Of a DNA stretch of 64,000 nt, positions 1 through 64,000 are shown piece by piece. The position numbers were made by a program, and so were the translations under genes. Each line of letters opens with the position of its first letter. Position 1 is the stretch's first letter. Source of the DNA: Sphaerisporangium fuscum (lineage in GTDB: Bacteria > Actinomycetota > Actinomycetes > Streptosporangiales > Streptosporangiaceae); NCBI RefSeq assembly GCF_018531465.1, contig NZ_JAHDTF010000006.1:62001-126000 (forward strand), in the 5' to 3' direction. The notes under the pieces were generated by a model. It was not told the DNA's origin and made no database searches. It worked only from the letters and a program-made list of their open reading frames with translations.

Positions 1-315
1 GACGCGGCCATGGACACCCTGGTGCGCAACCTGGCCATCGAGCTGGGCCCGAGCGGCGTGCGCGTGGTGGGCATCTGGACCGCGGGGCTCGCCGAGACGC
101 TGTCCCCCGAAAGGCTCGCGGAGGTGAATCCCGGCATGGTCGTGGACCAGGCGGGATTCGAGGATCTGCTGGCACACCTGAACGGGATGCGGATGCTGCG
201 CCGCTCTCCGACGCTGGCACAGATCGCCGGCACCGCCGCGTTCCTCGCCTCCGAGCGCGCCGGGGCGATCACCGCGACGTTCGTGAACGCCACCGCCGGC
301 ATCTTCGCCGACTAG
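1..315 (+). CDS. Short-chain dehydrogenase/reductase, C-terminal part (gene begins outside the window)
   Basis: The open frame runs from the first base to a TAG at 313-315, so the start lies upstream of the window. The visible ~104 residues match the C-terminal half of a classical SDR: an N-(L)-A-I-E-L-G-P helix following the missing YxxxK, a V-R-V-V-G-I-W-T-A-G strand, and the usual ending (helix, A-F-L-A-S-E-R-A-G-A-I-T, F-V-N-A-T-A-G). The catalytic Ser/Tyr/Lys and the nucleotide-binding glycines would be in the missing part, so activity and cofactor cannot be judged. The gene converges on the Lrp regulator, with a strong hairpin between them. Confidence 0.8.
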   Translation, partial: DAAMDTLVRNLAIELGPSGVRVVGIWTAGLAETLSPERLAEVNPGMVVDQAGFEDLLAHLNGMRMLRRSPTLAQIAGTAAFLASERAGAITATFVNATAGIFAD

Positions 316-327
316 CGCCGCCCTCGG

Positions 328-362
328 CGGCCCGGCCGGGCACGTCGCGTCCGGCCGGGCCG
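328..362. terminator. Hairpin between convergent genes, likely bidirectional terminator
   Basis: A perfect 12-bp GC stem has arms CGGCCCGGCCGG at 328-339 and CCGGCCGGGCCG at 351-362, around an 11-nt loop. Flanking CCTCGG/CCGAGG bases can extend the stem with a bulge. It fills the 69-nt gap between two converging stop codons. There is no T-tract, as is common in actinobacterial terminators. Confidence 0.6.
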
Positions 363-384
363 AGGCACCGGCGCGCGGACCGGA

Positions 385-843
385 TCAGTCGAGCACCTTG
401 ATCTTCTTCATCGTCGGCTGGGAGATCACCCGGGCGACGCCGGGAATACCGATGATCTTGCCGGTCTGGAACGCCTCGTAGGCGGCGTAGTCGGCGACCA
501 GGACGCGCAGGTGGTAGTCGGGCGTGGCGAACAGGCGGCGGAACTCGACGACCTCGTCGTACGCGGCGATCGTCCTCTCCAGTTCCTCCAGCGTCTTCAG
601 ATCGCTCACGCTGACCTCGATGGAGACGATGACCTCCAGGCCGCCGCCGAGCAGTTCGTGGTTGACGGTCGCCCGGTAGCCGCTGATGACACCGGCCTCC
701 TCCAGGCGCTTCACCCGCCGCAGGCATGGTGGCGGGGTGAGCCCCACGCGCCGGGCGAGCTCGACGTTGGTCAGCCGGCCGTCCCGCTGGAGCTGGAACA
801 ATATTTCTCGATCGATGTCGTCCAGTGCGTGTTCATTGCCCAT
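385..843 (-). CDS. Lrp/AsnC family transcriptional regulator
   Basis: This 152-residue protein has the usual Lrp/AsnC length and layout. Residues ~5-60 form the winged helix-turn-helix (D-D-I-D-R-E-I-L near the N-terminus, then V-E-L-A-R-R-V-G-L-T-P-P-P-C-L-R-R-V-K-R-L). Residues ~70-148 form a RAM effector-binding domain. The family binds amino acids or related small molecules and acts as an octameric cytoplasmic regulator. The gene is divergent from an M20 peptidase across a 132-nt AT-rich gap. By the usual rule for local Lrp regulators it probably controls that peptidase and itself; this is inference. Confidence 0.9.
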   Translation of the reverse strand: MGNEHALDDIDREILFQLQRDGRLTNVELARRVGLTPPPCLRRVKRLEEAGVISGYRATVNHELLGGGLEVIVSIEVSVSDLKTLEELERTIAAYDEVVEFRRLFATPDYHLRVLVADYAAYEAFQTGKIIGIPGVARVISQPTMKKIKVLD

Positions 844-847
844 CCGG

Positions 848-912
848 CCAGAATAGAGCCAGAATCCGAAATCAAATTAGGCGCTTTTCATTCTAGAATT
901 GCTCTAGGGCGT
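848..912. promoter_or_regulatory. AT-rich divergent control region, probable Lrp operator
   Basis: This is the least GC-rich stretch of the lrp/M20 gap. It holds a 10-bp perfect palindrome ATTCTAGAAT (890-899) and loosely related GAATAGAGCC and GCTCTAGGGC elements on either side. Lrp-family proteins typically bind AT-rich degenerate repeats. The assignment rests on position and composition only. Confidence 0.35.
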
Positions 913-975
913 TTCCGCTGGTCAATGCCCCTTACGGCGGTCTTTCTCGCATCACATCGGCGAATGGTGGGCATC

Positions 976-2190
976 ATGACGGATCGGGTCGCGCGGGTCG
1001 GAGCCTGGCTGGACGAGCGGGCCGAGGAGATGGCCCGGTTCCTGGAACGCCTGGTGGCCGTCGACTCCGAGAATCCACCCGGGCGCGCGCTCGGCCGCTG
1101 TGCCCGCCTGCTGCGCGAGGAGATGGATCGTCTCGGCCTGTCCCCGGAGATCCTCGGCCTCCCCGAGGCGCCCGGGGACCTGGAGGAGCCGTGCCTCGTA
1201 CGCGGCACCGCCGGCGACGGCGGCGGGCTCGTCTACTTCCACGGCCACTTCGACGTGGTCCCGGCGCAGGACCGCGCGCAGTTCACTCCGGTACGCCGCG
1301 AGGGGAAGATCGTCGGGCGCGGCACGGCGGACATGAAGGGCGGCGTCGTCGGCATGCTCTACGGCGCCGCGGCCGCCAGGGAGCTCGGGCTGCTCGGCGA
1401 CGGGCGGATCGTCGTGCACCTGGTGTGCGACGAGGAGACCGGCAGCGTCGCGGGCTCCGGCCATCTGCGCGCGGCCGGACTGATCGACCCGGCCGCGCGG
1501 GCCATGCTCACCGCGGAGCCCAGCGGCGGGAGCATCTGGAACGCCGCCCGTGGCGCCATCTCCCTGCGTGTCGACGTCCAGGGCCGCGAGGCCCACGTCG
1601 GGCAGGCGAACCTCGGCGTGAACGCCTTCCAGCACATGCTGCACCTCGCCCGTCCCGTCGAGCGGTACGCCGCCGAGATGGCCGGTCGGCACACCGATTT
1701 CCCGATGGGCCCCGGCGACGCCCCCGGCAGCATGCTCGTGGTCGGGGGCCTGTCCGGCGGCGGCTCCAACTTCAACGTCGTCCCCGGTTCGGCCTACTTC
1801 ACCGTCGACGGCCGCTTCAACCCCGAGGAGGACCTGGACGGCGAACTCAAGCGCCTCACCGGCCTCATCGAGGACGCCGCCCGGGAGATCGGCGCCACCG
1901 TCGCGATCCGGACGACCCAGGTGCAGCCCTCCGCGAGCACCGGCCCGGATCACCCGGCGGCCGCCGCGCTCGCCCGCGTCGTCGGCGAGGTCCAGGGCGG
2001 CCCGGCCCGCTTCGAGCTGTGCCCGGGCGTCCTGGAGACCCGCTGGTACGCGCAGCTCGGCATCCCGGCGTTCGGCTACGGCCCGGGCCGCCTGGAGGTC
2101 TCCCACGGCCCCGAGGAGTACGTCGAGGAGGCCGCCGTGCGCCGCTGCGCCGCCGTGTACGCCCTCTATGCCGGCGACATGCTGGGGTGA
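976..2190 (+). CDS. M20 family metallopeptidase (ArgE/DapE/carboxypeptidase G2 type)
   Basis: This is a 404-residue cytoplasmic dinuclear-zinc amidohydrolase or peptidase. Family motifs are intact: H91-F-D93 within Y-F-H-G-H-F-D-V-V-P, the bridging D119 in G-T-A-D-M-K-G-G, and the catalytic E153 plus metal ligand E154 in C-D-E-E-T-G-S. A dimerisation lid follows, with the usual H-V-G in a G-R-E-A-H-V-G strand. M20 enzymes hydrolyse N-acyl amino acids, succinyl-diaminopimelate or dipeptides, and the sequence does not decide between them. ATG at 976 has GGTGGG just upstream; ATG at 964 is an alternative. The divergent Lrp regulator suggests amino-acid-responsive expression. Confidence 0.85.
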   Translation: MTDRVARVGAWLDERAEEMARFLERLVAVDSENPPGRALGRCARLLREEMDRLGLSPEILGLPEAPGDLEEPCLVRGTAGDGGGLVYFHGHFDVVPAQDRAQFTPVRREGKIVGRGTADMKGGVVGMLYGAAAARELGLLGDGRIVVHLVCDEETGSVAGSGHLRAAGLIDPAARAMLTAEPSGGSIWNAARGAISLRVDVQGREAHVGQANLGVNAFQHMLHLARPVERYAAEMAGRHTDFPMGPGDAPGSMLVVGGLSGGGSNFNVVPGSAYFTVDGRFNPEEDLDGELKRLTGLIEDAAREIGATVAIRTTQVQPSASTGPDHPAAAALARVVGEVQGGPARFELCPGVLETRWYAQLGIPAFGYGPGRLEVSHGPEEYVEEAAVRRCAAVYALYAGDMLG

Positions 2191-2224
2191 GCCGATCACG
2201 GCAAGGGGAAGAACTTGCCGCCCC

Positions 2225-2701
2225 GGCAGCAACTACTTCTCCAGCAGGGCGGAGGCGTTCGTCGCCCGTCATCTCGATCGCATGCAGGGTGTGGCGGACG
2301 ACTTGCGCGCCCGTCCCGCCGACGAGCCGCTGACCGAGGCCATCGCCGGCGCGATGGTGACGCGGTTCACCCCCGAGTCCGTCGCGGACGACGGACACCC
2401 GCGCAGCCGGCAGTGGGTCGACGGGATCCGGCTCATGCTCACCGAGCCGGAAGTGCAGGGCGAGTACCTCAGGGCGAACATGCTCGTCCAGCGTGAGCTG
2501 GCGAAGGCGATCGCCGGGCGTACCGGCACCGACGTGCTCGATGACATGTACCCGAACCTGGTCGCCGCGGCGACCGGAGCGGCCACCACCGTCGCCATGG
2601 AGCACTGGCTCCGTGCCGATCCGACCGTGGCGATCGGCCCGCTCCTGCGGGAGGTCCTCGACCAGCTCTGGGCCGGGCTTCCCACCCCTCCCAAGCGATG
2701 A
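2225..2701 (+). pseudogene. TetR-family regulator lacking its DNA-binding domain (remnant)
   Basis: The readable homology begins at N-Y-F-S-S-R-A-E-A-F, the point where the recognition helix of a TetR protein normally ends. It continues through a C-terminal ligand/dimerisation domain (D-D-L-R-A-R-P-A-D-E-P-L-T-E-A-I, then P-N-L-V-A-A-A-T-G-A-A). The ~45 N-terminal residues that make the helix-turn-helix are absent. The frame can be opened from ATG 2168, but those residues do not look like a TetR N-terminus. It sits 34 bases after the M20 gene and runs straight into another decayed gene. I read it as a 5'-truncated relic, possibly once the regulator of the adjacent monooxygenase. Confidence 0.65.
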
Positions 2702-3707
2702 TCCCCGGCCTCGCACCACCCTCGCCCGGAGCCCAAGGCCAACGGCGTCATCGGGCAGGTCGTCCGCCTCCTGGACCACCGCGGCCTGTACGAACGGCTC
2801 ACCGGCACCCCCGGCGCGCCCCGCCCGATGCCGATGTTCATCTTCGGAGCCATGCCGCTGCAGCTGGCCCGGCTGGACGACAACCCGATGTACGGCGTGC
2901 AGATTCGCAGCAGCGCCTGGAGCGGATGCTGGAGGAACGGGCGCGCGAACTCGGCGTGCCGATCCGGCGCGGCCACGAGGTGGTCGCCCTGTCACAGGAC
3001 GAGCAGGCCGTCCACCTGACCGTACGGGGCCCGGAGGGTGGGCACGAAATGCGGGCCGCCTACCTGGTGGGCTGCGACGGAGCCCACAGCGTCGTCCGCA
3101 AGCAGGCCGGCATCGGCTTCCCCGGCGTGACGCCCTGCTTCCCCTCCCCGGCGGAGGGCTGGCCGTCAGCTGCATCGAGTGGGGCGGCGAGACGGACGAC
3201 GAGTCGCCGATGTCGCTGGAGGAGCTTTCGGCCGCGCTGCGCCGGGTGCTGGGCGCCGACCTGCCCATCGCCGCGCCCGAAGGCCCCGGCCCCCACCTGC
3301 TGCGCCGGCTGAGCGGCCGCAACACCCGCCTGGCCGAGCGGTACCGCCAGGGGCGGGTGCTGCTGGCCGGCGACGCCGCCCACGTCCACTCCGCCATGGG
3401 GGCGCCGGGGTTGAACCTCGGCCTGCAGGACGTCGCCAACCTCGGCTGGAAGCTCGCCGCCGAGGTCGCCGGCCGGGCACCGCCGGGACTGCTGGACACC
3501 TACGAAGCCGAGCGCCGACCGGCCGCCGACCGGGTGGTCGAGGTGGTCGCCGCGGCGTGCGACCACCCGCCCGCGCAGGCGATGCTCATCCGCCCCGACG
3601 GCTACCTCGCCTGGGCCGCCGGACCGCACGACCCGGACGAGGAGGCCGCGGCGACGCTGCGGCTGGCCCTGACCACCTGGTTCGGCGAGGAAGGGCCGAC
3701 CGGCTGA
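2702..3707 (+). pseudogene. FAD-dependent aromatic monooxygenase (RifMO/PheA-type), fragmented
   Basis: Homology is spread over three frames. Frame 2 (2702 to ~2905) reads P-K-A-N-G-V-I-G-Q-V-V-R-L-L-D then F-I-F-G-A-M-P-L-Q-L. Frame 1 (~2905-3140) reads S-Q-Q-R-L-E-R-M-L-E-E-R-A-R-E-L-G-V and the Y-L-V-G-C-D-G-A-H-S-V-V-R motif. Frame 3 (~3145-3707) has the FAD-binding G-D-A-A-H and G-A-P-G-L-N-L-G-L-Q-D-V-A-N-L-G-W-K-L motifs. The N-terminal Rossmann GxGxxG is missing, and a block between G-I-G-F-P-G and L-L-P-L-P-G is deleted. The C-terminal end looks natural. At least two frame changes, a lost N-terminus and a deletion make this a decayed gene rather than a sequencing slip. Confidence 0.7.
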
Positions 3708-3729
3708 CCCACGGCCGCCGGCGGCCCCG

Positions 3730-4488
3730 CTACCAGGGGATCGGCCCCTCCTCGCCGAAGCAGCCGCCCGTCGGGCCGTCCGCGCCGAGGGTCGCCAGCC
3801 TCACGGCCACCGCCGCCCCCTCGGCGGCGGTGCGGGTGAGGCCCGGCACGTCCCTGGTGAAATTGGTGGCGCACAGCCCCGGATCGGCCGCGTTCACCAG
3901 GATGCCGTGCGGGCGCAGCTCCTTGGCGTACTGCACCGTCAGCGAGTTGAGCGCGGTCTTGGACGGGACGTAGGCCACCGAGGCGGGCCGCCGGGCGAAG
4001 AAGCCCTGCGGGTCGGCCATCAGCGCCAGCGAGCCCAGGCCGCTGGTGACGTTGACCACCCGCCCGGCGGGGGAGCGCAGCAGCAGCGGGATCATCGCCG
4101 TGGTGACGCTGATGACGCCGAAGACGTTGGTCTCGAAGACCTCCCTGACGACCTCCAGCCGCGCCGTGCCCGCGCTCTGCGCCGCGGGGTCGCCCAGGAT
4201 GCCGGCGTTGTTCACAAGGACGTCCAGCACGCCGAACTGCTCCTCGACGTGCTTGGCGGCCGCGGTGACCGAGGCGGGGTCGGTGACGTCGAGCCAGATC
4301 GGGTGGACCTCGGCGCCGGCGGCGGATCGCAGGGCGGCCGCCGCCTCCTCTCCGCGCCGCGGGTCCCGCGCGCCGAGCAGCACCGTCATGCCGAGTCCGG
4401 CCAGCTGCGCGGCGATCTCGCGCCCGATGCCCTGGTTGGCGCCGGTGACCAGCGCCGTCACCTGACGGGGTGGGGTGGTGGCGGTCAT
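3730..4488 (-). CDS. SDR family NAD(P)-dependent oxidoreductase (carbonyl-reductase-like)
   Basis: This 252-residue classical SDR has T-G-A-N-Q-G-I-G at 15-22, N-N-A-G at 93-96, Ser149 and Y173-x-x-x-K177. The A-R-D pattern after beta-2 suggests NADP(H) preference. The ~10-residue insertion before the catalytic Tyr and the ending resemble the carbonyl reductase/CBR1-like branch. It lies 10 nt downstream of the beta-hydroxyacid dehydrogenase on the same strand, so the two are probably co-transcribed and may act on a shared carbonyl substrate. The substrate is unknown. Confidence 0.85.
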   Translation of the reverse strand: MTATTPPRQVTALVTGANQGIGREIAAQLAGLGMTVLLGARDPRRGEEAAAALRSAAGAEVHPIWLDVTDPASVTAAAKHVEEQFGVLDVLVNNAGILGDPAAQSAGTARLEVVREVFETNVFGVISVTTAMIPLLLRSPAGRVVNVTSGLGSLALMADPQGFFARRPASVAYVPSKTALNSLTVQYAKELRPHGILVNAADPGLCATNFTRDVPGLTRTAAEGAAVAVRLATLGADGPTGGCFGEEGPIPW

Positions 4489-4498
4489 GGTTCGCCCT

Positions 4499-5386
4499 TC
4501 ACCCCTGGCCGGGAGCGGAATGGCGGCGCTCGGCGCGCACCAGCTCCACCGCGGCGGCGATGTCGGCCTCGCGCCACCCCCGCTCGGCGGTCTCCTGGTA
4601 GCGCCGCTCCACCAGCCGGGCGATGGGCAGCGACAGGCCGTGCGCCTCGGCGACCTCGGCCACCAGCCGTACGTCCTTGGCGCCGAGCCAGGTGGCGAAC
4701 CAGCCGCGGCGGTGGTCGCCGCCGATCATGTCGTCGAGCCGGTTGCGGATGGCGAGCGGCACGGTGGGCCACTGGTCGAGGACCTCCCGCAGCAGCCCGG
4801 TGTCGAGCCCGGCGGCCTCGGCGGCGCCCACCACCTCGGCGGCCACCGCGACGGAGGACATCAGCAGGTAGTTGTTGAGCAGCTTGAACGTGGTGGCCGC
4901 GCCCGGGTCCTCACCGCAGTACCAGTGGACGCAGAACAGCTGCCGCCACAGCGGCTCCAGGTCGTCGACCAGAGCCCGGTCGCCGCCGAGCAGGCCGGCG
5001 GCCAGCCCGTCGGTGACGGTGCGCGGCGCCGCGATGATCGGCACGGCGAGGAAGCGCCGTTCGGGAACGGTGTCGCGGAGCCTTCGTGAGGTGTCCGGGG
5101 AGACGGTGCTCATGTCGGCGAGCACGGGCGCGCCCGGCCCCGCGCCGATCTCGTCCAGACGCTCGACGACCTCCAGGACGGCCCGGTCGTCGGCGAGCGA
5201 CATCAGCACCGCCTGGGCCCCCTTGGCCGCCTCACCCGGGGTGGACGCCTCCAGGGCGCCGGCCTCCACCACCTGCGCGGCCTTGCCCGGTGTGCGGTTC
5301 CAGACGGTGACCTCGCACCCGTGGCCGAGCAGGCGCGTCGCCACCGCCCGGCCCATGTTGCCCATTCCGAGTACAGCTACCCGCAT
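4499..5386 (-). CDS. NAD(P)-dependent beta-hydroxyacid dehydrogenase / imine-reductase-like protein
   Basis: The 295-residue protein has an N-terminal Rossmann domain (G-M-G-N-M-G at 7-12) followed by N-R-T at 30-32, which favours NADP. D-M-S-T-V-S-P lies at 91-97, and the helical C-terminal domain carries the catalytic-lysine segment F-K168-L-L-N-N. The substrate-loop signature D-A-P-V-S-G-G of 3-hydroxyisobutyrate dehydrogenases is replaced by A-V-P-I-I-A-A-P. That points away from 3-hydroxyisobutyrate and towards the broader beta-HAD/IRED superfamily. ATG 5386 has an AAAGGGGG ribosome-binding sequence. It leads a two-gene unit with the downstream SDR. Confidence 0.8.
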   Translation of the reverse strand: MRVAVLGMGNMGRAVATRLLGHGCEVTVWNRTPGKAAQVVEAGALEASTPGEAAKGAQAVLMSLADDRAVLEVVERLDEIGAGPGAPVLADMSTVSPDTSRRLRDTVPERRFLAVPIIAAPRTVTDGLAAGLLGGDRALVDDLEPLWRQLFCVHWYCGEDPGAATTFKLLNNYLLMSSVAVAAEVVGAAEAAGLDTGLLREVLDQWPTVPLAIRNRLDDMIGGDHRRGWFATWLGAKDVRLVAEVAEAHGLSLPIARLVERRYQETAERGWREADIAAAVELVRAERRHSAPGQG

Positions 5387-5475
5387 ATGTCATTCCCCCT
5401 TTGACGCCATTGTCACGAACGCCGGGCCGTGCGCGGCGGAGGCTCGCTGGAGGAATTAGCAGGTCAGGGGCTGTG

Positions 5476-6828
5476 TCAGCGCCAGCCGGACTGGTCGACA
5501 CCCCCGGGAACCGGCGCGGCCGGGTCGTACGGCTCGCGGGTGAACACGAAGGTGTTGAGGTCGAGGTGGCTGGGGGAGCCGTCCGGCCGGCGCACCACGC
5601 GCATGGTCTCCCCGGCGTAGTAGCCGTCGAGGCCGAGCCAGGTGCCGTCGGCCTGGGCGGCGAAGCGCGAGGACCGGCCCATGCCGTTGACCGGCGTCAG
5701 CGAGAGGTCGCGTCCGGGCAGCAGGCGCAGCATGTAGGCGGTGGGCCCCCAGTACCAGGGCCCGGTGAGCTCCAGCAGGTCGGGGTCGGCCGGGGTGGGC
5801 GTCCATTCGCGCGGGATGGCGGGCTCGTGGGCGTCGAGGATGTCGACCAGGTCGGTGGCGATCGACCCGCGCAGCCCCGAGGTGGTGTTCGCCATGATCA
5901 CCACGCCGGTGCGGTCGGCCGGGTCGCCCCAGACCAGGGCGAGGAACCCCGGCATCGACCCGCTGTGCCCGGCCAGGCGACGCCCGCGGTGACGCAGCAG
6001 CTGCACGCCGAGACCGTACCCGCCGCTCCAGACGTCGCCGTCCTCGACGGTGGCGGGCTCGCGCATCTCGGCGAGCGTCACCGCGCTCAGCACCTTCTCG
6101 TCGCCTCCGGCCAGGAACGCCGTCCACTTCGCCATGTCGGTCGGCGTGGACCACAGCTGCCCTGCCGGGGCCATGGCCACCGCGTCGTGCTCGGGCTCGG
6201 GCAGCAGCACGTCGGCCCACGGATGCACGGCGTACCCCCGGGCGTGCGGCTCGCGCGGGCGCGTGGTGGTGTCGAGCATCCCGAGCGGCGTGAGGATCTC
6301 CTCGCGCACGGACTCGAACCAGTCGGCGCCGCGGTGCCGGCCGATGAGCTCGCCGAGCAGGGCGAAGCCCAGGTTGGAGTAGTGGAACCGGCGGCCGGGC
6401 CGGTGACGGGCGGTGGTGGTGTCAAGGTTGCCGGCCAGGGTGTCGATGCCGACCCCCGGCGTGCGCTCCCACCACTGGCCGGGTGGCTCGGCGGTGAGCC
6501 CGGAGGTGTGCGACAGCAGCTGGCCGATGGTGACCTCGCCGACCGGCGTGCCCTGGACGTGCTTGCCGAGCGGCTCGTTGAGGTCGAGCAGGCCCTCGTC
6601 GCGCAGCCGCATCACCATCACCGCGACCAGGGTCTTGGTGATCGAGCCGATGCGGTACTGGGTGCCGGCGGTGGGCGGCGCGCCCTCGACCGTGCCCCTG
6701 GCGCCGAACCAGACGGGCACGCCGTCGCGCAGCACCGTCGCGACGAGCGAGGGCAGCCGCGCCTCGGCCTGCTCGATAGCCAGGCGTCGCAGCAGCGCGC
6801 GAGCCGTACCCTCCAGAACCGCCGACAT
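5476..6828 (-). CDS. Serine beta-lactamase / D,D-peptidase-fold hydrolase
   Basis: This 450-residue member of the class C beta-lactamase/esterase/D,D-peptidase family carries S62-I-T-K65, Y150-S-N152 and H288-S-G290, so the catalytic triad regions are intact. A ~130-residue beta-rich C-terminal extension (from about residue 320) follows, as in many actinobacterial 'serine hydrolase' proteins. No signal peptide or transmembrane helix is evident, so it is probably cytoplasmic, or the true export signal is missed. ATG 6828 is preceded by GGGAGGG at good spacing; ATG 6846 is possible. Whether it hydrolyses beta-lactams, peptides or esters cannot be told from sequence. Confidence 0.85.
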   Translation of the reverse strand: MSAVLEGTARALLRRLAIEQAEARLPSLVATVLRDGVPVWFGARGTVEGAPPTAGTQYRIGSITKTLVAVMVMRLRDEGLLDLNEPLGKHVQGTPVGEVTIGQLLSHTSGLTAEPPGQWWERTPGVGIDTLAGNLDTTTARHRPGRRFHYSNLGFALLGELIGRHRGADWFESVREEILTPLGMLDTTTRPREPHARGYAVHPWADVLLPEPEHDAVAMAPAGQLWSTPTDMAKWTAFLAGGDEKVLSAVTLAEMREPATVEDGDVWSGGYGLGVQLLRHRGRRLAGHSGSMPGFLALVWGDPADRTGVVIMANTTSGLRGSIATDLVDILDAHEPAIPREWTPTPADPDLLELTGPWYWGPTAYMLRLLPGRDLSLTPVNGMGRSSRFAAQADGTWLGLDGYYAGETMRVVRRPDGSPSHLDLNTFVFTREPYDPAAPVPGGVDQSGWR

Positions 6829-7259
6829 CCGGCCGCCCTCCCGCATCGTGAGAACCGTCGTGCAACAGCAGCCCACATTACCGGGGTTCCACCGGCCGTC
6901 CGGGCCGTAACCGACCGAAGTGGTTACGTCGCCGAGCGGGCGGCGACGGGTTCGCCGCGTGCCGCCGCCGGGGGGACGCGCACGGCGGCCGCCGAGACGA
7001 TCGCGGCCAGGGCGAGCCCGGTGAGGGCCGCCGTCACCCCGCGGCCCCAGGTGTCGAAGAGCGTCCGCCGCCCGGGGCGGCCCCTCGCCCGCGGGTCGCC
7101 GGCCCGCGATGAGGTGACGGCTCCCGACGGCGTGCTCCTCGCTCTCGGCGTCGGGTGCCGGTCCTGTCGAATCACCCGGGTCCGAGGTGGAAATTCCGTT
7201 GCGGCCCATCACGGTCCTGGCCATGCTGCTCTCTGTTGCCGAGCATGTGGGGGGTGCCG
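6829..7259. other. 431-nt intergenic region; one weak small-protein candidate
   Basis: No confident gene lies here. A minus-strand frame at 6924-7175 could encode ~83 residues: a basic N-terminus, then one hydrophobic stretch (G-V-T-A-A-L-T-G-L-A-L-A-A-I-V-S-A-A-A-V). This could be a single-pass membrane peptide, but there is no clear ribosome-binding site and the composition of the first half is typical of chance frames in GC-rich DNA. The region also holds the divergent promoters for the serine hydrolase and the PhyH gene. Confidence 0.4.
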
Positions 7260-8018
7260 ATGCTGACCGACGAGGACGTCGAGAGGTTCGTCGAGGAGGG
7301 GTTCGTCCGGCTTCGCGGCGCGGTCCCTCGGACGACCGTCGAGCAGTGCCGGGCCGAGCTGTGGGAGGCGAGCGGCTGCGATCCCGACGACCCGTCGACC
7401 TGGACGAAGCCGGTCGTCCGCCTGGGCGGTTTCGCCACCCCGCCCTTCCGGGCGGCGGCCAACACCCCGGCGCTGCACGCCGCCTACGACCGGCTCGCGG
7501 GGCCGGGGCGCTGGGACGCGCCGATGGGCCTGGGGACGTTCCCGCTGCGCTTTCCCCGCGACGAGGACCCCGGCGACGACGGGTGGCACCTGGACGCGAG
7601 CTTCACCGGCGACGGCGGGGAGTACCGGGTGAACCTGCGCTCCCGTGGCCGCGCCCTGCTGATGCTGTTCCTGTTCTCCGACGTCGGCCCCGACGACGCC
7701 CCGACCAGGATTCGCGTCGGTTCGCACCTGGACGTGCCGGCGCTGCTGGCCGACGCGGGGGACGAAGGCCGCGAATGGTTCGGGCTGTGCCAAGAGGCCG
7801 TTCCCGCCAGCTCGGGCCGGCCGGAGGTCGTGGCCACCGGTGAGGCCGGCGACGTGTACCTGTGCCACCCGTTCCTCATCCACGCCGCCCAGCGGCACCG
7901 CGGGAGCGTTCCCCGGTTCATGGCCCAGCCGCCGCTGACGCCGACCGGCCTGCTCGACCTCACCGGCGCGTCCCCCACCCCGGTGGAGCGGTCGGTGCTG
8001 AAGGGCCTGCCGGGCTGA
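7260..8018 (+). CDS. Phytanoyl-CoA dioxygenase (PhyH) family Fe(II)/2-oxoglutarate oxygenase
   Basis: The protein has 252 residues with a double-stranded beta-helix fold. The iron facial triad can be seen as H110-L-D112 (W-H-L-D) plus a distal His in H-P-F-L-I-H208-A-A, with Arg219 placed to bind 2-oxoglutarate. The family hydroxylates unactivated carbons; PhyH-like actinobacterial proteins often act in secondary metabolism or on small acids. ATG 7260 (M-L-T-D-E-D-V) has GGGGGGT upstream, and ATG 7245 is the alternative. There are no operon partners. Confidence 0.8.
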   Translation: MLTDEDVERFVEEGFVRLRGAVPRTTVEQCRAELWEASGCDPDDPSTWTKPVVRLGGFATPPFRAAANTPALHAAYDRLAGPGRWDAPMGLGTFPLRFPRDEDPGDDGWHLDASFTGDGGEYRVNLRSRGRALLMLFLFSDVGPDDAPTRIRVGSHLDVPALLADAGDEGREWFGLCQEAVPASSGRPEVVATGEAGDVYLCHPFLIHAAQRHRGSVPRFMAQPPLTPTGLLDLTGASPTPVERSVLKGLPG

Positions 8019-8114
8019 CGTCCGCCTCCGGGCGCGCGGCCGGCGTACGAAGCAGGCCCCGCCCCGGGGCTGCTCTACGCTTACGCAAGCCAATGTCGGT
8101 GCGGAGGTGGGCGG

Positions 8115-10334
8115 GTGCAGCCGAAGGGAGACGGCGTCTCCACGACAAGCCTTTCGGCGGTTCTCGAACGCATCACCTACGCGAACGACGAGACCGGCTA
8201 CACGATCGCGCGCGTGGCGCCGGAGCGGGGCGGGTCCGAGCTGGTGACGGCGGTGGGGCCGCTGCTCGGCGCGCAGGTCGGCGAGAGCCTGCGCCTGACC
8301 GGCCGCTGGACCTCCCACCCCAGGTACGGCAGGCAGTTCGAGGTCTGGTCCTACACCACCGTCCTGCCGGCGACCGTGCAGGGCATCCAGCGCTACCTCG
8401 GCTCCGGCCTGATCAAGGGCATCGGCCCGAAGATGGCCGAGCGCATCGTGGGCCACTTCGGGGTCGACACCCTCCAGGTGATCGAGGACAGCCCCGGACG
8501 GCTGGTGGAGGTGCCCGGGCTCGGCCCCAAGCGCACCAAGATGATCGCCGCCGCCTGGGAGGAGCAGAAGATCATCAAAGAGGTGATGATCTTCCTGCAG
8601 GGCGTCGGGGTGTCCACCTCCATCGCCGTGCGCATCTTCAAGCAGTACGGCGACGCCTCGATCACGGTGGTCAAGACCGAGCCGTACCGGCTGGCCGACG
8701 ACGTGTGGGGCATCGGCTTCAAGACCGCCGACACCATCGCCCAGGCCGTCGGCATCCCGCACGACAGCCCCGAGCGGGTGAAGGCCGGCCTGCGGTACAC
8801 CCTTTCCCAGGCCGCCGACGCCGGCCACTGCTACCTGCCCGCGCCCAACCTGGCCGGCGACGCGGTGAAGATCCTCGAAGTCCCCGCCGAGCTGGTGGCG
8901 GACTGCCTGGAGGAGCTGGTCGCCGCCGAGGGCGTGGTCCGCGAGGACGTCCCCGCCGGCGACGGCGTCGTGCCCGCGGTCTACCTGGTGCCCTTCCACC
9001 GCGCCGAGCTGTCGCTGGCGGGTGGCCTGCGGCGCCTGCTCGACTCGCCGCACGACCGGCTGGCGGCGTTCGGTGACGTCGACTGGGACGCCGCCTTCGG
9101 CTGGCTGCGCAAGCAGACCGGCGCCGACCTCGCGCCCGAACAGGCCGAGGCGGTGCGGCTGGCCCTCACCTCCAAGGTCGCGGTGCTCACCGGAGGGCCC
9201 GGCTGCGGCAAGAGCTTCACCGTGCGCTCCATCGTCGCCCTGGCCCGCGCCAAGCGTGCCAAGGTCACCCTCGCCGCCCCCACGGGCCGGGCCGCCAAAC
9301 GGCTGGCCGAGCTCACCGGCCACGAGGCGACCACCGTCCACCGCCTGCTGCAGCTGCGCCCCGGCGGCGAGGCCACCTTCGACCGCGACAACCCCCTGGA
9401 CGCCGACCTGCTGGTGGTCGACGAGGCCTCGATGCTCGACCTGCTGCTGGCCAACAAGCTCGTCAAGGCCGTCTCGGCGGGCGCGCACCTGCTGTTCGTC
9501 GGCGACGTCGACCAGCTGCCCTCGGTGGGGGCGGGGGAGGTGCTGCGCGACCTGCTGGCCGCCGACAACGTCCCCCGGGTGCGGCTGACGCAGATCTTCC
9601 GCCAAGCCCAGCAGTCCGGGGTCGTGGTCAACGCCCACCGCATCAACACCGGGCTGCACCCCGTGCTCGAGGGCATGGCCGACTTCTTCCTGTTCCCCTG
9701 CGAGGAGCCCGAGGAGATCGCCGCGCTGACGGTCGACGTGGTGGCGCGGCGCATCCCGCGCAGGTTCGGGCTCGATCCTCGCCGCGACGTGCAGGTGCTC
9801 GCCCCCATGCACCGCGGCGCGGCCGGCGCCGGGAACCTCAACATCGCGCTCCAGGAGGCCCTCACCCCTTCCCGTGAGGGCATGCCGGAGCGGCGGTACG
9901 GCGGCCGGGTCTTCCGCATCGGCGACAAGGTCACCCAGTTGCGCAACAACTACGACAAGGGCGTCGCCGGGGTGTTCAACGGCACGGTCGGCGTGGTGAC
10001 GGACCTGCGCCTCGAGGAGAGCAAGCTGACCGTTCTCACCGATGAGGACGAGAGCGTCGACTACGCCTTCGACGAGCTCGACGAGCTGGCCCACGCCTAC
10101 GCCGTCTCCATCCACCGCTCGCAGGGCAGCGAGTACCCCGCCGTGGTCGTCCCGCTGGCCACCAGCGCCTGGATGATGCTGCAGCGCAACCTGCTCTACA
10201 CCGCGGTCACCCGGGCCAAGAAGCTGGTGGTGCTGGTGGGTTCGCGGCGCGCGCTGGGACAGGCCGTGCGCACCCGCGGCGCGGGCCGCCGCCACACCAG
10301 CCTGACCCACCGGCTCCGCCAGGACCGGCCCTGA
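8115..10334 (+). CDS. recD2: RecD-like (RecD2) ATP-dependent DNA helicase
   Basis: This 739-residue superfamily 1B 5'-3' helicase has an N-terminal OB-like domain (I-T-Y-A-N-D-E-T-G-Y-T-I-A-R-V) and a helix-hairpin-helix section (G-L-I-K-G-I-G-P-K-M-A, then V-P-G-L-G-P-K-R). Walker A G-G-P-G-C-G-K-S is at ~360-367, Walker B V-V-D-E-A-S at ~434-439, and motif VI (V-S-I-H-R-S-Q-G-S-E and Y-T-A-V-T-R-A) near the end. This is the architecture of stand-alone RecD2 rather than the RecBCD subunit. Likely roles are repair and fork rescue. The GTG start at 8115 follows GGAGGTGGGC. It is monocistronic. Confidence 0.9.
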   Translation: MQPKGDGVSTTSLSAVLERITYANDETGYTIARVAPERGGSELVTAVGPLLGAQVGESLRLTGRWTSHPRYGRQFEVWSYTTVLPATVQGIQRYLGSGLIKGIGPKMAERIVGHFGVDTLQVIEDSPGRLVEVPGLGPKRTKMIAAAWEEQKIIKEVMIFLQGVGVSTSIAVRIFKQYGDASITVVKTEPYRLADDVWGIGFKTADTIAQAVGIPHDSPERVKAGLRYTLSQAADAGHCYLPAPNLAGDAVKILEVPAELVADCLEELVAAEGVVREDVPAGDGVVPAVYLVPFHRAELSLAGGLRRLLDSPHDRLAAFGDVDWDAAFGWLRKQTGADLAPEQAEAVRLALTSKVAVLTGGPGCGKSFTVRSIVALARAKRAKVTLAAPTGRAAKRLAELTGHEATTVHRLLQLRPGGEATFDRDNPLDADLLVVDEASMLDLLLANKLVKAVSAGAHLLFVGDVDQLPSVGAGEVLRDLLAADNVPRVRLTQIFRQAQQSGVVVNAHRINTGLHPVLEGMADFFLFPCEEPEEIAALTVDVVARRIPRRFGLDPRRDVQVLAPMHRGAAGAGNLNIALQEALTPSREGMPERRYGGRVFRIGDKVTQLRNNYDKGVAGVFNGTVGVVTDLRLEESKLTVLTDEDESVDYAFDELDELAHAYAVSIHRSQGSEYPAVVVPLATSAWMMLQRNLLYTAVTRAKKLVVLVGSRRALGQAVRTRGAGRRHTSLTHRLRQDRP

Positions 10335-10659
10335 GGCTCTGAGAGGCCTTGCTCGATATCGAGTGGACGCCCTCCGGGGCGCGGGTGCTCTTCGACAGCG
10401 GGCACGAGCCGTTCGTCCCCGCCGAATACTTCGCCGGCGGCCGGTGACCGCTGCCGCGCCGGCGGGACGCGGATCCGGCTCACATCCGAACGCCGCCACG
10501 GGTGGCTGATCTTCGACTTTCCAGGGTCCCGCACCTCACGTCCGCCGTTCACCCGTAACTTCACCTAAATGTGATCCAACCCGGCCAAAACAGGTACGTT
10601 CCTATACGGATCGCTATTAGGCTTTTTACGAGCACTTTGCCGCCGTGGGGGAGAGGTCT
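10335..10659. other. 325-nt intergenic region with a possible gene relic
   Basis: In one plus frame, 10352-10446 reads D-I-E-W-T-P-S-G-A-R-V-L-F-D-S-G-H then P-F-V-P-A-E-Y-F-A-G-G-R and a stop. That codon-like stretch could be the tail of a lost gene; I do not recognise the family. A 12-bp palindrome CTCGATATCGAG lies at 10352-10363. The AT-richer 10555-10640 part probably carries the promoter of the transpeptidase, but no clear -35/-10 pair could be fixed. Confidence 0.35.
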
Positions 10660-11955
10660 GTGCGAGACATTTGGCACCGTCTGAGGACTCCGATCGCCGG
10701 GGTCGCCGTGGTCGCGGCGGGCCTGCTGACCGCGTCGTGCTCAGGCACGGGGACACCCGCGGGGCCGGGTGCCGACGGCGGCGCGAGCCAGACACCCGCC
10801 AAGCCGCTGCCACAGATCAAGATCAGCCCGGTGAAGGGCGCGACCAAGGTCCGTCCCGACAAGAGCGTCGTGGTCACCGCCAGCCAGGGGAAGCTGGAGG
10901 AGGTCACCGTCGAGGCCGACGGCAAGCCGCTCGAGGGCGAGTTCGACACCGAGCACACCAAGTGGGTGTCCAAGGGCCCGCTGAAGCCCTCCAGCAACTA
11001 CACCGTCTCGGCCAAGGCCACCGGCGACGGCGGTCCCGCCACGGCCACCAGCTCCTTCGCCACCCTCAAGCCGTCCCAGGAACTGCGCATCGCCGACATC
11101 ACCCCCAACGTCAAGGGTGAGACCGTCGGCATCGGCATGCCGATCATGGTGCGGTTCACCCAGCCGGTCGGTGACAAGGAGGCGGTGGAGGCGTCGCTGA
11201 AGGTCACCGCCCAGAAGCCCGTGCCCGGCGCCTGGAGGTGGATCGACGACCGTCTCGTCATCTACCGGCCCGCCAAGTACTGGCCCGCCCACCAGAAGGT
11301 CAAGTTCGCCGCGCAGCTCGAAGGCGTGCGCGCGGGCAAGGACATGTACGGCGTGAAGAACTACAGCAGCACCATGAACATCGGCGCCGCCTGGATCAGC
11401 AAGGTCAACACCCGCAGCCACACCATGGTCGTCCGCCGCGACGGCAAGATCGTGCAGCGGATGGCGATCAGCGCGGGCAAGGGCGACACCCGCGAGTACA
11501 CCACCACCAGCGGCGTCCACCTCACCATGGAGCGCGGCAACCCGGTCACGATGATCTCCCCCGGGAAGAAGGAAGGCGACCCCGGGTACTACAAGGAGGT
11601 CGTCAACCACGCCGTCCGCATTTCCAACAGCGGCGAGTACGTCCACAGCGCCCCCTGGTCGGTCGGCTCGCAGGGCCGCGCCAACGTCAGCCACGGCTGC
11701 GTCAACGCCCGCCCGGACCAGGCCAAGTGGTTCTACGACAACTTCCACCGCGGCGACGTCGTCACGATCGTCGGCACCACCCGCATCCTGGAGTGGAACA
11801 ACGGCTGGGGCTTCTGGCAGATGCCGTTCAAGCAGTGGAAGAAGGGCAGCGCCCTGAAGAACGGCGCCCCCAAGGACACCACCGACGCCCCCAAGGACAC
11901 CCCCACCGACACACCGAAGGACGACTCCTCCGGCGACAGCACCGTCACCGGCTGA
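10660..11955 (+). CDS. L,D-transpeptidase lipoprotein (YkuD domain, LdtMt2-like)
   Basis: This 431-residue exported cell-wall enzyme makes 3->3 peptidoglycan cross-links. The N-terminus has a hydrophobic segment ending L-L-T-A-S-C, a slightly atypical lipobox. Two Ig-like beta domains follow (about residues 50-250), then the YkuD domain with H-S-A-P-W near residue 328 and the S-H-G-C347-V-N catalytic motif. The C-terminus is Thr/Asp/Pro/Lys-rich (repeated D-T-P-K-D/D-A-P-K-D), a flexible tail. GTG 10660 follows GGGGGAGAGG at good spacing and is preferred over GTG 10645. Enzymes of this type resist most beta-lactams but are inhibited by carbapenems. Confidence 0.9.
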   Translation: MRDIWHRLRTPIAGVAVVAAGLLTASCSGTGTPAGPGADGGASQTPAKPLPQIKISPVKGATKVRPDKSVVVTASQGKLEEVTVEADGKPLEGEFDTEHTKWVSKGPLKPSSNYTVSAKATGDGGPATATSSFATLKPSQELRIADITPNVKGETVGIGMPIMVRFTQPVGDKEAVEASLKVTAQKPVPGAWRWIDDRLVIYRPAKYWPAHQKVKFAAQLEGVRAGKDMYGVKNYSSTMNIGAAWISKVNTRSHTMVVRRDGKIVQRMAISAGKGDTREYTTTSGVHLTMERGNPVTMISPGKKEGDPGYYKEVVNHAVRISNSGEYVHSAPWSVGSQGRANVSHGCVNARPDQAKWFYDNFHRGDVVTIVGTTRILEWNNGWGFWQMPFKQWKKGSALKNGAPKDTTDAPKDTPTDTPKDDSSGDSTVTG

Positions 11956-12028
11956 GGTTCCCGCTGGGACGGCGGTGTGACGCTCCGAGCTGGGGTTTCC
12001 CGGCTTCGAGCCAGGGCACCGGGCCGAT

Positions 12029-13513
12029 ATGGACCAGTCACGAGCGCCGGTGCTTGAGGCGCTGGCCGCATATCACCAGACCGATCAGCTGCCGTTCACC
12101 CCGCCCGGTCACAAGCAGGGACGCGGGACCGACCCGCGTGTCCTCGCCGTGCTGGGGGAGGCGGTCTTCCGTTCCGACGTCCTGGCCACCGCCGGGCTGG
12201 ACGACCGGGCCTCCACGGGCAAGGTGCTGCAACAGGCGCAGGACCTCATGGCCGAGGCGGTGTCGGTCGAACGGACCTTCTTCTCCACCTGCGGCAGCTC
12301 CCTGTCGGTGAAGGCCGCCATGCTCGCCGTCGCCGGGCCCCACGAGACGGTGCTGCTCGGCCGTGACGCCCACAAGGCGGTGATCTCGGGCCTCATCCTG
12401 TCCGGGCAGCGGCCCGTCTGGGTGGACCCGCAGTGGGACCCCGACCTGCACCTGGCCCACCCGCCCACGCCGCAGGCCTTCCAGTCCGCCCTGGAGGGCA
12501 ACCCCGACGCCAAGGGCGTGCTGGTCACCAGCCCCACCCCGTACGGCGCCGGCTCGGACCTGGCCGCCATCGCCGAGGTGTGCCACCGGCACGGCAAGCC
12601 TCTGATCGTCGACGAGGCCTGGGGCGCCCACCTGCCGTTCCACTCCGGCCTGCCCACGTGGGGGATGGACGCCGGCGCGGACCTCTGCGTCACCTCGATC
12701 CACAAGATGGGCTCGGGGCTGGAGCAGAGCTCGGTGTTCCACCTCCAGGGCGACCTCGTCGACCCCGACGTCCTCAAGGCCCGGGCCGACCTGCTCAGCA
12801 CCACCAGCCCGTCGGTGCTGATCTACGCCGCTCTGGACGGCTGGCGGCGCCAGATGGTCGAGCACGGCCGGGAGATCTACGACCGCACCCTCGCGCTGGC
12901 CGACGAGGTCCGTGCCGAAATCGAGGACATCGACGGCATGCACGTCCACGGCCGCGACGACTTCTGCGGACCCGGCCGCGCGGCCGACATGGACCCCCTG
13001 CTGATCGTCGTCGACATCTCCGCCCTCGGCGTGACCGGCTTCACGGCCGCCGACTGGCTGCGCGAGCACCGTCAGATCAACCTCGGCCTGTCCGACCACC
13101 GTCGTATCAGCGCCCAGATCACCCACGCCGACGACGACAAGACCGCCGCCCGGCTGCTGACCGCCCTGCGCGACCTGGCCGACCACGCCGCGGAACTGCC
13201 GCCCGCGCCGCGGTTCGAGATACCGGACCCGGCCCGGCTGCGGCTGGAACAGGTCACACTGCCCCGGGACGCGTTCTTCGGCCCCGCCGAGCAGGTGCCC
13301 TGGCGCAAGGCCGCGGGCCGCGTGGCCGCCGAGATGCTGACCCCCTACCCTCCGGGGATCCCGGCCGCGCTGCCCGGCGAGCGCCTCAACGACGACGTGC
13401 TGCGCTACCTGCGCGGCGGCGTCGAGGCGGGCATGGTCGTGCCGGACGCGGCCGACCCGGAGGTCGAGACCGTCCGCGTCCTCATCGAGGACGGCTCCTC
13501 CAGGCGCCGGTGA
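12029..13513 (+). CDS. Orn/Lys/Arg decarboxylase family protein (PLP-dependent)
   Basis: This 494-residue fold-type I PLP enzyme of the Bacillus SpeA/YaaO-like group has the N-terminal G-H-K-Q-G-R-G loop, S-T-C-G-S-S-L-S for phosphate binding, D-E-A-W-G-A-H for the PLP pyridine ring, and the Schiff-base lysine K226 in S-I-H-K-M-G-S-G. The C-terminal domain has the typical P-Y-P-P-G-I-P motif. Family members decarboxylate arginine, lysine or ornithine to polyamines or cadaverine, and substrate cannot be assigned. It ends 14 nt from the convergent radical SAM gene. Confidence 0.88.
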   Translation: MDQSRAPVLEALAAYHQTDQLPFTPPGHKQGRGTDPRVLAVLGEAVFRSDVLATAGLDDRASTGKVLQQAQDLMAEAVSVERTFFSTCGSSLSVKAAMLAVAGPHETVLLGRDAHKAVISGLILSGQRPVWVDPQWDPDLHLAHPPTPQAFQSALEGNPDAKGVLVTSPTPYGAGSDLAAIAEVCHRHGKPLIVDEAWGAHLPFHSGLPTWGMDAGADLCVTSIHKMGSGLEQSSVFHLQGDLVDPDVLKARADLLSTTSPSVLIYAALDGWRRQMVEHGREIYDRTLALADEVRAEIEDIDGMHVHGRDDFCGPGRAADMDPLLIVVDISALGVTGFTAADWLREHRQINLGLSDHRRISAQITHADDDKTAARLLTALRDLADHAAELPPAPRFEIPDPARLRLEQVTLPRDAFFGPAEQVPWRKAAGRVAAEMLTPYPPGIPAALPGERLNDDVLRYLRGGVEAGMVVPDAADPEVETVRVLIEDGSSRRR

Positions 13514-13526
13514 CGGGGCGCGCGGC

Positions 13527-14513
13527 TCACAGCAGGGCGAGCTGGTGGTCCGCCGAACGGCTGGGCCGCCAGGGGTCCCGCCGGGTGCCGATGCCGTAGA
13601 GGCGGGCCAGCTCGCCGACCCGCCCCACCACGCGCCGCCGGTAGTCGTCGGAGGCCAGCGGCCCGTCGCCGTACAACTCCTGGTAGCGGGGCACCAGCCG
13701 CGGATGCTCCTCGGCCAGCCACCGCATGTACCACTCGCGCGAGCCGGGCGGCAGTTGCAGCACCATCGGCGTCAGGCTGACCACGCCGGCCTCGGCCACC
13801 CGCCGTACCACCGCCCGCAGCTGGTCCTCGGAATCGGTCAGGCACGGCAGGATCGGCGCCATCAGCACCCCGCACGGCACGCCGCGCTCGCCGAGCTCGG
13901 CGCACAGCTCCAGGCGCTTCTGCGCGCTCGGCGCCCCCGGCTCCACCGCACGGCGCAGCCGGTCGTCGACGAACCCGATCGACACCCGCGCCTCGACCTG
14001 GGCCACCTGCGCGGCCTCGGCCAGCGGCTCGGCGTCGCGCAGGATCAGCGCGCTCTTGGTCATCACCCGGAAGGGGTTGCCGGCGTCGCGCAGCGCCGCG
14101 ATGACGCCCGGCATCAGCCGGTAGACCCGCTCGGCGTCCTGGTAGCAGTCGCCGCTCAGGCCGATGCCCACCGGCTCGGCGTCCCACCGGGGCGAGGCGA
14201 GCTCGGCCCGCAGCCGCCTGGCCACGTCGGTCTTGACCACGATGGAGGAGGCGAAGTCGCGCTCGCCGTCCAGCCCGAGGGAGCGGTGGCCGCGCCGCGC
14301 GCCGCAGTACAGGCACGAGTGGGCGCACCCGCGGTAGGGGCTGACCGCCCAGGAGATGCCGAGCCCGGCGGCCTGCGGCACCCGCTCGATCGCGGTGTGC
14401 GCGGCCACCTCGTAGAACGTCGTGTCGCCCAGGACACGGCGGACCGCCCGCCGCTCGATCCGGGGGCGTGCGGTGGGGGCGTCGTCGACCAGGGGAAGGG
14501 CGTCGAAACGCAT
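13527..14513 (-). CDS. Rv2578c-family radical SAM protein
   Basis: The 328-residue protein carries the radical SAM cluster motif C63-A-H-S-C67-L-Y-C70 directly after S-P-Y-R-G. It also has G-L-S-G-D-C-Y-Q and the conserved M-T-K-S-A-L-I-L-R-D strand seen in the SplB/Rv2578c branch. SplB relatives repair spore photoproduct in DNA; Rv2578c proteins are uncharacterised, and a DNA-repair role has been suggested only from relatedness. A LexA-like operator lies 9 nt upstream of ATG 14513, which supports a damage-induced role here. There is no strong ribosome-binding sequence upstream. Confidence 0.82.
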   Translation of the reverse strand: MRFDALPLVDDAPTARPRIERRAVRRVLGDTTFYEVAAHTAIERVPQAAGLGISWAVSPYRGCAHSCLYCGARRGHRSLGLDGERDFASSIVVKTDVARRLRAELASPRWDAEPVGIGLSGDCYQDAERVYRLMPGVIAALRDAGNPFRVMTKSALILRDAEPLAEAAQVAQVEARVSIGFVDDRLRRAVEPGAPSAQKRLELCAELGERGVPCGVLMAPILPCLTDSEDQLRAVVRRVAEAGVVSLTPMVLQLPPGSREWYMRWLAEEHPRLVPRYQELYGDGPLASDDYRRRVVGRVGELARLYGIGTRRDPWRPSRSADHQLALL

Positions 14514-14522
14514 GACCAACAG

Positions 14523-14538
14523 TGGAACATGTATTCGA
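14523..14538 (-). promoter_or_regulatory. LexA/SOS-box-like operator
   Basis: The 16-mer TGGAACATGTATTCGA matches the actinobacterial SOS box TCGAAC-N4-GTTCGA at 10 of 12 defined positions. It ends 9 nt before the start codon of the radical SAM gene, where a bound repressor would block transcription start. Confidence 0.55.
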
Positions 14539-14694
14539 TACCTCTGGCAAGCGGATCCGGCCCTCCCGAGCCCTTTCCGGCCCCCGGCGTGATGCACAGT
14601 TCTGGCGCGAGCTCCTACCGGTCGGCGGGCCGCCATTGACTCAGCACGGTCCTGTCCGGCGGGCCGGTGGTTTCGCCGCCGGTTGTCGGTGAGG

Positions 14695-16968
14695 ATGTGG
14701 GGTGTGTCCGCGCGGCTGCCCTGGTTGGCTTCGGTGCGACGGTCGCGCAGGGTTCCGGCCGGGGTCGCGATCGTCCTGGTGGTGCTGGGCGTCATCGCGA
14801 CCGCCGTCTCGCTGGACGCGCCGTCCGACGGCAGCATCCTGCGGCTGGGCTCGTCGACGTGGCGTCTCGACGGCGTCGTGGTGGACGTGCCGGCCGCGCC
14901 CTCGGGGCCTGGGCTGCGGACCGGGGACCTGGTGGTCGCCGTCGCGGGCAGGCGCCTGGCCGACGGCCTCGGCGCCGTCTCTCGTCCCGGCCTGGGCGCG
15001 AGCGTCCCGTACGGCGTGGCCGGCGAGGACGCGGTCGTGATGGTGCGCGTCGATCGGCCCGATCCGTACCCGCTGCTCGTGCAGGCCTGGGGCGATCTCG
15101 TGTTCGTCCTCGCGCTGGCGGGGCTGGCGGCCGCGCTGTACCTGCGGCGGCCCGAGGCGCCCGCGACGGCCCCGTTGCTCGTGCTCGCGGCCGGGCTGCT
15201 GGGCAGCACGCTCACCGTCGCCGCCGGGCTGCCCGTGCTCGCGCTGGCCACCGGTGGCCCTCAGCTCTGGCTGTTCCACATCAACGCGATCGTGTCGTAC
15301 TCCATCGGCTGGGGAGCGTTCCTGGCCTTCGTGCTCGCGTTCACGGCTCGCCAGCCGCTGTCGCCCCGTACCCGGAAGACGATCGCCGTCGCGTACGCCG
15401 CACCCCTGGCCGCGATGGCCGCCTGGAGCGGGGTGGCGGCGTTGATGGCGCCTGACGCGCTGCGGTGGCTCGGCCTGCTGCACAGCGGTCAGACGGCGGT
15501 GGTGACGCTGGCACTGGTGACCGGGACGGCCTGGGGCGTGATCAGCTATCGCGGCAACCCGGATCCGCTGATGCGCGCGCGGATGCGCTGGATGCTGGGC
15601 GGCGGCGCGGCCACGGCCGTACTCGGCATCGCGGGCTGGCACCTCCCGCAACTGATCACCGGAACGCAGCCGCTGCCGTGGGGCGCGCTCGGCCTGTCGG
15701 GACTGCCGTTCGTGGCCGGGATCGGGGTCGCGCTGCGCCGCCACCGCCTGTTCAACGTCGAGAGGCTGGCCAACCGCTCGCTGGTGTACGCCACCGTGGT
15801 CGCGATCCTGGTCGCCGGGTACGCGGCCGTGGTCGCGGTACTGGTCAGCGTGCTGCGGCTGTCGGACACCGTGGCCGCCGCGCTCGCCGCGGCCAGTGCG
15901 GCGCTCGCGCTGGCACCGCTGCGCAACGCGGCGCAGAGCACCGTCAACCGGGTGATGTACGGCGACCGCCACGACCCGGAGGGGGCACTGACCCGCCTGG
16001 GGACACGGCTGCAGGCGGTGCTGCTGCCCGCCGAGACGCTACCGGCGATCGTGGAGACCGTGGCCCGGTCGTTACGCGTGCCGTACGTGGCGATAGAGCT
16101 GGTGGACGGCGCGGGCGAGCGCCACTCGGCGGCCCGTCACGGGGTCGCGGCGGGCGAGGTGCACGCCGAGCCGCTGCGCTACCACGGGACGCTCGTCGGG
16201 CTCCTGCTGGTCTCGGCGCGCGGCTCGGACGACCCACTCGATCCCATCGACCTCAGCCTGATCGCCTCGCTGGCGCAGCAGGTGGGAAGCGCGGTGCAGG
16301 CGGTACGGCTGCACGACGACCTGGCCCGTTCCCGCGCCGAGGTGGTGGCCTCGCGGGAGGACGAACGCCGCCGGCTCCGCCGCGACCTGCACGACGGGCT
16401 GGGACCGGCGCTGGCCGCGATCGGGCTCAAGGCCGCGCTGGCGGCCCGCGCCGTACCGGACGACTCGGCGGCGCGTTCCCTGCTCGGAGAGATATCCGCC
16501 GAGGCGAGCGCGTCGCTGACCGACATCCGGCGCCTGGTCGAGGCGCTGCGCCCGCCCGCGCTGGACGAGCTGGGCATCGTCGGAGCGGTGCGCTCCCGAG
16601 CGGCGACCCTGGCGGGAGCGATGCCGATCGAGGTCATCGGCGAGGAAGGCTTGCCGGCGCTGCCCGCCGCGGTCGAGACGGCGGCGTACCGGATCGCCGT
16701 CGAGGCGATCACCAACGCGGTCCGGCACAGCGGCGCGACCGGCTGCACCGCCGAGATCGCGCTGAGGGCCGGCGGCGTCGAGGTGACGGTACGCGACGAC
16801 GGCCGCGGGCTCGATCCTGAGCGGGCACCGGGGGTGGGGCTGCGTTCCATGCGGGAGCGGGCCGCCGAGGTCGGCGGGGAATGGTCGATATGCTCCCTGC
16901 CCGAGGGGGGCACCCGTGTGCGCGCCTTCCTGCCGGCGGATCTGGGCGAGTCTGGGAGGGCACGATGA
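14695..16968 (+). CDS. Membrane sensor histidine kinase with GAF domain (NarL-type two-component system)
   Basis: The protein has about 757 residues. The N-terminal region has one transmembrane helix, then a ~90-residue extracytoplasmic PDZ-like stretch (G-L-R-T-G-D-L-V-V-A-V-A-G-R). Six to eight further hydrophobic helices follow to about residue 420, then a GAF-like domain (~440-545). The HisKA_3 phosphoacceptor is H566 in R-R-D-L-H-D-G-L-G-P, and the HATPase_c has N in A-I-T-N-A-V-R-H-S-G and G-R-G-L-D. The start is uncertain (TTG 14683, GTG 14689, ATG 14695 or GTG 14704). It overlaps the response regulator by ATGA. Confidence 0.85.
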   Translation: MWGVSARLPWLASVRRSRRVPAGVAIVLVVLGVIATAVSLDAPSDGSILRLGSSTWRLDGVVVDVPAAPSGPGLRTGDLVVAVAGRRLADGLGAVSRPGLGASVPYGVAGEDAVVMVRVDRPDPYPLLVQAWGDLVFVLALAGLAAALYLRRPEAPATAPLLVLAAGLLGSTLTVAAGLPVLALATGGPQLWLFHINAIVSYSIGWGAFLAFVLAFTARQPLSPRTRKTIAVAYAAPLAAMAAWSGVAALMAPDALRWLGLLHSGQTAVVTLALVTGTAWGVISYRGNPDPLMRARMRWMLGGGAATAVLGIAGWHLPQLITGTQPLPWGALGLSGLPFVAGIGVALRRHRLFNVERLANRSLVYATVVAILVAGYAAVVAVLVSVLRLSDTVAAALAAASAALALAPLRNAAQSTVNRVMYGDRHDPEGALTRLGTRLQAVLLPAETLPAIVETVARSLRVPYVAIELVDGAGERHSAARHGVAAGEVHAEPLRYHGTLVGLLLVSARGSDDPLDPIDLSLIASLAQQVGSAVQAVRLHDDLARSRAEVVASREDERRRLRRDLHDGLGPALAAIGLKAALAARAVPDDSAARSLLGEISAEASASLTDIRRLVEALRPPALDELGIVGAVRSRAATLAGAMPIEVIGEEGLPALPAAVETAAYRIAVEAITNAVRHSGATGCTAEIALRAGGVEVTVRDDGRGLDPERAPGVGLRSMRERAAEVGGEWSICSLPEGGTRVRAFLPADLGESGRAR

Positions 16969-17612
16969 TCCGGCTGATCCTTGCCGACGACCACCCCGTG
17001 TTCGCGTCGGGCCTGCGGGCCCTGCTCGACTCCGAGGAGGACATGACGGTGCTCGCGGTCGCCGTGACCGGCGAGGAAGCGCTGCGCTCGGCGATCGAGC
17101 ACCGGCCCGACGTCGCGGTGCTCGACGTCAACATGCCCGGCGGCGACGGGCTCACGGTCACCTCCCGGATGCGGGCCGCCGGTCTGCCCACGCGTGCGCT
17201 GATCCTGACGATGTACGACGACGACGAGAACGTCCTGGCCGCCCTGCGCGCCGGCGCCCACGGCTACGCGCTCAAAGGGGCCGGCCCCGAGGAGATCACG
17301 GCCACGGTCCGCGCGGTCGCCCGCGGCGAGGCGGTCTTCGGCGCCGGCGTGGCGACGCGGCTGCTCGCGCACTTCTCCAAGGCCGTCGTGGCCTCCCCGT
17401 TCCCGCAGCTCACCGAGCGGGAGCATGAGGTGCTCGGGCTGGTCGCGCGGGGCCTGGACAACACGGCGATCGCGCGGCGTCTCGGCGTGAGCGGCAAGAC
17501 CGTGCGCAACCACGTCTCGAACGTCCTGACGAAGTTGCAGCTGGCCGACCGGCCCGCGGCGATCGTACGGGCCCGCGAGGCGGGACTCGGCGGGGCGCCC
17601 GAATCCTCCTGA
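16965..17612 (+). CDS. NarL/LuxR-family response regulator
   Basis: The 215-residue protein has a receiver domain with acidic pocket D-D at 8-9 and phosphoacceptor D54 (V-L-D-V-N-M-P-G-G-D-G). The switch T is in L-T-M-Y-D, and the conserved Lys is in Y-A-L-K-G. A LuxR-type HTH occupies ~150-205 (L-T-E-R-E-H-E-V-L then N-T-A-I-A-R-R-L-G-V-S). The start ATG overlaps the kinase stop by 4 nt (ATGA), indicating translational coupling. Its target is not evident; the small secreted-protein gene immediately downstream is the nearest candidate. Confidence 0.9.
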   Translation: MIRLILADDHPVFASGLRALLDSEEDMTVLAVAVTGEEALRSAIEHRPDVAVLDVNMPGGDGLTVTSRMRAAGLPTRALILTMYDDDENVLAALRAGAHGYALKGAGPEEITATVRAVARGEAVFGAGVATRLLAHFSKAVVASPFPQLTEREHEVLGLVARGLDNTAIARRLGVSGKTVRNHVSNVLTKLQLADRPAAIVRAREAGLGGAPESS

Positions 17613-17747
17613 CGCCCCCTTTCGCCGGCACCGTCCGGGAGCGACCTCCCGGATCGACCGGGACGCGGGACCCATGACGACGGGACGCGGTACCGCCCAC
17701 CCTGAGGGTGACTGATCGACGAGCCACCTTCAGGAAAGGAGAATCCC

Positions 17748-18206
17748 ATGCGCGGGACCCGAAGGACGCTGGGCGCCGTATCGACCGCTGCGGCCCTGAT
17801 CGCGGGACTGACCTTCGCCACCACCGGAACCGCCCGGGCGCAGGGCACCACCGCCCTGGCCACCAAGACCTTCACCTTCGGAACGATGCGGGCGGGCGAC
17901 TGCACGATGTTCTCGGGTGCCCGATGGACGTTGACCTCCAAGGGCAAGGCCTTCTTCGACGGCACGGTCACCAGCAGTGATGACGACGACGCCTGGCTGA
18001 TGTGGGCGAAGATCAAGGACGGGAACGGCGCCGTGCTCGGCTGGCTGAGGCACACCCGCTCCGCCCCCACGAACCTGACGAAGTTCGTCAAGAACATGCC
18101 CAGCCACACCGAGCCGTACCGGTGGCAGATCAAGGACACCGAGGCGGAGTTCGACGCCGACCTGTTCCCGCTCATCGAGCACATGTCGCTGAGCAACCAC
18201 TGCTGA
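17748..18206 (+). CDS. Small secreted protein of unknown function
   Basis: The 152-residue protein has a clear Sec signal peptide: basic M-R-G-T-R-R, a hydrophobic core, and cleavage after A-R-A at about residue 32. The mature ~120 residues look like a compact beta-rich domain: K-T-F-T-F-G-T-M-R-A-G-D-C, W-T-L-T-S-K-G-K-A-F-F-D-G-T-V, then D-D-D-D-A-W-L-M-W-A-K-I-K-D. Two cysteines, one near residue 52 and one as the last residue, could form a disulfide. It resembles a DUF-type family of actinomycete secreted proteins (possibly DUF6294, from memory). It has a strong GGAAAGGAG ribosome-binding site. Confidence 0.75.
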   Translation: MRGTRRTLGAVSTAAALIAGLTFATTGTARAQGTTALATKTFTFGTMRAGDCTMFSGARWTLTSKGKAFFDGTVTSSDDDDAWLMWAKIKDGNGAVLGWLRHTRSAPTNLTKFVKNMPSHTEPYRWQIKDTEAEFDADLFPLIEHMSLSNHC

Positions 18207-18234
18207 GCCCGCACCGCCGGCCCTGACGACGGAC

Positions 18235-18768
18235 ATGAGAGCGCAGGCGCTCGGCGGGCTGGGGCTGCTGGCCTCGGCGATGCTCTGCCTCGCCGGGACC
18301 CTGACCGCGTCCGCCGAGGTGATGTGGGGGGCCGGCGCATGGGCCGGGGTGGCGGCGACCGCGACGGTGTACCGCGACGTCGCGCGGCACGCAGGGCGGG
18401 GGCGGGCCGCCGTCGCACTGGCCCTGCTCGGAGTGGTCGCCTCGGCCTGGACGGTCGAGGCGACGCTCCGGGTCGCCGGCGGGTGGTGGGGCGCGGCGCA
18501 GCCCGTCCCGCGGCTCGCCTTGGCCTATGCCGCCGCCGCCGGCATCGCGCTGCTGGCGTACGGGCTCGTCCGTGCCGGACCGGTCCGGCCGGCGGCTGGA
18601 GCGCTCATCGCGTTCGCCGCGCTGCTCGGCCCGCTCACCGGCGATCCGGGAGCCCCCTACCTTCTGGGCGCCGGGCCTCTCGGCGCCGCTCTGCTCGCCG
18701 GCGCCATCCGAACACGCATCCCGGGACGGAGGTCGCAAGACGGCCCGGCCGGGGACCCGCCCCAATGA
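18235..18768 (+). CDS. Hypothetical multi-pass membrane protein
   Basis: The 177-residue, Ala/Gly/Leu-rich protein has about five to six hydrophobic helices (around 8-25, 28-45, 58-76, 90-110, 120-135 and 140-156) and a short polar, charged tail. No charged or metal-binding motif inside the membrane suggests a transport or enzymatic role. I do not recognise the family. It starts 28 nt after the secreted-protein gene and may be co-transcribed with it. It is followed 36 nt later by another small membrane protein. Confidence 0.65.
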   Translation: MRAQALGGLGLLASAMLCLAGTLTASAEVMWGAGAWAGVAATATVYRDVARHAGRGRAAVALALLGVVASAWTVEATLRVAGGWWGAAQPVPRLALAYAAAAGIALLAYGLVRAGPVRPAAGALIAFAALLGPLTGDPGAPYLLGAGPLGAALLAGAIRTRIPGRRSQDGPAGDPPQ

Positions 18769-18804
18769 AGGACCTGATCCATCGATCCGAAAGGGAAGAC
18801 GGTC

Positions 18805-19032
18805 ATGACCAACCCGAACTTCTCATCGTGGCAGAGCCGGCAGAACGCCGACCAGAACGCGGCCAGGGCGGCCCAGTGGGCGCGCCAATCCTCTCAGGAC
18901 TCGGCGCGGCTGGCGCGCCGGTCCGGCCGGTCGAGCTTCGTCGGCAACGTGATCGCGCTGCTGATCGTCATCGCCGTCCTCGTCGTCGCCGCGCCGTTCG
19001 TGCTGGAGATCATCGCCCGCGTCGGCTTCTGA
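18805..19032 (+). CDS. Small single-pass membrane protein of unknown function
   Basis: The 75-residue protein has a polar Gln/Asn/Ser/Ala/Arg-rich N-terminal half (W-Q-S-R-Q-N-A-D-Q-N-A-A-R-A-A-Q-W-A-R-Q) predicted to be helical or coiled. One transmembrane helix follows at ~48-68 (V-I-A-L-L-I-V-I-A-V-L-V-V-A-A-P), with a short tail. AAGGGAAGACGGTC precedes the ATG. Its size and compositional bias resemble small membrane-tethering or assembly proteins, but no function can be named. Confidence 0.65.
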   Translation: MTNPNFSSWQSRQNADQNAARAAQWARQSSQDSARLARRSGRSSFVGNVIALLIVIAVLVVAAPFVLEIIARVGF

Positions 19033-19128
19033 GGCTTCTGCGGTGACAAGAGGAAACGACAGCGGAGGCAGCATGGTCCGGCGATCGGTCTCGGCGAATG
19101 ACGGCGATGTGCGGGAAATCGGTCTAGG

Positions 19129-19461
19129 GTGGACACGGTGACGATCCTTCACCTCGCGCTGGCGGCCGACTGGGACGCCGCCCAGGACGACGGCGCGTAC
19201 CTCGTGTCGACCCTCGGACGCACGCTGGAGCAGGAAGGCTTCATCCACGCGTGCGCCGACACCGAGCAGCTGCGCGGGGTGGCGGAGCGGTTCTACTCGC
19301 AGGTGACCGAGCCGCTGGTCGTGCTGCACATCGAGGAGGATCTGCTGGGCAGCCCGGTGGTGGCCGAGGTGCCGCCGGACGCGCGGGAGGCGTTCCCGCA
19401 CATCTACGGCCCGATCCCCGTCACCGCGGTCCGTGCCGTCACCCCGTTCACCCACGGCTAG
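19129..19461 (+). CDS. DUF952 domain-containing protein
   Basis: This 110-residue protein spans essentially the whole DUF952 family. The diagnostic elements are an I-L-H-L-A start, G-F-I-H-A-C (usually G-F-I-H-x-S/C), Q-L-R-G-V-A-E-R-F-Y, and H-I-Y-G-P-I-P near the end. These are small cytoplasmic proteins with an ADP-ribosyltransferase-like fold and no established reaction. GTG 19129 is used as the start; GTG 19138 (three codons later) is equally possible. It is monocistronic and convergent with the ABC exporter operon. Confidence 0.82.
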   Translation: MDTVTILHLALAADWDAAQDDGAYLVSTLGRTLEQEGFIHACADTEQLRGVAERFYSQVTEPLVVLHIEEDLLGSPVVAEVPPDAREAFPHIYGPIPVTAVRAVTPFTHG

Positions 19462-19480
19462 CGCCTGCCGTCCCGTCGTC

Positions 19481-20257
19481 TCAGGCGTCGCGCAGCCGCA
19501 GCAGCAGCCCGCCGCCCGCCAGCGCCGCGGCCGCCCACGCGGCCACCACGCCCAGGCCCGCCCACGGGGTGATCGGCAGCTCGGACAGGTGGGTCGTGGC
19601 CTGGACCGACAACCCGGCGTTCATCGGCGACAGCCGCCACAGCAGCGGCTGCCAGTCCGGGTCGTGGATCAGGAACGGCAGGGCCGACATGGCGTACAGC
19701 AGGCCGAGCACCACCCCGACGGACGTCGCCGAGTCGCGGACGGCGGTGGCGACGCCGAGGCCGATCAGGGCGATCAGCACCAGGTACAGCACCGACCCGG
19801 CGGCCGCGCGCAGCGTCGGCCCGTCCGTCAGCGACAGCGGCGGGTAGCCGTGTTCCGGGGTGAAGCCGTTGCCGGGCAGGATGAGCCGCCCCGCCAGCAG
19901 CGACCCGAGCACGGCGGGGATCGCCGCCGCCAGCGTCACACCGGACACGACCGCCGCCTTGGCGGCCAGCACCGCGCCCCGGCGCGGCATCGCCGCCAGC
20001 GTCGCGCGGATCATCCCGGTGCCGTACTCGCCGGTCACCACCAGCACCGCCAGGATCGCGACGAGCGCCTGACCGGCCTGGACGCCCATGAGGCCGAGCT
20101 TCGGGGCGTCGATGTCACAACTGTCCGGCCGGCAGTGCACGGTGGCCGACGCCGCGGCGCTCACGGCCACCGTCAGGGCGACGACGGCGAGCGGCAGCCA
20201 GAAGGCGCCCGCCAGCGTGCGCAGCTTCGTCCATTCCGCGCGCAGGTACGGTCTCAC
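19481..20257 (-). CDS. ABC-2 type transporter permease
   Basis: The 258-residue integral membrane protein has an N-terminal R-A-E-W-T-K-L-R-T amphipathic helix, typical of ABC-2 permeases, followed by six transmembrane helices. The short loop between the first two helices carries two cysteines (H-C-R-P-D-S-C). The conserved G-E-Y-G-T-G-M-I-R-A-T segment follows TM2. The GTG start overlaps the stop of the larger permease by 4 nt (GTGA), so all three exporter genes form one translationally coupled operon. Confidence 0.85.
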   Translation of the reverse strand: MRPYLRAEWTKLRTLAGAFWLPLAVVALTVAVSAAASATVHCRPDSCDIDAPKLGLMGVQAGQALVAILAVLVVTGEYGTGMIRATLAAMPRRGAVLAAKAAVVSGVTLAAAIPAVLGSLLAGRLILPGNGFTPEHGYPPLSLTDGPTLRAAAGSVLYLVLIALIGLGVATAVRDSATSVGVVLGLLYAMSALPFLIHDPDWQPLLWRLSPMNAGLSVQATTHLSELPITPWAGLGVVAAWAAAALAGGGLLLRLRDA

Positions 20258-21828
20258 GCGTCCCTCCTGCGCAGCAGGAACAGCGCCAGGCCCAGGGCGA
20301 GCGCGGCGTACGCGCACAGCACCGCGAACCCCGCCCACGGCGGCAGCGGGTAATACCCGAGCGTCGGGGAGTAGACGTCGTCCACCTGCGGGTACCGCGG
20401 GACGCTCTGCTGGACCGCGAAGCCGGCGGCCGGGGTGAGGCGCAGCAGCCACCGGCCCGCCTCCATCGGCAGGACCGAGGAGGTCGCGAGGATGTGGGGC
20501 AGGACGACCAGCGCGATCACCGTGGTGATCGCCGCCGGGCCGCGCCGGAACACCACCCCGAGGGCGAGCGCGAGGACGGCGATGACGGCGACCAGCGCCG
20601 CGACGCCCACCACGACGCGCAGCTCGGTGAACGCGCTCACCGGCAGCATCGGGTTGCCGCCCTCACGCAGGATCCGCGTGCCGAGCGGGACGACGGCGCC
20701 GGCGGCGGCCAGCCCCGCGGCGAAGGCGACCGCGCCGATCACCACGGCCTTCGCGGCGAGCACCCGCCCCCGCCTCGGGCCGGCGAGGAAGGTCGTGCGG
20801 ATCAGGCCGCGCCGGTACTCGGCGGTGACGTACAGGACGGCCACGACCACGATCACGATCAGCCCGCTCAGCACACCGGTCAGGCTGTCCTCGATCTTGT
20901 GGCCCTCCCCGCCGGGCCCGATGTCGCCGACCCCGGTCACGGTGAAGGTGCCGCCGGACCGCGTCATCCCGCCGGGGTGGTGGGGGGTGACCCCGTCGGT
21001 CTCGTACCGCACGCCGATGTCGTCGCGGCCCCACTCGCCCGGGGCCGTGTCACCCTCCAGGCCGACCTGGTCGAACACCGCGGTGGCCTCGGCGAAGCGG
21101 TCCTGGACGATGGTGCCGCCGAAGTCGCCCTGCTTGATCGTCACGGCGCCCGGGGAGGCGGCGAACAGCCCCACCTGCACCGTGGCCGGCAGCCCGGTCA
21201 GCCGGGCGCTGCCGACCTTGGTCCAGTGCGCGCCGTCGCCCGACTCGTAGCCGGTGAGCTCATCCCCGGAGCGGGCCAGGCGCAGCCAGCGCGGGGAGGC
21301 CGGCGAGACACCGCCGGGACTGCCGGCGACGTCCTCGGTGAAGTCGTACTGCATCCGCACCCCGTGGGCACCGGTGACCATCATCGCCGCGTACGCCGAC
21401 CCCTGCCGGACACCGTCCTTGATCATGACGCCGGCCTTCGCCCATGGCGTCACCCCGCTCTTCAACCGCGCGTCACCCTGGTTGCGCGGGTCCGGTGAGG
21501 GAAGGCGGATGCGGCCGGTCAGCGACGACACGCGGACGGTGATCATCCCGTCGCCGTTCAGCGTCCGGTGCACGAAGTAGAAGTCGTCGTTGACCGCCTG
21601 CCCGTCCGGCCCCACCGGACCGCCGGCGCACACCGTGCCCGTGGCGCCGTTGTCGCACGAGTCGTGGGTGCTCGCGGCGGACATCAGCCCGAGCAGCACG
21701 GTGACCAGCGCCGCGGCGACCGTGCCGATCACCCAGCCCCGGACGGTGCGGAACTTGGTCCACTCCGCGCGCAGCAGCGTCCCCACCCCGTCCCGTCTCG
21801 GTGGAAGCTGTGTACGGTAGGCGGTCAT
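20254..21828 (-). CDS. ABC-2 permease with a large inserted extracellular domain
   Basis: The protein has 524 residues, about twice the usual size. It starts like its partner (R-A-E-W-T-K-F-R-T, TM1 near 30-50). Between TM1 and TM2 there is a ~270-residue beta-rich segment (about 55-315) containing D-D-F-Y-F-V-H-R-T-L, W-A-K-A-G-V-M-I-K-D and G-L-F-A-A-S-P-G. This pattern resembles the concanavalin-like DUF1349 lectin-type fold. The rest has the normal permease order, with A-E-Y-R-R-G-L-I-R-T-T after TM2. The insert faces outside and may sense or bind a cell-surface or peptide ligand. Confidence 0.82.
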   Translation of the reverse strand: MTAYRTQLPPRRDGVGTLLRAEWTKFRTVRGWVIGTVAAALVTVLLGLMSAASTHDSCDNGATGTVCAGGPVGPDGQAVNDDFYFVHRTLNGDGMITVRVSSLTGRIRLPSPDPRNQGDARLKSGVTPWAKAGVMIKDGVRQGSAYAAMMVTGAHGVRMQYDFTEDVAGSPGGVSPASPRWLRLARSGDELTGYESGDGAHWTKVGSARLTGLPATVQVGLFAASPGAVTIKQGDFGGTIVQDRFAEATAVFDQVGLEGDTAPGEWGRDDIGVRYETDGVTPHHPGGMTRSGGTFTVTGVGDIGPGGEGHKIEDSLTGVLSGLIVIVVVAVLYVTAEYRRGLIRTTFLAGPRRGRVLAAKAVVIGAVAFAAGLAAAGAVVPLGTRILREGGNPMLPVSAFTELRVVVGVAALVAVIAVLALALGVVFRRGPAAITTVIALVVLPHILATSSVLPMEAGRWLLRLTPAAGFAVQQSVPRYPQVDDVYSPTLGYYPLPPWAGFAVLCAYAALALGLALFLLRRRDA

Positions 21829-22757
21829 CGCCGCGTCCCCCGCTCGGTGGCGGCCCGGAACTCCACCGCGTCCCGGGTGAGGTCCATGTAGGCCTCCTCC
21901 AGCGTCGCCCGATGGGCCGTCACCTCGGAGAACGGCACCGCGTCCCGTCCGAGCAGCCCGACCACGTCCTCGGCGGCCAGGCCCGAAACGGTGAGGGTGT
22001 CGGCGCCGGTGACGGCCACGATGGCGCCCGCGCGGGCCAGCAGCGCCATCGCCTCGGGCCGCGCGGAGGTCCGCAGCGTGACCCGGCCCCGGGACGCCGA
22101 GGCGATCAGCTCGGCGACGCCGACGTCGGCGACCACCCGGCCCCGGCCGGCCACCACCAGATGGTCCGCGGTGTCCTGCAGCTCGCTCATCAGATGGCTG
22201 GACACCAGCACGGCACGCCCCTCGGCGGCCAGCGACCGCAGCAGGCCGCGGATCCACACCACGCCCTCCGGGTCCAGGCCGTTGACCGGCTCGTCGAGCA
22301 GGAGCACCGGCGGGTCGCCCAGCAGCGCCGCGGCGATCCCGAGCCGCTGCCGCATGCCGAGCGAGAAGCCTCCCGCCCGGCGCCGGGCCGCCGAGCCCAG
22401 GCCGACCAGCTCCACCACCTCGTCGACCCGCTTCGCGCCCAGCCCCTGGGAGTGGGCCAGCCACAGCAGGTGGTCGCGGGCGGTGCGGCTGGGCTGCAGC
22501 GCGGCGGCGTCCAGCAGCGCCCCGGCATGGCACAGCGGCCGGCTCAGGCTCCGGTACGGCCGCCCGCCGACCAGCGCGTGGCCCTCGTCGGGCGTGTCCA
22601 GGCCGACGATCACCCGCATGGTGGTGGACTTGCCGGCGCCGTTGGGGCCGACGAACCCGGTGACGTGGCCCGGCCGCACGGTGAACGTCATGCCGTCCAG
22701 GGCCGTGGTCCCGCCGAAGCGCTTGCGCAGCCCGGCGACCTCGATCGTTGCTTCCAT
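21825..22757 (-). CDS. ABC transporter ATP-binding protein
   Basis: This 310-residue ATPase has Walker A G-P-N-G-A-G-K-S-T near residue 38, a Q-loop-like region, signature S-L-G-M-R-Q-R-L, Walker B V-L-L-L-D-E-P and switch His in S-S-H-L-M-S-E. The ~80-residue C-terminal extension is typical of bacitracin/lantibiotic-exporter ATPases (BcrA-like). ATGA overlap couples it to the permease. It is divergent from a histidine kinase/response regulator pair, the usual arrangement for antimicrobial-peptide-responsive exporters. Confidence 0.9.
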   Translation of the reverse strand: MEATIEVAGLRKRFGGTTALDGMTFTVRPGHVTGFVGPNGAGKSTTMRVIVGLDTPDEGHALVGGRPYRSLSRPLCHAGALLDAAALQPSRTARDHLLWLAHSQGLGAKRVDEVVELVGLGSAARRRAGGFSLGMRQRLGIAAALLGDPPVLLLDEPVNGLDPEGVVWIRGLLRSLAAEGRAVLVSSHLMSELQDTADHLVVAGRGRVVADVGVAELIASASRGRVTLRTSARPEAMALLARAGAIVAVTGADTLTVSGLAAEDVVGLLGRDAVPFSEVTAHRATLEEAYMDLTRDAVEFRAATERGTRR

Positions 22758-22889
22758 GCCACCGCAGAGTAGGCAGCGGCAGGGGGCCGGGGCGTCGCGC
22801 CGGGGAGCGATCTTCGCCGTCCCTGGCGTCAGCGAGGCGGGGTCCCTCACGCGAGGGATGCCACAACGCCGTACGACCGGGACAATGAC

Positions 22890-24455
22890 GTGCGTGAACT
22901 CAGCGGACGACCGGCCGTGCCGATGGACGGCCAGGGGAGGGCGCAGCCGTTCCCAGGCCGGGAACGCGTGCGGTACGGGGAGGAATGCGCCATTCGCGCG
23001 GCAGCACCGGGGAGCCCTGCCTCCCGACAGGATCACGTGGCCGCGGTGACCGGGCGCGCGTTCTTCCTGAGGCGACACGTGGCCGCATGGGTGCGGAAGG
23101 CGGTGTCCGTGGCGCGGCGCACGGCCCCGGCGTGGTGCCCGCCCGCGCCGGCCCGGTACGGCCCGGCCGTGCTGCTGACGCTGGTCGCGCTGGCCGAGTC
23201 GTTCGCGCACGCGCGAGGCGTGCCGTCCGCCGCGTTCGGGGAGTCGGTCACCGCGCCCGGCATGATGCCTCCACCGGGCGGGGTGGTCGGGTACGCCGAC
23301 ATGGCGCCCCGGGCCGGAGGGCCCGGTTCGGCGCTGCGCTACACGGTGACCGGCCTGATCGCCCTGGCGACCACGCTGCCCGTCGCGCCGCTGTGGGCGC
23401 AGCCCGCCGCCGCGGCGCTGATCGTCTCCACCACGGTCACGCTGTCCCTGGCGGCCTTCCACACGCTGACGGTGGCGGGGGCGGTGGCGCAGCTGGTCAC
23501 CGGATACCGCCTCGGCCGCACCGGCTCCCAGCCCCTGGCCCTTCTCCTGGCCGCGCCGTTCCCGGTGCTGGCGCTGACCGGCACGCCGGGCGGCGAGACG
23601 GGGACGCTCACGCTGCTGCTGGCCTGCCTGGCCCCGGCGGCGGCCCTGACGGGGGTCGCGCGGCGGGCGCGCGGCGAGGCCCTGGCCGGTACGGCCGCGC
23701 GGCAGGTCATCGCCGACACGCTGCTGGAGCACACCGCGCGCGGCGAACGCGCCCGCATCGCCCGCGAGCTGCACGACGTGGTCGCCCATCACATCTCGAT
23801 GGTCGCGGTGCAGGCCGAGACGGCCCGGCTCGCCGTCCCCGGCATGCCCGCCGCCGGAGCCGAGCGGCTGTCGGCCATCGGCGACACCGCGCGCTCCGCG
23901 CTGACCGAGATGCGGCGGCTGCTGGGGGTGCTGCGCGAGGACGCCGAGACCGACGCCCCCGCCCGGCGGCCGCAGCCGGGTCTGAGCCTGGCCGAGCTGA
24001 ACGAACTGCTCGACGAGTCGCGCGACGCCTCCCGCACCGGAACCCGGCTCATCCTGCGCGGCCCGCCGGTCCCGCTCGACCCGGGTGTCGAGCTGGCGGC
24101 CTATCGCATCGTCCAGGAGGCCCTCACCAACGCCCGCCGGCACGCGCCTGGCGCGGCCGTCGACGTCGAACTGCACTACACCGGCGGCACCCTGCGCCTG
24201 TCCGTCCGCGACAACGGCCCCGGCCCCCACGCCACGGAGGACGGCCCCGGCGGCCGGACGACGGGATCCGGAGGTCCTGCGCCGCGGGGAACCCGAAGGG
24301 ACGGCCCGGGACCGGTGACGGCCGGGGGGCACGGGCTGGCGGGGATGCGGGAGCGCGCCGCGGCCGTGGGGGGCGAGCTGCGCACCGGGCCCGGCCCCGG
24401 CGGCGGTTTCCTCGTCGAGGCCCTCCTTCCGGGTAAGGAGGCGACCGCCGCATGA
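22890..24455 (+). CDS. Sensor histidine kinase (HisKA_3, DesK/LiaS-like)
   Basis: The protein has up to 521 residues. Residues 1-75 from the GTG at 22890 are basic, low in hydrophobicity and may not be translated; GTG 23038 is an alternative start. About four to five transmembrane helices lie between ~90 and 260. HisKA_3 has the phosphoacceptor H295 in A-R-E-L-H-D-V-V-A-H-H. The HATPase_c domain has N in A-L-T-N-A-R-R-H-A-P, V-R-D-N-G-P-G-P and H-G-L-A-G-M-R-E-R, with a disordered Gly/Pro/Arg-rich insertion between the N and G boxes. It overlaps the response regulator start by ATGA and is divergent from the ABC exporter. Confidence 0.85.
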   Translation: MRELSGRPAVPMDGQGRAQPFPGRERVRYGEECAIRAAAPGSPASRQDHVAAVTGRAFFLRRHVAAWVRKAVSVARRTAPAWCPPAPARYGPAVLLTLVALAESFAHARGVPSAAFGESVTAPGMMPPPGGVVGYADMAPRAGGPGSALRYTVTGLIALATTLPVAPLWAQPAAAALIVSTTVTLSLAAFHTLTVAGAVAQLVTGYRLGRTGSQPLALLLAAPFPVLALTGTPGGETGTLTLLLACLAPAAALTGVARRARGEALAGTAARQVIADTLLEHTARGERARIARELHDVVAHHISMVAVQAETARLAVPGMPAAGAERLSAIGDTARSALTEMRRLLGVLREDAETDAPARRPQPGLSLAELNELLDESRDASRTGTRLILRGPPVPLDPGVELAAYRIVQEALTNARRHAPGAAVDVELHYTGGTLRLSVRDNGPGPHATEDGPGGRTTGSGGPAPRGTRRDGPGPVTAGGHGLAGMRERAAAVGGELRTGPGPGGGFLVEALLPGKEATAA

Positions 24456-25141
24456 GCGCCGACAGCGCCGTTCGCATCATCGTCGCCGACGACCACCTGG
24501 TGGTGCGCACCGGCTTCGCCGAGCTGCTCGGCACCCAGCCCGACTTCACGGTGGTCGGCACGGCCCGCGACGGCGCCGAGGCGGTGCGGCTGTGCGGCGA
24601 GCTGCGCCCCGACGTCGTCCTGATGGACGTGCGCATGCCCGGCATGGACGGCATCGAGGCCACCAGGCGGCTGGCCGGTTCGCACGCCGACGGGCCGCGG
24701 ATCCTCATCCTGACCACCTTCGACCTGGACGAGTACGTCTACGACGCCCTCGCCGCGGGGGCCAGCGGGTTCCTGCTCAAGGACGTCACCGCCGAACGTC
24801 TCTTCGACGCGGTCCGCGTCATCGCCGCGGGGGAGGCGCTGCTGGCCCCGGCGGTCACCCGGCGGCTGATCGGCGAGTTCGCCATGCTGCGCCGCAGGCC
24901 CGAGGACTCCGGGAGCGAGGCGCTGTCGGCGCTCACCCCCCGCGAGACGCAGGTGCTGCGGCTCATCGCGGAGGGGCTGTCGAACCCGGAGATCGCCGCC
25001 CGCCTGACCGTCACCGAGGAGACGGTGAAGACGCACGTCAGCCGGGTGCTGAACAAGCTCGGCCTGCGCGACCGCACCCAGGCCGTCGTGGCCGCCTACG
25101 AGACGGGCCTGGTCGTCCCGGGCTCCCGGCGCGAACGCTGA
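24452..25141 (+). CDS. NarL/LuxR-family response regulator
   Basis: The 229-residue protein has a receiver with acidic pocket D-D at 13-14, phosphoacceptor D59 (L-M-D-V-R-M-P-G-M-D-G), T in I-L-T-T-F-D and K in F-L-L-K-D-V. The LuxR HTH lies at ~163-220 (L-T-P-R-E-T-Q-V-L-R-L-I-A-E-G-L-S-N-P-E-I-A). Its start overlaps the kinase stop (ATGA). The probable target is the divergent ABC exporter at 19481-22757, by analogy with LiaRS/BceRS-like arrangements. No operator could be recognised in the 132-nt gap. Confidence 0.9.
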   Translation: MSADSAVRIIVADDHLVVRTGFAELLGTQPDFTVVGTARDGAEAVRLCGELRPDVVLMDVRMPGMDGIEATRRLAGSHADGPRILILTTFDLDEYVYDALAAGASGFLLKDVTAERLFDAVRVIAAGEALLAPAVTRRLIGEFAMLRRRPEDSGSEALSALTPRETQVLRLIAEGLSNPEIAARLTVTEETVKTHVSRVLNKLGLRDRTQAVVAAYETGLVVPGSRRER

Positions 25142-25171
25142 CTCCTTCCGGGCGTGATCGGTGAGGAGTCA
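25139..25171. terminator. Weak hairpin overlapping two convergent stop codons
   Basis: TGACTCC (25139-25145) and GGAGTCA (25165-25171) form a 7-bp stem with a 19-nt loop. The stem contains the TGA stops of both converging genes. It is plausible as a short bidirectional terminator but weak by stem length. Confidence 0.3.
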
Positions 25172-26356
25172 GACGACGGCGGCCGGGACGTCGTCTTCGG
25201 CCGGCCGGGTGGCCGCGGGCGTGCGAGGCAGGGCGAGGTAGGTCAGGGCCAGGCCCGCCAGGCTCAGGGCCGCGCCGGCCAGCCCGGTCCAGCGCAGGGC
25301 GCCCGCCGAGACGATGACGCCGCCGATGGCCGAGCCGGTGGCCGCGCCGAGGTTGAAGGCGCCGACGTTGGCGGAGAAGGCCAGCGTCGGGGCGTCGCCC
25401 GCGTGGCGCAGGATCAGCCCCTGCAGGGGCGCGATGGTGGCGGTGGCGAGCAGGCCGAGCACCAAGACCGACGCCACTGCCGAAGGCCGCCAGACGGCGG
25501 CGAACGGAATGAGGACGAGCACACCGGTCAACCCGCCGAACACGCCACGCACGGTGGCGCTCATGGACTTGTCGGTGAGCCGGCCGGCGAGGAGGTTACC
25601 GCAAAAGCTGCCCGCCCCGTACGCGAGCAGGAGCCCCGAGACGGCCGTGGAGGAGAATCCCGACACGCGCGTCAGCAACGGGGCGATGTAGGTGAACACC
25701 GTGCTGACGCCGGAGAATCCGACCGCGGTGGTGGCGATGGCCAGCAGCACCGGACGGCGGGTCACCACCCGGGCCTCGTCCCGCAGCCGCGTGGCCGGGG
25801 CCGGCTGCTTGGGCAGGACGGCTGCGAGCAGCACGACCCCTGCCACCGCCAGTGCGGTCAGGACGGCGAACGGGGCGCGCCATCCGGCGCTTTCCCCCAG
25901 CAGTGCGCCCAATGGCACGCCGAGCAGGGTCGCCACGGTGAAGCCGGAGGCGACCGTGGAGATCGCCGTGCCGGTCTTGTCCGGCGGGACCACGCTGGTC
26001 GCCATCACCAGCGCCAGGGCGAGGAAGGCGGCGTGGCTGAACGACGAGACCAGGCGGCCCACCAGCAGCAGCTCGTAGGAGGGGGCCAGGGCGCAGATCG
26101 CGCTGCCCACCGCGAACAACAGCATCAGCCCCAGCGCGAGCCCCTTACGGGGCATCCTGGTGGTCGACATGGCCACGAGGGGGCCACCGGCCACGACTCC
26201 GAGCGCGTAGACGGTGACCGCCTGCCCGGCCGTGCCCACCGACACATTCAGGTCCGCTCCGACCTGGGGCAACAGCCCCGAGATCAAGTACTCCGACGTC
26301 CCGACGACGAAGACGCTCACGCACAGGGCCGCGAGCGTCGCGATAGTCCTTCTCAT
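25169..26356 (-). CDS. MFS transporter, DHA1 family (AraJ/Cmx-like efflux)
   Basis: The 395-residue, 12-helix drug:H+ antiporter-1 protein starts with V-G-T-S-E-Y-L-I-S-G-L-L-P, the N-terminal signature of AraJ/PurR-efflux-like exporters. The motif after TM2 is modified to M-S-T-T-R-M-P-R-K. Substrate is unknown; relatives export chloramphenicol, sugars or nucleosides. The ATG lies 7 nt from a -10-like TAGCGT, so the transcript may be leaderless. The divergent MerR gene and the 19-20-bp spacer promoter between them make MerR control very likely. Confidence 0.88.
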   Translation of the reverse strand: MRRTIATLAALCVSVFVVGTSEYLISGLLPQVGADLNVSVGTAGQAVTVYALGVVAGGPLVAMSTTRMPRKGLALGLMLLFAVGSAICALAPSYELLLVGRLVSSFSHAAFLALALVMATSVVPPDKTGTAISTVASGFTVATLLGVPLGALLGESAGWRAPFAVLTALAVAGVVLLAAVLPKQPAPATRLRDEARVVTRRPVLLAIATTAVGFSGVSTVFTYIAPLLTRVSGFSSTAVSGLLLAYGAGSFCGNLLAGRLTDKSMSATVRGVFGGLTGVLVLIPFAAVWRPSAVASVLVLGLLATATIAPLQGLILRHAGDAPTLAFSANVGAFNLGAATGSAIGGVIVSAGALRWTGLAGAALSLAGLALTYLALPRTPAATRPAEDDVPAAVV

Positions 26357-26363
26357 GGCAAGG

Positions 26364-26395
26364 ACGCTAAAGTCTCACATGAATGTGAGAGTCAA
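26364..26395 (-). promoter_or_regulatory. MerR-type promoter with 18-bp inverted repeat in an overlong spacer
   Basis: Reading the minus strand, -35 TTGACT (26390-26395) is followed by a 19-20-nt spacer and then TTAGCG/TAGCGT (26364-26370). The spacer is almost entirely the perfect inverted repeat TCTCACAT-GA-ATGTGAGA (26373-26390). An overlong spacer with a central dyad is the hallmark of MerR-activated promoters. Only 7 nt separate the -10 from the MFS ATG. Confidence 0.7.
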
Positions 26396-26436
26396 GTCGC
26401 GGCGGCGACTTCCTCGCGGCGAACCAGGGAGGGCCT

Positions 26437-26820
26437 GTGCGCATCGGTGAACTGTCACGGCGGACCGGCGTCCACGAGCGCCTGCTGCGCTACTACGAGG
26501 AGCAAGCGCTGCTCCATCCCGAGCGGCGTCCCAGCGGTTACCGGGAATACAGCGACGGGGACATCGACACCGTCCGCCGCATCCGCAGCCTCCTGGCCGC
26601 CGGCTTGACCACCTCCACCATCGCCACGATCCTTCCCTGTCTGCGCGACGACGGCGACCGGCTGATCCCGACATGCCCAGACCTGCTCGCCGACCTGCAT
26701 CGAGAACGTGAACGGATCACACAATCGATCAGCGACCTGCAGACGTCCCTGGGCGCACTCGACGAAGTCATCGCGGCGGCCCCGCCGGATGTCAGGCGCC
26801 GCGCGGGGAGTGACTCGTGA
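26437..26820 (+). CDS. MerR family transcriptional regulator
   Basis: The 127-residue protein begins M-R-I-G-E-L-S-R-R-T-G-V and has the canonical winged HTH (L-L-R-Y-Y-E-E-Q-A-L-L, then R-P-S-G-Y-R-E-Y). A dimerisation coiled coil lies at ~80-118. The short C-terminal part has one Cys in the L-P-C-L segment and one in P-T-C-P. There is no classical metal-binding C-terminal motif, so it probably senses an organic compound. It is divergent from the MFS exporter over an 80-nt gap containing its likely operator. Confidence 0.9.
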   Translation: MRIGELSRRTGVHERLLRYYEEQALLHPERRPSGYREYSDGDIDTVRRIRSLLAAGLTTSTIATILPCLRDDGDRLIPTCPDLLADLHRERERITQSISDLQTSLGALDEVIAAAPPDVRRRAGSDS

Positions 26821-26830
26821 GTTAAGAAAA

Positions 26831-26873
26831 TCAAGATCGACATCTTGAAAATCAAGATTTAACTAGGTATAAC
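26831..26873 (+). promoter_or_regulatory. Strong leaderless promoter overlaid by three operator half-sites
   Basis: TTGAAA (26845-26850), a 17-nt spacer and TATAAC (26868-26873) form an almost consensus promoter. It ends 7 nt before ATG 26881, so the transcript should start at or near the start codon. TCAAGAT (26831-26837), ATCTTGA (26842-26848) and TCAAGAT (26852-26858) are three copies of one half-site in alternating orientation, covering the -35. The stretch is very AT-rich for this genome. Confidence 0.75.
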
Positions 26874-26880
26874 TTAAGAC

Positions 26881-27258
26881 ATGACAGATCAGGCGATGGA
26901 CTGGCAGGAACTCACGAACCTGACCCAGGGCCGGCCGTTCGTCGTCGAGCGGGTGCGCCTGGCAGGCAGCGGCGTCGCGATCGAGGGCGAGTTCGAGCTC
27001 CCGCAACTGGCCCAGCTCAGCGTCGAGGACCAGATCTTCGTCACGGCGTTCGTGCGGTGCCACGGTTCCATCAAGCAGATGGAACGGATCTTCGGGGTCA
27101 GCTATCCGACGATCAAATCACGCCTCAACCGCATCTCGCAGATGCTCGACTTCGTCGAGACCGATCCGGCGTCGCCGCCGGCCGACATCATCGATCGGCT
27201 GCGCCGCGGCGAGATCACCGCGCAGCAGGCATTGTCCGAGTTGGAGGGGCGGACGTGA
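26881..27258 (+). CDS. DUF2089 family HTH protein
   Basis: The 125-residue protein matches DUF2089: an N-terminal all-beta half, then a helix-turn-helix-like segment (L-S-V-E-D-Q-I-F-V-T-A-F-V-R-C-H-G-S-I-K-Q-M-E, G-V-S-Y-P-T-I-K-S-R-L-N-R-I). The C-terminal end is R-R-G-E-I-T-A-Q-Q-A-L-S-E-L. The N-terminal zinc ribbon found in some members is absent. It heads a three-gene operon with a small membrane protein and a SHOCT-like protein. It is the natural candidate to bind the repeated half-sites over its own promoter; this is inference. Confidence 0.82.
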   Translation: MTDQAMDWQELTNLTQGRPFVVERVRLAGSGVAIEGEFELPQLAQLSVEDQIFVTAFVRCHGSIKQMERIFGVSYPTIKSRLNRISQMLDFVETDPASPPADIIDRLRRGEITAQQALSELEGRT

Positions 27259-27515
27259 TGCCCCAGCTGGTGACCGTACGGGTCGAACGCCCGGACCGCC
27301 GCCGCATCCGGATCTGGATTCCAGTGCTCCCGGTCGTGCTCGTGCTTTCACCGATCATGATCCTGGCCGTCCTGGGCGCGGTCGTGGCCTGCCTCGTCTT
27401 TCACGTCGATGCGGTGCGGGCGCTCGGCGTCGGCTGGCGGGTCGCCTGCGCGTTGCCCGGCACCCGAATCGACATGGAGTACAGCCGTACGGCTGTACTC
27501 GTAGCCATCCGATAG
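27258..27515 (+). CDS. Small membrane protein in the DUF2089 operon
   Basis: The 85-residue protein has a basic N-terminus (V-R-V-E-R-P-D-R-R-R-I-R) and one long or two short hydrophobic helices (W-I-P-V-L-P-V-V-L-V-L-S-P-I-M-I-L-A-V-L, then G-A-V-V-A-C-L-V-F). A short C-terminal region ends V-L-V-A-I-R. Its ATG shares one base with the upstream stop (TGATG), so the two are translationally coupled. Such a protein between DUF2089 and SHOCT-like genes is a recurrent arrangement, probably tethering or signalling at the membrane; the function is unknown. Confidence 0.7.
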   Translation: MPQLVTVRVERPDRRRIRIWIPVLPVVLVLSPIMILAVLGAVVACLVFHVDAVRALGVGWRVACALPGTRIDMEYSRTAVLVAIR

Positions 27516-27526
27516 GAGAGGTTTCG

Positions 27527-27949
27527 ATGAACGAGCAGCGCAAGGGCATCCTCGACCTGCTGAGCGAAGGCAAGATCACCACGGACGAGGCGGGGCGGCT
27601 CATCGACGCACTCGAACGAGCCCAGCCGCCCACGGCGGCCAGTCCCGCCGTCCGGCCGAAAGGCAAGGCGAAGTACCTGCGGGTGATGATGGAGTTCCTC
27701 GAGAACGGCGAGTCGGAGCGGCTCAACGTGCGGGTACCGCTGCAACTGCTGCGGGCCGGCGTACAGCTGGCGGCCCTGGTCCCGCCGCAGGCACTGGATC
27801 GGGCCAACGCCGAGCTGAGCAGGTCGGGCGTGCCGTTCGATCTGACGCAGCTCAAGCCCGAACACCTCGGGGCGCTCGTGGAGCACCTCGACGAGACCAT
27901 CGTGGAGCTCGAGCTGCACGATGGCCACTTGCGTGTCTTCTGCGAGTAG
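27527..27949 (+). CDS. SHOCT-like (YvlB N-terminal-like) domain protein
   Basis: The 140-residue protein opens with a short helical domain, R-K-G-I-L-D-L-L-S-E-G-K-I-T-T-D-E-A-G-R-L-I-D-A-L. This is the SHOCT/YvlB-N pattern, and almost the same pattern ends the DUF2089 protein two genes upstream (R-R-G-E-I-T-A-Q-Q-A-L). The remaining ~90 residues are an alpha/beta segment with V-R-V-P-L-Q-L-L-R-A-G. ATAGGAGAGG precedes the ATG. It is the third gene of the DUF2089 operon. Relatives are linked to envelope stress in Firmicutes (YvlABCD), but nothing is established here. Confidence 0.75.
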   Translation: MNEQRKGILDLLSEGKITTDEAGRLIDALERAQPPTAASPAVRPKGKAKYLRVMMEFLENGESERLNVRVPLQLLRAGVQLAALVPPQALDRANAELSRSGVPFDLTQLKPEHLGALVEHLDETIVELELHDGHLRVFCE

Positions 27950-28428
27950 GCGCCGTCCGGCTGGACGGGCCCCCGCGAAGGTCCCGGCACACCCTCCGAG
28001 GCCGCGCCCACTTCAGCAGAGCACGGTCGAGCCGCCGATCTGACCCCTGGCCGCCCATCGGCGTGGTTCGGTCGACCTCCACACCCGCAGCGGCGAGGTC
28101 CGCGTCCGCGAGGGCATCGAGCACTCCGGCGGATACCGCCAATCGGCGACGACGTCGTCGACCACGCGCACGGCGCGCTCATCTCGAGGACCGCCTCGGA
28201 ATCCATCCGGGTCGAAGAGGTCCTGCGCGGCGCGAGGTGCATTCCCTGAACCCACGTGGTATCTCGGCGAGCTCTGGAGGACCTGGAGCTTCCGCACCGA
28301 CCGGCTCGAACAGCTCCACGGGAAGCTGAGCGGACACGGCCGCAGGGCCGGACGAGCCGGCTGTAGTACCTGCAGATAGTCCCAGACTCGGTGGCGCGGT
28401 GCCACCCCCTCACCACGGAGGAGGCCGG
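27950..28428. other. 479-nt region without an intact gene, possible decayed DUF4097-like remnant
   Basis: No frame looks like a complete gene. In one plus frame near 28071-28115 a short reading S-V-D-L-H-T-R-S-G-E-V-R-V-R-E-G has the strand pattern of DUF4097 beta-helix proteins, which often follow YvlB-like domains. A second codon-like stretch (D-D-V-V-D-H-A-H-G-A-L-I-S) lies in another frame at ~28148-28245. Both may be chance. A small hairpin GGTGGC/GCCACC (28390-28406) sits just before the ribosome-binding site of the next gene. Confidence 0.35.
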
Positions 28429-29031
28429 ATGCCGGCAGATCCCCCCAGCCCGCCCGCGCTTCGCGCGTCCGACGCGGACCGCGACCGGGTCGCCGAACTG
28501 CTGAGCGTCGCCGTCGCCGACGGCCGGCTCGACCCGGTCGAGTTCGACGAACGGCTGGCTGCGGCGCTGGCCGCCCGCACCATCGACGCGCTGGCCCCGC
28601 TCACCACCGATCTGATCGCGGTGCCGGGCAGGGATGGCGCCCGCACGCCGCCGTTCGCCGGGACGCCGGCCGCCGAACTGCTCGTCATCAAGGAGCGGCA
28701 CGGCTCGGTGCGCCGTGACGGCCGCTGGACACTGCCGCGCCGGCTGGCGCTGCGCACCGCGTGGTGCGACGTGACGCTGGACCTGACCAGCGCGGTGCGC
28801 AGCGCACCCGAGCTGGTCATCGAGCTGCGGGTGAACGGCGGCAACGTGGAGTTGATCCTCGCGCCGGGCATGGTGGTGGACGCCAACGAACTGTCGGTAC
28901 GGCACAGCAGTCTGGCGATCAGCAGGGACGCGGGCGACGACACGCCGGAGACGCTGTACGTCCGCTTGGTGGGCCGAATGCGGCACGGCCTGCTCGACAC
29001 CCGGTGGCAGGCGCCGCGCCGGGCGCCATAG
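28429..29031 (+). CDS. DUF1707 domain-containing protein
   Basis: The 200-residue protein has an N-terminal DUF1707 domain (R-A-S-D-A-D-R-D-R-V-A-E-L-L, then G-R-L-D-P-V-E-F-D-E-R-L), residues ~9-60. A beta-rich C-terminal half follows (L-R-T-A-W-C-D-V-T-L-D-L-T-S-A, then G-N-V-E-L-I-L-A-P-G-M-V-V), resembling the LiaF/DUF2154-like fold. There is no membrane helix. GGAGGAG lies at ideal spacing before ATG 28429. DUF1707 proteins are common in actinobacteria and lack a proven function; the LiaF-like half suggests envelope-stress control. Confidence 0.82.
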   Translation: MPADPPSPPALRASDADRDRVAELLSVAVADGRLDPVEFDERLAAALAARTIDALAPLTTDLIAVPGRDGARTPPFAGTPAAELLVIKERHGSVRRDGRWTLPRRLALRTAWCDVTLDLTSAVRSAPELVIELRVNGGNVELILAPGMVVDANELSVRHSSLAISRDAGDDTPETLYVRLVGRMRHGLLDTRWQAPRRAP

Positions 29032-29045
29032 GTATCACCTATGGC
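29025..29045. terminator. Perfect 9-bp hairpin overlapping a stop codon
   Basis: GCCATAGGT (29025-29033) and ACCTATGGC (29037-29045) are perfect inverted arms around ATC, and the TAG stop of the DUF1707 gene lies inside the left arm. T-rich sequence follows (ATTTCGTCTTTGTC). This fits a terminator, but a 21-bp exact dyad could equally be an operator for the downstream SDR. Confidence 0.45.
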
Positions 29046-29204
29046 ATCTAATGACATTTCGTCTTTGTCTCTCGTCCTTTTCCGGGCGTACCGTGAAAAA
29101 GCTCGACGAGGTGCCCACCGCGATTTCTTCGGAAATTCGCGTTCCGCGCACGTCGATTGTTCTCATGTCGAGCGGAATAACACGGAATCGAGAGGACGAA
29201 TGGC

Positions 29205-29975
29205 ATGACCACGAGCGAGAACGCATCGGGAACGCGAGAACTCGCGGGAAAGCGGGCCCTGGTCACGGGTGGCTCTCGCGGAATCGGAGCGGCCGTCGTG
29301 CGCCGGCTCCTGGACGCGGGTGCCGAGGTGCTCACGACCGCCAGATCGGCGACGAGCACCGTGCCGGAGGGGGCCGTCTTCGTGGAGGCCGACGTGCGGA
29401 CACGGGCCGGAGCGGAGGCGCTCGCCGCGGCCGCGCAGGAGACGCTCGGCGGGGTGGACATCCTGGTCCACAACGCGGGTGGGGCGCGACCGCACAAGGG
29501 CAGCTCGGCCATCCCCGACGAGGAGTGGCAGGACGCGCTGGACCTGAACTACCTGGCGTCGGTGCGGCTGGACTCGCTGCTGACGCCGGGGATGCGGGAA
29601 CGGCGTTCGGGGATGATCGTGCACGTCTCCTCGGCCGCGGTCGCCACCCCGGTGGCGCCGTTCCTGCACTACACGGCGGCCAAGGCGGCCCTGGAGAACT
29701 ACAGCCGGGGACTGGCCCTGGAGCTGGCCCCCTTCGGGATCCGGGTCAACACCGTGACCCCCGGCAGAGTCGCCACCCCCGGCGGCGAGGCGACGCGGGA
29801 GCAGTGGGCGCGCCTGGACGCGGCGCAGGACCAGAACGAGACCGTCGTGCCGCTGGGGCGTGATGGTCGGCCCGACGACATCGCCCACGCGGTGCTGTTC
29901 CTCGTTTCCGACCGGGCGAGCTGGCTGACCGGGAGCAATCTCATCGTGGACGGCGGCGAATTCCCCAGGGGTTGA
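29205..29975 (+). CDS. SDR family oxidoreductase
   Basis: This 256-residue classical SDR has T-G-G-S-R-G-I-G (~21-28), an A-R-S after beta-2 favouring NADP, H-N-A-G-G (~89-93), and S-S-A with Y-T-A-A-K (catalytic Tyr and Lys near 150-156). The C-terminal pattern is G-R-D-G-R-P-D-D-I-A-H-A-V-L-F-L then W-L-T-G-S-N-L-I-V-D-G-G. The latter pattern is typical of FabG-like oxidoreductases. GAGAGGA precedes the ATG. It is convergent with a broken LysR gene that may once have regulated it. Confidence 0.88.
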   Translation: MTTSENASGTRELAGKRALVTGGSRGIGAAVVRRLLDAGAEVLTTARSATSTVPEGAVFVEADVRTRAGAEALAAAAQETLGGVDILVHNAGGARPHKGSSAIPDEEWQDALDLNYLASVRLDSLLTPGMRERRSGMIVHVSSAAVATPVAPFLHYTAAKAALENYSRGLALELAPFGIRVNTVTPGRVATPGGEATREQWARLDAAQDQNETVVPLGRDGRPDDIAHAVLFLVSDRASWLTGSNLIVDGGEFPRG

Positions 29976-30045
29976 CGCCCTCGGCATTCCGGAACGCCGG
30001 TCTCGACCAAAAGGAATTCAGCGGCGCCCGCTTTCTTCTCCGCCG

Positions 30046-30785
30046 TCAGGACGCCGGTGAGAAGAATGCGGAATCGTGCCAGGTCTCCTGACGCAGGAGT
30101 TCGAGAAGGGCCGTCTCCGCCGGGCCCGCGCCGGGCCGGACCACGGCGATGACGGGCTGGGACACGACGGGGAGCACCGGGCGAACGAGGTGCTCGTGAC
30201 CGGGGGGCACCGCGGAGGCCGGGACGAGCGTCACCCCCAGCCCGTGAGCGGCCCAGCGCACGGCCGTCGCGGTCTGGGACACGCGGGCCACCGTGGTGGG
30301 GGTCAGCTCGTTGTCCCGCAGCACGTTCAGCAGCACGCCGTCGAGCGCGCTGTCGCGGTCGAACCTCACCCACGGCTCTCCCTCCAGTTCGCGCAGCTCG
30401 ACCCGGTCCGCGGCCAGCTGCCGGTGTCCGGCGCCCAGCACCACGACGAACTCCTCGTCGCCGAGGTGGTGGGCGTCGTCGGGGGACTGCTCGCACGCCG
30501 CCATCAGGGCGAGGTCCAGCGCGCCGCGGCGCCGGCCCGCGCCGTCGCCCTCGCCCGCCGTGACGCGCTCACCGCGACCTCCGCCTCCCGCAGGAAAGCG
30601 CGGCCGACCACGGTGGGCACCAGTCCGGTCGGCGTGCGGGCGAACAGTTCCACTCCGAGTTCCCGCTCCAGGCCGCGGATCTGCTGGGACACCGACGGTT
30701 GGGCGACGCGCAGCCGCTCCGCCGCCGCCGTCACCGAGCCCTCCTCGGCAACGGCCAGGGCGTACTCGAACTGGCGAAGGCTCAT
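30046..30785 (-). pseudogene. LysR family regulator with internal deletion and frameshift
   Basis: The N-terminal piece (from ATG 30785) is a normal LysR HTH: L-R-Q-F-E-Y-A-L-A-V-A-E-E-G-S-V-T-A-A-A-E-R-L, then S-V-S-Q-Q-I-R-G-L-E. It loses frame in the linker helix around 30530-30560. The next frame resumes at L-D-L-A-L-M-A-A, the middle of the effector domain, and continues to a normal C-terminus (V-A-R-V-S-Q-T-A-T-A-V-R-W-A-A-H-G-L-G-V-T-L-V-P-A). About 75 residues of effector subdomain 1 are missing as well as the frame. A short HTH-only peptide could still be made. Confidence 0.75.
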
Positions 30786-30925
30786 CGGCTCCCGTTCCCT
30801 CCTCGCTGCGGACCGCGATCTGTCCCGTTGTAATGGTGGTAATAGTGTAAGTGGGCGCGTTCCGACCTCGGTGGATCGGGTCTCGATGCGGCACGGAGAC
30901 CCGGGAGAACTCCTGCTGATCATCG

Positions 30926-31732
30926 CGGCTGTTCCCGCAGCGCGTCCGGGCCATGTACGTCGATGGGGTGAACAACCAGACCGAGGGCTGGCCCGCACAG
31001 CGGCTGCTGAGCCTGCCGGTCCTGCGGCAGATGATCACCAGGTTCGCCGGGTGGTGCGCGGACACTCCCGCCTGCGCGTTGCACGGCGAGGACGCCGAGG
31101 CGGTGTGGCACAGGCTGCTGCGAGACGCCGACCGCCATCCGATCCCGCTCACCTCCTCGCAGTACGGCGAAGGTCGGCTGACCGGATGGCTGTTGCCGTA
31201 CATGATCCCCCTCGATCCGGGGCCGCAGAACGCCGACTGGCCGGCATTCGCGGACGCCGTGGACAAGGCCCGGCGCGGGGACGGGTCGGGGTTCGCCGAT
31301 CAGGCGCTCTTCACGGCGCGCTACGCCGCCATGCCGGCGGCGCTGGTGATGAGCTGCGGGGACGACCGCGCGTACAGCAGCTACGCCGGGCTTGAGGACT
31401 TCCGCCGGAGGGCCCGGAAGGTCGTGCCTGAGTACGCGAGATCGGACGTCAACCTGCTCGGATGCGCGGGCTGGCCGCTGCCGGTGGCCAACCCGTCCCG
31501 CCCGCTGCCCACGCGCGCTCTGCCGCCGGTCCTGGGGGTCGGCACCACGTGGGTCGACTACACCTCGACCGAGAGCTTCACCCGCATGATCGCCGGATCG
31601 GTGACCGTCGCCTACGACGGGCCCGGCCACGTGATGTACCTGTCAGGCAAGAAGTGCCCGATCCGGCACGCCACCGCCTACCTGACCGACCTGGAACTGC
31701 CCAAGCCCGGCACCACCTGTCCTGCCGAATGA
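30926..31732 (+). pseudogene. Alpha/beta hydrolase (SlpD/TAP-like), N-terminal half missing
   Basis: Homology begins abruptly at R-L-F-P-Q-R-V-R-A-M-Y-V-D-G-V, which in intact proteins follows the nucleophile elbow G-x-S-x-G by ~25 residues. Upstream in the same frame is a TGA. The lid region (A-C-A-L-H-G-E-D-A-E-A-V-W) and the TAP-like C-terminal domain are present. The acid (T-T-W-V-D-Y) and histidine (G-P-G-H-V-M-Y-L) remain, but the catalytic Ser, oxyanion residues and signal peptide are gone. ATG 30953 could give a 259-residue product without catalytic capacity. It sits head-to-head with the broken LysR gene. Confidence 0.7.
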
Positions 31733-31741
31733 CCCGACTGG

Positions 31742-32542
31742 TCACACGCACAGCGTGCGCTGCAGCCGGCGGGCGGCGAACAGCAGGCCGGCGGCCATCA
31801 TGGCCAGCAGGTAGGCGGCGTGGGCGAGCAGTCCCCAGCCCGGGATGCCGAGCGTCAGGCCCCGCACCAGCTCGACGGCGTGGTACAGCGGCGTCACCTC
31901 GACCAGGATGCGCATCGGGGCCGGGTAGTCGCCGACGGGGGAGAAGGTGCCGGAGAACAGGAACATCGCGAACTGGACGGTGGCCATCAGGTCGAAGTCC
32001 TGCCAGCCCCGCAGCAGTGTGCTGACCGCCATGCCGAGCGACCCGAACGCCAGCCCCACCAGCATGGTGGCGGGGAAGGCCGCCAGCGCCCACAGCGGCT
32101 CGGCCAGCCGCAGGGCGACCATGACGATCAGGAAGAGCCCGGTGTAGAGGGAGCCGCGCACCATGGCCCAGGTGAGCTCTCCGACGGCGATCTCGAACGG
32201 CCGTACCGGGGTGGCCAGGACCGCCTCGAACGTCTTCTGGTACTTGAGCTTGAAGAAGAAGTTGTACGTGGTCTCCGACAGCGCGCCCGACATGGCCGAC
32301 ACCGCGAGCATCGCGGGGGCGACGAACGTGGCGTACGGCAGCGTCCGCCCGTCAACGGGCAGGTCGCCGACCAGCGCGCCGACCCCGACGCCGATGGACA
32401 GCAGGTACAGCAGGGGCTCGAAGAACCCCGAGACGAGCACCAGCCAGTAGGACGGGCCCGAGCGCAGCGCCCCCACGTTGCGGCCGATCACCGCGCCGAC
32501 CCGGCCGGGGGACAGCCGGGCGGCGATCATCGTGGTCACCAT
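31742..32542 (-). CDS. ABC-2 transporter permease (DrrB-like)
   Basis: The 266-residue, six-helix ABC-2 membrane protein has the family's re-entrant region (K-L-K-Y-Q-K-T-F-E-A-V-L-A-T-P-V-R-P-F-E-I-A) and the conserved F-S-G-T-F-S-P-V motif before TM5/6. It follows its paralogous partner by 3 nt. The two non-identical permeases likely form a heterodimer with the upstream ATPase. The family exports anthracyclines, polysaccharide or lipid-linked compounds; substrate unknown. Confidence 0.88.
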   Translation of the reverse strand: MVTTMIAARLSPGRVGAVIGRNVGALRSGPSYWLVLVSGFFEPLLYLLSIGVGVGALVGDLPVDGRTLPYATFVAPAMLAVSAMSGALSETTYNFFFKLKYQKTFEAVLATPVRPFEIAVGELTWAMVRGSLYTGLFLIVMVALRLAEPLWALAAFPATMLVGLAFGSLGMAVSTLLRGWQDFDLMATVQFAMFLFSGTFSPVGDYPAPMRILVEVTPLYHAVELVRGLTLGIPGWGLLAHAAYLLAMMAAGLLFAARRLQRTLCV

Positions 32543-32545
32543 GTG

Positions 32546-33328
32546 TCAGTCCTGAAGTCGCTTGCGGAAGGCGTGGAGGGCCCACAACAGGCCGGCGGCG
32601 GCGAACGCCAGAAGGTAGGCCACGTGCGCGACGACCGGCCATGACGGGGTGATGCCGAGCGTGGCGGCGCGGTCGAGCTCGACGCCGTGCCACAGCGGTG
32701 AGGCGTACGCCAGGGGGCGAACCACGGCGGGGAGCTGGTCGACGGGGAAGAAGATGCCGGAGAACAGCGTCGCGGGGATCATGATGAAGCGGAACAGCAG
32801 CGAGAAGTAGCTCTCGTGCTCGATGCTCGCCGCGAACGCCATCGTCGGGGCGGCGACGGCCAGGGTCAGCAGGGCGCACACCAGCGGCGTGACCAGCGCC
32901 CAGGGCGAGTGCAGGGCGCCGAACAGCGCGGTGACGCCGAGGAAGGCCACCACCGCGATCAGGACGCGCAGCAGGATGTACAGCAGCCAGCCGGCCACCA
33001 TGTCGCCGACCTGCACGGGCGTGGCGCGCATGGCGTGGTAGGCGCGCACCCACCTGAAGTCGCCGAGCACGGGGTAGGTGCACTCGCCGAAAGCTATCTG
33101 GAAGGCGGTGGAGGCGAGCACGCCCGGGACGATCCACGACAGGTAGTCGACGCCGCCGATCTCGCCGACGTATCCGCCGACCCCGATGCCGATGCTGATC
33201 AGGAACAGCACGGGCAGCACGAAGGAGGAGAACAGCGAGGCCCGCCACAGCCTGCGGTACAGCGTCAGGCCGCGCTCCAGGACCGCCAGGGTGGAGCGTG
33301 CGGAGAACTGGGAGGTGATCGCGGCCAT
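32546..33328 (-). CDS. ABC-2 transporter permease (DrrB-like)
   Basis: The 260-residue protein is paralogous to the next gene: M-R-A-T-P-V-Q-V-G-D at the re-entrant loop and F-S-G-I-F-F-P-V-D before the final helices. Six transmembrane helices are visible. Its ATG shares one base with the ATPase stop (TGATG on the minus strand), so it is translationally coupled. It acts at the cytoplasmic membrane as half of the channel. Confidence 0.88.
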   Translation of the reverse strand: MAAITSQFSARSTLAVLERGLTLYRRLWRASLFSSFVLPVLFLISIGIGVGGYVGEIGGVDYLSWIVPGVLASTAFQIAFGECTYPVLGDFRWVRAYHAMRATPVQVGDMVAGWLLYILLRVLIAVVAFLGVTALFGALHSPWALVTPLVCALLTLAVAAPTMAFAASIEHESYFSLLFRFIMIPATLFSGIFFPVDQLPAVVRPLAYASPLWHGVELDRAATLGITPSWPVVAHVAYLLAFAAAGLLWALHAFRKRLQD

Positions 33329-34257
33329 CAGTCGACCAGCGTCCGGCCGGTGAGGTGCAGGAAGACGTCCTCCAGGGTGGAGCGGCGCACCAGCACGCTG
33401 GTGGGGACCAGCCCGCGCCGCTGGACCTCGGCCGTGGCGGCGTCACCGTCGGCGGCGTAGACGAGCACCCGGTCGGGAAGCGGGTCGACGCGCTCGCCGA
33501 TGCCGGTGAGCTTGCCCGCCATGTCGGCCGGCCGCTCGTCACCGAAGCGCAGCTCCACCACCTCGGCGCTGGAGTAGGTCTCGATCAGGGCGCGCGGCGA
33601 CCCCTCGGCGACGATGCGCCCGCCGTCCATGACCACCAGCCGGTCGCACAGCTGCTCGGCCTCGTCCATGTAGTGGGTGGTGAGCACCAGGGTGGTGCCG
33701 CGCCGCTTGAGCTGGAACAGCCGCTCCCACAAAAGGTGGCGGGCCTGCGGGTCCAGGCCGGTGGTGGGCTCGTCGAGCAGCACGATGTCGGGGTCGTTGA
33801 CCATGGCCCTGGCGATGGTGAGCCGCCGCTTCATGCCGCCCGAGAGCGGCTCGACCTTGCTTCCGGCGCGGTCGGACAGCCGCACGAACTCCAGCAGCTC
33901 GTCGGCCCGGCGACGCGCCTCGGCGCGGGAGATGCCGAAGTAGCGGGCGTATGTGGTGAGGTTCTCCCGGACGTTGAGGTCGGGATCGAGGTTGTCCAGC
34001 TGCGGGCACACGCCGAGCCGCCCTCTGATCGTGGTGCCGTCGCGCGCGGGGTCCATGCCGAGGATGCGCAGCTCACCGGCGGTGGGCAGCGACACGCAAC
34101 TGATCATGCGCATGGTGGAGGACTTGCCGGCCCCGTTGGGCCCGAGGAAGCCGAACGCCTCCCCGGGGGCGACCTGCAGGTCGATGCCGTCGACGGCGGT
34201 GAAGTCGCCGAAGCGTTTGACCAGGCCACGCGCGTAGATCAGGGGTTGCTCAGACAC
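33328..34257 (-). CDS. ABC transporter ATP-binding protein (DrrA/NodI-like)
   Basis: The 309-residue protein has Walker A G-P-N-G-A-G-K-S-S-T at ~39-48, L-D-N-L-D-P in the Q-loop region, signature L-S-G-G-M-K-R-R-L, Walker B I-V-L-L-D-E-P-T-T-G-L-D-P, and H-loop T-T-H-Y-M-D-E-A. The C-terminal ~80 residues resemble the DrrA/NodI extension that contacts the permeases. The start is GTG 34257 (V-S-E-Q-P). It is first gene of a three-gene exporter operon with no linked regulator. Confidence 0.9.
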   Translation of the reverse strand: MSEQPLIYARGLVKRFGDFTAVDGIDLQVAPGEAFGFLGPNGAGKSSTMRMISCVSLPTAGELRILGMDPARDGTTIRGRLGVCPQLDNLDPDLNVRENLTTYARYFGISRAEARRRADELLEFVRLSDRAGSKVEPLSGGMKRRLTIARAMVNDPDIVLLDEPTTGLDPQARHLLWERLFQLKRRGTTLVLTTHYMDEAEQLCDRLVVMDGGRIVAEGSPRALIETYSSAEVVELRFGDERPADMAGKLTGIGERVDPLPDRVLVYAADGDAATAEVQRRGLVPTSVLVRRSTLEDVFLHLTGRTLVD

Positions 34258-34309
34258 AGCAGCAGACCCTAGCCAACCCCACCGACAATCCCGCAACAGG
34301 TTTTCCTCA

Positions 34310-34347
34310 CCGGGCTTCGGCGGCCGGGCCAGGCCGCCGAAGCCCGG
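34310..34347 (-). terminator. 16-bp perfect hairpin after the peptide-importer operon
   Basis: Arms CCGGGCTTCGGCGGCC (34310-34325) and GGCCGCCGAAGCCCGG (34332-34347) pair perfectly around a 6-nt loop. It starts 5 nt past the stop of the fused ATPase and separates this operon from the DrrAB-like exporter downstream on the same strand. Confidence 0.8.
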
Positions 34348-34352
34348 CGGCA

Positions 34353-36425
34353 CTACGCGCCCGCCTCGGCGCGCAGGGGGAAATGGCAGGCCACCTGGTG
34401 GACCTCGCCCGCCAGCGGCGGCTCGGTCTCGCAGATGGGCTGGGCGAGGGGGCAGCGCGTCCGGAAACGGCACCCCGTGGGCGGGTTCAGCGCGCTGGGC
34501 AGCTCACCGCGGATGGCCGTGGTCTCGCGCCGCGCCAGGTCGGGGTCGGCCGAGGGGACGGCGTCGATCAGGGCCTGGGTGTAGGGGTGGCGGGCTCTGC
34601 GGACCACCTCGCCCGCGGGGCCGACCTCGACGAGTTTGCCCAGGTACATCACGCCGATGCGGTCGGACATGTAGTCGACGACCGACAGGTCGTGGCTGAT
34701 GAACACGTACGCCACCCCCAGCTCGCGCTGCAGGTCGCGCATCAGGTTGAGCACCTGGGCCTGGATGGACACGTCCAGCGCGCTCACCGGCTCGTCGGCG
34801 ACGATCAGCCGCGGCTTCAGCGCCAGCGATCTGGCCAGCCCGATGCGCTGCAACTGGCCGCCGGAGAACTCGTGGGGGTAACGCTCGAGCACGCGCCGAG
34901 ACAGGCCCACCTGGTCCAGCAGGCCGGCGACGCGGGCGCGGCGGGAGGAGGCGTCGCCCTCCTGCTGGATGTCCAGCGGTTCGGTGAGGATGGCGTCGAT
35001 CCGCATGCGCGGGTTCATCGCGGCGTAGCTGTCCTGGAACATCAGCTGGATCTGCCGCTGGGTGCGGCGGCGCTGCCGGCGGTCCAGGGTGGCGACGTCG
35101 GCGCCGTCCAGCAGGATCTGCCCCGAGGTGGGATTCTCCAGCCCGACCACCAGCCGCCCCACGGTCGACTTGCCGCACCCGGACTCGCCCACGAGCCCGA
35201 ACGTCTCACCGGGCCTGACGTCGAACGACACCCCGGCCACGGCGCTGACCCGCCCGGTCACCCGCCCGAGCGCCCCGCCGGCCGTCGACTCGTAGTCCTT
35301 GACCAGTTCGCGCACCGACAGCACCGCGCCCGGAGCGGCGGGCTCGGAGGACCGCGCCGCCGGCGAGGGGTCCGCGGCCGCGCGCACGGGAGGCGCGAGG
35401 GTGACGGGGGTGACCGGGTGCAGGCACGCGAACCGGTGCTCGCCGTCCGACAGCGCCACGTCGGTCGTGCGGCACTCCTCGGTGGCGAACCGGCAGCGGG
35501 GCGCGAAGCGGCAGCCGGTCAGGGGGCGCGACAGGTCCGGCGGCAGGCCCGGGATGCTGTAGAGCCGCTCGTCGGCGCCGTTCCCGCGGACCGCCGACTC
35601 CGGGAGCGCCTCCATGAGGGCCTCGGTGTAGCGGTGCCGGGGCGAGCGGAACAGCTGCTCGGTGCTGGTGGTCTCCACCACGCGGCCGGCGTACATGACC
35701 GCGACCCGGTCGGCGTGGCCGGCGATCACGCCCAGGTCGTGGGTGACGAGGATGACGGCCATGCCGAACTCCTCGCGCAGGTCGTCGATCAGCTCGAGGA
35801 TCTGGCGCTGGGTGGTCACGTCGAGCGCCGTCGTGGGCTCGTCGGCGATGAGCAGGCGCGGGGAGGAGATGAGGGCCATGGCGATGACGACCCGCTGGCG
35901 CATCCCGCCCGACAGCTGGTGCGGGTAGTCGTCGACGATCTTCTCCGGGCGTGGCATCCCGACCCTGCGCAGCATGTCGATCGCCCGCTCCCGGGCCTCG
36001 GCCTTGCCGATCCCGCGGTGGACGCGCAGCGGTTCGGCCACCTGGGTGCCGATGCGCATCGTCGGGTTGAGCGAGGTGAGCGGGTCCTGGAACACCATGC
36101 CCATCTCGACGCCGCGCACCCGGCGGGCCTCGGTGGCGGGCAGGGACAGCAGGTCGCGTCCGCCGAACAGGATCCGGCCGCCGGTGACGGCGCCGCCCGC
36201 GGGGAGCAGGCCCATGACCGACAGGGCGGTCATCGTCTTGCCGCTGCCCGACTCTCCCACGATGCCGAGGATCTCTCCCTGCCGGACGTCGAGGTCGACG
36301 CCGTCGAGGGCGTGGACGGTGCCCCGGCGCAGGGCGATGTCGGTGCTGACCTGACGCAGCCGCAGCAGCGGCTCGGTGCCGGCCGGGTCGCCGGCGGGCG
36401 GGCCGGGGTCGGTAGGTGCGCTCAA
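34353..36425 (-). CDS. Fused double ATPase of a peptide ABC importer (DppD-DppF fusion)
   Basis: The 690-residue protein carries two complete ATPase halves. Half 1 (about 20-345) has G-E-S-G-S-G-K-T, signature [20 protein letters not shown] and an oligo_HPN tail with cysteines (G-C-R-F-A-P-R-C, then C). Half 2 (about 365-690) has [27 protein letters not shown] and a second Cys-containing tail ([11 protein letters not shown]). Oligopeptide importers usually have these as separate DppD and DppF proteins. The Cys-containing tails are the usual [4Fe-4S]-type or structural site of the family. Confidence 0.9.
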
Positions 36426-36441
36426 TGTCGCTTCTCCTGCT

Positions 36442-37344
36442 CTAGCGCCGCCGAAGGCGGACCTCGAAGACGTCCCTCAGGCCGTCGCCGATGAAGTTGA
36501 AGGCGAGGACGATGAGGATGATGGCGATGCCCGGCGGGTACAGCAGCCACCAGTGGCCGCTGAAGGTGTCGGCCAGGCCGTCGGAGAGCATCCCGCCCCA
36601 GTTGGCCGCGGGCGGCGGGACGCCCAGGCCGAGGAACGACAGGTAGGCGACGTACAGGATGGCGTCGGCGACCTGGAAGGTGGCGTTGACGATCACCGTG
36701 CCGATGGCGTTGGGGATGATGTGCCGCCGCACCGCCCGGCCGCTGGTGCCGCCCATCGAGCGCATGGCCTGGACGTACTCGCGTGAGCGCAGCGTCAGCG
36801 CCTCGCCGCGTACCAGCCGTGCCGGGCCGAGCCAGGCGAACGCCCCAATGAGCAGGATCAGCATGGGCACGCTCGGGGTCACGATGGTGGCCATGAGCAT
36901 GAACAGGAACAGCGAGGGGATCGACATCATCGCGTCGACGAGGCGCATCATGGCCGCGTCGACCCACCCGCCGGCGAAGCCGGCGACGGCTCCCCACACG
37001 GTGCCCACGACGGTCGCCAGGATGCCGGCCGCGAGCCCGACGACGATGGAGGTCTGCCCGCCGAGCATGAGGCGTCCCAGCTGGTCGTAGCCGACGCCGT
37101 CGGTCCCCAGCGGGTGCCCGCCGGTGCCGGGCGTCAGGTACACCGCGGCGAGGTCGGTGTGCACCTGCTCGGTGTGGTAGAAGAGCGGTCCCAGGAAGCA
37201 GACGGCGGCCAGCAGCAGGAACAGGGCGACGCCCACCAGGGCCAGCCGGTTCTCGCAGAACACCTGGGCCCCCTGCCGCCACAGCCCGCGGACCGGTGCC
37301 TCGTCGTCGTCCCGCGCGCCGGCGGTCTCGGCCGTCGTGGTCAT
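36442..37344 (-). CDS. Peptide ABC importer permease, DppC-like
   Basis: The 300-residue protein has the OppC-N domain at the N-terminus (cytoplasmic R-G-L-W-R-Q-G-A-Q-V then TM1) and a periplasm-facing loop with P-G-T-G-G-H-P-L-G-T-D-G-V-G-Y-D. Five further helices follow, with the EAA coupling motif R-G-E-A-L-T-L-R-S-R-E-Y-V-Q-A-M-R-S-M-G-G. It overlaps the DppB stop by 4 nt and precedes the fused ATPase by 16 nt, so it belongs to the same operon. Confidence 0.9.
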   Translation of the reverse strand: MTTTAETAGARDDDEAPVRGLWRQGAQVFCENRLALVGVALFLLLAAVCFLGPLFYHTEQVHTDLAAVYLTPGTGGHPLGTDGVGYDQLGRLMLGGQTSIVVGLAAGILATVVGTVWGAVAGFAGGWVDAAMMRLVDAMMSIPSLFLFMLMATIVTPSVPMLILLIGAFAWLGPARLVRGEALTLRSREYVQAMRSMGGTSGRAVRRHIIPNAIGTVIVNATFQVADAILYVAYLSFLGLGVPPPAANWGGMLSDGLADTFSGHWWLLYPPGIAIILIVLAFNFIGDGLRDVFEVRLRRR

Positions 37345-38300
37345 GAGCGGCTCGCCCTCAGGCGGACCCTGGGGTCGACGGCGGCGTACAGCAGGTCGGC
37401 CAGCAGCGCGCCGAGCACGGTCGCGATCGAGATGATCAGCGTGACGCCGAACAGGATGGGGAAGTCGCGCCGCAGCGCCGCCTGCCAGAACAGCTGTCCC
37501 ATGCCGGGGTAGTTGAACAGCGACTCCACGACCAGGGCCCCGCTGAACAACGCGGGCAGGTACATGCCGAGCAGCGTGATCACGGGGAACAGCCCGTTGC
37601 GCAGGGTGTGCCCGGCGACGACGCGCGGCTCGGACAGTCCTTTGGCGCGGGCGGTGCGCACGTAGTTCTCGTTGAGGTTGTCGACCATCGAGGAACGCAC
37701 GTAGCGCGAGTACACCGCGACGGTCACGATGGCGAGGGTCACGGTGGGCAGCACGAGCCCGGCGGGGTCGGCGAGCACTTCCTGCAGGGTGAAGCCCTGT
37801 GGCGCCTCGGGCGGCAGTATCGGCCAGACCTGCGAGAACAGAATGATCATGATGAGACCCATGAAGAAGATGGGGGTGGCGTAGGCCAGCAGCGACGCCG
37901 CGGTGATGGCGTAGTCGGGCCAGCGGTTGCGGCGCATCCCCTGGACGACCCCGAGCGGGACGGCCACCACGATGGCCAGCAGTGTCGACAGCAGCGACAG
38001 CACCATCGTCTTGGGGAGCCGCTGGGCGATGGCCTCGGTGACCGACTGGTTGAGCTGGAAGGAGTAGCCGAGGTCCCCCTGCAGCAGGCGCCGCACGTAC
38101 ATGAGGTACTGCTGCGGCCAGGGCCGGTCGTAGCCCATCTCGTGGTCGAAGGCGGCCAGCTGCTGCAGGGTCGCCTCCTTGCCGAGGGTGGCCCTGGCGG
38201 CGCCTCCCGGCAGCAGGTGCAGGATGACGAACGTGATCATCGTGACGAGCACGACGATGACCAGGGCCTGGGCCAGGCGCGTGATCAGGTAACGGGCCAC
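37341..38300 (-). CDS. Peptide ABC importer permease, DppB-like
   Basis: The 319-residue, six-helix permease starts A-R-Y-L-I-T-R-L-A-Q-A-L-V-I-V, then H-L-L-P-G-G as in DppB/OppB. The EAA loop is Y-V-R-T-A-R-A-K-G-L-S-E and the C-terminus D-P-R-V-R. Its product pairs with DppC in the membrane. It is separated from the binding-protein gene by a 73-nt gap that holds a strong hairpin. Confidence 0.9.
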   Translation of the reverse strand: MARYLITRLAQALVIVVLVTMITFVILHLLPGGAARATLGKEATLQQLAAFDHEMGYDRPWPQQYLMYVRRLLQGDLGYSFQLNQSVTEAIAQRLPKTMVLSLLSTLLAIVVAVPLGVVQGMRRNRWPDYAITAASLLAYATPIFFMGLIMIILFSQVWPILPPEAPQGFTLQEVLADPAGLVLPTVTLAIVTVAVYSRYVRSSMVDNLNENYVRTARAKGLSEPRVVAGHTLRNGLFPVITLLGMYLPALFSGALVVESLFNYPGMGQLFWQAALRRDFPILFGVTLIISIATVLGALLADLLYAAVDPRVRLRASRS

Positions 38301-38324
38301 TGAAGGCCCCTTCCTTGTTCTGGG

Positions 38325-38356
38325 GCCGCGGCGGCGCGGTCAGGGGCCGCCGCGGC
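38325..38356 (-). terminator. Intercistronic hairpin between binding protein and permease genes
   Basis: Perfect 11-bp arms GCCGCGGCGGC (38325-38335) and GCCGCCGCGGC (38346-38356) surround a 10-nt loop. Hairpins here commonly stabilise the upstream message or partly terminate, giving more binding protein than permease. Confidence 0.6.
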
Positions 38357-38373
38357 TCGGGACGGTCGCCGGC

Positions 38374-40188
38374 TCAGCTCTTCCAGGACCAGTCCTGGAA
38401 GAACATGTTGTTCATCGGGTCCTGCGGGTCGACACCCTGCAGGCCGGCGTTGTAGGCGGAGATCTGGTACACCGGGTTCGGCATCCACAGCACCGGCAGG
38501 TCCTTGGCCAGCAGGTCGTTGTAGGCCTTCAGCGCCGTGTCGTCGGCGGAGAACTGCGTGGCGTCGATGAGCTTGTCGGCCTCGGGGTTGCTGTAGCTGC
38601 CCAGGTTGACGGGGGCGCCGGTCTGGAACAGCCGCTCACCGCTGGCGAAGGCCGGGAAGTACCAGCTGCCCTGGGAGCCGAAGAAGGACATGTCCCACGA
38701 GCAGCTCGACTCCGACGGCTTGCACATCGGGGTGACCGCCACCGAGTCGGGCACCTCCTTGACGGTCAGGACGATGCCGAGCTTGGCCATCTGCGACTTG
38801 ATCTCGGCGAACATCTTGCTCGTCGCGGCGAAGCCGGTCTGGCTGGTGACGGTGAAGGACAGGGGCGTGCCGGCGGCGACGCCCTCACCGCACTGGTCGG
38901 GCCCGGAGCCGGGCTTCTCGCAGGTGGTCTGCCCGTCGGGGGTCACCTTCCACCCGTGGGCCTCCAGCAGCTGCTTGGCCTTGGCGGGGTCGAAGGAGTA
39001 GACGCACCCGGCGCCGGTCCCGATGGCGTCCGGCTTGGCGGGCACGGGCCCGCAGGTCGGCGCCGCCATGCCCGCCCAGATGACCTTGCTGATCGTGGGC
39101 TGGTCGATGAGCATCTGCATCGCCTGGCGCAGGTACAGCTGCTTGAACAACGGCCCCGACTTGGGGTTGTTGTAGTTCAGCTGCAGGTAGGTGATGGACC
39201 ACCCGTACCAGGGCGAGACCTTGTACCCCTTGGACTCCAGGTACTTCTGCTGCGACATGTTGGCCGGGGGGATGTATCCGTAGTCGATGCCGCCGGCGCG
39301 CAGGACGTTGAACTCGGCGTCGTCCCCGGTGAACGGCCGCAGCACCACCTTGGACAGTTTGGGCTTGTCGGAGCCGGAGTAGTTCGGGCGCGCGGCGAGG
39401 ACGACCTCGCCGTTCGGCACGTACTTCTCCAGCTTCCAGGCGCCGCTGTTGACCTGCCACAGCGGGTCGGTGGCGTAGCTCTTGGGGTCCTTGGAGGCGG
39501 CGGTGAGGAACGCGAAGACCTTCTTGGCGCCGTCGGGGGTGAGGTCGAGGTCGCCGACCTGGCCGGTGGCGGAGTCCTTGTCCCAGGCGTGCTGGGGGAG
39601 GGGCACGATGCGGTTCAGCTGGTTGTCGACGAACCAGGCGGTGTTGTACGGCTTCTTGGTCGTCAGGGAGAAGGTCTTGTCGTCCTTGACGGTGAAGTCG
39701 GCGATGTTGTCGGGGAAGCCGCCCGGCCGGTAGGACGCCCACTTGTCCTTGTTCGCGGTCACCAGGTTGTACCAGAACCGCACGTCGCGGGTGGTGACGG
39801 GCTTGCCGTCGGACCAGGTGTTGTCCTTCAGGGTGATCGTCAGCGTCTTGCCGCCGTCGCTGACCTGCGGCGGCTCGGCCATCGAGCGCTCGGGGTCGAT
39901 GTTGTACTGGGCCGTGCCGTCCAGCCGGTACTCGTACAGGTGGCGGTACTGCGCCGCCCCGAAGATGGCGTTCTCGCCCTGGGTGAATCCGGGGGCCGAG
40001 ATCGGCAGGATCCAGTTGGGGGTCCGCAGGGCGACGGTGACGGTGTCCTTGCCCTGGCTCCCGCCCTGGGCGGCGCCGCTCTTGGGCGCGGCGCCGCCGC
40101 TGCACGCGGCCAGGCCCAACGCGATGGCGGCCGCGCCGGTCACCGCCGCCGCGCCTCGCAGTGCGCGCCGCTGGAATGTGCTCCGCAT
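38374..40188 (-). CDS. Peptide ABC importer substrate-binding lipoprotein
   Basis: The 604-residue SBP_bac_5 family protein has an N-terminal signal with lipobox L-A-A-C at ~31-34 and a disordered Gly/Ser linker. The extracellular domain contains G-E-N-A-I-F-G-A-A-Q-Y-R-H-L-Y-E-Y-R and the family signature L-T-I-T-L-K-D-N-T-W-S-D-G-K-P-V-T-T-R-D-V. At 604 residues it is longer than E. coli DppA/OppA (about 535-545), fitting a larger or unusual ligand. AGGAGAC precedes the ATG. It is the first gene of the importer operon, driven by the promoter at 40255-40283. Confidence 0.9.
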   Translation of the reverse strand: MRSTFQRRALRGAAAVTGAAAIALGLAACSGGAAPKSGAAQGGSQGKDTVTVALRTPNWILPISAPGFTQGENAIFGAAQYRHLYEYRLDGTAQYNIDPERSMAEPPQVSDGGKTLTITLKDNTWSDGKPVTTRDVRFWYNLVTANKDKWASYRPGGFPDNIADFTVKDDKTFSLTTKKPYNTAWFVDNQLNRIVPLPQHAWDKDSATGQVGDLDLTPDGAKKVFAFLTAASKDPKSYATDPLWQVNSGAWKLEKYVPNGEVVLAARPNYSGSDKPKLSKVVLRPFTGDDAEFNVLRAGGIDYGYIPPANMSQQKYLESKGYKVSPWYGWSITYLQLNYNNPKSGPLFKQLYLRQAMQMLIDQPTISKVIWAGMAAPTCGPVPAKPDAIGTGAGCVYSFDPAKAKQLLEAHGWKVTPDGQTTCEKPGSGPDQCGEGVAAGTPLSFTVTSQTGFAATSKMFAEIKSQMAKLGIVLTVKEVPDSVAVTPMCKPSESSCSWDMSFFGSQGSWYFPAFASGERLFQTGAPVNLGSYSNPEADKLIDATQFSADDTALKAYNDLLAKDLPVLWMPNPVYQISAYNAGLQGVDPQDPMNNMFFQDWSWKS

Positions 40189-40254
40189 GGGTCTCCTCGA
40201 TTGACGTGCACGCGCCCTGGACTTCGTTCGGGCGGGCTGCGATCGGATGCGGAG

Positions 40255-40295
40255 AATGTATAGATGTGCATGTTGCAAGTCAACGAAGTTACTTC
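40255..40295 (-). promoter_or_regulatory. Promoter of the peptide-importer operon with adjacent palindrome
   Basis: On the minus strand, -35 TTGACT (40278-40283) is followed by 17 nt and -10 TACATT (40255-40260), giving a ~60-nt leader. Immediately upstream of the -35 lies GAAGTTACTTC (40285-40295), a perfect 5+1+5 palindrome in an AT-rich stretch. It is a candidate operator for the divergent ROK regulator. Confidence 0.6.
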
Positions 40296-40440
40296 ACTTT
40301 ATTTCGGTGACTTTTTTCGGATTGGCGGCTAAGTTGCCAGACATGCTTCGATGGTGCGGCGATGCTCCATGATGGAAGCCCGCGCCCGGCAATCGTCAGG
40401 TCGAGGCCGTGCGGCAGCGACGACCGCGAGAAGGAGAGGC

Positions 40441-41583
40441 ATGTCGGAGATCCCCGACACCTTGCGTGAGCAGACCCTCAAGCTGCTGGCCAGCGGCGAG
40501 GCCGTCTCCCGCGCCGACCTCGTCGACACGTTGAAGGTCGCCCCTTCGACCGTCTCCAACGTCGTGCGGCGCCTGCTGGAGGAGGGGACCATCCTGGAGG
40601 AGGGGGTGGGCCGCTCCACCGGCGGGCGCCGGCCCCGCATCCTGCGGCTGCGTGACGCGGGGGGCGTCCTGGCGGTCACCGAGCTCGGCGCCCGGCACGC
40701 CCGCGTCGGCCTGTGCCTGCCCGACGGGAGGCTGCTGGCCGCCGAGGAGATCGCCATCGACATCGCCGCGGGCCCCAAGGAGGTCTTCGAGGTCGTCGCC
40801 GCCGCGTTCAGCGCCGCCCGGGCCGACGCCGCCCCGGGACAGCCGCTGCTCGGCGTCGGCATGGCGCTGCCGGGGCCGGTGGAGTTCCCCAGCGGGCGGC
40901 TGGCCGGCCCGGCCCGGATGCCGGGCTGGAACGGTTTCGACGCCCGCACCGCGCTCGCCGAGCGCTTCGAGGTCCCCGTGGTCGTCGAGAACGACGCCAA
41001 GGCGGCCGCGATGGGCGAGCACAGCACCCGCGGCCGGGACACCGGCGACATGATCTACGTCAAGGTCGGCACCGGCATCGGCGGCTGCCTGGTCACCGGC
41101 GGGCAGATCCACCGCGGCGGCCGCGGGCTGAGCGGGGACGTCACCCACGTGCGCGTCGCCGACAGCGGTGAGCGTCACTGCTCGTGCGGCAGCCGCGGCT
41201 GCCTGGAGACCGTGGCCAGCGGCGCCGCGCTGGCCCGGGAACTGCAGCGGCTCGGGCTGCCGGTGAGCACGACCCGCGATGTCATCGCCGCCGCCGACGA
41301 CGCCGAGCCGGCCGCGGTCACGATGGTGCGCAACGCCGGCCGGCTGCTCGGCGTCGCCCTGTCGGGGCTGGTCAACTTCCTCAGCCCCGATGCCGTCGTC
41401 ATCGGCGGAGCGCTGTCCAGCCTGGACGTCTATGTGGCCGCGGCGCGAGGCATGCTCTACGAGCGGTGCCTGCCGTCGGTGACCCAGTCCCTGTCCATCG
41501 AGGCCAGCGTCGCGGGCCCGGATGCCGCCCTGGCGGGCCTGGGGCATCTGGTCTGCGCCGCCGTCCACGTCCTCCCCGCCTGA
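40441..41583 (+). CDS. ROK family transcriptional regulator
   Basis: The 380-residue protein has an N-terminal winged HTH (~10-70: T-L-K-L-L-A-S-G-E-A-V-S-R-A-D-L-V, S-T-V-S-N-V-V-R-R-L-L) and a ROK actin-like domain. E-N-D-A-K-A-A-A-M-G-E and V-G-T-G-I-G-G-C-L are intact. The zinc site is H-V then C-S-C-G-S-R-G-C-L-E. ROK repressors normally sense sugars, so one beside a peptide importer and peptidase is unusual. AAGGAGAG precedes ATG 40441. It is followed 14 nt later by the M81 gene and is divergent from the importer operon. Confidence 0.9.
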   Translation: MSEIPDTLREQTLKLLASGEAVSRADLVDTLKVAPSTVSNVVRRLLEEGTILEEGVGRSTGGRRPRILRLRDAGGVLAVTELGARHARVGLCLPDGRLLAAEEIAIDIAAGPKEVFEVVAAAFSAARADAAPGQPLLGVGMALPGPVEFPSGRLAGPARMPGWNGFDARTALAERFEVPVVVENDAKAAAMGEHSTRGRDTGDMIYVKVGTGIGGCLVTGGQIHRGGRGLSGDVTHVRVADSGERHCSCGSRGCLETVASGAALARELQRLGLPVSTTRDVIAAADDAEPAAVTMVRNAGRLLGVALSGLVNFLSPDAVVIGGALSSLDVYVAAARGMLYERCLPSVTQSLSIEASVAGPDAALAGLGHLVCAAVHVLPA

Positions 41584-41597
41584 AGGAGCCCCTGCCC

Positions 41598-43061
41598 GTG
41601 CCCCGTCCCCTGCGCATCGCCATCGGCGGCGTCCACATCGAATCCAGCACCTTCTCCCCCCACCTGAGCGGCGCCGGCGACTTCGAGGTCACCCGGGGTG
41701 AGGCGCTGCTGGCCCGCTACGACTGGCTGTCGGCGCCGTGGGCGCGCGAGGTGGAGTGGCTGCCCCTGGTGCACGCGCGGGCGCTGCCCGGCGGCGCCGT
41801 CGACCCGGCCGCCTACGACGCCTGGCGCACCGAGATCGTCGACGGGCTGGCCGCGGCCGGCCCCGTCGACGGCATGCTGCTGGACATCCACGGCGCGATG
41901 AGCGTCGTCGGGCGCGACGACGCCGAAGGCGACCTGATCACCGCCGTCCGCTCGGCGATCGGGCCGCAGCCGTTCGTCTCCGCCGCCATGGACCTGCACG
42001 GCAACGTCTCGCCCACGCTGTTCCACGGCTGCGACCTGCTCACCTGCTACCGCACCGCGCCTCACGTCGATGTGTGGGAGACGCGTGAACGCGCGGCGCG
42101 CAACCTCGTCCAGGCGCTGCGCGAGGAGCGGCGGCCGCACAAGGCCCTGGTCCACGTGCCGATCCTGCTGCCGGGTGAGATGACCAGCACCAGGGTCGAC
42201 CCCGCCCGGGAGCTGTACGCGCGCATCCCCGAGATCGAGTCCCGGCCCGGCGTGATCGACGCGGCGATCTGGATCGGCTTCGCCTGGGCGGACGAGCCCC
42301 GCTGCCGCGGCGCGGTCGTCGTCACCGGCACCGACGCCGCCGCCACCGAGAAGGCGGCCCGCGAGCTCGGCGAGCACTTCTGGGCGGCGCGCGAGGACTT
42401 CGCGTTCGTCGCGCCCACCGGTTCGATGGACGAGTGCCTGGACCGGGCGCTGGCGGCGGCCGACGACCCCGCCCGGCGGCCGTTCTTCATCAGCGACTCC
42501 GGTGACAACCCCGGCGCCGGCGGCGCCGACGACGTCACCTATGCCCTGGAGCGGACGCTGGCCCGCCCGCCGATCCGCGACGGCCGGGTCCGCGCGGTGT
42601 ACGCCTCGCTGGTCGACCCCGAGGCCGTCGAGCAGGTCGCCGCCCTGCCGCCCGGCTCGCCGGTCCGGGTGCGTGCCGGCGGCCGTATCGACTCGCGCGA
42701 CCCCGGCCCCCTGCTGCTGGAGGGCGTGCTCGAGGCGGTCGCCGACGACCCCGACGGCGGGCGGTGCGTGAGCGTGCGCGTCGGCGGGCTGAGCGTGTTC
42801 CTCACCTCCCGCCGCATGCAGTACCGCGAGCTGGCCTCCTACGCCCGGCTCGGGGTCGACGTCGCCGAGGTCGACCTGGTGGTGGTGAAGATCGGTTACC
42901 TGGAGCCCGAGCTGTTCGAGGCGGCCGGCGACTGGCTGCTGGCACTGACGCCGGGCGGCGTCGACCAGGATCTGCCGCGGCTGCCGTACCAGCGCCTGGC
43001 GCGGCCGGTGTTCCCCCTGGACCGCGACTTCGCCGCGGACCTCACCGTGCTGACGGGGTGA
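41598..43061 (+). CDS. M81 family metallopeptidase (MlrC/microcystinase C-like)
   Basis: The 487-residue protein has the M81 N-terminal signature G-G-V-H-I-E-S-S-T-F-S, then D-I-H-G-A-M and M-D-L-H-G-N-V-S. The latter two carry His/Asp residues expected to bind zinc, and H-V-D-V-W-E-T and S-D-S-G-D-N-P-G-A-G-G further on are also family hallmarks. MlrC cleaves linearised microcystin peptides in sphingomonads; other members are largely uncharacterised. There is no signal peptide, so it acts in the cytoplasm on imported material. GTG 41598 follows AAGGAGCC. It is co-directional with ROK and very likely co-transcribed. Confidence 0.85.
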   Translation: MPRPLRIAIGGVHIESSTFSPHLSGAGDFEVTRGEALLARYDWLSAPWAREVEWLPLVHARALPGGAVDPAAYDAWRTEIVDGLAAAGPVDGMLLDIHGAMSVVGRDDAEGDLITAVRSAIGPQPFVSAAMDLHGNVSPTLFHGCDLLTCYRTAPHVDVWETRERAARNLVQALREERRPHKALVHVPILLPGEMTSTRVDPARELYARIPEIESRPGVIDAAIWIGFAWADEPRCRGAVVVTGTDAAATEKAARELGEHFWAAREDFAFVAPTGSMDECLDRALAAADDPARRPFFISDSGDNPGAGGADDVTYALERTLARPPIRDGRVRAVYASLVDPEAVEQVAALPPGSPVRVRAGGRIDSRDPGPLLLEGVLEAVADDPDGGRCVSVRVGGLSVFLTSRRMQYRELASYARLGVDVAEVDLVVVKIGYLEPELFEAAGDWLLALTPGGVDQDLPRLPYQRLARPVFPLDRDFAADLTVLTG

Positions 43062-43064
43062 GCC

Positions 43065-43478
43065 TCACTCCACGACGAGTTCGACCGGGATGTTGCCGCG
43101 GGTGGCGTTGGAATAGGGGCAGACCTGGTGGGCCGCCTCCACCAGCGAACGCCCGGCCTCGCCGTGCAGCTCGTCGGGAAGCTCGACGCGCAGGGTGACG
43201 CTGAGCCCGAACCCGCCCTGATCGTTCTGGGCGAGCCCGACCTCGGCGGTGACCGAGGCGTGTGAGGCGTCGAGCTTCATCCGCCGGGCGACCAGGCCCA
43301 GGGCGCTGGCGAAGCAGGCGGCGTACCCGGCGGCGAACAGTTGCTCGGGGTTGGTGCCCCGCCCGGTCCCGCCGAGCTCCTTGGGCGGGGCGAGGGTGAC
43401 GTCGAGCAGCCCGTCGGAGGAGACGGCGCGGCCGTCCCGGCCGGAGGCGGTGGCGATGGCGGTGTAGAGCGTGCTCAC
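43065..43478 (-). CDS. ohr: Organic hydroperoxide resistance protein Ohr (OsmC family)
   Basis: The 137-residue thiol peroxidase has both catalytic cysteines in context: C55 in Y-A-A-C-F-A-S-A-L and C120 in V-C-P-Y-S-N-A-T-R-G-N. G-G-T-G-R-G-T-N-P-E-Q-L-F-A-A is conserved. It reduces organic and lipid hydroperoxides using lipoylated partners. The start is GTG 43478 with GGGGTG upstream. Divergent OhrR and a textbook OhrR operator in the 76-nt gap give its regulation. Confidence 0.93.
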   Translation of the reverse strand: MSTLYTAIATASGRDGRAVSSDGLLDVTLAPPKELGGTGRGTNPEQLFAAGYAACFASALGLVARRMKLDASHASVTAEVGLAQNDQGGFGLSVTLRVELPDELHGEAGRSLVEAAHQVCPYSNATRGNIPVELVVE

Positions 43479-43500
43479 AGGGCACCCCTTTCGGTGGACA

Positions 43501-43513
43501 ACAATTGAATTGT
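43501..43513. promoter_or_regulatory. OhrR operator
   Basis: ACAATTGAATTGT is a perfect inverted repeat (ACAATT-G-AATTGT), identical in core to the known OhrR target TACAATT-N-AATTGTA. It lies 22 nt upstream of the ohr start. A looser ACAACT...AGTTGT pair (43516-43521 and 43538-43543) lies on the ohrR side. Confidence 0.85.
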
Positions 43514-43554
43514 GCACAACTGAATGGCGGGCGGTCAAGTTGTAGGATTCGGGC

Positions 43555-44004
43555 ATGGAGGAGGACGAGCTGCTACGGCTGGACAACCAGGTCTGCTTCG
43601 CCCTGCACGCCGCGTCGCGCGCCATGGACGGGGTCTACCGGCGCGAGCTCGGCGACCTCGGCCTGACCTACCCCCAGTACCTGGTGATGCTGGTGCTGTG
43701 GGAGCAGGGGCCGGTCAGCGTCAAGGAGCTCGGCGCCGCGCTGCGCCTGGACTCCGGCACCCTGTCGCCCCTGCTCAAACGCATGGAGGCCGCGGGGCTG
43801 GTGCGCCGCGACCGCGACGTGCGCGACGAGCGGTCGGTGCGCGTCCGCCTCACCCCGCAGGGCGAGGGGCTGCGCCGCCGTGCCGTCCAGGTCCCCGCGC
43901 GGATCCTGGCCGCCACCGGCCTGGGGGAGGACGAACTGCGCCAGATGCGCCGCATGCTCACCCAGGTGACCGCCGCCCTCGACGGCGCCCTGACCGGCAC
44001 CTGA
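43555..44004 (+). CDS. ohrR: MarR family organic-peroxide sensor OhrR
   Basis: The 149-residue winged-helix repressor has the peroxidatic cysteine C14 in L-D-N-Q-V-C-F-A-L, placed as Cys15 is in Bacillus Ohr[13 protein letters not shown] is conserved, as is the wing [13 protein letters not shown]. There are no other cysteines, which suggests the 1-Cys mechanism in which a small thiol forms the mixed disulfide. A TAGGAT -10 sits 6 nt before the ATG, so the message may be leaderless. Confidence 0.92.
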
Positions 44005-44069
44005 CCACCCACTCCGTCCACGCCGCGCGGCGGAGGGGAGAACGGCCCTGCCCGGCGGCGGCGGAGGTA

Positions 44070-44083
44070 GGGACCTAGGTCTC
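44070..44083 (+). promoter_or_regulatory. Near-perfect palindrome upstream of phosphoketolase (DevR/DosR-box-like)
   Basis: GGGAC-CTAG-GTCTC has 5-bp arms differing from GGGAC/GTCCC at one base. This resembles DevR/DosR-type boxes (GGGAC-N4-GTCCC) in spacing and arms. A possible -10 TATCCT lies at 44089-44094. The regulator identity is a guess. Confidence 0.4.
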
Positions 44084-44119
44084 TGGCATATCCTCCGCCA
44101 GACGGGAAGCCTCGTAGGC

Positions 44120-46435
44120 ATGGATGAGCTGGAGCGAATCGATGCCTACTGGCGCGCGGCCAACTACCTGTCGGTCGGGCAGATCTACCTGCTCGACAAC
44201 CCGTTGCTCACCGAGCCGCTGCGGCCCGAGCACATCAAACCGCGCCTGCTCGGGCACTGGGGCACCACCCCGGGCCTGAACTTCTGCTTCGCCCACCTCA
44301 ACCGGGTGATCAGCCGGCGCGACCAGGACATGATCTACGTCGCCGGTCCCGGGCACGGCGGCCCGGCGACGGTCGCCCACGCCTGGCTGGAGGGCACCTA
44401 CTCGGAGATCTACCCCTACGTCTCCCAGGACGAGGCGGGGATGCGGCGGCTGTTCCGCCAGTTCTCCTTCCCCGGCGGCATCCCCAGCCACGCCGCCCCC
44501 GAGACTCCCGGGTCGATCCACGAGGGCGGCGAGCTCGGCTACTCCCTGGCCCACGCCTACGGCGCCGCCTTCGACAACCCCGACCTGGTGGTGGCGTGCG
44601 TCGTCGGCGACGGCGAGGCCGAGACCGGCCCGCTGGCCACCGGCTGGCACTCCAACAAGTTCCTCAACCCCGCCAAGGACGGCGCCGTCCTGCCGATCCT
44701 GCACCTCAACGGATACAAGATCGCCAACCCGACGGTGCTGGCCCGCATCCCCGAGGGCGAGCTGCTGGAGCTGATGCGCGGCTACGGCTACCGGCCGCAC
44801 CTGGTGTCGGGGCGGGATCCGGCCGCCACCCACCGGCTGATGGCCGAGACCCTGGATGTGGTGTTCGACCAGATCGCCGAGGTCAAGGCCGGCGACGACC
44901 GCCGCTGGCCGATGATCGTGCTGCGCACCCCCAAGGGATGGACCGGCCCCGAAGAGGTCGACGGGCTGCCGGTGGAGGGCACCTGGCGCGCCCACCAGGT
45001 GCCGCTCAGCGGCGTCCGCGAGAATCCCGCCCACCTGAAGGCCCTTGAGGAGTGGATGCGCTCCTACCGGCCTGAGGAGCTGTTCGACGAGCAGGGACGG
45101 CCGGTGGAGCCCGTCCGCTCCCTGGTGCCCGAGGGGCCGCGCCGCATGAGCGCCAGCCCGCACGCCAACGGCGGCGAGCTGCTCAAGCCGCTGGTACTGC
45201 CCGACTTCCGCGACTACGCGGTGGAGGTCAAGGCGCCGGCCACCGCGACCACCGAGCCGACCCGGCTGCTCGGCGGCCTGCTGCGCGACGTGGTCGCCGC
45301 CAACCCGGCCAACTTCCGGCTCATGGGGCCCGACGAGGTCGAGTCCAACCGGCTGGGGGCGGTGCTGGAGGTCACCGACCGGGTGTGGGAGGCCGAACTG
45401 CTGCCCACCGACGTCCACCTCGGCCCGCAGGGGCGGGTGATGGAGGTGCTCAGCGAGCACCTGTGCCAGGGCTGGCTGGAGGGCTACCTGCTCACCGGGC
45501 GGCACGGGCTGTTCACCTCCTACGAGGCGTTCATCCACATCGTGGACGCGATGTTCAACCAGCACGCCAAGTGGCTGGAATCCTCCCGCAAGATCTTCTG
45601 GCGCCGTCCCGTCGCCTCGCTGAACTACCTGCTCAGCTCGCACGTCTGGCGGCAGGACCACAACGGGTTCAGCCACCAGGACCCCGGTTTCCTGGACGTG
45701 GTGGTGAACAAGAAGTCCGACGTGGTGCGGGTCTACCTGCCTCCGGACGCCAACTGCCTGCTGTCGGTGGCCGACCACTGCCTGCGCTCGCGCGACTACG
45801 TCAACGTCGTGGTCGCCGGCAAGCACCCGGTGCTGGACCTGATGCCCATGGAGGACGCCGTGGTGCACTGCGCCCGCGGGCTCGGCATCCTGCCGTGGGC
45901 CTCCACCGACGAGGGGAGCGAACCGGACGTGGTGCTGGCCTGCGCCGGCGACGTGCCCACCCTGGAGACCCTCGCCGCCGCCGACCTGCTGCGCCGCCAC
46001 CTGCCGGAGCTGAGGGTGCGGGTGGTCAACGTCGTCGACCTGATGCGGCTGCAACCCCGCTCCGAACATCCCCACGGCCTGACCGACGTCGCCTACGACG
46101 CGCTGTTCACCACCGACAAGCCCGTCATCTTCAACTTCCACGGCTACCCGTGGCTGATCCACCGCCTCACCTACCGCCGCAACGGGCACGACAACCTGCA
46201 CGTGCGCGGCTACAAGGAGGAGGGCACCACGACCACGCCGTTCGACATGGCGATGATGAACGACATCGACCGCTTCCACCTGGTCATGGACGTTATCGAC
46301 CGGGTGCCCGGCCTGGGCGAGCGGTGCGCCCACCTGCGCCAGCAGATGGCCGACGCCCGCATGCGGGCCCGCGCCCACACGCGGGAGCACGGCGAGGACG
46401 TCCCGGAGATCCGCGACTGGACCTGGCCGCACTAG
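44120..46435 (+). CDS. xfp: Phosphoketolase (xylulose-5-phosphate/fructose-6-phosphate)
   Basis: The 771-residue thiamine-diphosphate enzyme cleaves Xu5P or F6P to acetyl phosphate plus a sugar phosphate. Hallmarks are G-P-G-H-G-G-P-A, the ThDP motif [11 protein letters not shown] with W-H-S-N-K-F, and [11 protein letters not shown]. Also present are [21 protein letters not shown] and [15 protein letters not shown]. Length is slightly below the usual ~790-800 because of a short N-terminus, but all core regions are complete. No acetate kinase or phosphotransacetylase lies nearby. Confidence 0.95.
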
Positions 46436-46468
46436 CGCCCCTCCTGTCGATGAGGGCGGCCTGGCGGG

Positions 46469-47428
46469 TCAGGCGTTCTCCTCGTAGACGACGTGGTGGC
46501 GGCGGGTGTAGCGGTTGAGTGCCGCCGGGTCGAAGCGGCCGCCCTGGCTCACCTCGGTCCGATGCTCGATGAGGGCCTCCACCACGCACTCCCAGCCGCC
46601 GGGCGAGGAGATCTGGATGACCTTGGGCGGTGGGGTGGAACCGGGGCGGATCGCGTGCGGGACGCCGTGCGGAAGCAGGACGAACCGCCCCTCACCGGCC
46701 CGGTGCGTCTCCCCGTCGAAGTCGATCTCCAGGACGCCACCGACCACGTAGATGCACTCGTCGGCGACGTGGTGGGTGTGGCGCGGGACGGGCTGGGCGA
46801 CGGTCACCTCCAACAGGGAGATCAGGCCGTCGGTGTCCTCGGTGCGCGCCTTGACGGCGAACGCGGGCGGGACGGCGACGCGCCCGGGCCTCACCTGTCC
46901 CTGTCGCAGGAGGTGGAACCGGCTCTTGTCGCCCCACTCGGCGGGGTCGTCCTGCCCCAGGTGGTAGCGCATGCCGTACGGCTTGCCCAGTTCGTTCAAC
47001 TTCTGCCGGTCGGGCCGTCCGCCGGGGAGCATCAGCCCATCGGCCTCGCCCGCCTCGCACACGTCCTCGACGTAGCGCTCCCAGCCGCCCGGCGCGGACA
47101 ACTGCAGGGCGTGCACGGTGGAGCCGTCCGGCCCGAGGTTGCGCATGGCGTGCGTGACGCCGCGCGGGACCAGCGCGAACGCCCCGGCGGTGAGGTGGTG
47201 GGTGTCGCCGTCGAAGTCGATGCCCAGGTCACCGTCCAGCACGTACACCAGCTCGTCGAAGGTGTCGTGGACGTGGGCGGGGATGTGACCGTCACCGCGG
47301 TACTCCATCAGGGAGAACCGCCCCTCGGTGTCGGCGGTCCCGGCCTTCACGCTCATCGACGGCGGCAGGGGCACGCGGGTGGGACGGGAGGCGCCGGCGT
47401 CCAGCAGGAAGAAGCGATCCTTGAACAT
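46469..47428 (-). CDS. Bicupin protein, quercetinase/pirin-like dioxygenase candidate
   Basis: The 319-residue protein has two cupin domains. Each keeps a full metal site: H-V-H-D-T-F-D-E-L-V-Y-V-L-D-G with a later T-H-A-M in the first (~50-100), and H-T-H-H-V-A-D-E-C-I-Y-V-V-G-G with P-H-A in the second (~210-265). Size and layout recall Bacillus quercetin dioxygenase QdoI, but substrate identity is not shown. It is divergent from a TetR regulator with an identical operator in front of each gene, echoing the QdoR/LmrA-qdoI arrangement. A GAAGGG ribosome-binding site precedes ATG 47428. Confidence 0.82.
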   Translation of the reverse strand: MFKDRFFLLDAGASRPTRVPLPPSMSVKAGTADTEGRFSLMEYRGDGHIPAHVHDTFDELVYVLDGDLGIDFDGDTHHLTAGAFALVPRGVTHAMRNLGPDGSTVHALQLSAPGGWERYVEDVCEAGEADGLMLPGGRPDRQKLNELGKPYGMRYHLGQDDPAEWGDKSRFHLLRQGQVRPGRVAVPPAFAVKARTEDTDGLISLLEVTVAQPVPRHTHHVADECIYVVGGVLEIDFDGETHRAGEGRFVLLPHGVPHAIRPGSTPPPKVIQISSPGGWECVVEALIEHRTEVSQGGRFDPAALNRYTRRHHVVYEENA

Positions 47429-47451
47429 GTGGGACCCTTCGGAATGTGATT

Positions 47452-47499
47452 CGGAATCCGATTCCGCTTAAGCTAAGTGAGCGTCCGGGAGACTGTCAA
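47452..47499 (-). promoter_or_regulatory. Bicupin promoter and operator O1
   Basis: On the minus strand, a perfect -35 TTGACA (47494-47499) is followed after 17-18 nt by TTAGCT/TAGCTT (47470-47476). The perfect palindrome CGGAATC-C-GATTCCG (47452-47466) lies just downstream at the expected transcription start, where TetR binding would block initiation. Confidence 0.75.
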
Positions 47500-47506
47500 C
47501 GCCGAC

Positions 47507-47534
47507 TAGGGTGTGATCCGGAATCCGATTCCGG
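47507..47534 (+). promoter_or_regulatory. TetR promoter and operator O2
   Basis: A -10-like TAGGGT (47507-47512) is followed by CCGGAATCCGATTCCGG (47518-47534), a 17-bp perfect palindrome containing the same 15-mer as O1. The repressor should therefore also control its own gene. Confidence 0.75.
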
Positions 47535-47547
47535 GAAAGAGGAGCAC

Positions 47548-48096
47548 ATGGCCAGGCCGCGCAGCGACGCCGAGCGCAATCGCGCCCGCCTTCTGGAGGT
47601 CGCCGTCGATCTGTTCGCCGAGCACGGCGACCAGGTGCAGATGGGGGAGGTGGCGAGGGCGGCGCAGGTCGGCGTCGGCACCCTCTACCGGCACTTCCCG
47701 ACCCGTCAGGCCCTGGTCGAGGCGGTCGCCGACCAGCGCTTCAGCGAGATCCTCGGCTTCGCCGAGAGCGAGTGCCTGCCCAACCCCGACACCCGGGCGG
47801 CCCTGACCTGCTTGCTGACCCATGTGGCCGAGATCCACCAGAAGGGCCGCGGCCTGTCCGGGGCGATCGAGGCGACGTTCGGCTCCACCGCTCCGCGCGG
47901 GCCCCTGGCGACCGAGTTGCTGGCCATCGGGGACACGCTGATCAGGCGCGGGCACGCCGACGGCACCGTCCGCCCCGACATCACGGTGGACGACCTCTAC
48001 ATGCTGGTCGGCGCGCTGGCGATGATCAGCCGGGGCGCCGTGGGGGACTGGCGGCGGTTCATCGCCATAGCCCTGGACGGCATCGCACCCCACTGA
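47548..48096 (+). CDS. TetR/AcrR family regulator of the bicupin gene
   Basis: The 182-residue protein has an N-terminal HTH (R-N-R-A-R-L-L-E-V-A-V-D-L-F-A-E-H-G, then V-G-V-G-T-L-Y-R-H-F-P-T-R-Q-A-L) and a C-terminal domain of the SBP-like type (G-T-V-R-P-D-I-T-V-D-D-L-Y-M-L-V-G). AGAGGAG precedes ATG 47548. Two identical palindromes in the divergent gap are almost certainly its binding sites. The inducer is unknown. Confidence 0.9.
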   Translation: MARPRSDAERNRARLLEVAVDLFAEHGDQVQMGEVARAAQVGVGTLYRHFPTRQALVEAVADQRFSEILGFAESECLPNPDTRAALTCLLTHVAEIHQKGRGLSGAIEATFGSTAPRGPLATELLAIGDTLIRRGHADGTVRPDITVDDLYMLVGALAMISRGAVGDWRRFIAIALDGIAPH

Positions 48097-48294
48097 AGGC
48101 CCTCCACTCGGGTCGATGCGACCAGATGAGAAGTAGCCGTGAGTAACGCCTCGAGATCGTTTCGTAGCTGTCACGACTCGGGACTGATCGGCTGAGCACC
48201 ATTCACGGACCGGCCGGGAGCTGCGCTTCCCCGACGTTCACTCGCGTCGTTTATCGCTGGGAGTCGCTGGCGTGCGGTGAACTCCCGGTGGGGC

Positions 48295-49005
48295 TCAGTC
48301 GGCTGGGCGGCCCATCGTGTCCGGGGCAGGGGCCGTGAGGATTCCGTTGAGCAGGACGAGGAAACTCCACCTGAGGCGTGTTTGCGGGGTGCCCGACACC
48401 AGTTCGTCGGCGGCGGCGGCGATGTGGGGATATCGGTCTGGTCCGGCCGAGCGCAGGGCTCGGGTGAATGCGGCCCACTCCTCGCGCGTTTCGGGGGCCT
48501 GGCGTCGGGTGCCGTGCTCGGCGGCGGTGGTCGTTGCGAACTGCAGCAGCAGGTCGAGGGCCCAGGCTGCGCGTTCGTTGTCCATGCCTCCCTCTCGCAG
48601 GACGCTCAGCAGCCCTTCGACGAGATAGAGGTAGTGCTCGCCGCGCGGCCGCGCCACAAGGGCGGAACGGGCCAGGCTCGGATGGGCGTACAACACCTCG
48701 ATGTACGAGCTCAGGATCTGCAGGAGGCGCTCGCGCCAGTCGCCCTGGGCTGCGGCGGAGGTGAGGTCGACTTCGCTGAGCAGTTCGTCGAGGACCGCAG
48801 CGTGCAGCTCGGCGGTGTTGCGGAAGTAGACGTAGAGCGAGGCGGGTCCGGTGTCGAGCTCCTGGGCGAGGCGCCGCATCGTGACGCGCTCGAGCCCTTC
48901 GCTCCGCATGATCTTGACTGCGGCAGCAACGATTCCCGGAACAGAAAGGGCGGGTTTGGCGGGACGTTCGCGGCGGCTGCGCGGAGTTGAGCTGGTGGTT
49001 GACAC
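48295..49005 (-). CDS. TetR/AcrR family regulator (TetR_C-like domain)
   Basis: The protein has 236 residues from GTG 49005, or 238 from GTG 49011. The HTH lies at ~25-70 (I-V-A-A-A-V-K-I-M-R-S-E-G-L-E-R-V-T-M-R-R-L-A, G-P-A-S-L-Y-V-Y-F-R-N). The long C-terminal ligand domain is typical of tetracycline-repressor-class proteins. A -10-like TATGTT (49012-49017) lies exactly 6 nt from GTG 49005, which favours that start and a leaderless message. The 20-bp motif just upstream recurs in front of the divergent amidohydrolase, so it probably controls both. Confidence 0.85.
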   Translation of the reverse strand: MSTTSSTPRSRRERPAKPALSVPGIVAAAVKIMRSEGLERVTMRRLAQELDTGPASLYVYFRNTAELHAAVLDELLSEVDLTSAAAQGDWRERLLQILSSYIEVLYAHPSLARSALVARPRGEHYLYLVEGLLSVLREGGMDNERAAWALDLLLQFATTTAAEHGTRRQAPETREEWAAFTRALRSAGPDRYPHIAAAADELVSGTPQTRLRWSFLVLLNGILTAPAPDTMGRPAD

Positions 49006-49018
49006 ATCCACAACATAT

Positions 49019-49038
49019 CGAACGTGTTCGTTGCCAAC
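49019..49038 (-). promoter_or_regulatory. Operator copy A (TetR side)
   Basis: CGAACGTGTTCGTTGCCAAC contains the palindrome CGAAC-GT-GTTCG plus a third half-site. It covers the spacer and -35 region (TTGTTG, 49035-49040) upstream of the TATGTT -10 of the tetR gene. Confidence 0.65.
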
Positions 49039-49257
49039 AAGGCGGGGCGAGGGCTAAGGCCCCCATCGGTGCACAGCTTTACGCTGGGCCGCCGACAGAA
49101 GCGGGCAGGCTCCGGCAGTCGTCCGTTGAATTCCAAGAAGACCGCGCTGTACTGGCCGAACAATGTTCGTGACCGGCGTGGGAGACCACGTCCACCTCGG
49201 CCTATCTCCCTCCGGACGACCTGCACGCATGCCCCTCCGGCCGAGGTGAGGCATGAA

Positions 49258-49277
49258 CGAACTTGTTCGTTGCGAAC
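49258..49277 (+). promoter_or_regulatory. Operator copy B (amidohydrolase side)
   Basis: CGAACTTGTTCGTTGCGAAC matches copy A at 18 of 20 positions. Flanking bases extend it to AACGAAC-TT-GTTCGTT. It lies ~130 nt before the amidohydrolase start and probably overlaps its promoter. Confidence 0.65.
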
Positions 49278-49407
49278 ATGTTTGCTACGTTCTCTGCACG
49301 CCTGCCGGGTTTCCTGCCGAGCCGCCGCCGCAGAGTTCTTGGGCGCGCCAGGTCGCAGCGGATCCGACATCCGACGAACAGTCCGCACCGTCTGCCCTGG
49401 AGCCATA

Positions 49408-50616
49408 ATGTCCACTTACATCACCAACGCCCGCGTCTTCGACGGTGAGCGCGTTTTGGAGGCCCACAGCGTCGGCATCGAGGGATCGCAGATCGTCACG
49501 GTCGGGCAGGAGCCGCCGCGAGACGCGCGCGTCGTCGACGCCGAGGGCGCCACGCTGCTTCCTGGCCTGATCGACGGCCACGTCCACAGCTCGTTCGAGG
49601 CGCTGCGCATCGCACTCGGCTTCGGGGTGACCACCGAATTGGAGATGCAGGGCTACTGGACGCCCGAGCAGCGCAAAGAGATTGAGGAGAACGACGCGAT
49701 CGCGGACGTGCGCTCCGCGCTGCTCGGACTCATGGCCCCTGGCGGCCACCCGCACGAGCTGATCGCCGAGCTGAACGAGCACCGGCCCGGCGGGCAGGGC
49801 TGGACCCCTCCGTCGGTCTCGACACCCGAGGAGGCCGTGGCCTTCGTCAACGCCCGGGTCGCCGAAGGCGCCGACTACATCAAAGTCATGATCGAGGAGG
49901 GCACCGTGATGGGCCACCCCGGCCTGCCGATGATCAGCACCGAGACGCTGCGGGCCGGGGTGGCCGAAGCGCACCGGCTGGGCAGGCAGGTCATCGCGCA
50001 CGCGATGACCCTGGAGTCCACCGTGCAGGCCATCGAGGTCGGCGTGGACGGGCTGGCCCACCTGTTCATCGACCGGCCGCACACCCCGGAGATCGTCTCC
50101 GCCATCGCGGACGCCGGCATTTTCGTCACCCCGTGCCTGGTGGTCAGCTCGTCGGTCATGGGCGGCACCGGCATGGCGTTGGCCGCCGACCCGCGGGTGA
50201 GTTCCCGGCTGACCGAGTCGTGGCTCGCGACCCTGCGTGGCAGCTTCAACAAGTACCCCGAGGGCAAGCCGGACGACGTCCTGGCGAGCGTCGCCGCGCT
50301 GCGCGATGCCGGCGTCGACATCATCGCCGGCACTGACGCGTCCATCCCGGTGCCCTCGCACGGCGGCGTCGTCCACGGCGCGAGCCTTCACCACGAACTC
50401 CAACTATTGGTCAAGGCGGGGCTCACTCCCGTCGAGGCGCTGCGCGCGGCGACCAGCGTCCCCGCCCGTCGCTTCGGCCTCTCCGACCGCGGCCGGATCG
50501 CGCCCGGGGCGCGCGCCGACCTGCTCCTAGTCGACGGCGACCCGACGATCCGGATCGACGAGAGCCTGTCCATCCGTGCCATCTGGCGCCGGGGCGCGGC
50601 CGTATCCGAGCACTGA
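49408..50616 (+). CDS. Amidohydrolase family protein (imidazolonepropionase/prolidase-like)
   Basis: The 402-residue TIM-barrel metal-dependent hydrolase has an N-terminal beta sandwich and the metal motif D-G-H-V-H in L-L-P-G-L-I-D-G-H-V-H-S. The bridging-lysine strand is D-Y-I-K-V-M-I-E-E-G, histidines lie in V-I-A-H-A-M-T and L-A-H-L-F, and the catalytic Asp is in I-I-A-G-T-D-A-S. It ends A-P-G-A-R-A-D-L-L-L-V-D-G-D-P, as usual. The group includes Pro-dipeptidases and mycotoxin lactonases/amidases. It is linked with TetR and a DHA2 exporter, suggesting detoxification of an incoming compound. Confidence 0.85.
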   Translation: MSTYITNARVFDGERVLEAHSVGIEGSQIVTVGQEPPRDARVVDAEGATLLPGLIDGHVHSSFEALRIALGFGVTTELEMQGYWTPEQRKEIEENDAIADVRSALLGLMAPGGHPHELIAELNEHRPGGQGWTPPSVSTPEEAVAFVNARVAEGADYIKVMIEEGTVMGHPGLPMISTETLRAGVAEAHRLGRQVIAHAMTLESTVQAIEVGVDGLAHLFIDRPHTPEIVSAIADAGIFVTPCLVVSSSVMGGTGMALAADPRVSSRLTESWLATLRGSFNKYPEGKPDDVLASVAALRDAGVDIIAGTDASIPVPSHGGVVHGASLHHELQLLVKAGLTPVEALRAATSVPARRFGLSDRGRIAPGARADLLLVDGDPTIRIDESLSIRAIWRRGAAVSEH

Positions 50617-50703
50617 ACCGTATGGGCACGGCCCAGACGGCCTGATGCCTGCGGCCGCCCCCTGCCACACACGTCCTCACCAGGTTTGAAAGGAGTGGTC
50701 GCC

Positions 50704-52262
50704 ATGTCTGCGCCCGCGGCCCCCACCGCCGGCGGCCCGCCCGAGCCTGCCGTGCCCGAGAACATCCGGTGGGTCCTGCTCGGAGTCCTGCTGGCAATGC
50801 TGCTCTCGCAGCTCGACGGGCTGATCGTCGGCACCGCCATGCCCACCATCGTCAAGGAGATCGGCGGTCTCGACCGTATCTCCTGGGTGGTGACGGCCTA
50901 TACGCTCACCACCGCCTGCTCCACCCCCGGTCTGGGGCAAGCTCGGCGACCTGTACGACCGCAAGTACATGTTCCTGGCGTCGATCGTGGTCTTCCTTAC
51001 CGGCTCGGCCCTGTCCGGCATGGCCTCGACGATGAACGAGCTGATCGCCTTCCGCGCTGTGCAGGGCCTCGGCGCCGGCGGACTCGGCGCGGGGGCGTTC
51101 GCGTTGATCGGCGCGCTGCTGCCGCCCAGGGAACGCGGCAGGTACCAGGGCATGGTCGCCATTGTCATGGCGACCGGCAGCATCGGCGGTCCGCTGGTGG
51201 GCGGCTTCATCACCGGACACCTCGGCTGGCGCTGGGCCTTCTACATCAATCTGCCCATCGGGTTGATCTGCATCGTGTGGTGCCAGCTGCTGCTGCGCGT
51301 GCCGTCGGCCCACCGCGGCAAGGTGGTGATCGACTGGCTGGGCATCACCCTGATGACCGCCGTCATCAGTGCGATCGTCCTGGCCGCGACCTGGGCGGGC
51401 AGCACCTACGCCTGGGGCTCGTGGCAGATCCTGGCCCTCGCCGCGGTCGCTGTGACCGGGCTCATCGCCTTCATCGCCGCACAGCAGCGCGCCGCCGAGC
51501 CGCTCCTACCGCTGAGGATCTTCACTGGTCACCGCAACTTCCCGCTGGCCGCGGTGCTGCTCACCGTCGCCGGCGTGGTCATGTTCGGCGGCACGCTCTA
51601 CCTACCGCTATACCAGCAGACCGTGCAGGGCGCCTCGGCCACCAACTCCGGCCTGCTCCTGCTGCCGATGATGGGCGGCACCGTCTTCGCCTCGAACATC
51701 GCCGGCAAGCTGATGACCAGGACCCAAGCTCTTCCCTGTCCTGGGCACGACCTCGCTCGCCATCGGCATGGGACTGCTCTCCACCATGGACGCGACCACC
51801 TCCCGGACCGTGACCGGCGCGTACATGGCCCTAGTCGGCATCGGCACCGGGTTCACGCTGCAGATGGCCAACACCATTGCGCAAAACAGCGTGGAGCTGC
51901 GGGACATGGGCGCCGCCTCGGCCTCGACGAACCTGTTCCGGACCCTGGGCGGCTCCCTGGGCGTCGCGATCTTCGGCTCCTTGTTCACCGACGCCATCCA
52001 GGCCCACCACCCGGGCGCGGCAGGCTCTGGCGCCGCTACGCACGCCGACATCCCGACGCTCGCGGGCATGACCCACGCAGCCAAGGACGCCTACCAGCAC
52101 GTGGTCGTCGACGGAACCCAGCACATCTTCCTGGTCGGGGCGCTCATCGCGGCTGCCGGATTCGCCGCCGCGGCGTTCATCAAGGAGGTGCCGCTGCGCG
52201 GCAAACCCGGAGCGAAACCGGCCCCGGCCGCCGCTTCGGAACCGCCCGTGAACGCTCAGTAG
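50704..52262 (+). pseudogene. DHA2 (EmrB/QacA) MFS exporter interrupted by two frameshifts
   Basis: Homology to a 14-helix exporter runs the full length in three successive frames. From ATG 50704 (M-S-A-P-A-A, with AAAGGAG) the frame reads through V-V-T-A-Y-T-L-T-T-A-C-S-T-P. It then breaks in the C-run near 50930, where one extra C would explain the shift to G-K-L-G-D-L-Y-D-R-K. Frame 2 continues to G-K-L-M-T-R-T, breaks near 51722, and the third frame K-L-F-P-V-L-G-T-T-S-L runs to the stop at 52262. All transmembrane segments are otherwise present. Either a very young pseudogene or sequencing errors in homopolymers. Confidence 0.75.
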
Positions 52263-52309
52263 CCCGGGTTGGGGAACAACGGGACAGCCGTTGGCGGTAG
52301 CGGTCGATC

Positions 52310-52500
52310 AGGCCGGTGGCCGGGATCGAGTACCGCCTCCCGCCAGTCCTCGGGCACCACATGCTCCAGCGGCAACCTCTCCGCAGCGTCGTAGTGCTCG
52401 GCGTCGTGAGCCGGCGTAACGGTCCAGCAGCGCCAGGGCGTCCATGACCGGCTGGAACACCTCGTCGCTGGAGCGGAACTCCACCGCCTCGAGCAGCTTG
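52310..52500 (-). mobile_element. Tn3-family transposase relic
   Basis: About 60 residues in two frames match the middle of Tn3-type TnpA: V-E-F-R-S-S-D-E-V-F-Q-P-V-M-D-A-L-A-L-L-D-R-Y-A-G, then in another frame H-Y-D-A-A-E-R-L-P-L-E-H-V-V-P-E-D-W-R-E-A-V. Both ends of the transposase, and any terminal repeats, are missing. The relic lies between the broken MFS gene and a truncated acetyltransferase. Confidence 0.6.
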
Positions 52501-52527
52501 GGGCCCGCTCCACCTTCCGCTCCGCCG

Positions 52528-52695
52528 CACACTGATCTTCTCGATCACCTCCTCGAAGTGCCTGCGCACCGCTTCGGCGTCGGGCACCCGGTAGAGGTGG
52601 GGTGCGAGCTGGACGTGCAGCTCGGCGTTGGCGACGCGCAGCCGGACGAGAGCGGGCACGTCCCCGCGTTCGGCGGGCCGGACCAAGATCGACAT
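52528..52695 (-). pseudogene. GNAT acetyltransferase, N-terminal fragment
   Basis: From ATG 52695 about 55 residues look like a GNAT N-terminus (I-L-V-R-P-A-E-R-G-D-V-P-A-L-V-R-L-R, then L-A-P-H-L-Y-R-V-P, R-R-H-F-E-E-V-I). The homology stops where the Tn3-like relic begins. The acetyl-CoA-binding part is absent, so this is a truncated remnant, probably cut by the mobile element. Confidence 0.55.
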
Positions 52696-52742
52696 GCGTC
52701 AGAGCTTCCCTCGCGGCCACCCGGCGGTAAGGCCTGCCGTGG

Positions 52743-53372
52743 TCAGGGGGCCAGGGCGGGCGGTTCGCCGGGGAGAGGGCCGGGGTCGGGGGTGCGCAGG
52801 CCGTCCAGGACGACCTGGAGGTTGCGGTCCCACTGGCGGGCGCCCGCCTGGAGGCCCAGGGTGTGGGGCCCGGTGGAGGACGCGGCGACCATGAGGAACG
52901 CCACGTCCTCCCAGGTCACGTCCGCACGCATCACTCCGGCCCGCTGGGCTCGCTCCACCAGGGCCTGGATGCGGTCGCGCAGTTCGGCTCGGGAGTGGTC
53001 CAGAACGTCGCCGAGGCGCTTGTTGACGTCGCACAGCTCGTTGCGGAGGCGGATGTAAGAGAGGGCGAACGTCGCGAAGCCCGCCCAGGGGTCCGGATCG
53101 GCCATCCCCTCGTCGCCCTTGGCGACGATCTCCTCCAGCACCTCGCCGAGTACGGCCTTGAGCAGGACCTCGGGGGAGCCGACCCGGCGGTAGAACGTGC
53201 CGATGCCCACGCCGGCGCGGCGCGCGATCTCGTGGGCGGTGATCTCTCCACCCTCGGCGGCGGCCTGACGGGCGGCGACGACGAGGCGTTCCAGGTTGCG
53301 CCGGGCATCGGCGCGCGGACGTCGGCCCGAACCGTCGTCCAGGAGCCGGTCCACCGCAGGCACTGCTGTCAT
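52743..53372 (-). CDS. TetR/AcrR family regulator
   Basis: The 209-residue protein has an HTH at ~25-75 (R-A-D-A-R-R-N-L-E-R-L-V-V-A-A-R-Q-A, G-V-G-I-G-T-F-Y-R-R-V-G-S-P-E-V-L-L). The C-terminal domain has A-G-V-M-R-A-D-V-T-W-E-D-V-A-F-L, characteristic of the SBP/TetR_C_33-like group that usually controls MFS exporters. A -10-like TAGGCT lies 6 nt before ATG 53372, suggesting a leaderless message. It is divergent from the DHA2 exporter and has related 15-mers in the gap. Confidence 0.9.
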   Translation of the reverse strand: MTAVPAVDRLLDDGSGRRPRADARRNLERLVVAARQAAAEGGEITAHEIARRAGVGIGTFYRRVGSPEVLLKAVLGEVLEEIVAKGDEGMADPDPWAGFATFALSYIRLRNELCDVNKRLGDVLDHSRAELRDRIQALVERAQRAGVMRADVTWEDVAFLMVAASSTGPHTLGLQAGARQWDRNLQVVLDGLRTPDPGPLPGEPPALAP

Positions 53373-53393
53373 ATGGCCAGCCTAGCAGTAAGT

Positions 53394-53408
53394 GGACCGA
53401 ACCAGTCC
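53394..53408. promoter_or_regulatory. Candidate TetR operator, regulator side
   Basis: GGACCGAACCAGTCC has inverted GGAC/GTCC ends. It matches the 15-mer at 53455 in 12 of 15 positions, and the two continue with a similar TTTA-containing tail. It lies over the -35 region of the tetR promoter. Confidence 0.5.
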
Positions 53409-53454
53409 GATTTATGTGGACAGATCCCATCCGCTTGCAGTAGCGTCCGCATCC

Positions 53455-53469
53455 GGACGAAACCTGTCC
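53455..53469. promoter_or_regulatory. Candidate TetR operator, exporter side
   Basis: GGACGAAACCTGTCC is the second copy of the GGAC-N2-AACC-N-GTCC motif. It ends 27 nt before the MFS ATG, close to where transcription should start. Confidence 0.5.
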
Positions 53470-53496
53470 ATTTACCTCTGGAATGCGAGGTCGATC

Positions 53497-54867
53497 ATGT
53501 CCACGATGAGGATCACGGCGCTGGCCGCCGGGTTCGTCATGGCGAGCCTGGACACCACCGTGATGCAGGTCGCCGGGGCCACGATCCAGGACCGCTTGCA
53601 CGCCTCCCTCTCCCAGCTCACCTGGGCCGTGGACGGCTACGTCCTCACCTTCGCCGCCCTGCTGATGCTGGCCGGCGGCCTGGCGAACCGGGTCGGCGCG
53701 AGACGGGTCTACATGTGGGGCATGGGGATCTTCGCCGTCGCGTCGCTGGCCTCCGCGCTGGCACCGGGCATCGAGGTCCTGATCGCGGCGCGGCTCCTCC
53801 AGGGGGCCGGGGCGGCGCTGTTCATGCCGAGCTCGCTCGCGCTGCTGGTGCGGGCCTTCCCGGACGCGCGCGAACGCACCAAGGTGCTGGGCGTCTGGTC
53901 GGCGATCGTCTCCTCGTCGCTGGCGCTGGGCCCGACGGTCGGCGGCGTCATGGTCGGCGCGTTCGGCTGGCCGAGCATCTTCCTGATCAACCTGCCGGTC
54001 GGCATCGCGGGCATGCTCCTCACCCACCGGCACATCGCCCGGTCCGAAGGGGACGCCCGGCCGCTGGCGGCCCCCGGGCACGCCGCCGTCATCATCCTGC
54101 TGGCCGGCATCAGCTTCGCGCTGATCGAAGGACCGCAGCTCGGCTGGGCCGCGGCCCCGGTGATCGGCGCCATCTCCGCCGCGGCACTCGCCGCCGTCCT
54201 GCTCATCGGCCACGAGCGCCGCACGGACAACCAGGTGATGCCCTGGACGCTGTTCCGCGGCGCCCGCTTCGCCGGCGCCAACGCCGTGGGCTTCCTGTTC
54301 AACGCCGCGTTCTACGGCTCGCTCTTCATGGTCGGCCTGTACGTCCAGCACGCCCGCGGCGCGACCCCGCTCCGGGCCGGGCTGGAGATCCTGCCTCTCA
54401 CGATCTTCATCCCGTTCAGCAACATCATCTTCGCCCGCGTCTCCGGCCGCGTCGCGACCGGCCCGCTCCTCGCCGTGTCCTTCCTGGTCGCGGGGGCCGC
54501 CTCGCTGGCCCTGGCCGCCCTCTCGCCCGCCACCCCGTACTGGATGCTCGGCATCGCCCTCGGGCTGACCAGCGTCGCGGGCGGCATCATCTCTCCCGCC
54601 ATGACGGCGGCCATGGTGAACGCGGCGGGCACGCGGCACTCCAACACCGCCGGTTCGGTCCTCAACGCCAACAGGCAGATCGGGTCTCTCATCGGCATCG
54701 CCGCCATCGGCGCCGTCCTGGCCCTCACCCCGGACTGGACCACCGGAGCGGCCCTCTCGTTCCTCCTCGTCGGCGCCGCCTACATCGCCGGCGCCCTGAT
54801 CGCCTGGCGGCTCATCCATCTGCCCGAACACCGCGAGGCCACCGCGGCGGCCGCCGCCTGCGTCTAG
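53497..54867 (+). CDS. MFS transporter, DHA2 family
   Basis: The 456-residue protein has about 14 helices. Drug-exporter signatures are M-A-S-L-D-T-T-V-M-Q-V-A in TM1 (motif D1), L-T-W-A-V-D-G-Y-V-L-T, and P-T-V-G-G-V-M-V-G (motif C, antiporter signature) with W-P-S-I-F-L-I-N-L-P-V-G. TM2-3 motif A is modified to G-G-L-A-N-R-V-G-A-R-R. It acts as a proton-driven exporter of small hydrophobic compounds, under probable control of the divergent TetR. Confidence 0.9.
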   Translation: MSTMRITALAAGFVMASLDTTVMQVAGATIQDRLHASLSQLTWAVDGYVLTFAALLMLAGGLANRVGARRVYMWGMGIFAVASLASALAPGIEVLIAARLLQGAGAALFMPSSLALLVRAFPDARERTKVLGVWSAIVSSSLALGPTVGGVMVGAFGWPSIFLINLPVGIAGMLLTHRHIARSEGDARPLAAPGHAAVIILLAGISFALIEGPQLGWAAAPVIGAISAAALAAVLLIGHERRTDNQVMPWTLFRGARFAGANAVGFLFNAAFYGSLFMVGLYVQHARGATPLRAGLEILPLTIFIPFSNIIFARVSGRVATGPLLAVSFLVAGAASLALAALSPATPYWMLGIALGLTSVAGGIISPAMTAAMVNAAGTRHSNTAGSVLNANRQIGSLIGIAAIGAVLALTPDWTTGAALSFLLVGAAYIAGALIAWRLIHLPEHREATAAAAACV

Positions 54868-55004
54868 ATCCGAATTCCGGTGGCCCCTTCCGGCGGCGTT
54901 GTGCGAAGGTTCTGCGGGAGCTCAGGCGTACCGGCGACTCCGGGCGCGTTTCGGACGGGCCTCGTCCTCGGTGGACGACGCCCCGAGCGTCTTGGAGGAG
55001 TGCC

Positions 55005-55133
55005 GTGATCGGTGACGAGTCAGGCCCGTCGTGTCCGGTCGGGGCCGATGAGCCGCCCGAGGCGGCGCGGCGCGACCGCTACCGTTCGATGCTGCAATGC
55101 CGCCTGGCCGATCCGAGGAGACCGACCGACTGA
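55005..55133 (+). CDS. Candidate 42-residue small protein coupled to the next gene
   Basis: GTG 55005 follows GGAGGAGTGCC, a strong ribosome-binding site. The frame reads V-I-G-D-E-S-G-P-S-C-P-V-G-A-D-E-P-P-E-A then R-R-D-R-Y-R-S-M-L-Q-C-R-L and stops at TGATG, sharing one base with the next ATG. The acidic front, basic back and two cysteines are unremarkable. It may be a real small protein or a translational leader; no homologue is recognised. Confidence 0.4.
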   Translation: MIGDESGPSCPVGADEPPEAARRDRYRSMLQCRLADPRRPTD

Positions 55134-56104
55134 TGACTCAAGCGGACCACCCCCCGCGCCTGGAGCGGGGACACCCGTTCCGGCAGTGGAAGACCTGGCG
55201 GATACCCGGCACAGAGCTGACCCTCACCGGCTACTCCCGCGCGAACGACAAGACGTTCTTCCACATCCCCGAGCTGCGGTGCAGCCTCGACGCGGGGCTG
55301 TGCGAAGGACGGCAGGTGGACACGGTCTTCCTGACCCACACCCACCACGACCACAGCAAGGACCTCGACCACCTGGCCGCCAACCCCTCCGGGACCGACA
55401 TCTACTTGCCGGCCGAGGCGGTGCCGTACGCGGAGTCCTACATACGCGCATCCGCGGAACTCAACCACGGAGCGGGGTTCGACCCCGCCCTGGCGGCGGG
55501 CCATCGCCTGCACGGTGTGCGGGGCGGCGACGAGTTCGGCTTCGGACGCCGGGGACACCACGTGCGGGTGGTGGAGTGCGAGCACAAGGTGCCTTGCGTG
55601 GGATACGCCTTCTCCCAGCGAAGCAAGGCGCTACGGCCGGAGTTCGAACAGCTGCGCCGGTCCCTGGTAGAGCAGGGCAGAGCCGGTGAGTTCGGACGCA
55701 TCATGGCGCGGAAACGCGCGGAGGGGATCGCGGTCGAGGACGAGATCCGGCGACCGCTGTTCGCCTTCCTCGGGGATACGCACGTGAACGTGTTCGGACG
55801 GAACCCGTGGCTGTTCGACTACCCGGTCGTCATCACCGAATGCACCTTCCTCGACGACACCGAACTGGAGCGCGCGGAACGCGTCGGGCACACGGTCTGG
55901 AGCCGGCTGCGACCCGTGGTCGAGGCCCACCCGCGGACGCTGTTCGTCCTGACCCACTTCAGCCTGCGCCATTCCGACCGGCAGGTCCTCACGTTCTTCC
56001 GGCGGCAGTGGGAGCAGATGGGCACCTCGCGGCCGGGCAACGTCCTGCTGTGGGTGCACCCGGACGGTCACCTGCCCGAGCAGCACCAGCACCGCAGTCC
56101 ATGA
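55133..56104 (+). CDS. Metallo-beta-lactamase-fold hydrolase (RNase Z-like)
   Basis: The 323-residue protein keeps the MBL metal motif T-H-T-H-H-D-H (HxHxDH), the A-F-L-G-D-T-H Asp/His region, and a final T-H-F-S-L-R-H histidine. The order and T-E-C-T-F-L then T-H-F-S resemble tRNase Z/ElaC-type proteins rather than true beta-lactamases. However, the start (Y-S-R-A-N-D-K-T-F-F-H-I) differs from canonical RNase Z and suggests a separate branch, so the substrate is open. It is coupled to the small frame upstream (TGATG) and convergent with the ferritin-like gene. Confidence 0.82.
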   Translation: MTQADHPPRLERGHPFRQWKTWRIPGTELTLTGYSRANDKTFFHIPELRCSLDAGLCEGRQVDTVFLTHTHHDHSKDLDHLAANPSGTDIYLPAEAVPYAESYIRASAELNHGAGFDPALAAGHRLHGVRGGDEFGFGRRGHHVRVVECEHKVPCVGYAFSQRSKALRPEFEQLRRSLVEQGRAGEFGRIMARKRAEGIAVEDEIRRPLFAFLGDTHVNVFGRNPWLFDYPVVITECTFLDDTELERAERVGHTVWSRLRPVVEAHPRTLFVLTHFSLRHSDRQVLTFFRRQWEQMGTSRPGNVLLWVHPDGHLPEQHQHRSP

Positions 56105-56129
56105 GCACCGAAGGGGCGCTCCCGGGCGC

Positions 56130-56687
56130 TCATGCCGGTGGTTGTGCGCCGGTCTCGGCGGGCAGGCGGGTCAGGAGGTTGGCCAGGTCGTCGGCGTGGT
56201 CCTCCTCGTCGGCCAGCAGTTGCTCGAACAGCCGCCTGGTCGTCGGGTCGCCGTCGCCCAGCCACTGGGCGATCTCGGTGTAGGAGGCGATGGCGACCCG
56301 CTCGGCCACCAGATCCTCCTTGATCATGTCGATCAGGTTGGTGCTGGCGTCGTACTCGGTGTGCGCGCGTGAGCTCAGCCGCGCCGGGTCGAAGTCGGGA
56401 TCCCCGCCCAGCTGGGCGATCCGCGCCGCCAGCAGGTCGGCGTGCCGCTGCTCGTCGGCGGCGTGCTCGGCGAACTCGGCGGCCACCGGTTCGGCGTGGA
56501 TGCCCTTGGCGGTGTAGTAGTGCCGCTTGTACCGCAGCACGCACACGATCTCGGTGGCCAGGGCCTCGTTGCACACCTCGATCACTCTCGGCAGGTCGGC
56601 GCCGTAGGCCTCCGTGACCGGCCCCTTGTCGATCTCCGCCCGCGCCCGGTTCCGCAACGCCTGGATATCCATCACAAAATCGCCCAT
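56130..56687 (-). CDS. Bacterioferritin-like / Dps-type ferritin-superfamily protein
   Basis: The 185-residue four-helix bundle has di-iron ligands recognisable as E in N-E-A-L-A-T-E-I-V, E-x-x-H in A-A-D-E-Q-R-H, and E plus E-x-x-H in L-A-D-E-E-D-H near the end. The Y-K-R-H-Y-Y helix and the absence of a heme-binding Met at the bacterioferritin position suggest a non-heme bacterioferritin-like ferroxidase. Its role would be iron storage or protection from peroxide. ATG 56687 is used; ATG 56672 (M-D-I-Q) is an alternative. Confidence 0.85.
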   Translation of the reverse strand: MGDFVMDIQALRNRARAEIDKGPVTEAYGADLPRVIEVCNEALATEIVCVLRYKRHYYTAKGIHAEPVAAEFAEHAADEQRHADLLAARIAQLGGDPDFDPARLSSRAHTEYDASTNLIDMIKEDLVAERVAIASYTEIAQWLGDGDPTTRRLFEQLLADEEDHADDLANLLTRLPAETGAQPPA

Positions 56688-56734
56688 AACGACTGTCTAC
56701 CCAGGTCACAGGGCCAGGACGCCCGGCTCCGCGG

Positions 56735-57892
56735 TCAGCCGCGCCGGGCGACCAGCGTGATCAGCGGCTGCAGCAGCCGCGCCGCCAGCGGCCCGAAGGC
56801 CGCCAGGATCAGCACGTACCCCGCCGCCAGCGGCCCGAGGTCGGGATGCGCGCCGGCCGCCACCGCGAGCCCGGCGATGACGATGTTGAACTCTCCGCGC
56901 GGGATCAGCGCGATCCCGGCCCTGGCCTGACCGGCTCGCGCCACCCCGGCGCGCCGCGCGGCGTAGGCGCCGGCCCCCAGCTTGGTCACCATGCCGGCCA
57001 GTGCCAGCAGCGCCGCCACCCCCGCCATCGGCCAGATCGCCGCCGGGTCGGTCTGCAGCCCGAAGAAGACGAAGAACACCGCGGCGAACAGGTCGCGCAG
57101 CGGGATCAGCAGGGCCCGCGCCTCGTGGGCCAGCTCGCCCGACAGCGCGATGCCGACCAGGAACGCCCCGACCGCCGCCGACACCTGCAGCTTCTGCGCC
57201 ACTCCCGCCACCAGCAGCGCCAGCCCCACCACCTTCAGCAGCAGCACCTCGGAGTTGGGGCTGGCGACGAAGGCCTCGATCACCCGGCCGAAGCGCAGCG
57301 CCACCACCAGTACCACGCTCACGGTGGCCAGCGCGATGGCGACGGTGGCCGCGCCGGCGGCCAGGCTCACTCCGGCCAGCACGGCGGTCAGCACCGGAAG
57401 GTACAGCGCCATGGTCAGGTCCTCGAAGACCAGCAGCGACAGCACCACCGGGGTCTCGCGGTTGCCCAGCCACCCGAGATCCGACAGCACCTTGGCGGTG
57501 ATGCCCGAGGAGGTGGCGTAGGTGACCCCGGCCATCGCCACCGCCGCCACCGGCCCCCAGCCGAGCAGCAGGGCCGCCGCGGCGCCGGGGGCGGCGTTGA
57601 GCACCAGGTCCACAAGGCCCCCGCGGGCGTTGCCGCGCAGGCTGGTCAGAAGTTCGGAGGCGTTGTACTCCAGCCCCAGCGTGAGCAGGAGCAGCACCAC
57701 GCCCAGTTCCGCGCCGATGGAGATGAACTCCTCGCTGGTGGCCAGCGGCAGGATGCCGCCCTTGCCGAACGCCAGTCCGGCCACCAGGTACAGCGGGATG
57801 GGGGAGATGCCGGCGCGCAACGCCAGCGCTCCGAGCACGCCGAGGGCGCAGATGATGGCGCCCAATTCGATGAAGACGGCGGCAGTGTGCAA
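56735..57892 (-). CDS. khtU: CPA2 monovalent cation:proton antiporter (KhtU-like)
   Basis: The 385-residue integral membrane protein of the KefB/KhtU family has about 11-12 helices. L-E-Y-N-A-S-E, G-V-T-Y-A-T-S-S-G-I-T-A-K-V-L-S-D-L, and L-L-V-F-E-D-L-T-M-A (with the transport Asp) are visible. Close to the C-terminus is R-G-E-F-N-I-V-I. There is no attached RCK domain; instead a separate KhtT-like protein is encoded 6 nt upstream, as in Bacillus KhtTU. Such pairs export K+ (or NH4+) in exchange for H+. Confidence 0.88.
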   Translation of the reverse strand: MHTAAVFIELGAIICALGVLGALALRAGISPIPLYLVAGLAFGKGGILPLATSEEFISIGAELGVVLLLLTLGLEYNASELLTSLRGNARGGLVDLVLNAAPGAAAALLLGWGPVAAVAMAGVTYATSSGITAKVLSDLGWLGNRETPVVLSLLVFEDLTMALYLPVLTAVLAGVSLAAGAATVAIALATVSVVLVVALRFGRVIEAFVASPNSEVLLLKVVGLALLVAGVAQKLQVSAAVGAFLVGIALSGELAHEARALLIPLRDLFAAVFFVFFGLQTDPAAIWPMAGVAALLALAGMVTKLGAGAYAARRAGVARAGQARAGIALIPRGEFNIVIAGLAVAAGAHPDLGPLAAGYVLILAAFGPLAARLLQPLITLVARRG

Positions 57893-57898
57893 GCGGGG

Positions 57899-58381
57899 TT
57901 ACCCCTGGGAGAAGATGTCGGCGACGGCGGCGGTGCTCTCGCGGCTGCCCACCACGACCACCACGTCGCCGGCGGTCAGGACGAAGTCGGGGGAGGGGCT
58001 GGCGTGGACCTGCCCGCCGCGCACCACCGCGACGATGGACGCGCCGGTGCGGGTGCGCACCCGCGCGTCCCCCATCGGCCGTCCGGCGTAGGGTGAGCCG
58101 GCGGGGATGGGCAGCTGCACGCTGACCAGGCCCTCCACCTCGCGGTGCAAGGTGTTGAGGCGCTGCACGATGCGGGGGGCGCCGAGCAGTTCGACCAGGG
58201 CGTCGGCCTCTTCGTCGTTGAGCTGCACGGCCTCGCACGCCCGATCGGGGTCGTGTTTGTCGTACAGCACGAGGTCGCGGCGGCCGGTGCGGTGGGAGAC
58301 GACCGCGATCCGGCGTCCGGACTGGGTGGTGAACTCGTGCTTGAGACCGATGCCGGGCAGCGCGGTCTGCTCGATGTCCAC
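57899..58381 (-). CDS. khtT: KhtT-like regulatory subunit with RCK C-terminal (TrkA-C) domain
   Basis: The 160-residue cytoplasmic protein has an N-terminal ~75-residue beta-rich domain (L-P-G-I-G-L-K-H-E-F, R-R-D-L-V-L-Y). The TrkA-C domain at ~85-158 ends V-L-T-A-G-D-V-V-V-V-V-G-S. In KhtTU the TrkA-C domain binds cyclic-di-AMP and gates the antiporter; binding here is inference. It is the first gene of the two-gene unit. No ydaO-type riboswitch is visible in the ~105-nt leader. Confidence 0.88.
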   Translation of the reverse strand: MDIEQTALPGIGLKHEFTTQSGRRIAVVSHRTGRRDLVLYDKHDPDRACEAVQLNDEEADALVELLGAPRIVQRLNTLHREVEGLVSVQLPIPAGSPYAGRPMGDARVRTRTGASIVAVVRGGQVHASPSPDFVLTAGDVVVVVGSRESTAAVADIFSQG

Positions 58382-58485
58382 GGCGCCGTCGCCCCCCGTT
58401 TCATGTTCATCGTCACCGGCCGCGCCCCTGGCGGAGGACGCCGGGGGCGGTGCGCCTCGAGGCTAACATGCGCGAGTCGCACCTT

Positions 58486-59859
58486 TCACACCACTATGTC
58501 CAGTGCCAGCACCAGCACCAGGCCGGTCACCGAGATCACGGTCTCCATCGCCGACCAGGTCTTGAGGTTCTGTCCGACGCTCACCCCGAAGTACTCCTTC
58601 ACCAGCCAGAACCCCGCGTCGTTGACGTGCGACAGGAACAGCGACCCCGCCCCCACGGCCAGTACCAGAAGCGAGGTCTCCCCGCGGTCCAGGGTGGTCA
58701 CCAGCGGGGCCAGGATGCCCGAGGCGGTGACCGTGGCCACGGTCGCCGAACCGGTGGCCAGGCGGATCAGCACCGCGACCACCCAGGCCAGGAGCAGCAC
58801 CGAAAGGCCGCTGTGACGAACCCAGTCGGCCACCAGGGCGCCGATGCCGGTGTCGACCAGGGTCTGTTTGAACCCGCCGCCGGCCGCGACGATGAGCAGT
58901 ACCCCGGCGATCGGCGGCAGCGCCTGCTCGAAGGTGGCCGCCAGCGCCCCGCGGTCCATTCCGGCGCCGCGCCCCAGCGTGAAGATCGCCACGATGACGG
59001 CGATGAGCAGCGCCACCAGCGGCGTGCCGAGGAAGTCCAGCACCGTGCGCGCCGCGGTGCCCTTGGCGACGACCAGGTCGGCCACCGCCTTGCCCATCAT
59101 CAGCACCACCGGCAGCAGCACGGTGGCCACCGTCACCGGGAACGACGGCCGCCGTCCCCGTTCCTCCCGCTCGCCGGAGTCGTCAGGGGCGGGCGCGGCC
59201 ACGTCCACCCATCTGGCGGCGTAGCGGGAGAACAGCGGCCCGGCCAGCGCCACCGTCGGCAGCGCGACCAGCACCCCCAGGCCGAGGGTGAGGCCGAGGT
59301 CGGCCTTGAGCGCGTCGATGGCCACCAGCGGCCCCGGGTGCGGCGGCACCAGCCCGTGCATGACCGAAAGGCCGGCCAGCGCGGAGATGCCGACCCGGAT
59401 CAGCGACAGGCCCGACCGGCGCGACACCAGGAAGATCACCGGCATGAGCAGCACGAGCCCGATCTCGAAGAACATCGGCAGGCCCACCAGGGCGCCGACC
59501 GCGGCCATCGCCCACGGCAGCGAACGCGGGCCACTGCGCGCGACGATCGTGTCGACGATCTCGTCGGCGCCGCCGGAGTCGGCCAGCAGTTTGCCGAACA
59601 TCGCCCCCAGGGCGATCAGCGTGCCCACGCCGGCGGCGGTGGCGCCGAACCCGTCGCTGAAGCTGGTGATCGTCTGTGTCATCGGCACCCCGGCCACCGC
59701 GCCCACCGTCAGCGAGCCGAGCGTCAGGCTCAGGAACGGGTGCAGGCGCAGCCGGGTGATCAGAACGACGATCAGGGCGATGCCGGCCAGCGCGGCGGGC
59801 AGCAGCCGGCCGGTGGCGGCCGCCGCGGGCGCGGCCGCCGCCAGGGAGGCGACGTTCAC
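58486..59859 (-). CDS. gntP: Gluconate:H+ symporter, GntP family
   Basis: The 457-residue protein has ~12-14 transmembrane helices and the family motifs G-G-A-D-E-I-V, H-G-L-V-P-P-H-P-G-P and G-S-A-T-V-A-T-V-T near the C-terminus. It imports D-gluconate or related aldonates. The GTG start overlaps the stop of the gluconokinase gene by GTGA, so the two are translationally coupled. The probable regulator is the divergent GntR. Confidence 0.92.
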   Translation of the reverse strand: MNVASLAAAAPAAAATGRLLPAALAGIALIVVLITRLRLHPFLSLTLGSLTVGAVAGVPMTQTITSFSDGFGATAAGVGTLIALGAMFGKLLADSGGADEIVDTIVARSGPRSLPWAMAAVGALVGLPMFFEIGLVLLMPVIFLVSRRSGLSLIRVGISALAGLSVMHGLVPPHPGPLVAIDALKADLGLTLGLGVLVALPTVALAGPLFSRYAARWVDVAAPAPDDSGEREERGRRPSFPVTVATVLLPVVLMMGKAVADLVVAKGTAARTVLDFLGTPLVALLIAVIVAIFTLGRGAGMDRGALAATFEQALPPIAGVLLIVAAGGGFKQTLVDTGIGALVADWVRHSGLSVLLLAWVVAVLIRLATGSATVATVTASGILAPLVTTLDRGETSLLVLAVGAGSLFLSHVNDAGFWLVKEYFGVSVGQNLKTWSAMETVISVTGLVLVLALDIVV

Positions 59860-60446
59860 CGTTCCTCCCCCAAGCCCTCGCCGCGGCGCGGCGGGATCGC
59901 CGGCGGGGTCGCCAGGTAGTCCTCCACGAGCCGGTCGACGCCGCGGGTGAGGTCCAGCACGGTGCCGCGCTCGTCGTCCTGCAGCGGCTCCAAGGTGGCG
60001 AACTGGGAGGCGACCAGGGAGGCGGGCATGAAGTGCCCGGGCCGGCCGGCCACCCGGCGGCGTACCACGTCCTGCTCGCCGTGCAGGTGGACGAAACCGA
60101 CCGAGGGCGCCTCCCGGCGCAGCACGTCGCGGTAGGAGCGCTTGAGCGCCGAGCAACTGACCACGCCTCCGCGAGCCGCGTGCTCGGCCAGCCAGACGCC
60201 GATGGAGCGCAGCCACGGCAGCCGGTCGTGGTCGTCCAGCGGGATGCCGGCCGACATCTTGGCGATGTTGGCGGCGCTGTGGAAGTCGTCGGCGTCGGCG
60301 AACGGCACCCGCAGGCGCTGCGCCAGGGCCGCGCCCACGGTGGTCTTGCCCGAGCCGGTGACGCCCATGACGACCAGCAGGGGAGCGACGGGGGTTTGGC
60401 CCGGCCCGTCGGGGGCAGCGGGCGGCGAGGGTTGCTGAGGGTTCAT
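59856..60446 (-). CDS. gntK: Gluconokinase
   Basis: The 196-residue P-loop kinase has Walker A G-V-T-G-S-G-K-T at 28-35, F-A-D-A-D-D-F-H-S-A-A-N-I-A-K-M (gluconokinase lid/substrate motif), and C-S-A-L-K-R-S-Y-R. It phosphorylates gluconate to 6-phosphogluconate for the pentose phosphate pathway. It precedes gntP in the operon. ATG 60446 follows GGAGGACCGCCG. Confidence 0.93.
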   Translation of the reverse strand: MNPQQPSPPAAPDGPGQTPVAPLLVVMGVTGSGKTTVGAALAQRLRVPFADADDFHSAANIAKMSAGIPLDDHDRLPWLRSIGVWLAEHAARGGVVSCSALKRSYRDVLRREAPSVGFVHLHGEQDVVRRRVAGRPGHFMPASLVASQFATLEPLQDDERGTVLDLTRGVDRLVEDYLATPPAIPPRRGEGLGEER

Positions 60447-60489
60447 CGGCGGTCCTCCCGGACGAAACTGTGCGACAGCGTGGCACGAA

Positions 60490-60527
60490 TAATCATCCGT
60501 AATCAAGAGGTAACCCCTGATTAATCA
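60490..60527. promoter_or_regulatory. Divergent gnt control region with repeated TAATCA half-sites
   Basis: TAATCA occurs at 60490, 60500 and 60522, and TGATTA at 60518. The last two make the perfect palindrome TGATTAATCA (60518-60527). The AT-rich block lies between gntK and the GntR gene and is the natural operator region. Confidence 0.6.
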
Positions 60528-60582
60528 TATCTTTTACGGTCCGGGACGGCCTGAGGCGAGGAACGTGCGAGTATTGGCCTCC

Positions 60583-61305
60583 ATGGGGGCCAATGACCAG
60601 ACCAGTGCGGGGCTGCACGGCACCGTCCTCGACCGGCTCGGCGTGCTGATCACCTCGGGCGAGCTCCCGCCCGGCCACGTGCTGCGCATCGAGCAGCTCG
60701 AAGAGCGCTTCGGGGTCTCACGCTCGGTGGTCCGCGAGGCCATCCGCGTCCTCGAGTCGATGGGGCTGGTCACCAGCCGCCGCCGCGTCGGCGTCACCGT
60801 CGCCCCGCGCCCCGCCTGGAACCTGTTCGACCCGCGCATCATCCGCTGGCGGCTGGACGGCGGCGACCGCGAGGAGCAGCTGCGCCTTCTGGGAGACCTG
60901 CGCCGCGGCGTGGAACCGGTGGCCGCCGCCCTCGCCGCCCACCATGCCACCCCCGAGCAGTGCGGCGTCCTCACCGGGGCGGTCATGCAGATGGCCGTGC
61001 ACGGCAGGTCGGGGGACCTGGAGGCCTACCTGCGGGCCGACATCCTGTTCCACGCCACCCTGCTGGCCGCCTCCGGCAACGAGATGCTCGCCGCGCTGTC
61101 CGGCGTGGTCGCCGAGGTGCTCGCCGGGCGCACCCACCACCATCTGATGCCCGACCATCCCGAACCCGTCGCCATCCGGTGGCACGCCGAGGTCGCCCAG
61201 GCCGTCCAGGCGGGCGACGCCGCCGCCGCCGAACGCGCCATGCGCGACATCGTCGAAGAGGCCACCGCCGCGATGCTGACCGCGCCGCCCGACCCCGCCC
61301 CCTGA
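60583..61305 (+). CDS. gntR: GntR family (FadR subfamily) transcriptional regulator
   Basis: The 240-residue protein has an N-terminal winged HTH (L-I-T-S-G-E-L-P-P-G-H-V-L-R, S-R-S-V-V-R-E-A-I-R-V-L-E-S-M-G-L-V). The all-helical FCD effector domain carries D, H and H residues for metal/carboxylate binding (R-A-D-I-L-F-H, H-L-M-P, R-W-H-A-E). It lies divergent from gntK-gntP and likely represses them until gluconate or 6-phosphogluconate accumulates. ATG 60583 has weak ribosome-binding sequence; ATG 60589 or the frame from GTG 60565 are alternatives. Confidence 0.88.
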   Translation: MGANDQTSAGLHGTVLDRLGVLITSGELPPGHVLRIEQLEERFGVSRSVVREAIRVLESMGLVTSRRRVGVTVAPRPAWNLFDPRIIRWRLDGGDREEQLRLLGDLRRGVEPVAAALAAHHATPEQCGVLTGAVMQMAVHGRSGDLEAYLRADILFHATLLAASGNEMLAALSGVVAEVLAGRTHHHLMPDHPEPVAIRWHAEVAQAVQAGDAAAAERAMRDIVEEATAAMLTAPPDPAP

Positions 61306-61343
61306 CCGCCGGCCGGGGCGACACCCGCACTGGATGTCTGTCA

Positions 61344-61356
61344 GCGGATTATCCGC
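61344..61356. promoter_or_regulatory. MarR-gene upstream palindrome
   Basis: GCGGATTATCCGC is a perfect 6+1+6 inverted repeat ending 23 nt before the marR ATG. A -10-like TATGCT (61368-61373) sits 6 nt before that ATG, so the palindrome overlaps the -35 region. Confidence 0.6.
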
Positions 61357-61379
61357 AAGCGGACGGTTATGCTGGCGGT

Positions 61380-61868
61380 ATGACCGCCATGGCACCCTCG
61401 CGCACCCAGCCCGACCTGTCGTTCCTGCTCGACCGCACCAGCCACGTCCTGCGCACGCGGATGACGGCGGCGCTGGCGGAGATCGGGCTCACCGCGCGCA
61501 TGCACTGCGTGCTGGTGCACGCCCTGGAGGAGGAGCGCACCCAGATCCAGCTCGCCGAGCTCGGCGACATGGACAAGACGACCATGGTGGTGACCGTCGA
61601 CGCCCTGGAGAAGGCCGGACTGGCGGAGCGCCGCCCCTCCAGCACCGACCGGAGGGCCCGCGTCATCGCGGTCACCGAGCGGGGCGCCGAGGTGGCGCGC
61701 ACCAGTCAGGAGATCGTCGACCGGGTCCACCGCGAGGCCCTGGAGGCCCTGCCCGAGGAGGAGCGCAAGGTCTTCCTGCGCGCCCTGGAACACCTGGTCA
61801 CCGGACACCTGGCCCTCCCCGCCGAGGGCCCCCAGCCCGTACGGCGGGCGCGTCAGCGCGCCAACTAG
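61380..61868 (+). CDS. MarR family transcriptional regulator
   Basis: The 162-residue protein has the winged HTH with I-Q-L-A-E-L-G-D-M-D-K-T-T-M-V-V-T-V-D-A-L-E-K-A-G-L and the wing S-S-T-D-R-R-A-R-V-I-A-V-T. It has one cysteine (M-H-C-V-L). It precedes a DHA2 exporter by 73 nt on the same strand, and probably represses itself and that exporter. The -10 is close enough to the ATG to suggest a leaderless transcript. Confidence 0.9.
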   Translation: MTAMAPSRTQPDLSFLLDRTSHVLRTRMTAALAEIGLTARMHCVLVHALEEERTQIQLAELGDMDKTTMVVTVDALEKAGLAERRPSSTDRRARVIAVTERGAEVARTSQEIVDRVHREALEALPEEERKVFLRALEHLVTGHLALPAEGPQPVRRARQRAN

Positions 61869-61941
61869 GTCCGAAGAGGATCGTCTACAACAAAACTATC
61901 TGCTACGGTTCTTCTGTCGCTCCGATCGACAGGAGAAAACC

Positions 61942-63402
61942 GTGCCCCTTCCCTCCGCGCTGCGCTCACGCCCCATGGCCCTCGGCGTGATCGCCACCGG
62001 GCTGCTGATGACCGTCCTGGACGGCAGCATCGTCACCGTCGCCATGCCCGCCATCCAGGCCGACCTCGGCTTCACCCCCGCCGGGCTCACGTGGGTCGTC
62101 AACGCCTACCTGATCGCCTTCGGCAGCCTGCTGCTGCTCGCCGGACGCCTGGGCGACCTCCTCGGCCGCAAGCGCATGTTCCTGCTCGGCACCGCCGCCT
62201 TCACCCTCGCCTCGCTGCTGGCCGGCGCCGCCACCACCCCCGCCCTGCTGATCGCCGCCCGCTTCCTCCAGGGAGCCGGCAGCGCGATGGCCTCCGCCGT
62301 GGGCCTGGGCATCCTGGTCACCCTGTTCACCCGGCCCGGCGAACGCGGCAGGGCCATCGCGGTGTTCAGCTTCACCGGCGCCGCCGGCGCCTCCATCGGC
62401 CAGGTCCTCGGCGGCGTCCTCACCGACGCCCTCAACTGGCACTGGATCTTCCTGATCAACCTGCCCATCGGCCTGGCCGCCCTCGCCCTGGGCGTCCCCT
62501 CGCTGCCCGCCGAGCGCGGCCTCGGCCTGTCCGCCGGCGCGGACGTCCTCGGCGCGGCGCTGGTCACCTCAGGACTCATGCTCGGCATCTACACCGTCGT
62601 CAAGATCGAGGAATACGGCTGGACCTCCCTGCACACCCTCGGCCTCGGTGCCGCGGCCGCCGTCCTGCTGGCCGCCTTCCTCGTCCGCCAGGCCACCGCC
62701 TCCAGGCCGCTCATGCCGCTGCGGATCCTGCGCTCGGCCAGCGTCTCCGGCGCCAACCTGGTGCAGATCCTCATGGTCGCCGCCCTGTTCTCCTTCCAGA
62801 TCCTCCTCGCCCTCTACCTGCAGAACGTCTCCGGCTACGACGCCACCGGCACGGGCCTGGCCATGCTCCCGGCCGCCCTGATGATCGGCGTGGTGTCGCT
62901 GGGCGTGTCGGCCCGCCTGTCGGCCCGCTTCGGCGACCGCGCCGTCCTGCTCACCGGGATCGCGCTGCTGGTGGGCGTACTGGGGCTGCTCGCCCGCGTC
63001 CCGGTGCACGCCCACTACCTCACCGACCTGCTGCCGGTGATGCTGCTGGCCGCGGGCTTCGGCCTGGCCCTGCCCTCGCTGACCACGCTCGGCATGTCAG
63101 GCGCCGGCCGGCAGGACGCCGGCCTCGCCTCCGGGCTGTTCAACACCACCCAGCAGATCGGCGCGGCCGCAGGCGTCGCGGTGCTGTCCACCCTGGCCGC
63201 CTCCCGCACCCAGGCCCTGCTGGCGGCCGGCGCCGGCACCGCGCAGGCGCTGACGGGCGGCTACCGCCTGGCCTTCACCGTCGGCGCCGGCCTGATGGTC
63301 GCCGCCTTCGCCGTCGCCTTCATCATGCTGCGCCCCGCCCGCACCCCCGCCACCGCCGACCAGGCCGCGCACCCCAGCACGACCCCCGCCCACACCCCCT
63401 GA
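61942..63402 (+). CDS. MFS transporter, DHA2 family
   Basis: The 486-residue, ~14-helix exporter has M-T-V-L-D-G-S-I-V-T-V-A in TM1 and L-T-W-V-V-N-A-Y-L-I. Full motif A is G-R-L-G-D-L-L-G-R-K-R, and motif C is G-A-S-I-G-Q-V-L-G-G-V-L. The family expels hydrophobic drugs by proton antiport. GTG 61942 is preceded by AGGAGAAAACC. The upstream MarR regulator is the likely controller, and a PPOX-like enzyme follows. Confidence 0.9.
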   Translation: MPLPSALRSRPMALGVIATGLLMTVLDGSIVTVAMPAIQADLGFTPAGLTWVVNAYLIAFGSLLLLAGRLGDLLGRKRMFLLGTAAFTLASLLAGAATTPALLIAARFLQGAGSAMASAVGLGILVTLFTRPGERGRAIAVFSFTGAAGASIGQVLGGVLTDALNWHWIFLINLPIGLAALALGVPSLPAERGLGLSAGADVLGAALVTSGLMLGIYTVVKIEEYGWTSLHTLGLGAAAAVLLAAFLVRQATASRPLMPLRILRSASVSGANLVQILMVAALFSFQILLALYLQNVSGYDATGTGLAMLPAALMIGVVSLGVSARLSARFGDRAVLLTGIALLVGVLGLLARVPVHAHYLTDLLPVMLLAAGFGLALPSLTTLGMSGAGRQDAGLASGLFNTTQQIGAAAGVAVLSTLAASRTQALLAAGAGTAQALTGGYRLAFTVGAGLMVAAFAVAFIMLRPARTPATADQAAHPSTTPAHTP

Positions 63403-63452
63403 CCACCGCGAGCACCACAGCCGCCCGCACCACGCACCCCGAAGGCGCCACG

Positions 63453-63929
63453 ATGACCACCACCAAGCCCGGATCCGGCCCCGCCCCCCGCCTCCTCGGC
63501 GAGCAGGAACTCTCCCGGCTCCTCGCCGGACAGAAGTTCGGAGTGCTGGCCACTCTCAAACGCGACGGCCACCCCCACCTGGCCACCATCCTCTACGCCT
63601 GGAGCCCGCAGGAGCGGCGGCTGCGGATCTCCACCACCGCCGGCCGCCTCAAGGCCCGCCACCTGCGCAACGACCCCCGCGCCACCCTGCACGTCAGCGC
63701 CGGCCCGTTCTCCTACGCCGTCGCCGAGGGCCTGGCCGAGGTCTCCGAGCCCAGCCGCACCCCCGGCGACGCCGTCGGCCGCCAACTGCTGGCCCTGACC
63801 CCCGGCTTCGACGACCCCGCCGACGAAGCGGCGTTCCTGGAACAGATGGTCGCCGACGAACGCGTCGTGCTCACCATCGCCGTCACCCGCCTGTACGGGA
63901 CGGCCCTGGACGTCCCCGAAGGCGTCTGA
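63453..63929 (+). CDS. PPOX-class F420-dependent/pyridoxamine-oxidase-like protein
   Basis: This 158-residue split beta-barrel protein of the flavin/deazaflavin-binding superfamily has L-L-A-G-Q-K-F-G-V-L-A-T-L-K-R-D-G-H-P-H-L-A-T at the start, T-T-A-G-R-L-K-A-R-H-L-R-N-D-P-R-A-T-L in the middle, and A-E-G-L-A-E-V near the end. These are the lines of the F420-dependent Rv1155-like group. Members reduce enones, biliverdin or other small molecules. It starts 50 nt after the exporter and may belong to the same transcript. Confidence 0.85.
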   Translation: MTTTKPGSGPAPRLLGEQELSRLLAGQKFGVLATLKRDGHPHLATILYAWSPQERRLRISTTAGRLKARHLRNDPRATLHVSAGPFSYAVAEGLAEVSEPSRTPGDAVGRQLLALTPGFDDPADEAAFLEQMVADERVVLTIAVTRLYGTALDVPEGV

Positions 63930-64000
63930 CGGCGGGCCCGCACCCCCGGGGGAGGCGCCGCCACCCCCGGATGCGGGCATTTTCCTGGAATTCCCCGTCG

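Follow-up and report, generated by a model that had tools for sequence, protein, structure and literature searches.

DUF2089 is a broad protein family with a predicted HTH, for which a role in converting membrane signals to transcription was predicted (Ravi et al. 2024; PMC11237479). The canonical protein is composed of a zinc ribbon, the HTH, and a SHOCT-like tail (PMC11237479). The word "operator" is absent from the text of that report, and the literature searched yielded no described binding site of DUF2089. The B. subtilis YvlABCD, Lia, and PSP modules also combine a SHOCT-like domain with a membrane partner. In a different context, autoregulated repressors with helically phased operator arrays exist, in which several half-site pairs stand in register at the promoter of the repressor gene itself.

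Here we describe a DUF2089-headed operon within a 64,000-nucleotide stretch of the Sphaerisporangium fuscum genome (hereafter, the window; Table 1). Its DUF2089 protein has the PF09862 HTH and the SHOCT-like tail in common with the canonical form, but is without the zinc ribbon, heads its own operon, and carries an operator array. As in the YvlABCD, Lia, and PSP modules, a SHOCT-like domain is accompanied by a presumed membrane partner, and a role in envelope stress is plausible, whereas the three window genes are without Toastrack, PspC, LiaF-TM, or holin domain. As in the autoregulated repressors, several half-site pairs are in register at the own promoter; unlike in those systems, the HTH is sigma-region-4-like, and the half-site resembles, and often coincides with, the TTGA core of the −35 hexamer. 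In at least four lineages, the family-specific array of half-sites overlaps or flanks the −35 of the own promoter; elsewhere in the genomes searched, it was hardly found. With this array, an uncharacterised regulator family gains a concrete, testable DNA target at its own promoter in several phyla.

The DUF2089 operon of S. fuscum

The first-pass annotation of the window had placed the promoter TTGAAA-17-TATAAC 7 nt before the ATG of the DUF2089 gene, in an AT-rich island and overlaid by the sites TCAAGAT, ATCTTGA, and TCAAGAT. The promoter coordinates hold exactly, and the three sites are present within 28 bp (26831-26837, 26842-26848, and 26852-26858); six TCAAGAT-type matches were observed in the 64 kb against 1.5 expected, and three of them sit at this promoter. 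The AT-rich island was borne out by the related loci, for which mean AT contents of 0.75, 0.68, and 0.61 were obtained per 20-bp block from −60 to −1, compared with about 0.3 farther upstream. To call the promoter exceptionally strong was, however, an overstatement. Its hexamers agree with the consensus at 10 of 12 positions and the last base of the −10 is C, as in most relatives (48/69); a consensus promoter scan demanding the final T misses it. Neither Rfam RNA nor terminator was found. The element begins directly after the stop codon of an upstream MerR gene, and read-through is possible.

Table 1. Features of the DUF2089 operon and its promoter (positions in the window)
Feature	Position	Strand	Remarks
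Conserved operator/promoter element, about 60 bp	26821..26880	+	Ends at start codon; conserved in 69 loci
Module 1, TTAA-N5-TCAA	26822..26834	+	Half-sites 26822-26825 and 26831-26834
−35 hexamer TTGAAA, also TTGA half-site	26845..26850	+	Read from sequence
Half-site TCAAGAT	26852..26858	+	21 bp past half-site at 26831; N17 (21-bp pitch) enriched
−10 hexamer TATAAC	26868..26873	+	17-nt spacer from −35; 7 nt to ATG at 26881
TTAAGAC discriminator	26874..26880	+	Possible further half-site (consensus TTnAGAT)
Gene 1, zinc-less DUF2089 variant	26881..27258	+	PF09862 DUF2089-HTH, 67.6 bits (cut-off 33.4)
DUF2089 domains			Sigma region 4/NarL-type HTH, residues 46-90; C-terminal SHOCT-like, about 99-121
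Gene 2, small hydrophobic, presumably membrane protein	27258..27515	+	Start overlaps gene 1 stop (TGATG)
Gene 3, SHOCT-like protein with unnamed C-terminal alpha/beta region	27527..27949	+	PF22746, 32.3 bits

The AlphaFold2 model of the window DUF2089 (mean pLDDT 83.5) combines an HTH bundle with a short beta region and a tail of two helices. Its HTH could be superposed on those of sigma region 4 and on NarL-type domains (best Z 7.2, shared by many), in agreement with weak Pfam hits; Foldseek E-values for the model were weak (best 0.14), and sequence searches against solved structures gave nothing useful. The window protein gave no hit to the zinc ribbon PF22747 and contains no CxxC; PF22747 hits were obtained for 6 of the 64 DUF2089 members scanned, a set that included six canonical controls. 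The N-terminus of the zinc-less variant carries a W-Q/H-E/D-L motif.

The G-x-I-T motif noticed earlier in both proteins 1 and 3 belongs to a homologous SHOCT-like domain: the C-terminus of DUF2089 matched the N-terminus of protein 3 with an hhalign probability of 96%, as against 0.2% for the HTH control. Direct hits to PF22746 were obtained for all 57 members of the protein-3 family and for 35 of the 64 DUF2089 members, the window protein itself having none. A beta-hairpin common to proteins 2 and 3 or to proteins 1 and 3 was also considered, and found unsupported (hhalign 14% and <1%). Pfam search of protein 2 gave no hit, PspC and holin-like families included, and Toastrack (DUF4097) was detected by Pfam neither in protein 3 nor in 57 relatives; for the C-terminal region of protein 3, no convincing structural neighbour was found. 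By clade, protein 2 was present in 68/69, 9/10, 12/16, 25/26, and 9/30 loci, and protein 3 in 68/69, 10/10, 16/16, 25/26, and 28/30 (147/151 in total). In the actinomycete loci the three genes remain together, whereas the upstream MerR gene and mostly also the downstream DUF1707 gene do not stay with them.

Conservation of the promoter element in actinomycetes

By a scan of public genomes, 80 loci with DUF2089 relatives were collected, and the window and 68 actinomycete loci (Streptosporangiaceae, Micromonosporaceae, Pseudonocardiaceae, Frankia, and others) were aligned at the ATG without gaps. Strong conservation was observed from −59 to −1 across the 69 loci, and almost none farther upstream, where the flanks are unrelated. 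The consensus of the element is TTAAGAAAATTAAGATCAACnTCTTGAAAGTTGAAGATnnnnnnGGTATAACTTTAGAT-ATG, in which T at −6, A at −4, and T at −1 of the discriminator are each found in at least 90% of the 69 loci. The repeats had been proposed as an operator tied to the DUF2089 operon and expected before orthologous operons. This was the case for the degenerate half-site, which is conserved and precedes nearly all of them, but not for the exact 7-mers TCAAGAT and ATCTTGA, which vary. Nor was the grouping of three half-sites as a unit supported: they belong to an array built from modules, each a pair of half-sites at a 9-bp distance. The second module of the actinomycete type-1 form is irregular, having N3 and not N5 in the window.

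For 59 of the 70 type-1 sequences, a distance of 6-7 nt separates the end of the best −10 box from the ATG, and an SD 5-mer was detected in 1/70, as fits the leaderless arrangement that had been suggested. At locus L082, the start region is shortened and the first ATG lost; the next in-frame ATG lies 6 nt past a −10 box TATATC, and the short distance is thus retained despite this loss. Longer leaders were found in actinomycete type-2 genes and in other clades, where SD 5-mers are commoner. Leaderless genes are well known in actinobacteria, as exemplified in PMC3898074 and PMC3160421. The transcript of the actinomycete form probably starts at the ATG. In two further loci (L005 and L097), DUF2089 matches only from about residue 18 and has no AT-rich element upstream; these copies are possibly decayed or re-started.

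Half-site code in other lineages

Zinc-less relatives of DUF2089 also occur in 26 of 197 Coriobacteriia genomes, in 58 of 132 genomes of the phylum Zixibacteria, most of them strong, and in Chloroflexota as a minority alongside canonical forms. The upstream regions outside the actinomycetes do not align with the window. Nevertheless, the same code recurs in a wider form, namely half-sites TTGA, TTAA, or TCAA at a 9-bp pitch (N5). In each clade TTRA-N5-TYAA formed a sharp peak among spacers 0-20, being present in 48 of 70 type-1 sequences, 8 of 10 in a second set, 13 of 16 Chloroflexota variants, 22 of 26 Coriobacteriia, and 23 of 30 Zixibacteria, as against means of 0.1-2.6 across the same five sets after dinucleotide shuffling, the control used throughout. 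For most clades tested, no spacing was more enriched than N5, and by an unbiased dyad scan TTGA-N5-TCAA or TTAA-N5-TTAA ranked first in Coriobacteriia, Chloroflexota variants, and Zixibacteria.

As a second control, the remainder of each locus was divided into 150-bp chunks, in which half-sites TTGA, TTAA, and TCAA were counted. N5 modules numbered 61 in 70 type-1 promoters and 12 in 2140 chunks (0.87 vs 0.006 per 150 bp), 36 in 26 and 9 in 395 for Coriobacteriia (1.38 vs 0.023), 47 in 30 and 24 in 479 for Zixibacteria (1.57 vs 0.05), and 23 in 16 and 14 in 481 for Chloroflexota variants (1.44 vs 0.03). The overall density of the code in promoters was 30-150 times that of the remaining locus DNA. 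The looser definition TYRA was abandoned, since TCGA, frequent in GC-rich genes, mimics a half-site; one coding site at +265 recurs.

The separations between modules were 21, 31, 52-53, and 83-84 bp, with a best common period of 10.5 bp, indicating that the modules lie on one face of DNA. For Coriobacteriia, 23 of 24 module pairs were exactly 21 bp apart. The scan statistic has some coding-DNA background for pitches divisible by 3; the distances 31, 52, 53, and 83 are no codon multiples.

For canonical zinc-ribbon DUF2089 genes the pattern is partial, weak in a set of 14 and clearer in a set of 40 upstream regions chosen blind, in which N5, N8, and N17 were enriched more weakly than in the variants. 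Our early reading that canonical genes are without the code (0/14 for TTRA-N5-TYAA) was revised after the blind set. In family f19 and other actinobacterial families, probably including mycobacteria, canonical DUF2089 has no AT-rich promoter of its own and starts within, or right at the end of, an upstream reading frame (L113, L116-L134).

Possible autogenous repression by DUF2089

The reading that we prefer, with a probability of roughly two in three, takes the element for an autoregulatory operator: the DUF2089 protein would bind cooperatively at its own promoter, repress it, and be released through a SHOCT-linked signal. The sigma-region-4-like HTH would bind the half-sites as dimers, and these dimers may associate cooperatively along one face of DNA. 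DUF2089 would then compete with sigma for the −35, leading to repression of the operon. Its SHOCT-like tail may meet the corresponding domain of protein 3, and protein 3 and the small membrane protein could jointly tie repression to the state of the membrane; upon stress, the repressor would be released and all three proteins made.

As to the position relative to the promoter, 19 of 24 Coriobacteriia and 10 of 16 Chloroflexota variants have a module that begins exactly at the −35; it lies 21 bp upstream in others, inside the −35/−10 spacer in actinomycete type 2, and past the −10 in Zixibacteria. That the half-site overlaps the −35 core points to a repressor in competition with sigma for identical bases. 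Judged from site positions alone, repression would be favoured, and a smaller share goes to activation or a dual role. Binding of DUF2089 to its own promoter as an activator (positive feedback) or dual regulator, and not mainly as a repressor, is unlikely, though it carries real weight: some modules stand about 21-23 bp upstream of the −35, a position that would allow RNA polymerase to be contacted, and the absence of the last T from the conserved −10 points the same way, while the modules on the −35, within the spacer, and after the −10 occupy positions at which polymerase would be blocked.

The specificity of the array was examined on whole genomes. A sequence-only profile built from the element matched the 10.1-Mb host genome once. 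Among 120 relatives, all matches with E below 1e-5 were located immediately upstream of DUF2089 genes, and the best of the remainder had E 0.03. The double-module pattern, scanned with at most one mismatch over 20 whole Coriobacteriia genomes, was found at 18 places, 15 of which are DUF2089 promoters, including all 5 exact ones. The operator is thus private to the gene and located at its own promoter, as for an autoregulator, and we infer direct binding of the protein. Another protein could recognise TTGA-like cores as well, and the sites might belong to some other regulator, such as a global factor of envelope stress that has DUF2089 as one target among several. Such a factor would leave other sites in these genomes, and across phyla the array accompanies DUF2089 with no obvious other common neighbouring regulator, so that we consider this improbable.

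Much less credit is given to a strong leaderless promoter kept by recent descent or cassette transfer, with the repeats as by-products of AT-rich sequence. The type-1 copies are indeed close (mostly 81-95% identical in protein), and the conserved block includes −35, −10, and start codon. However, positions outside the hexamers are conserved as well as those inside, the same spacing code is found in other phyla despite different promoter placing and leaders, and neither shuffled sequences nor the remaining locus DNA has comparable density. The analogy to the membrane-stress operon YvlABCD of B. subtilis, drawn in the first-pass annotation, fails except for the SHOCT-like domain, and an actinobacterial counterpart is the least credible reading of all: DUF2089 proteins are linked to PSP/Toastrack contexts (PMC11237479), but Toastrack, PspC, and phage-holin families are absent from the three proteins, which contradicts the analogy at the family level.

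A private operator code common to several lineages would fix the target of the family and supply a probe with which to study binding and ligands, and what has been a vague connection of SHOCT domains with membrane stress becomes a testable three-part circuit. As a more speculative extension, possible but on balance doubtful, DUF2089 proteins might be widespread membrane-linked repressors, in which a sigma-region-4-like fold occupies the −35, polymerises on phased TTGA arrays, and is titrated to the membrane when its SHOCT domain contacts that of a partner expressed alongside; the three genes would then form a compact sensor with neither kinase nor anti-sigma factor.

Neighbouring sequences and genes

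Within the end of gene 2, a perfect 24-bp palindrome, GAGTACAGCCGTACGGCTGTACTC (27477-27500), is only partly kept in relatives. The stop-SD-start junction of genes 2 and 3, ATCCGATAGGAGAGGTTYCGATG (27500-27530), is near-identical DNA in several loci of different actinomycete families. Upstream of the operon lies a divergent pair, the MerR-family regulator (26437-26820, +) and an MFS transporter (25169-26356, −), the latter nearest to Cmx/CmrA chloramphenicol exporters, yet below the curated cut-off. Downstream, 28399-29031 encodes a SHOCT-like DUF1707 protein, the C-terminus of which gave a weak LiaF-like hit, and a homologue also lies near the cassette in six other loci (L032, L044, L057, L064, L066, and L099). 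In a Dehalococcoidia relative (L107, 1031-2169), the cassette additionally contains two SHOCT-like proteins, followed by hexapeptide-repeat-like regions.
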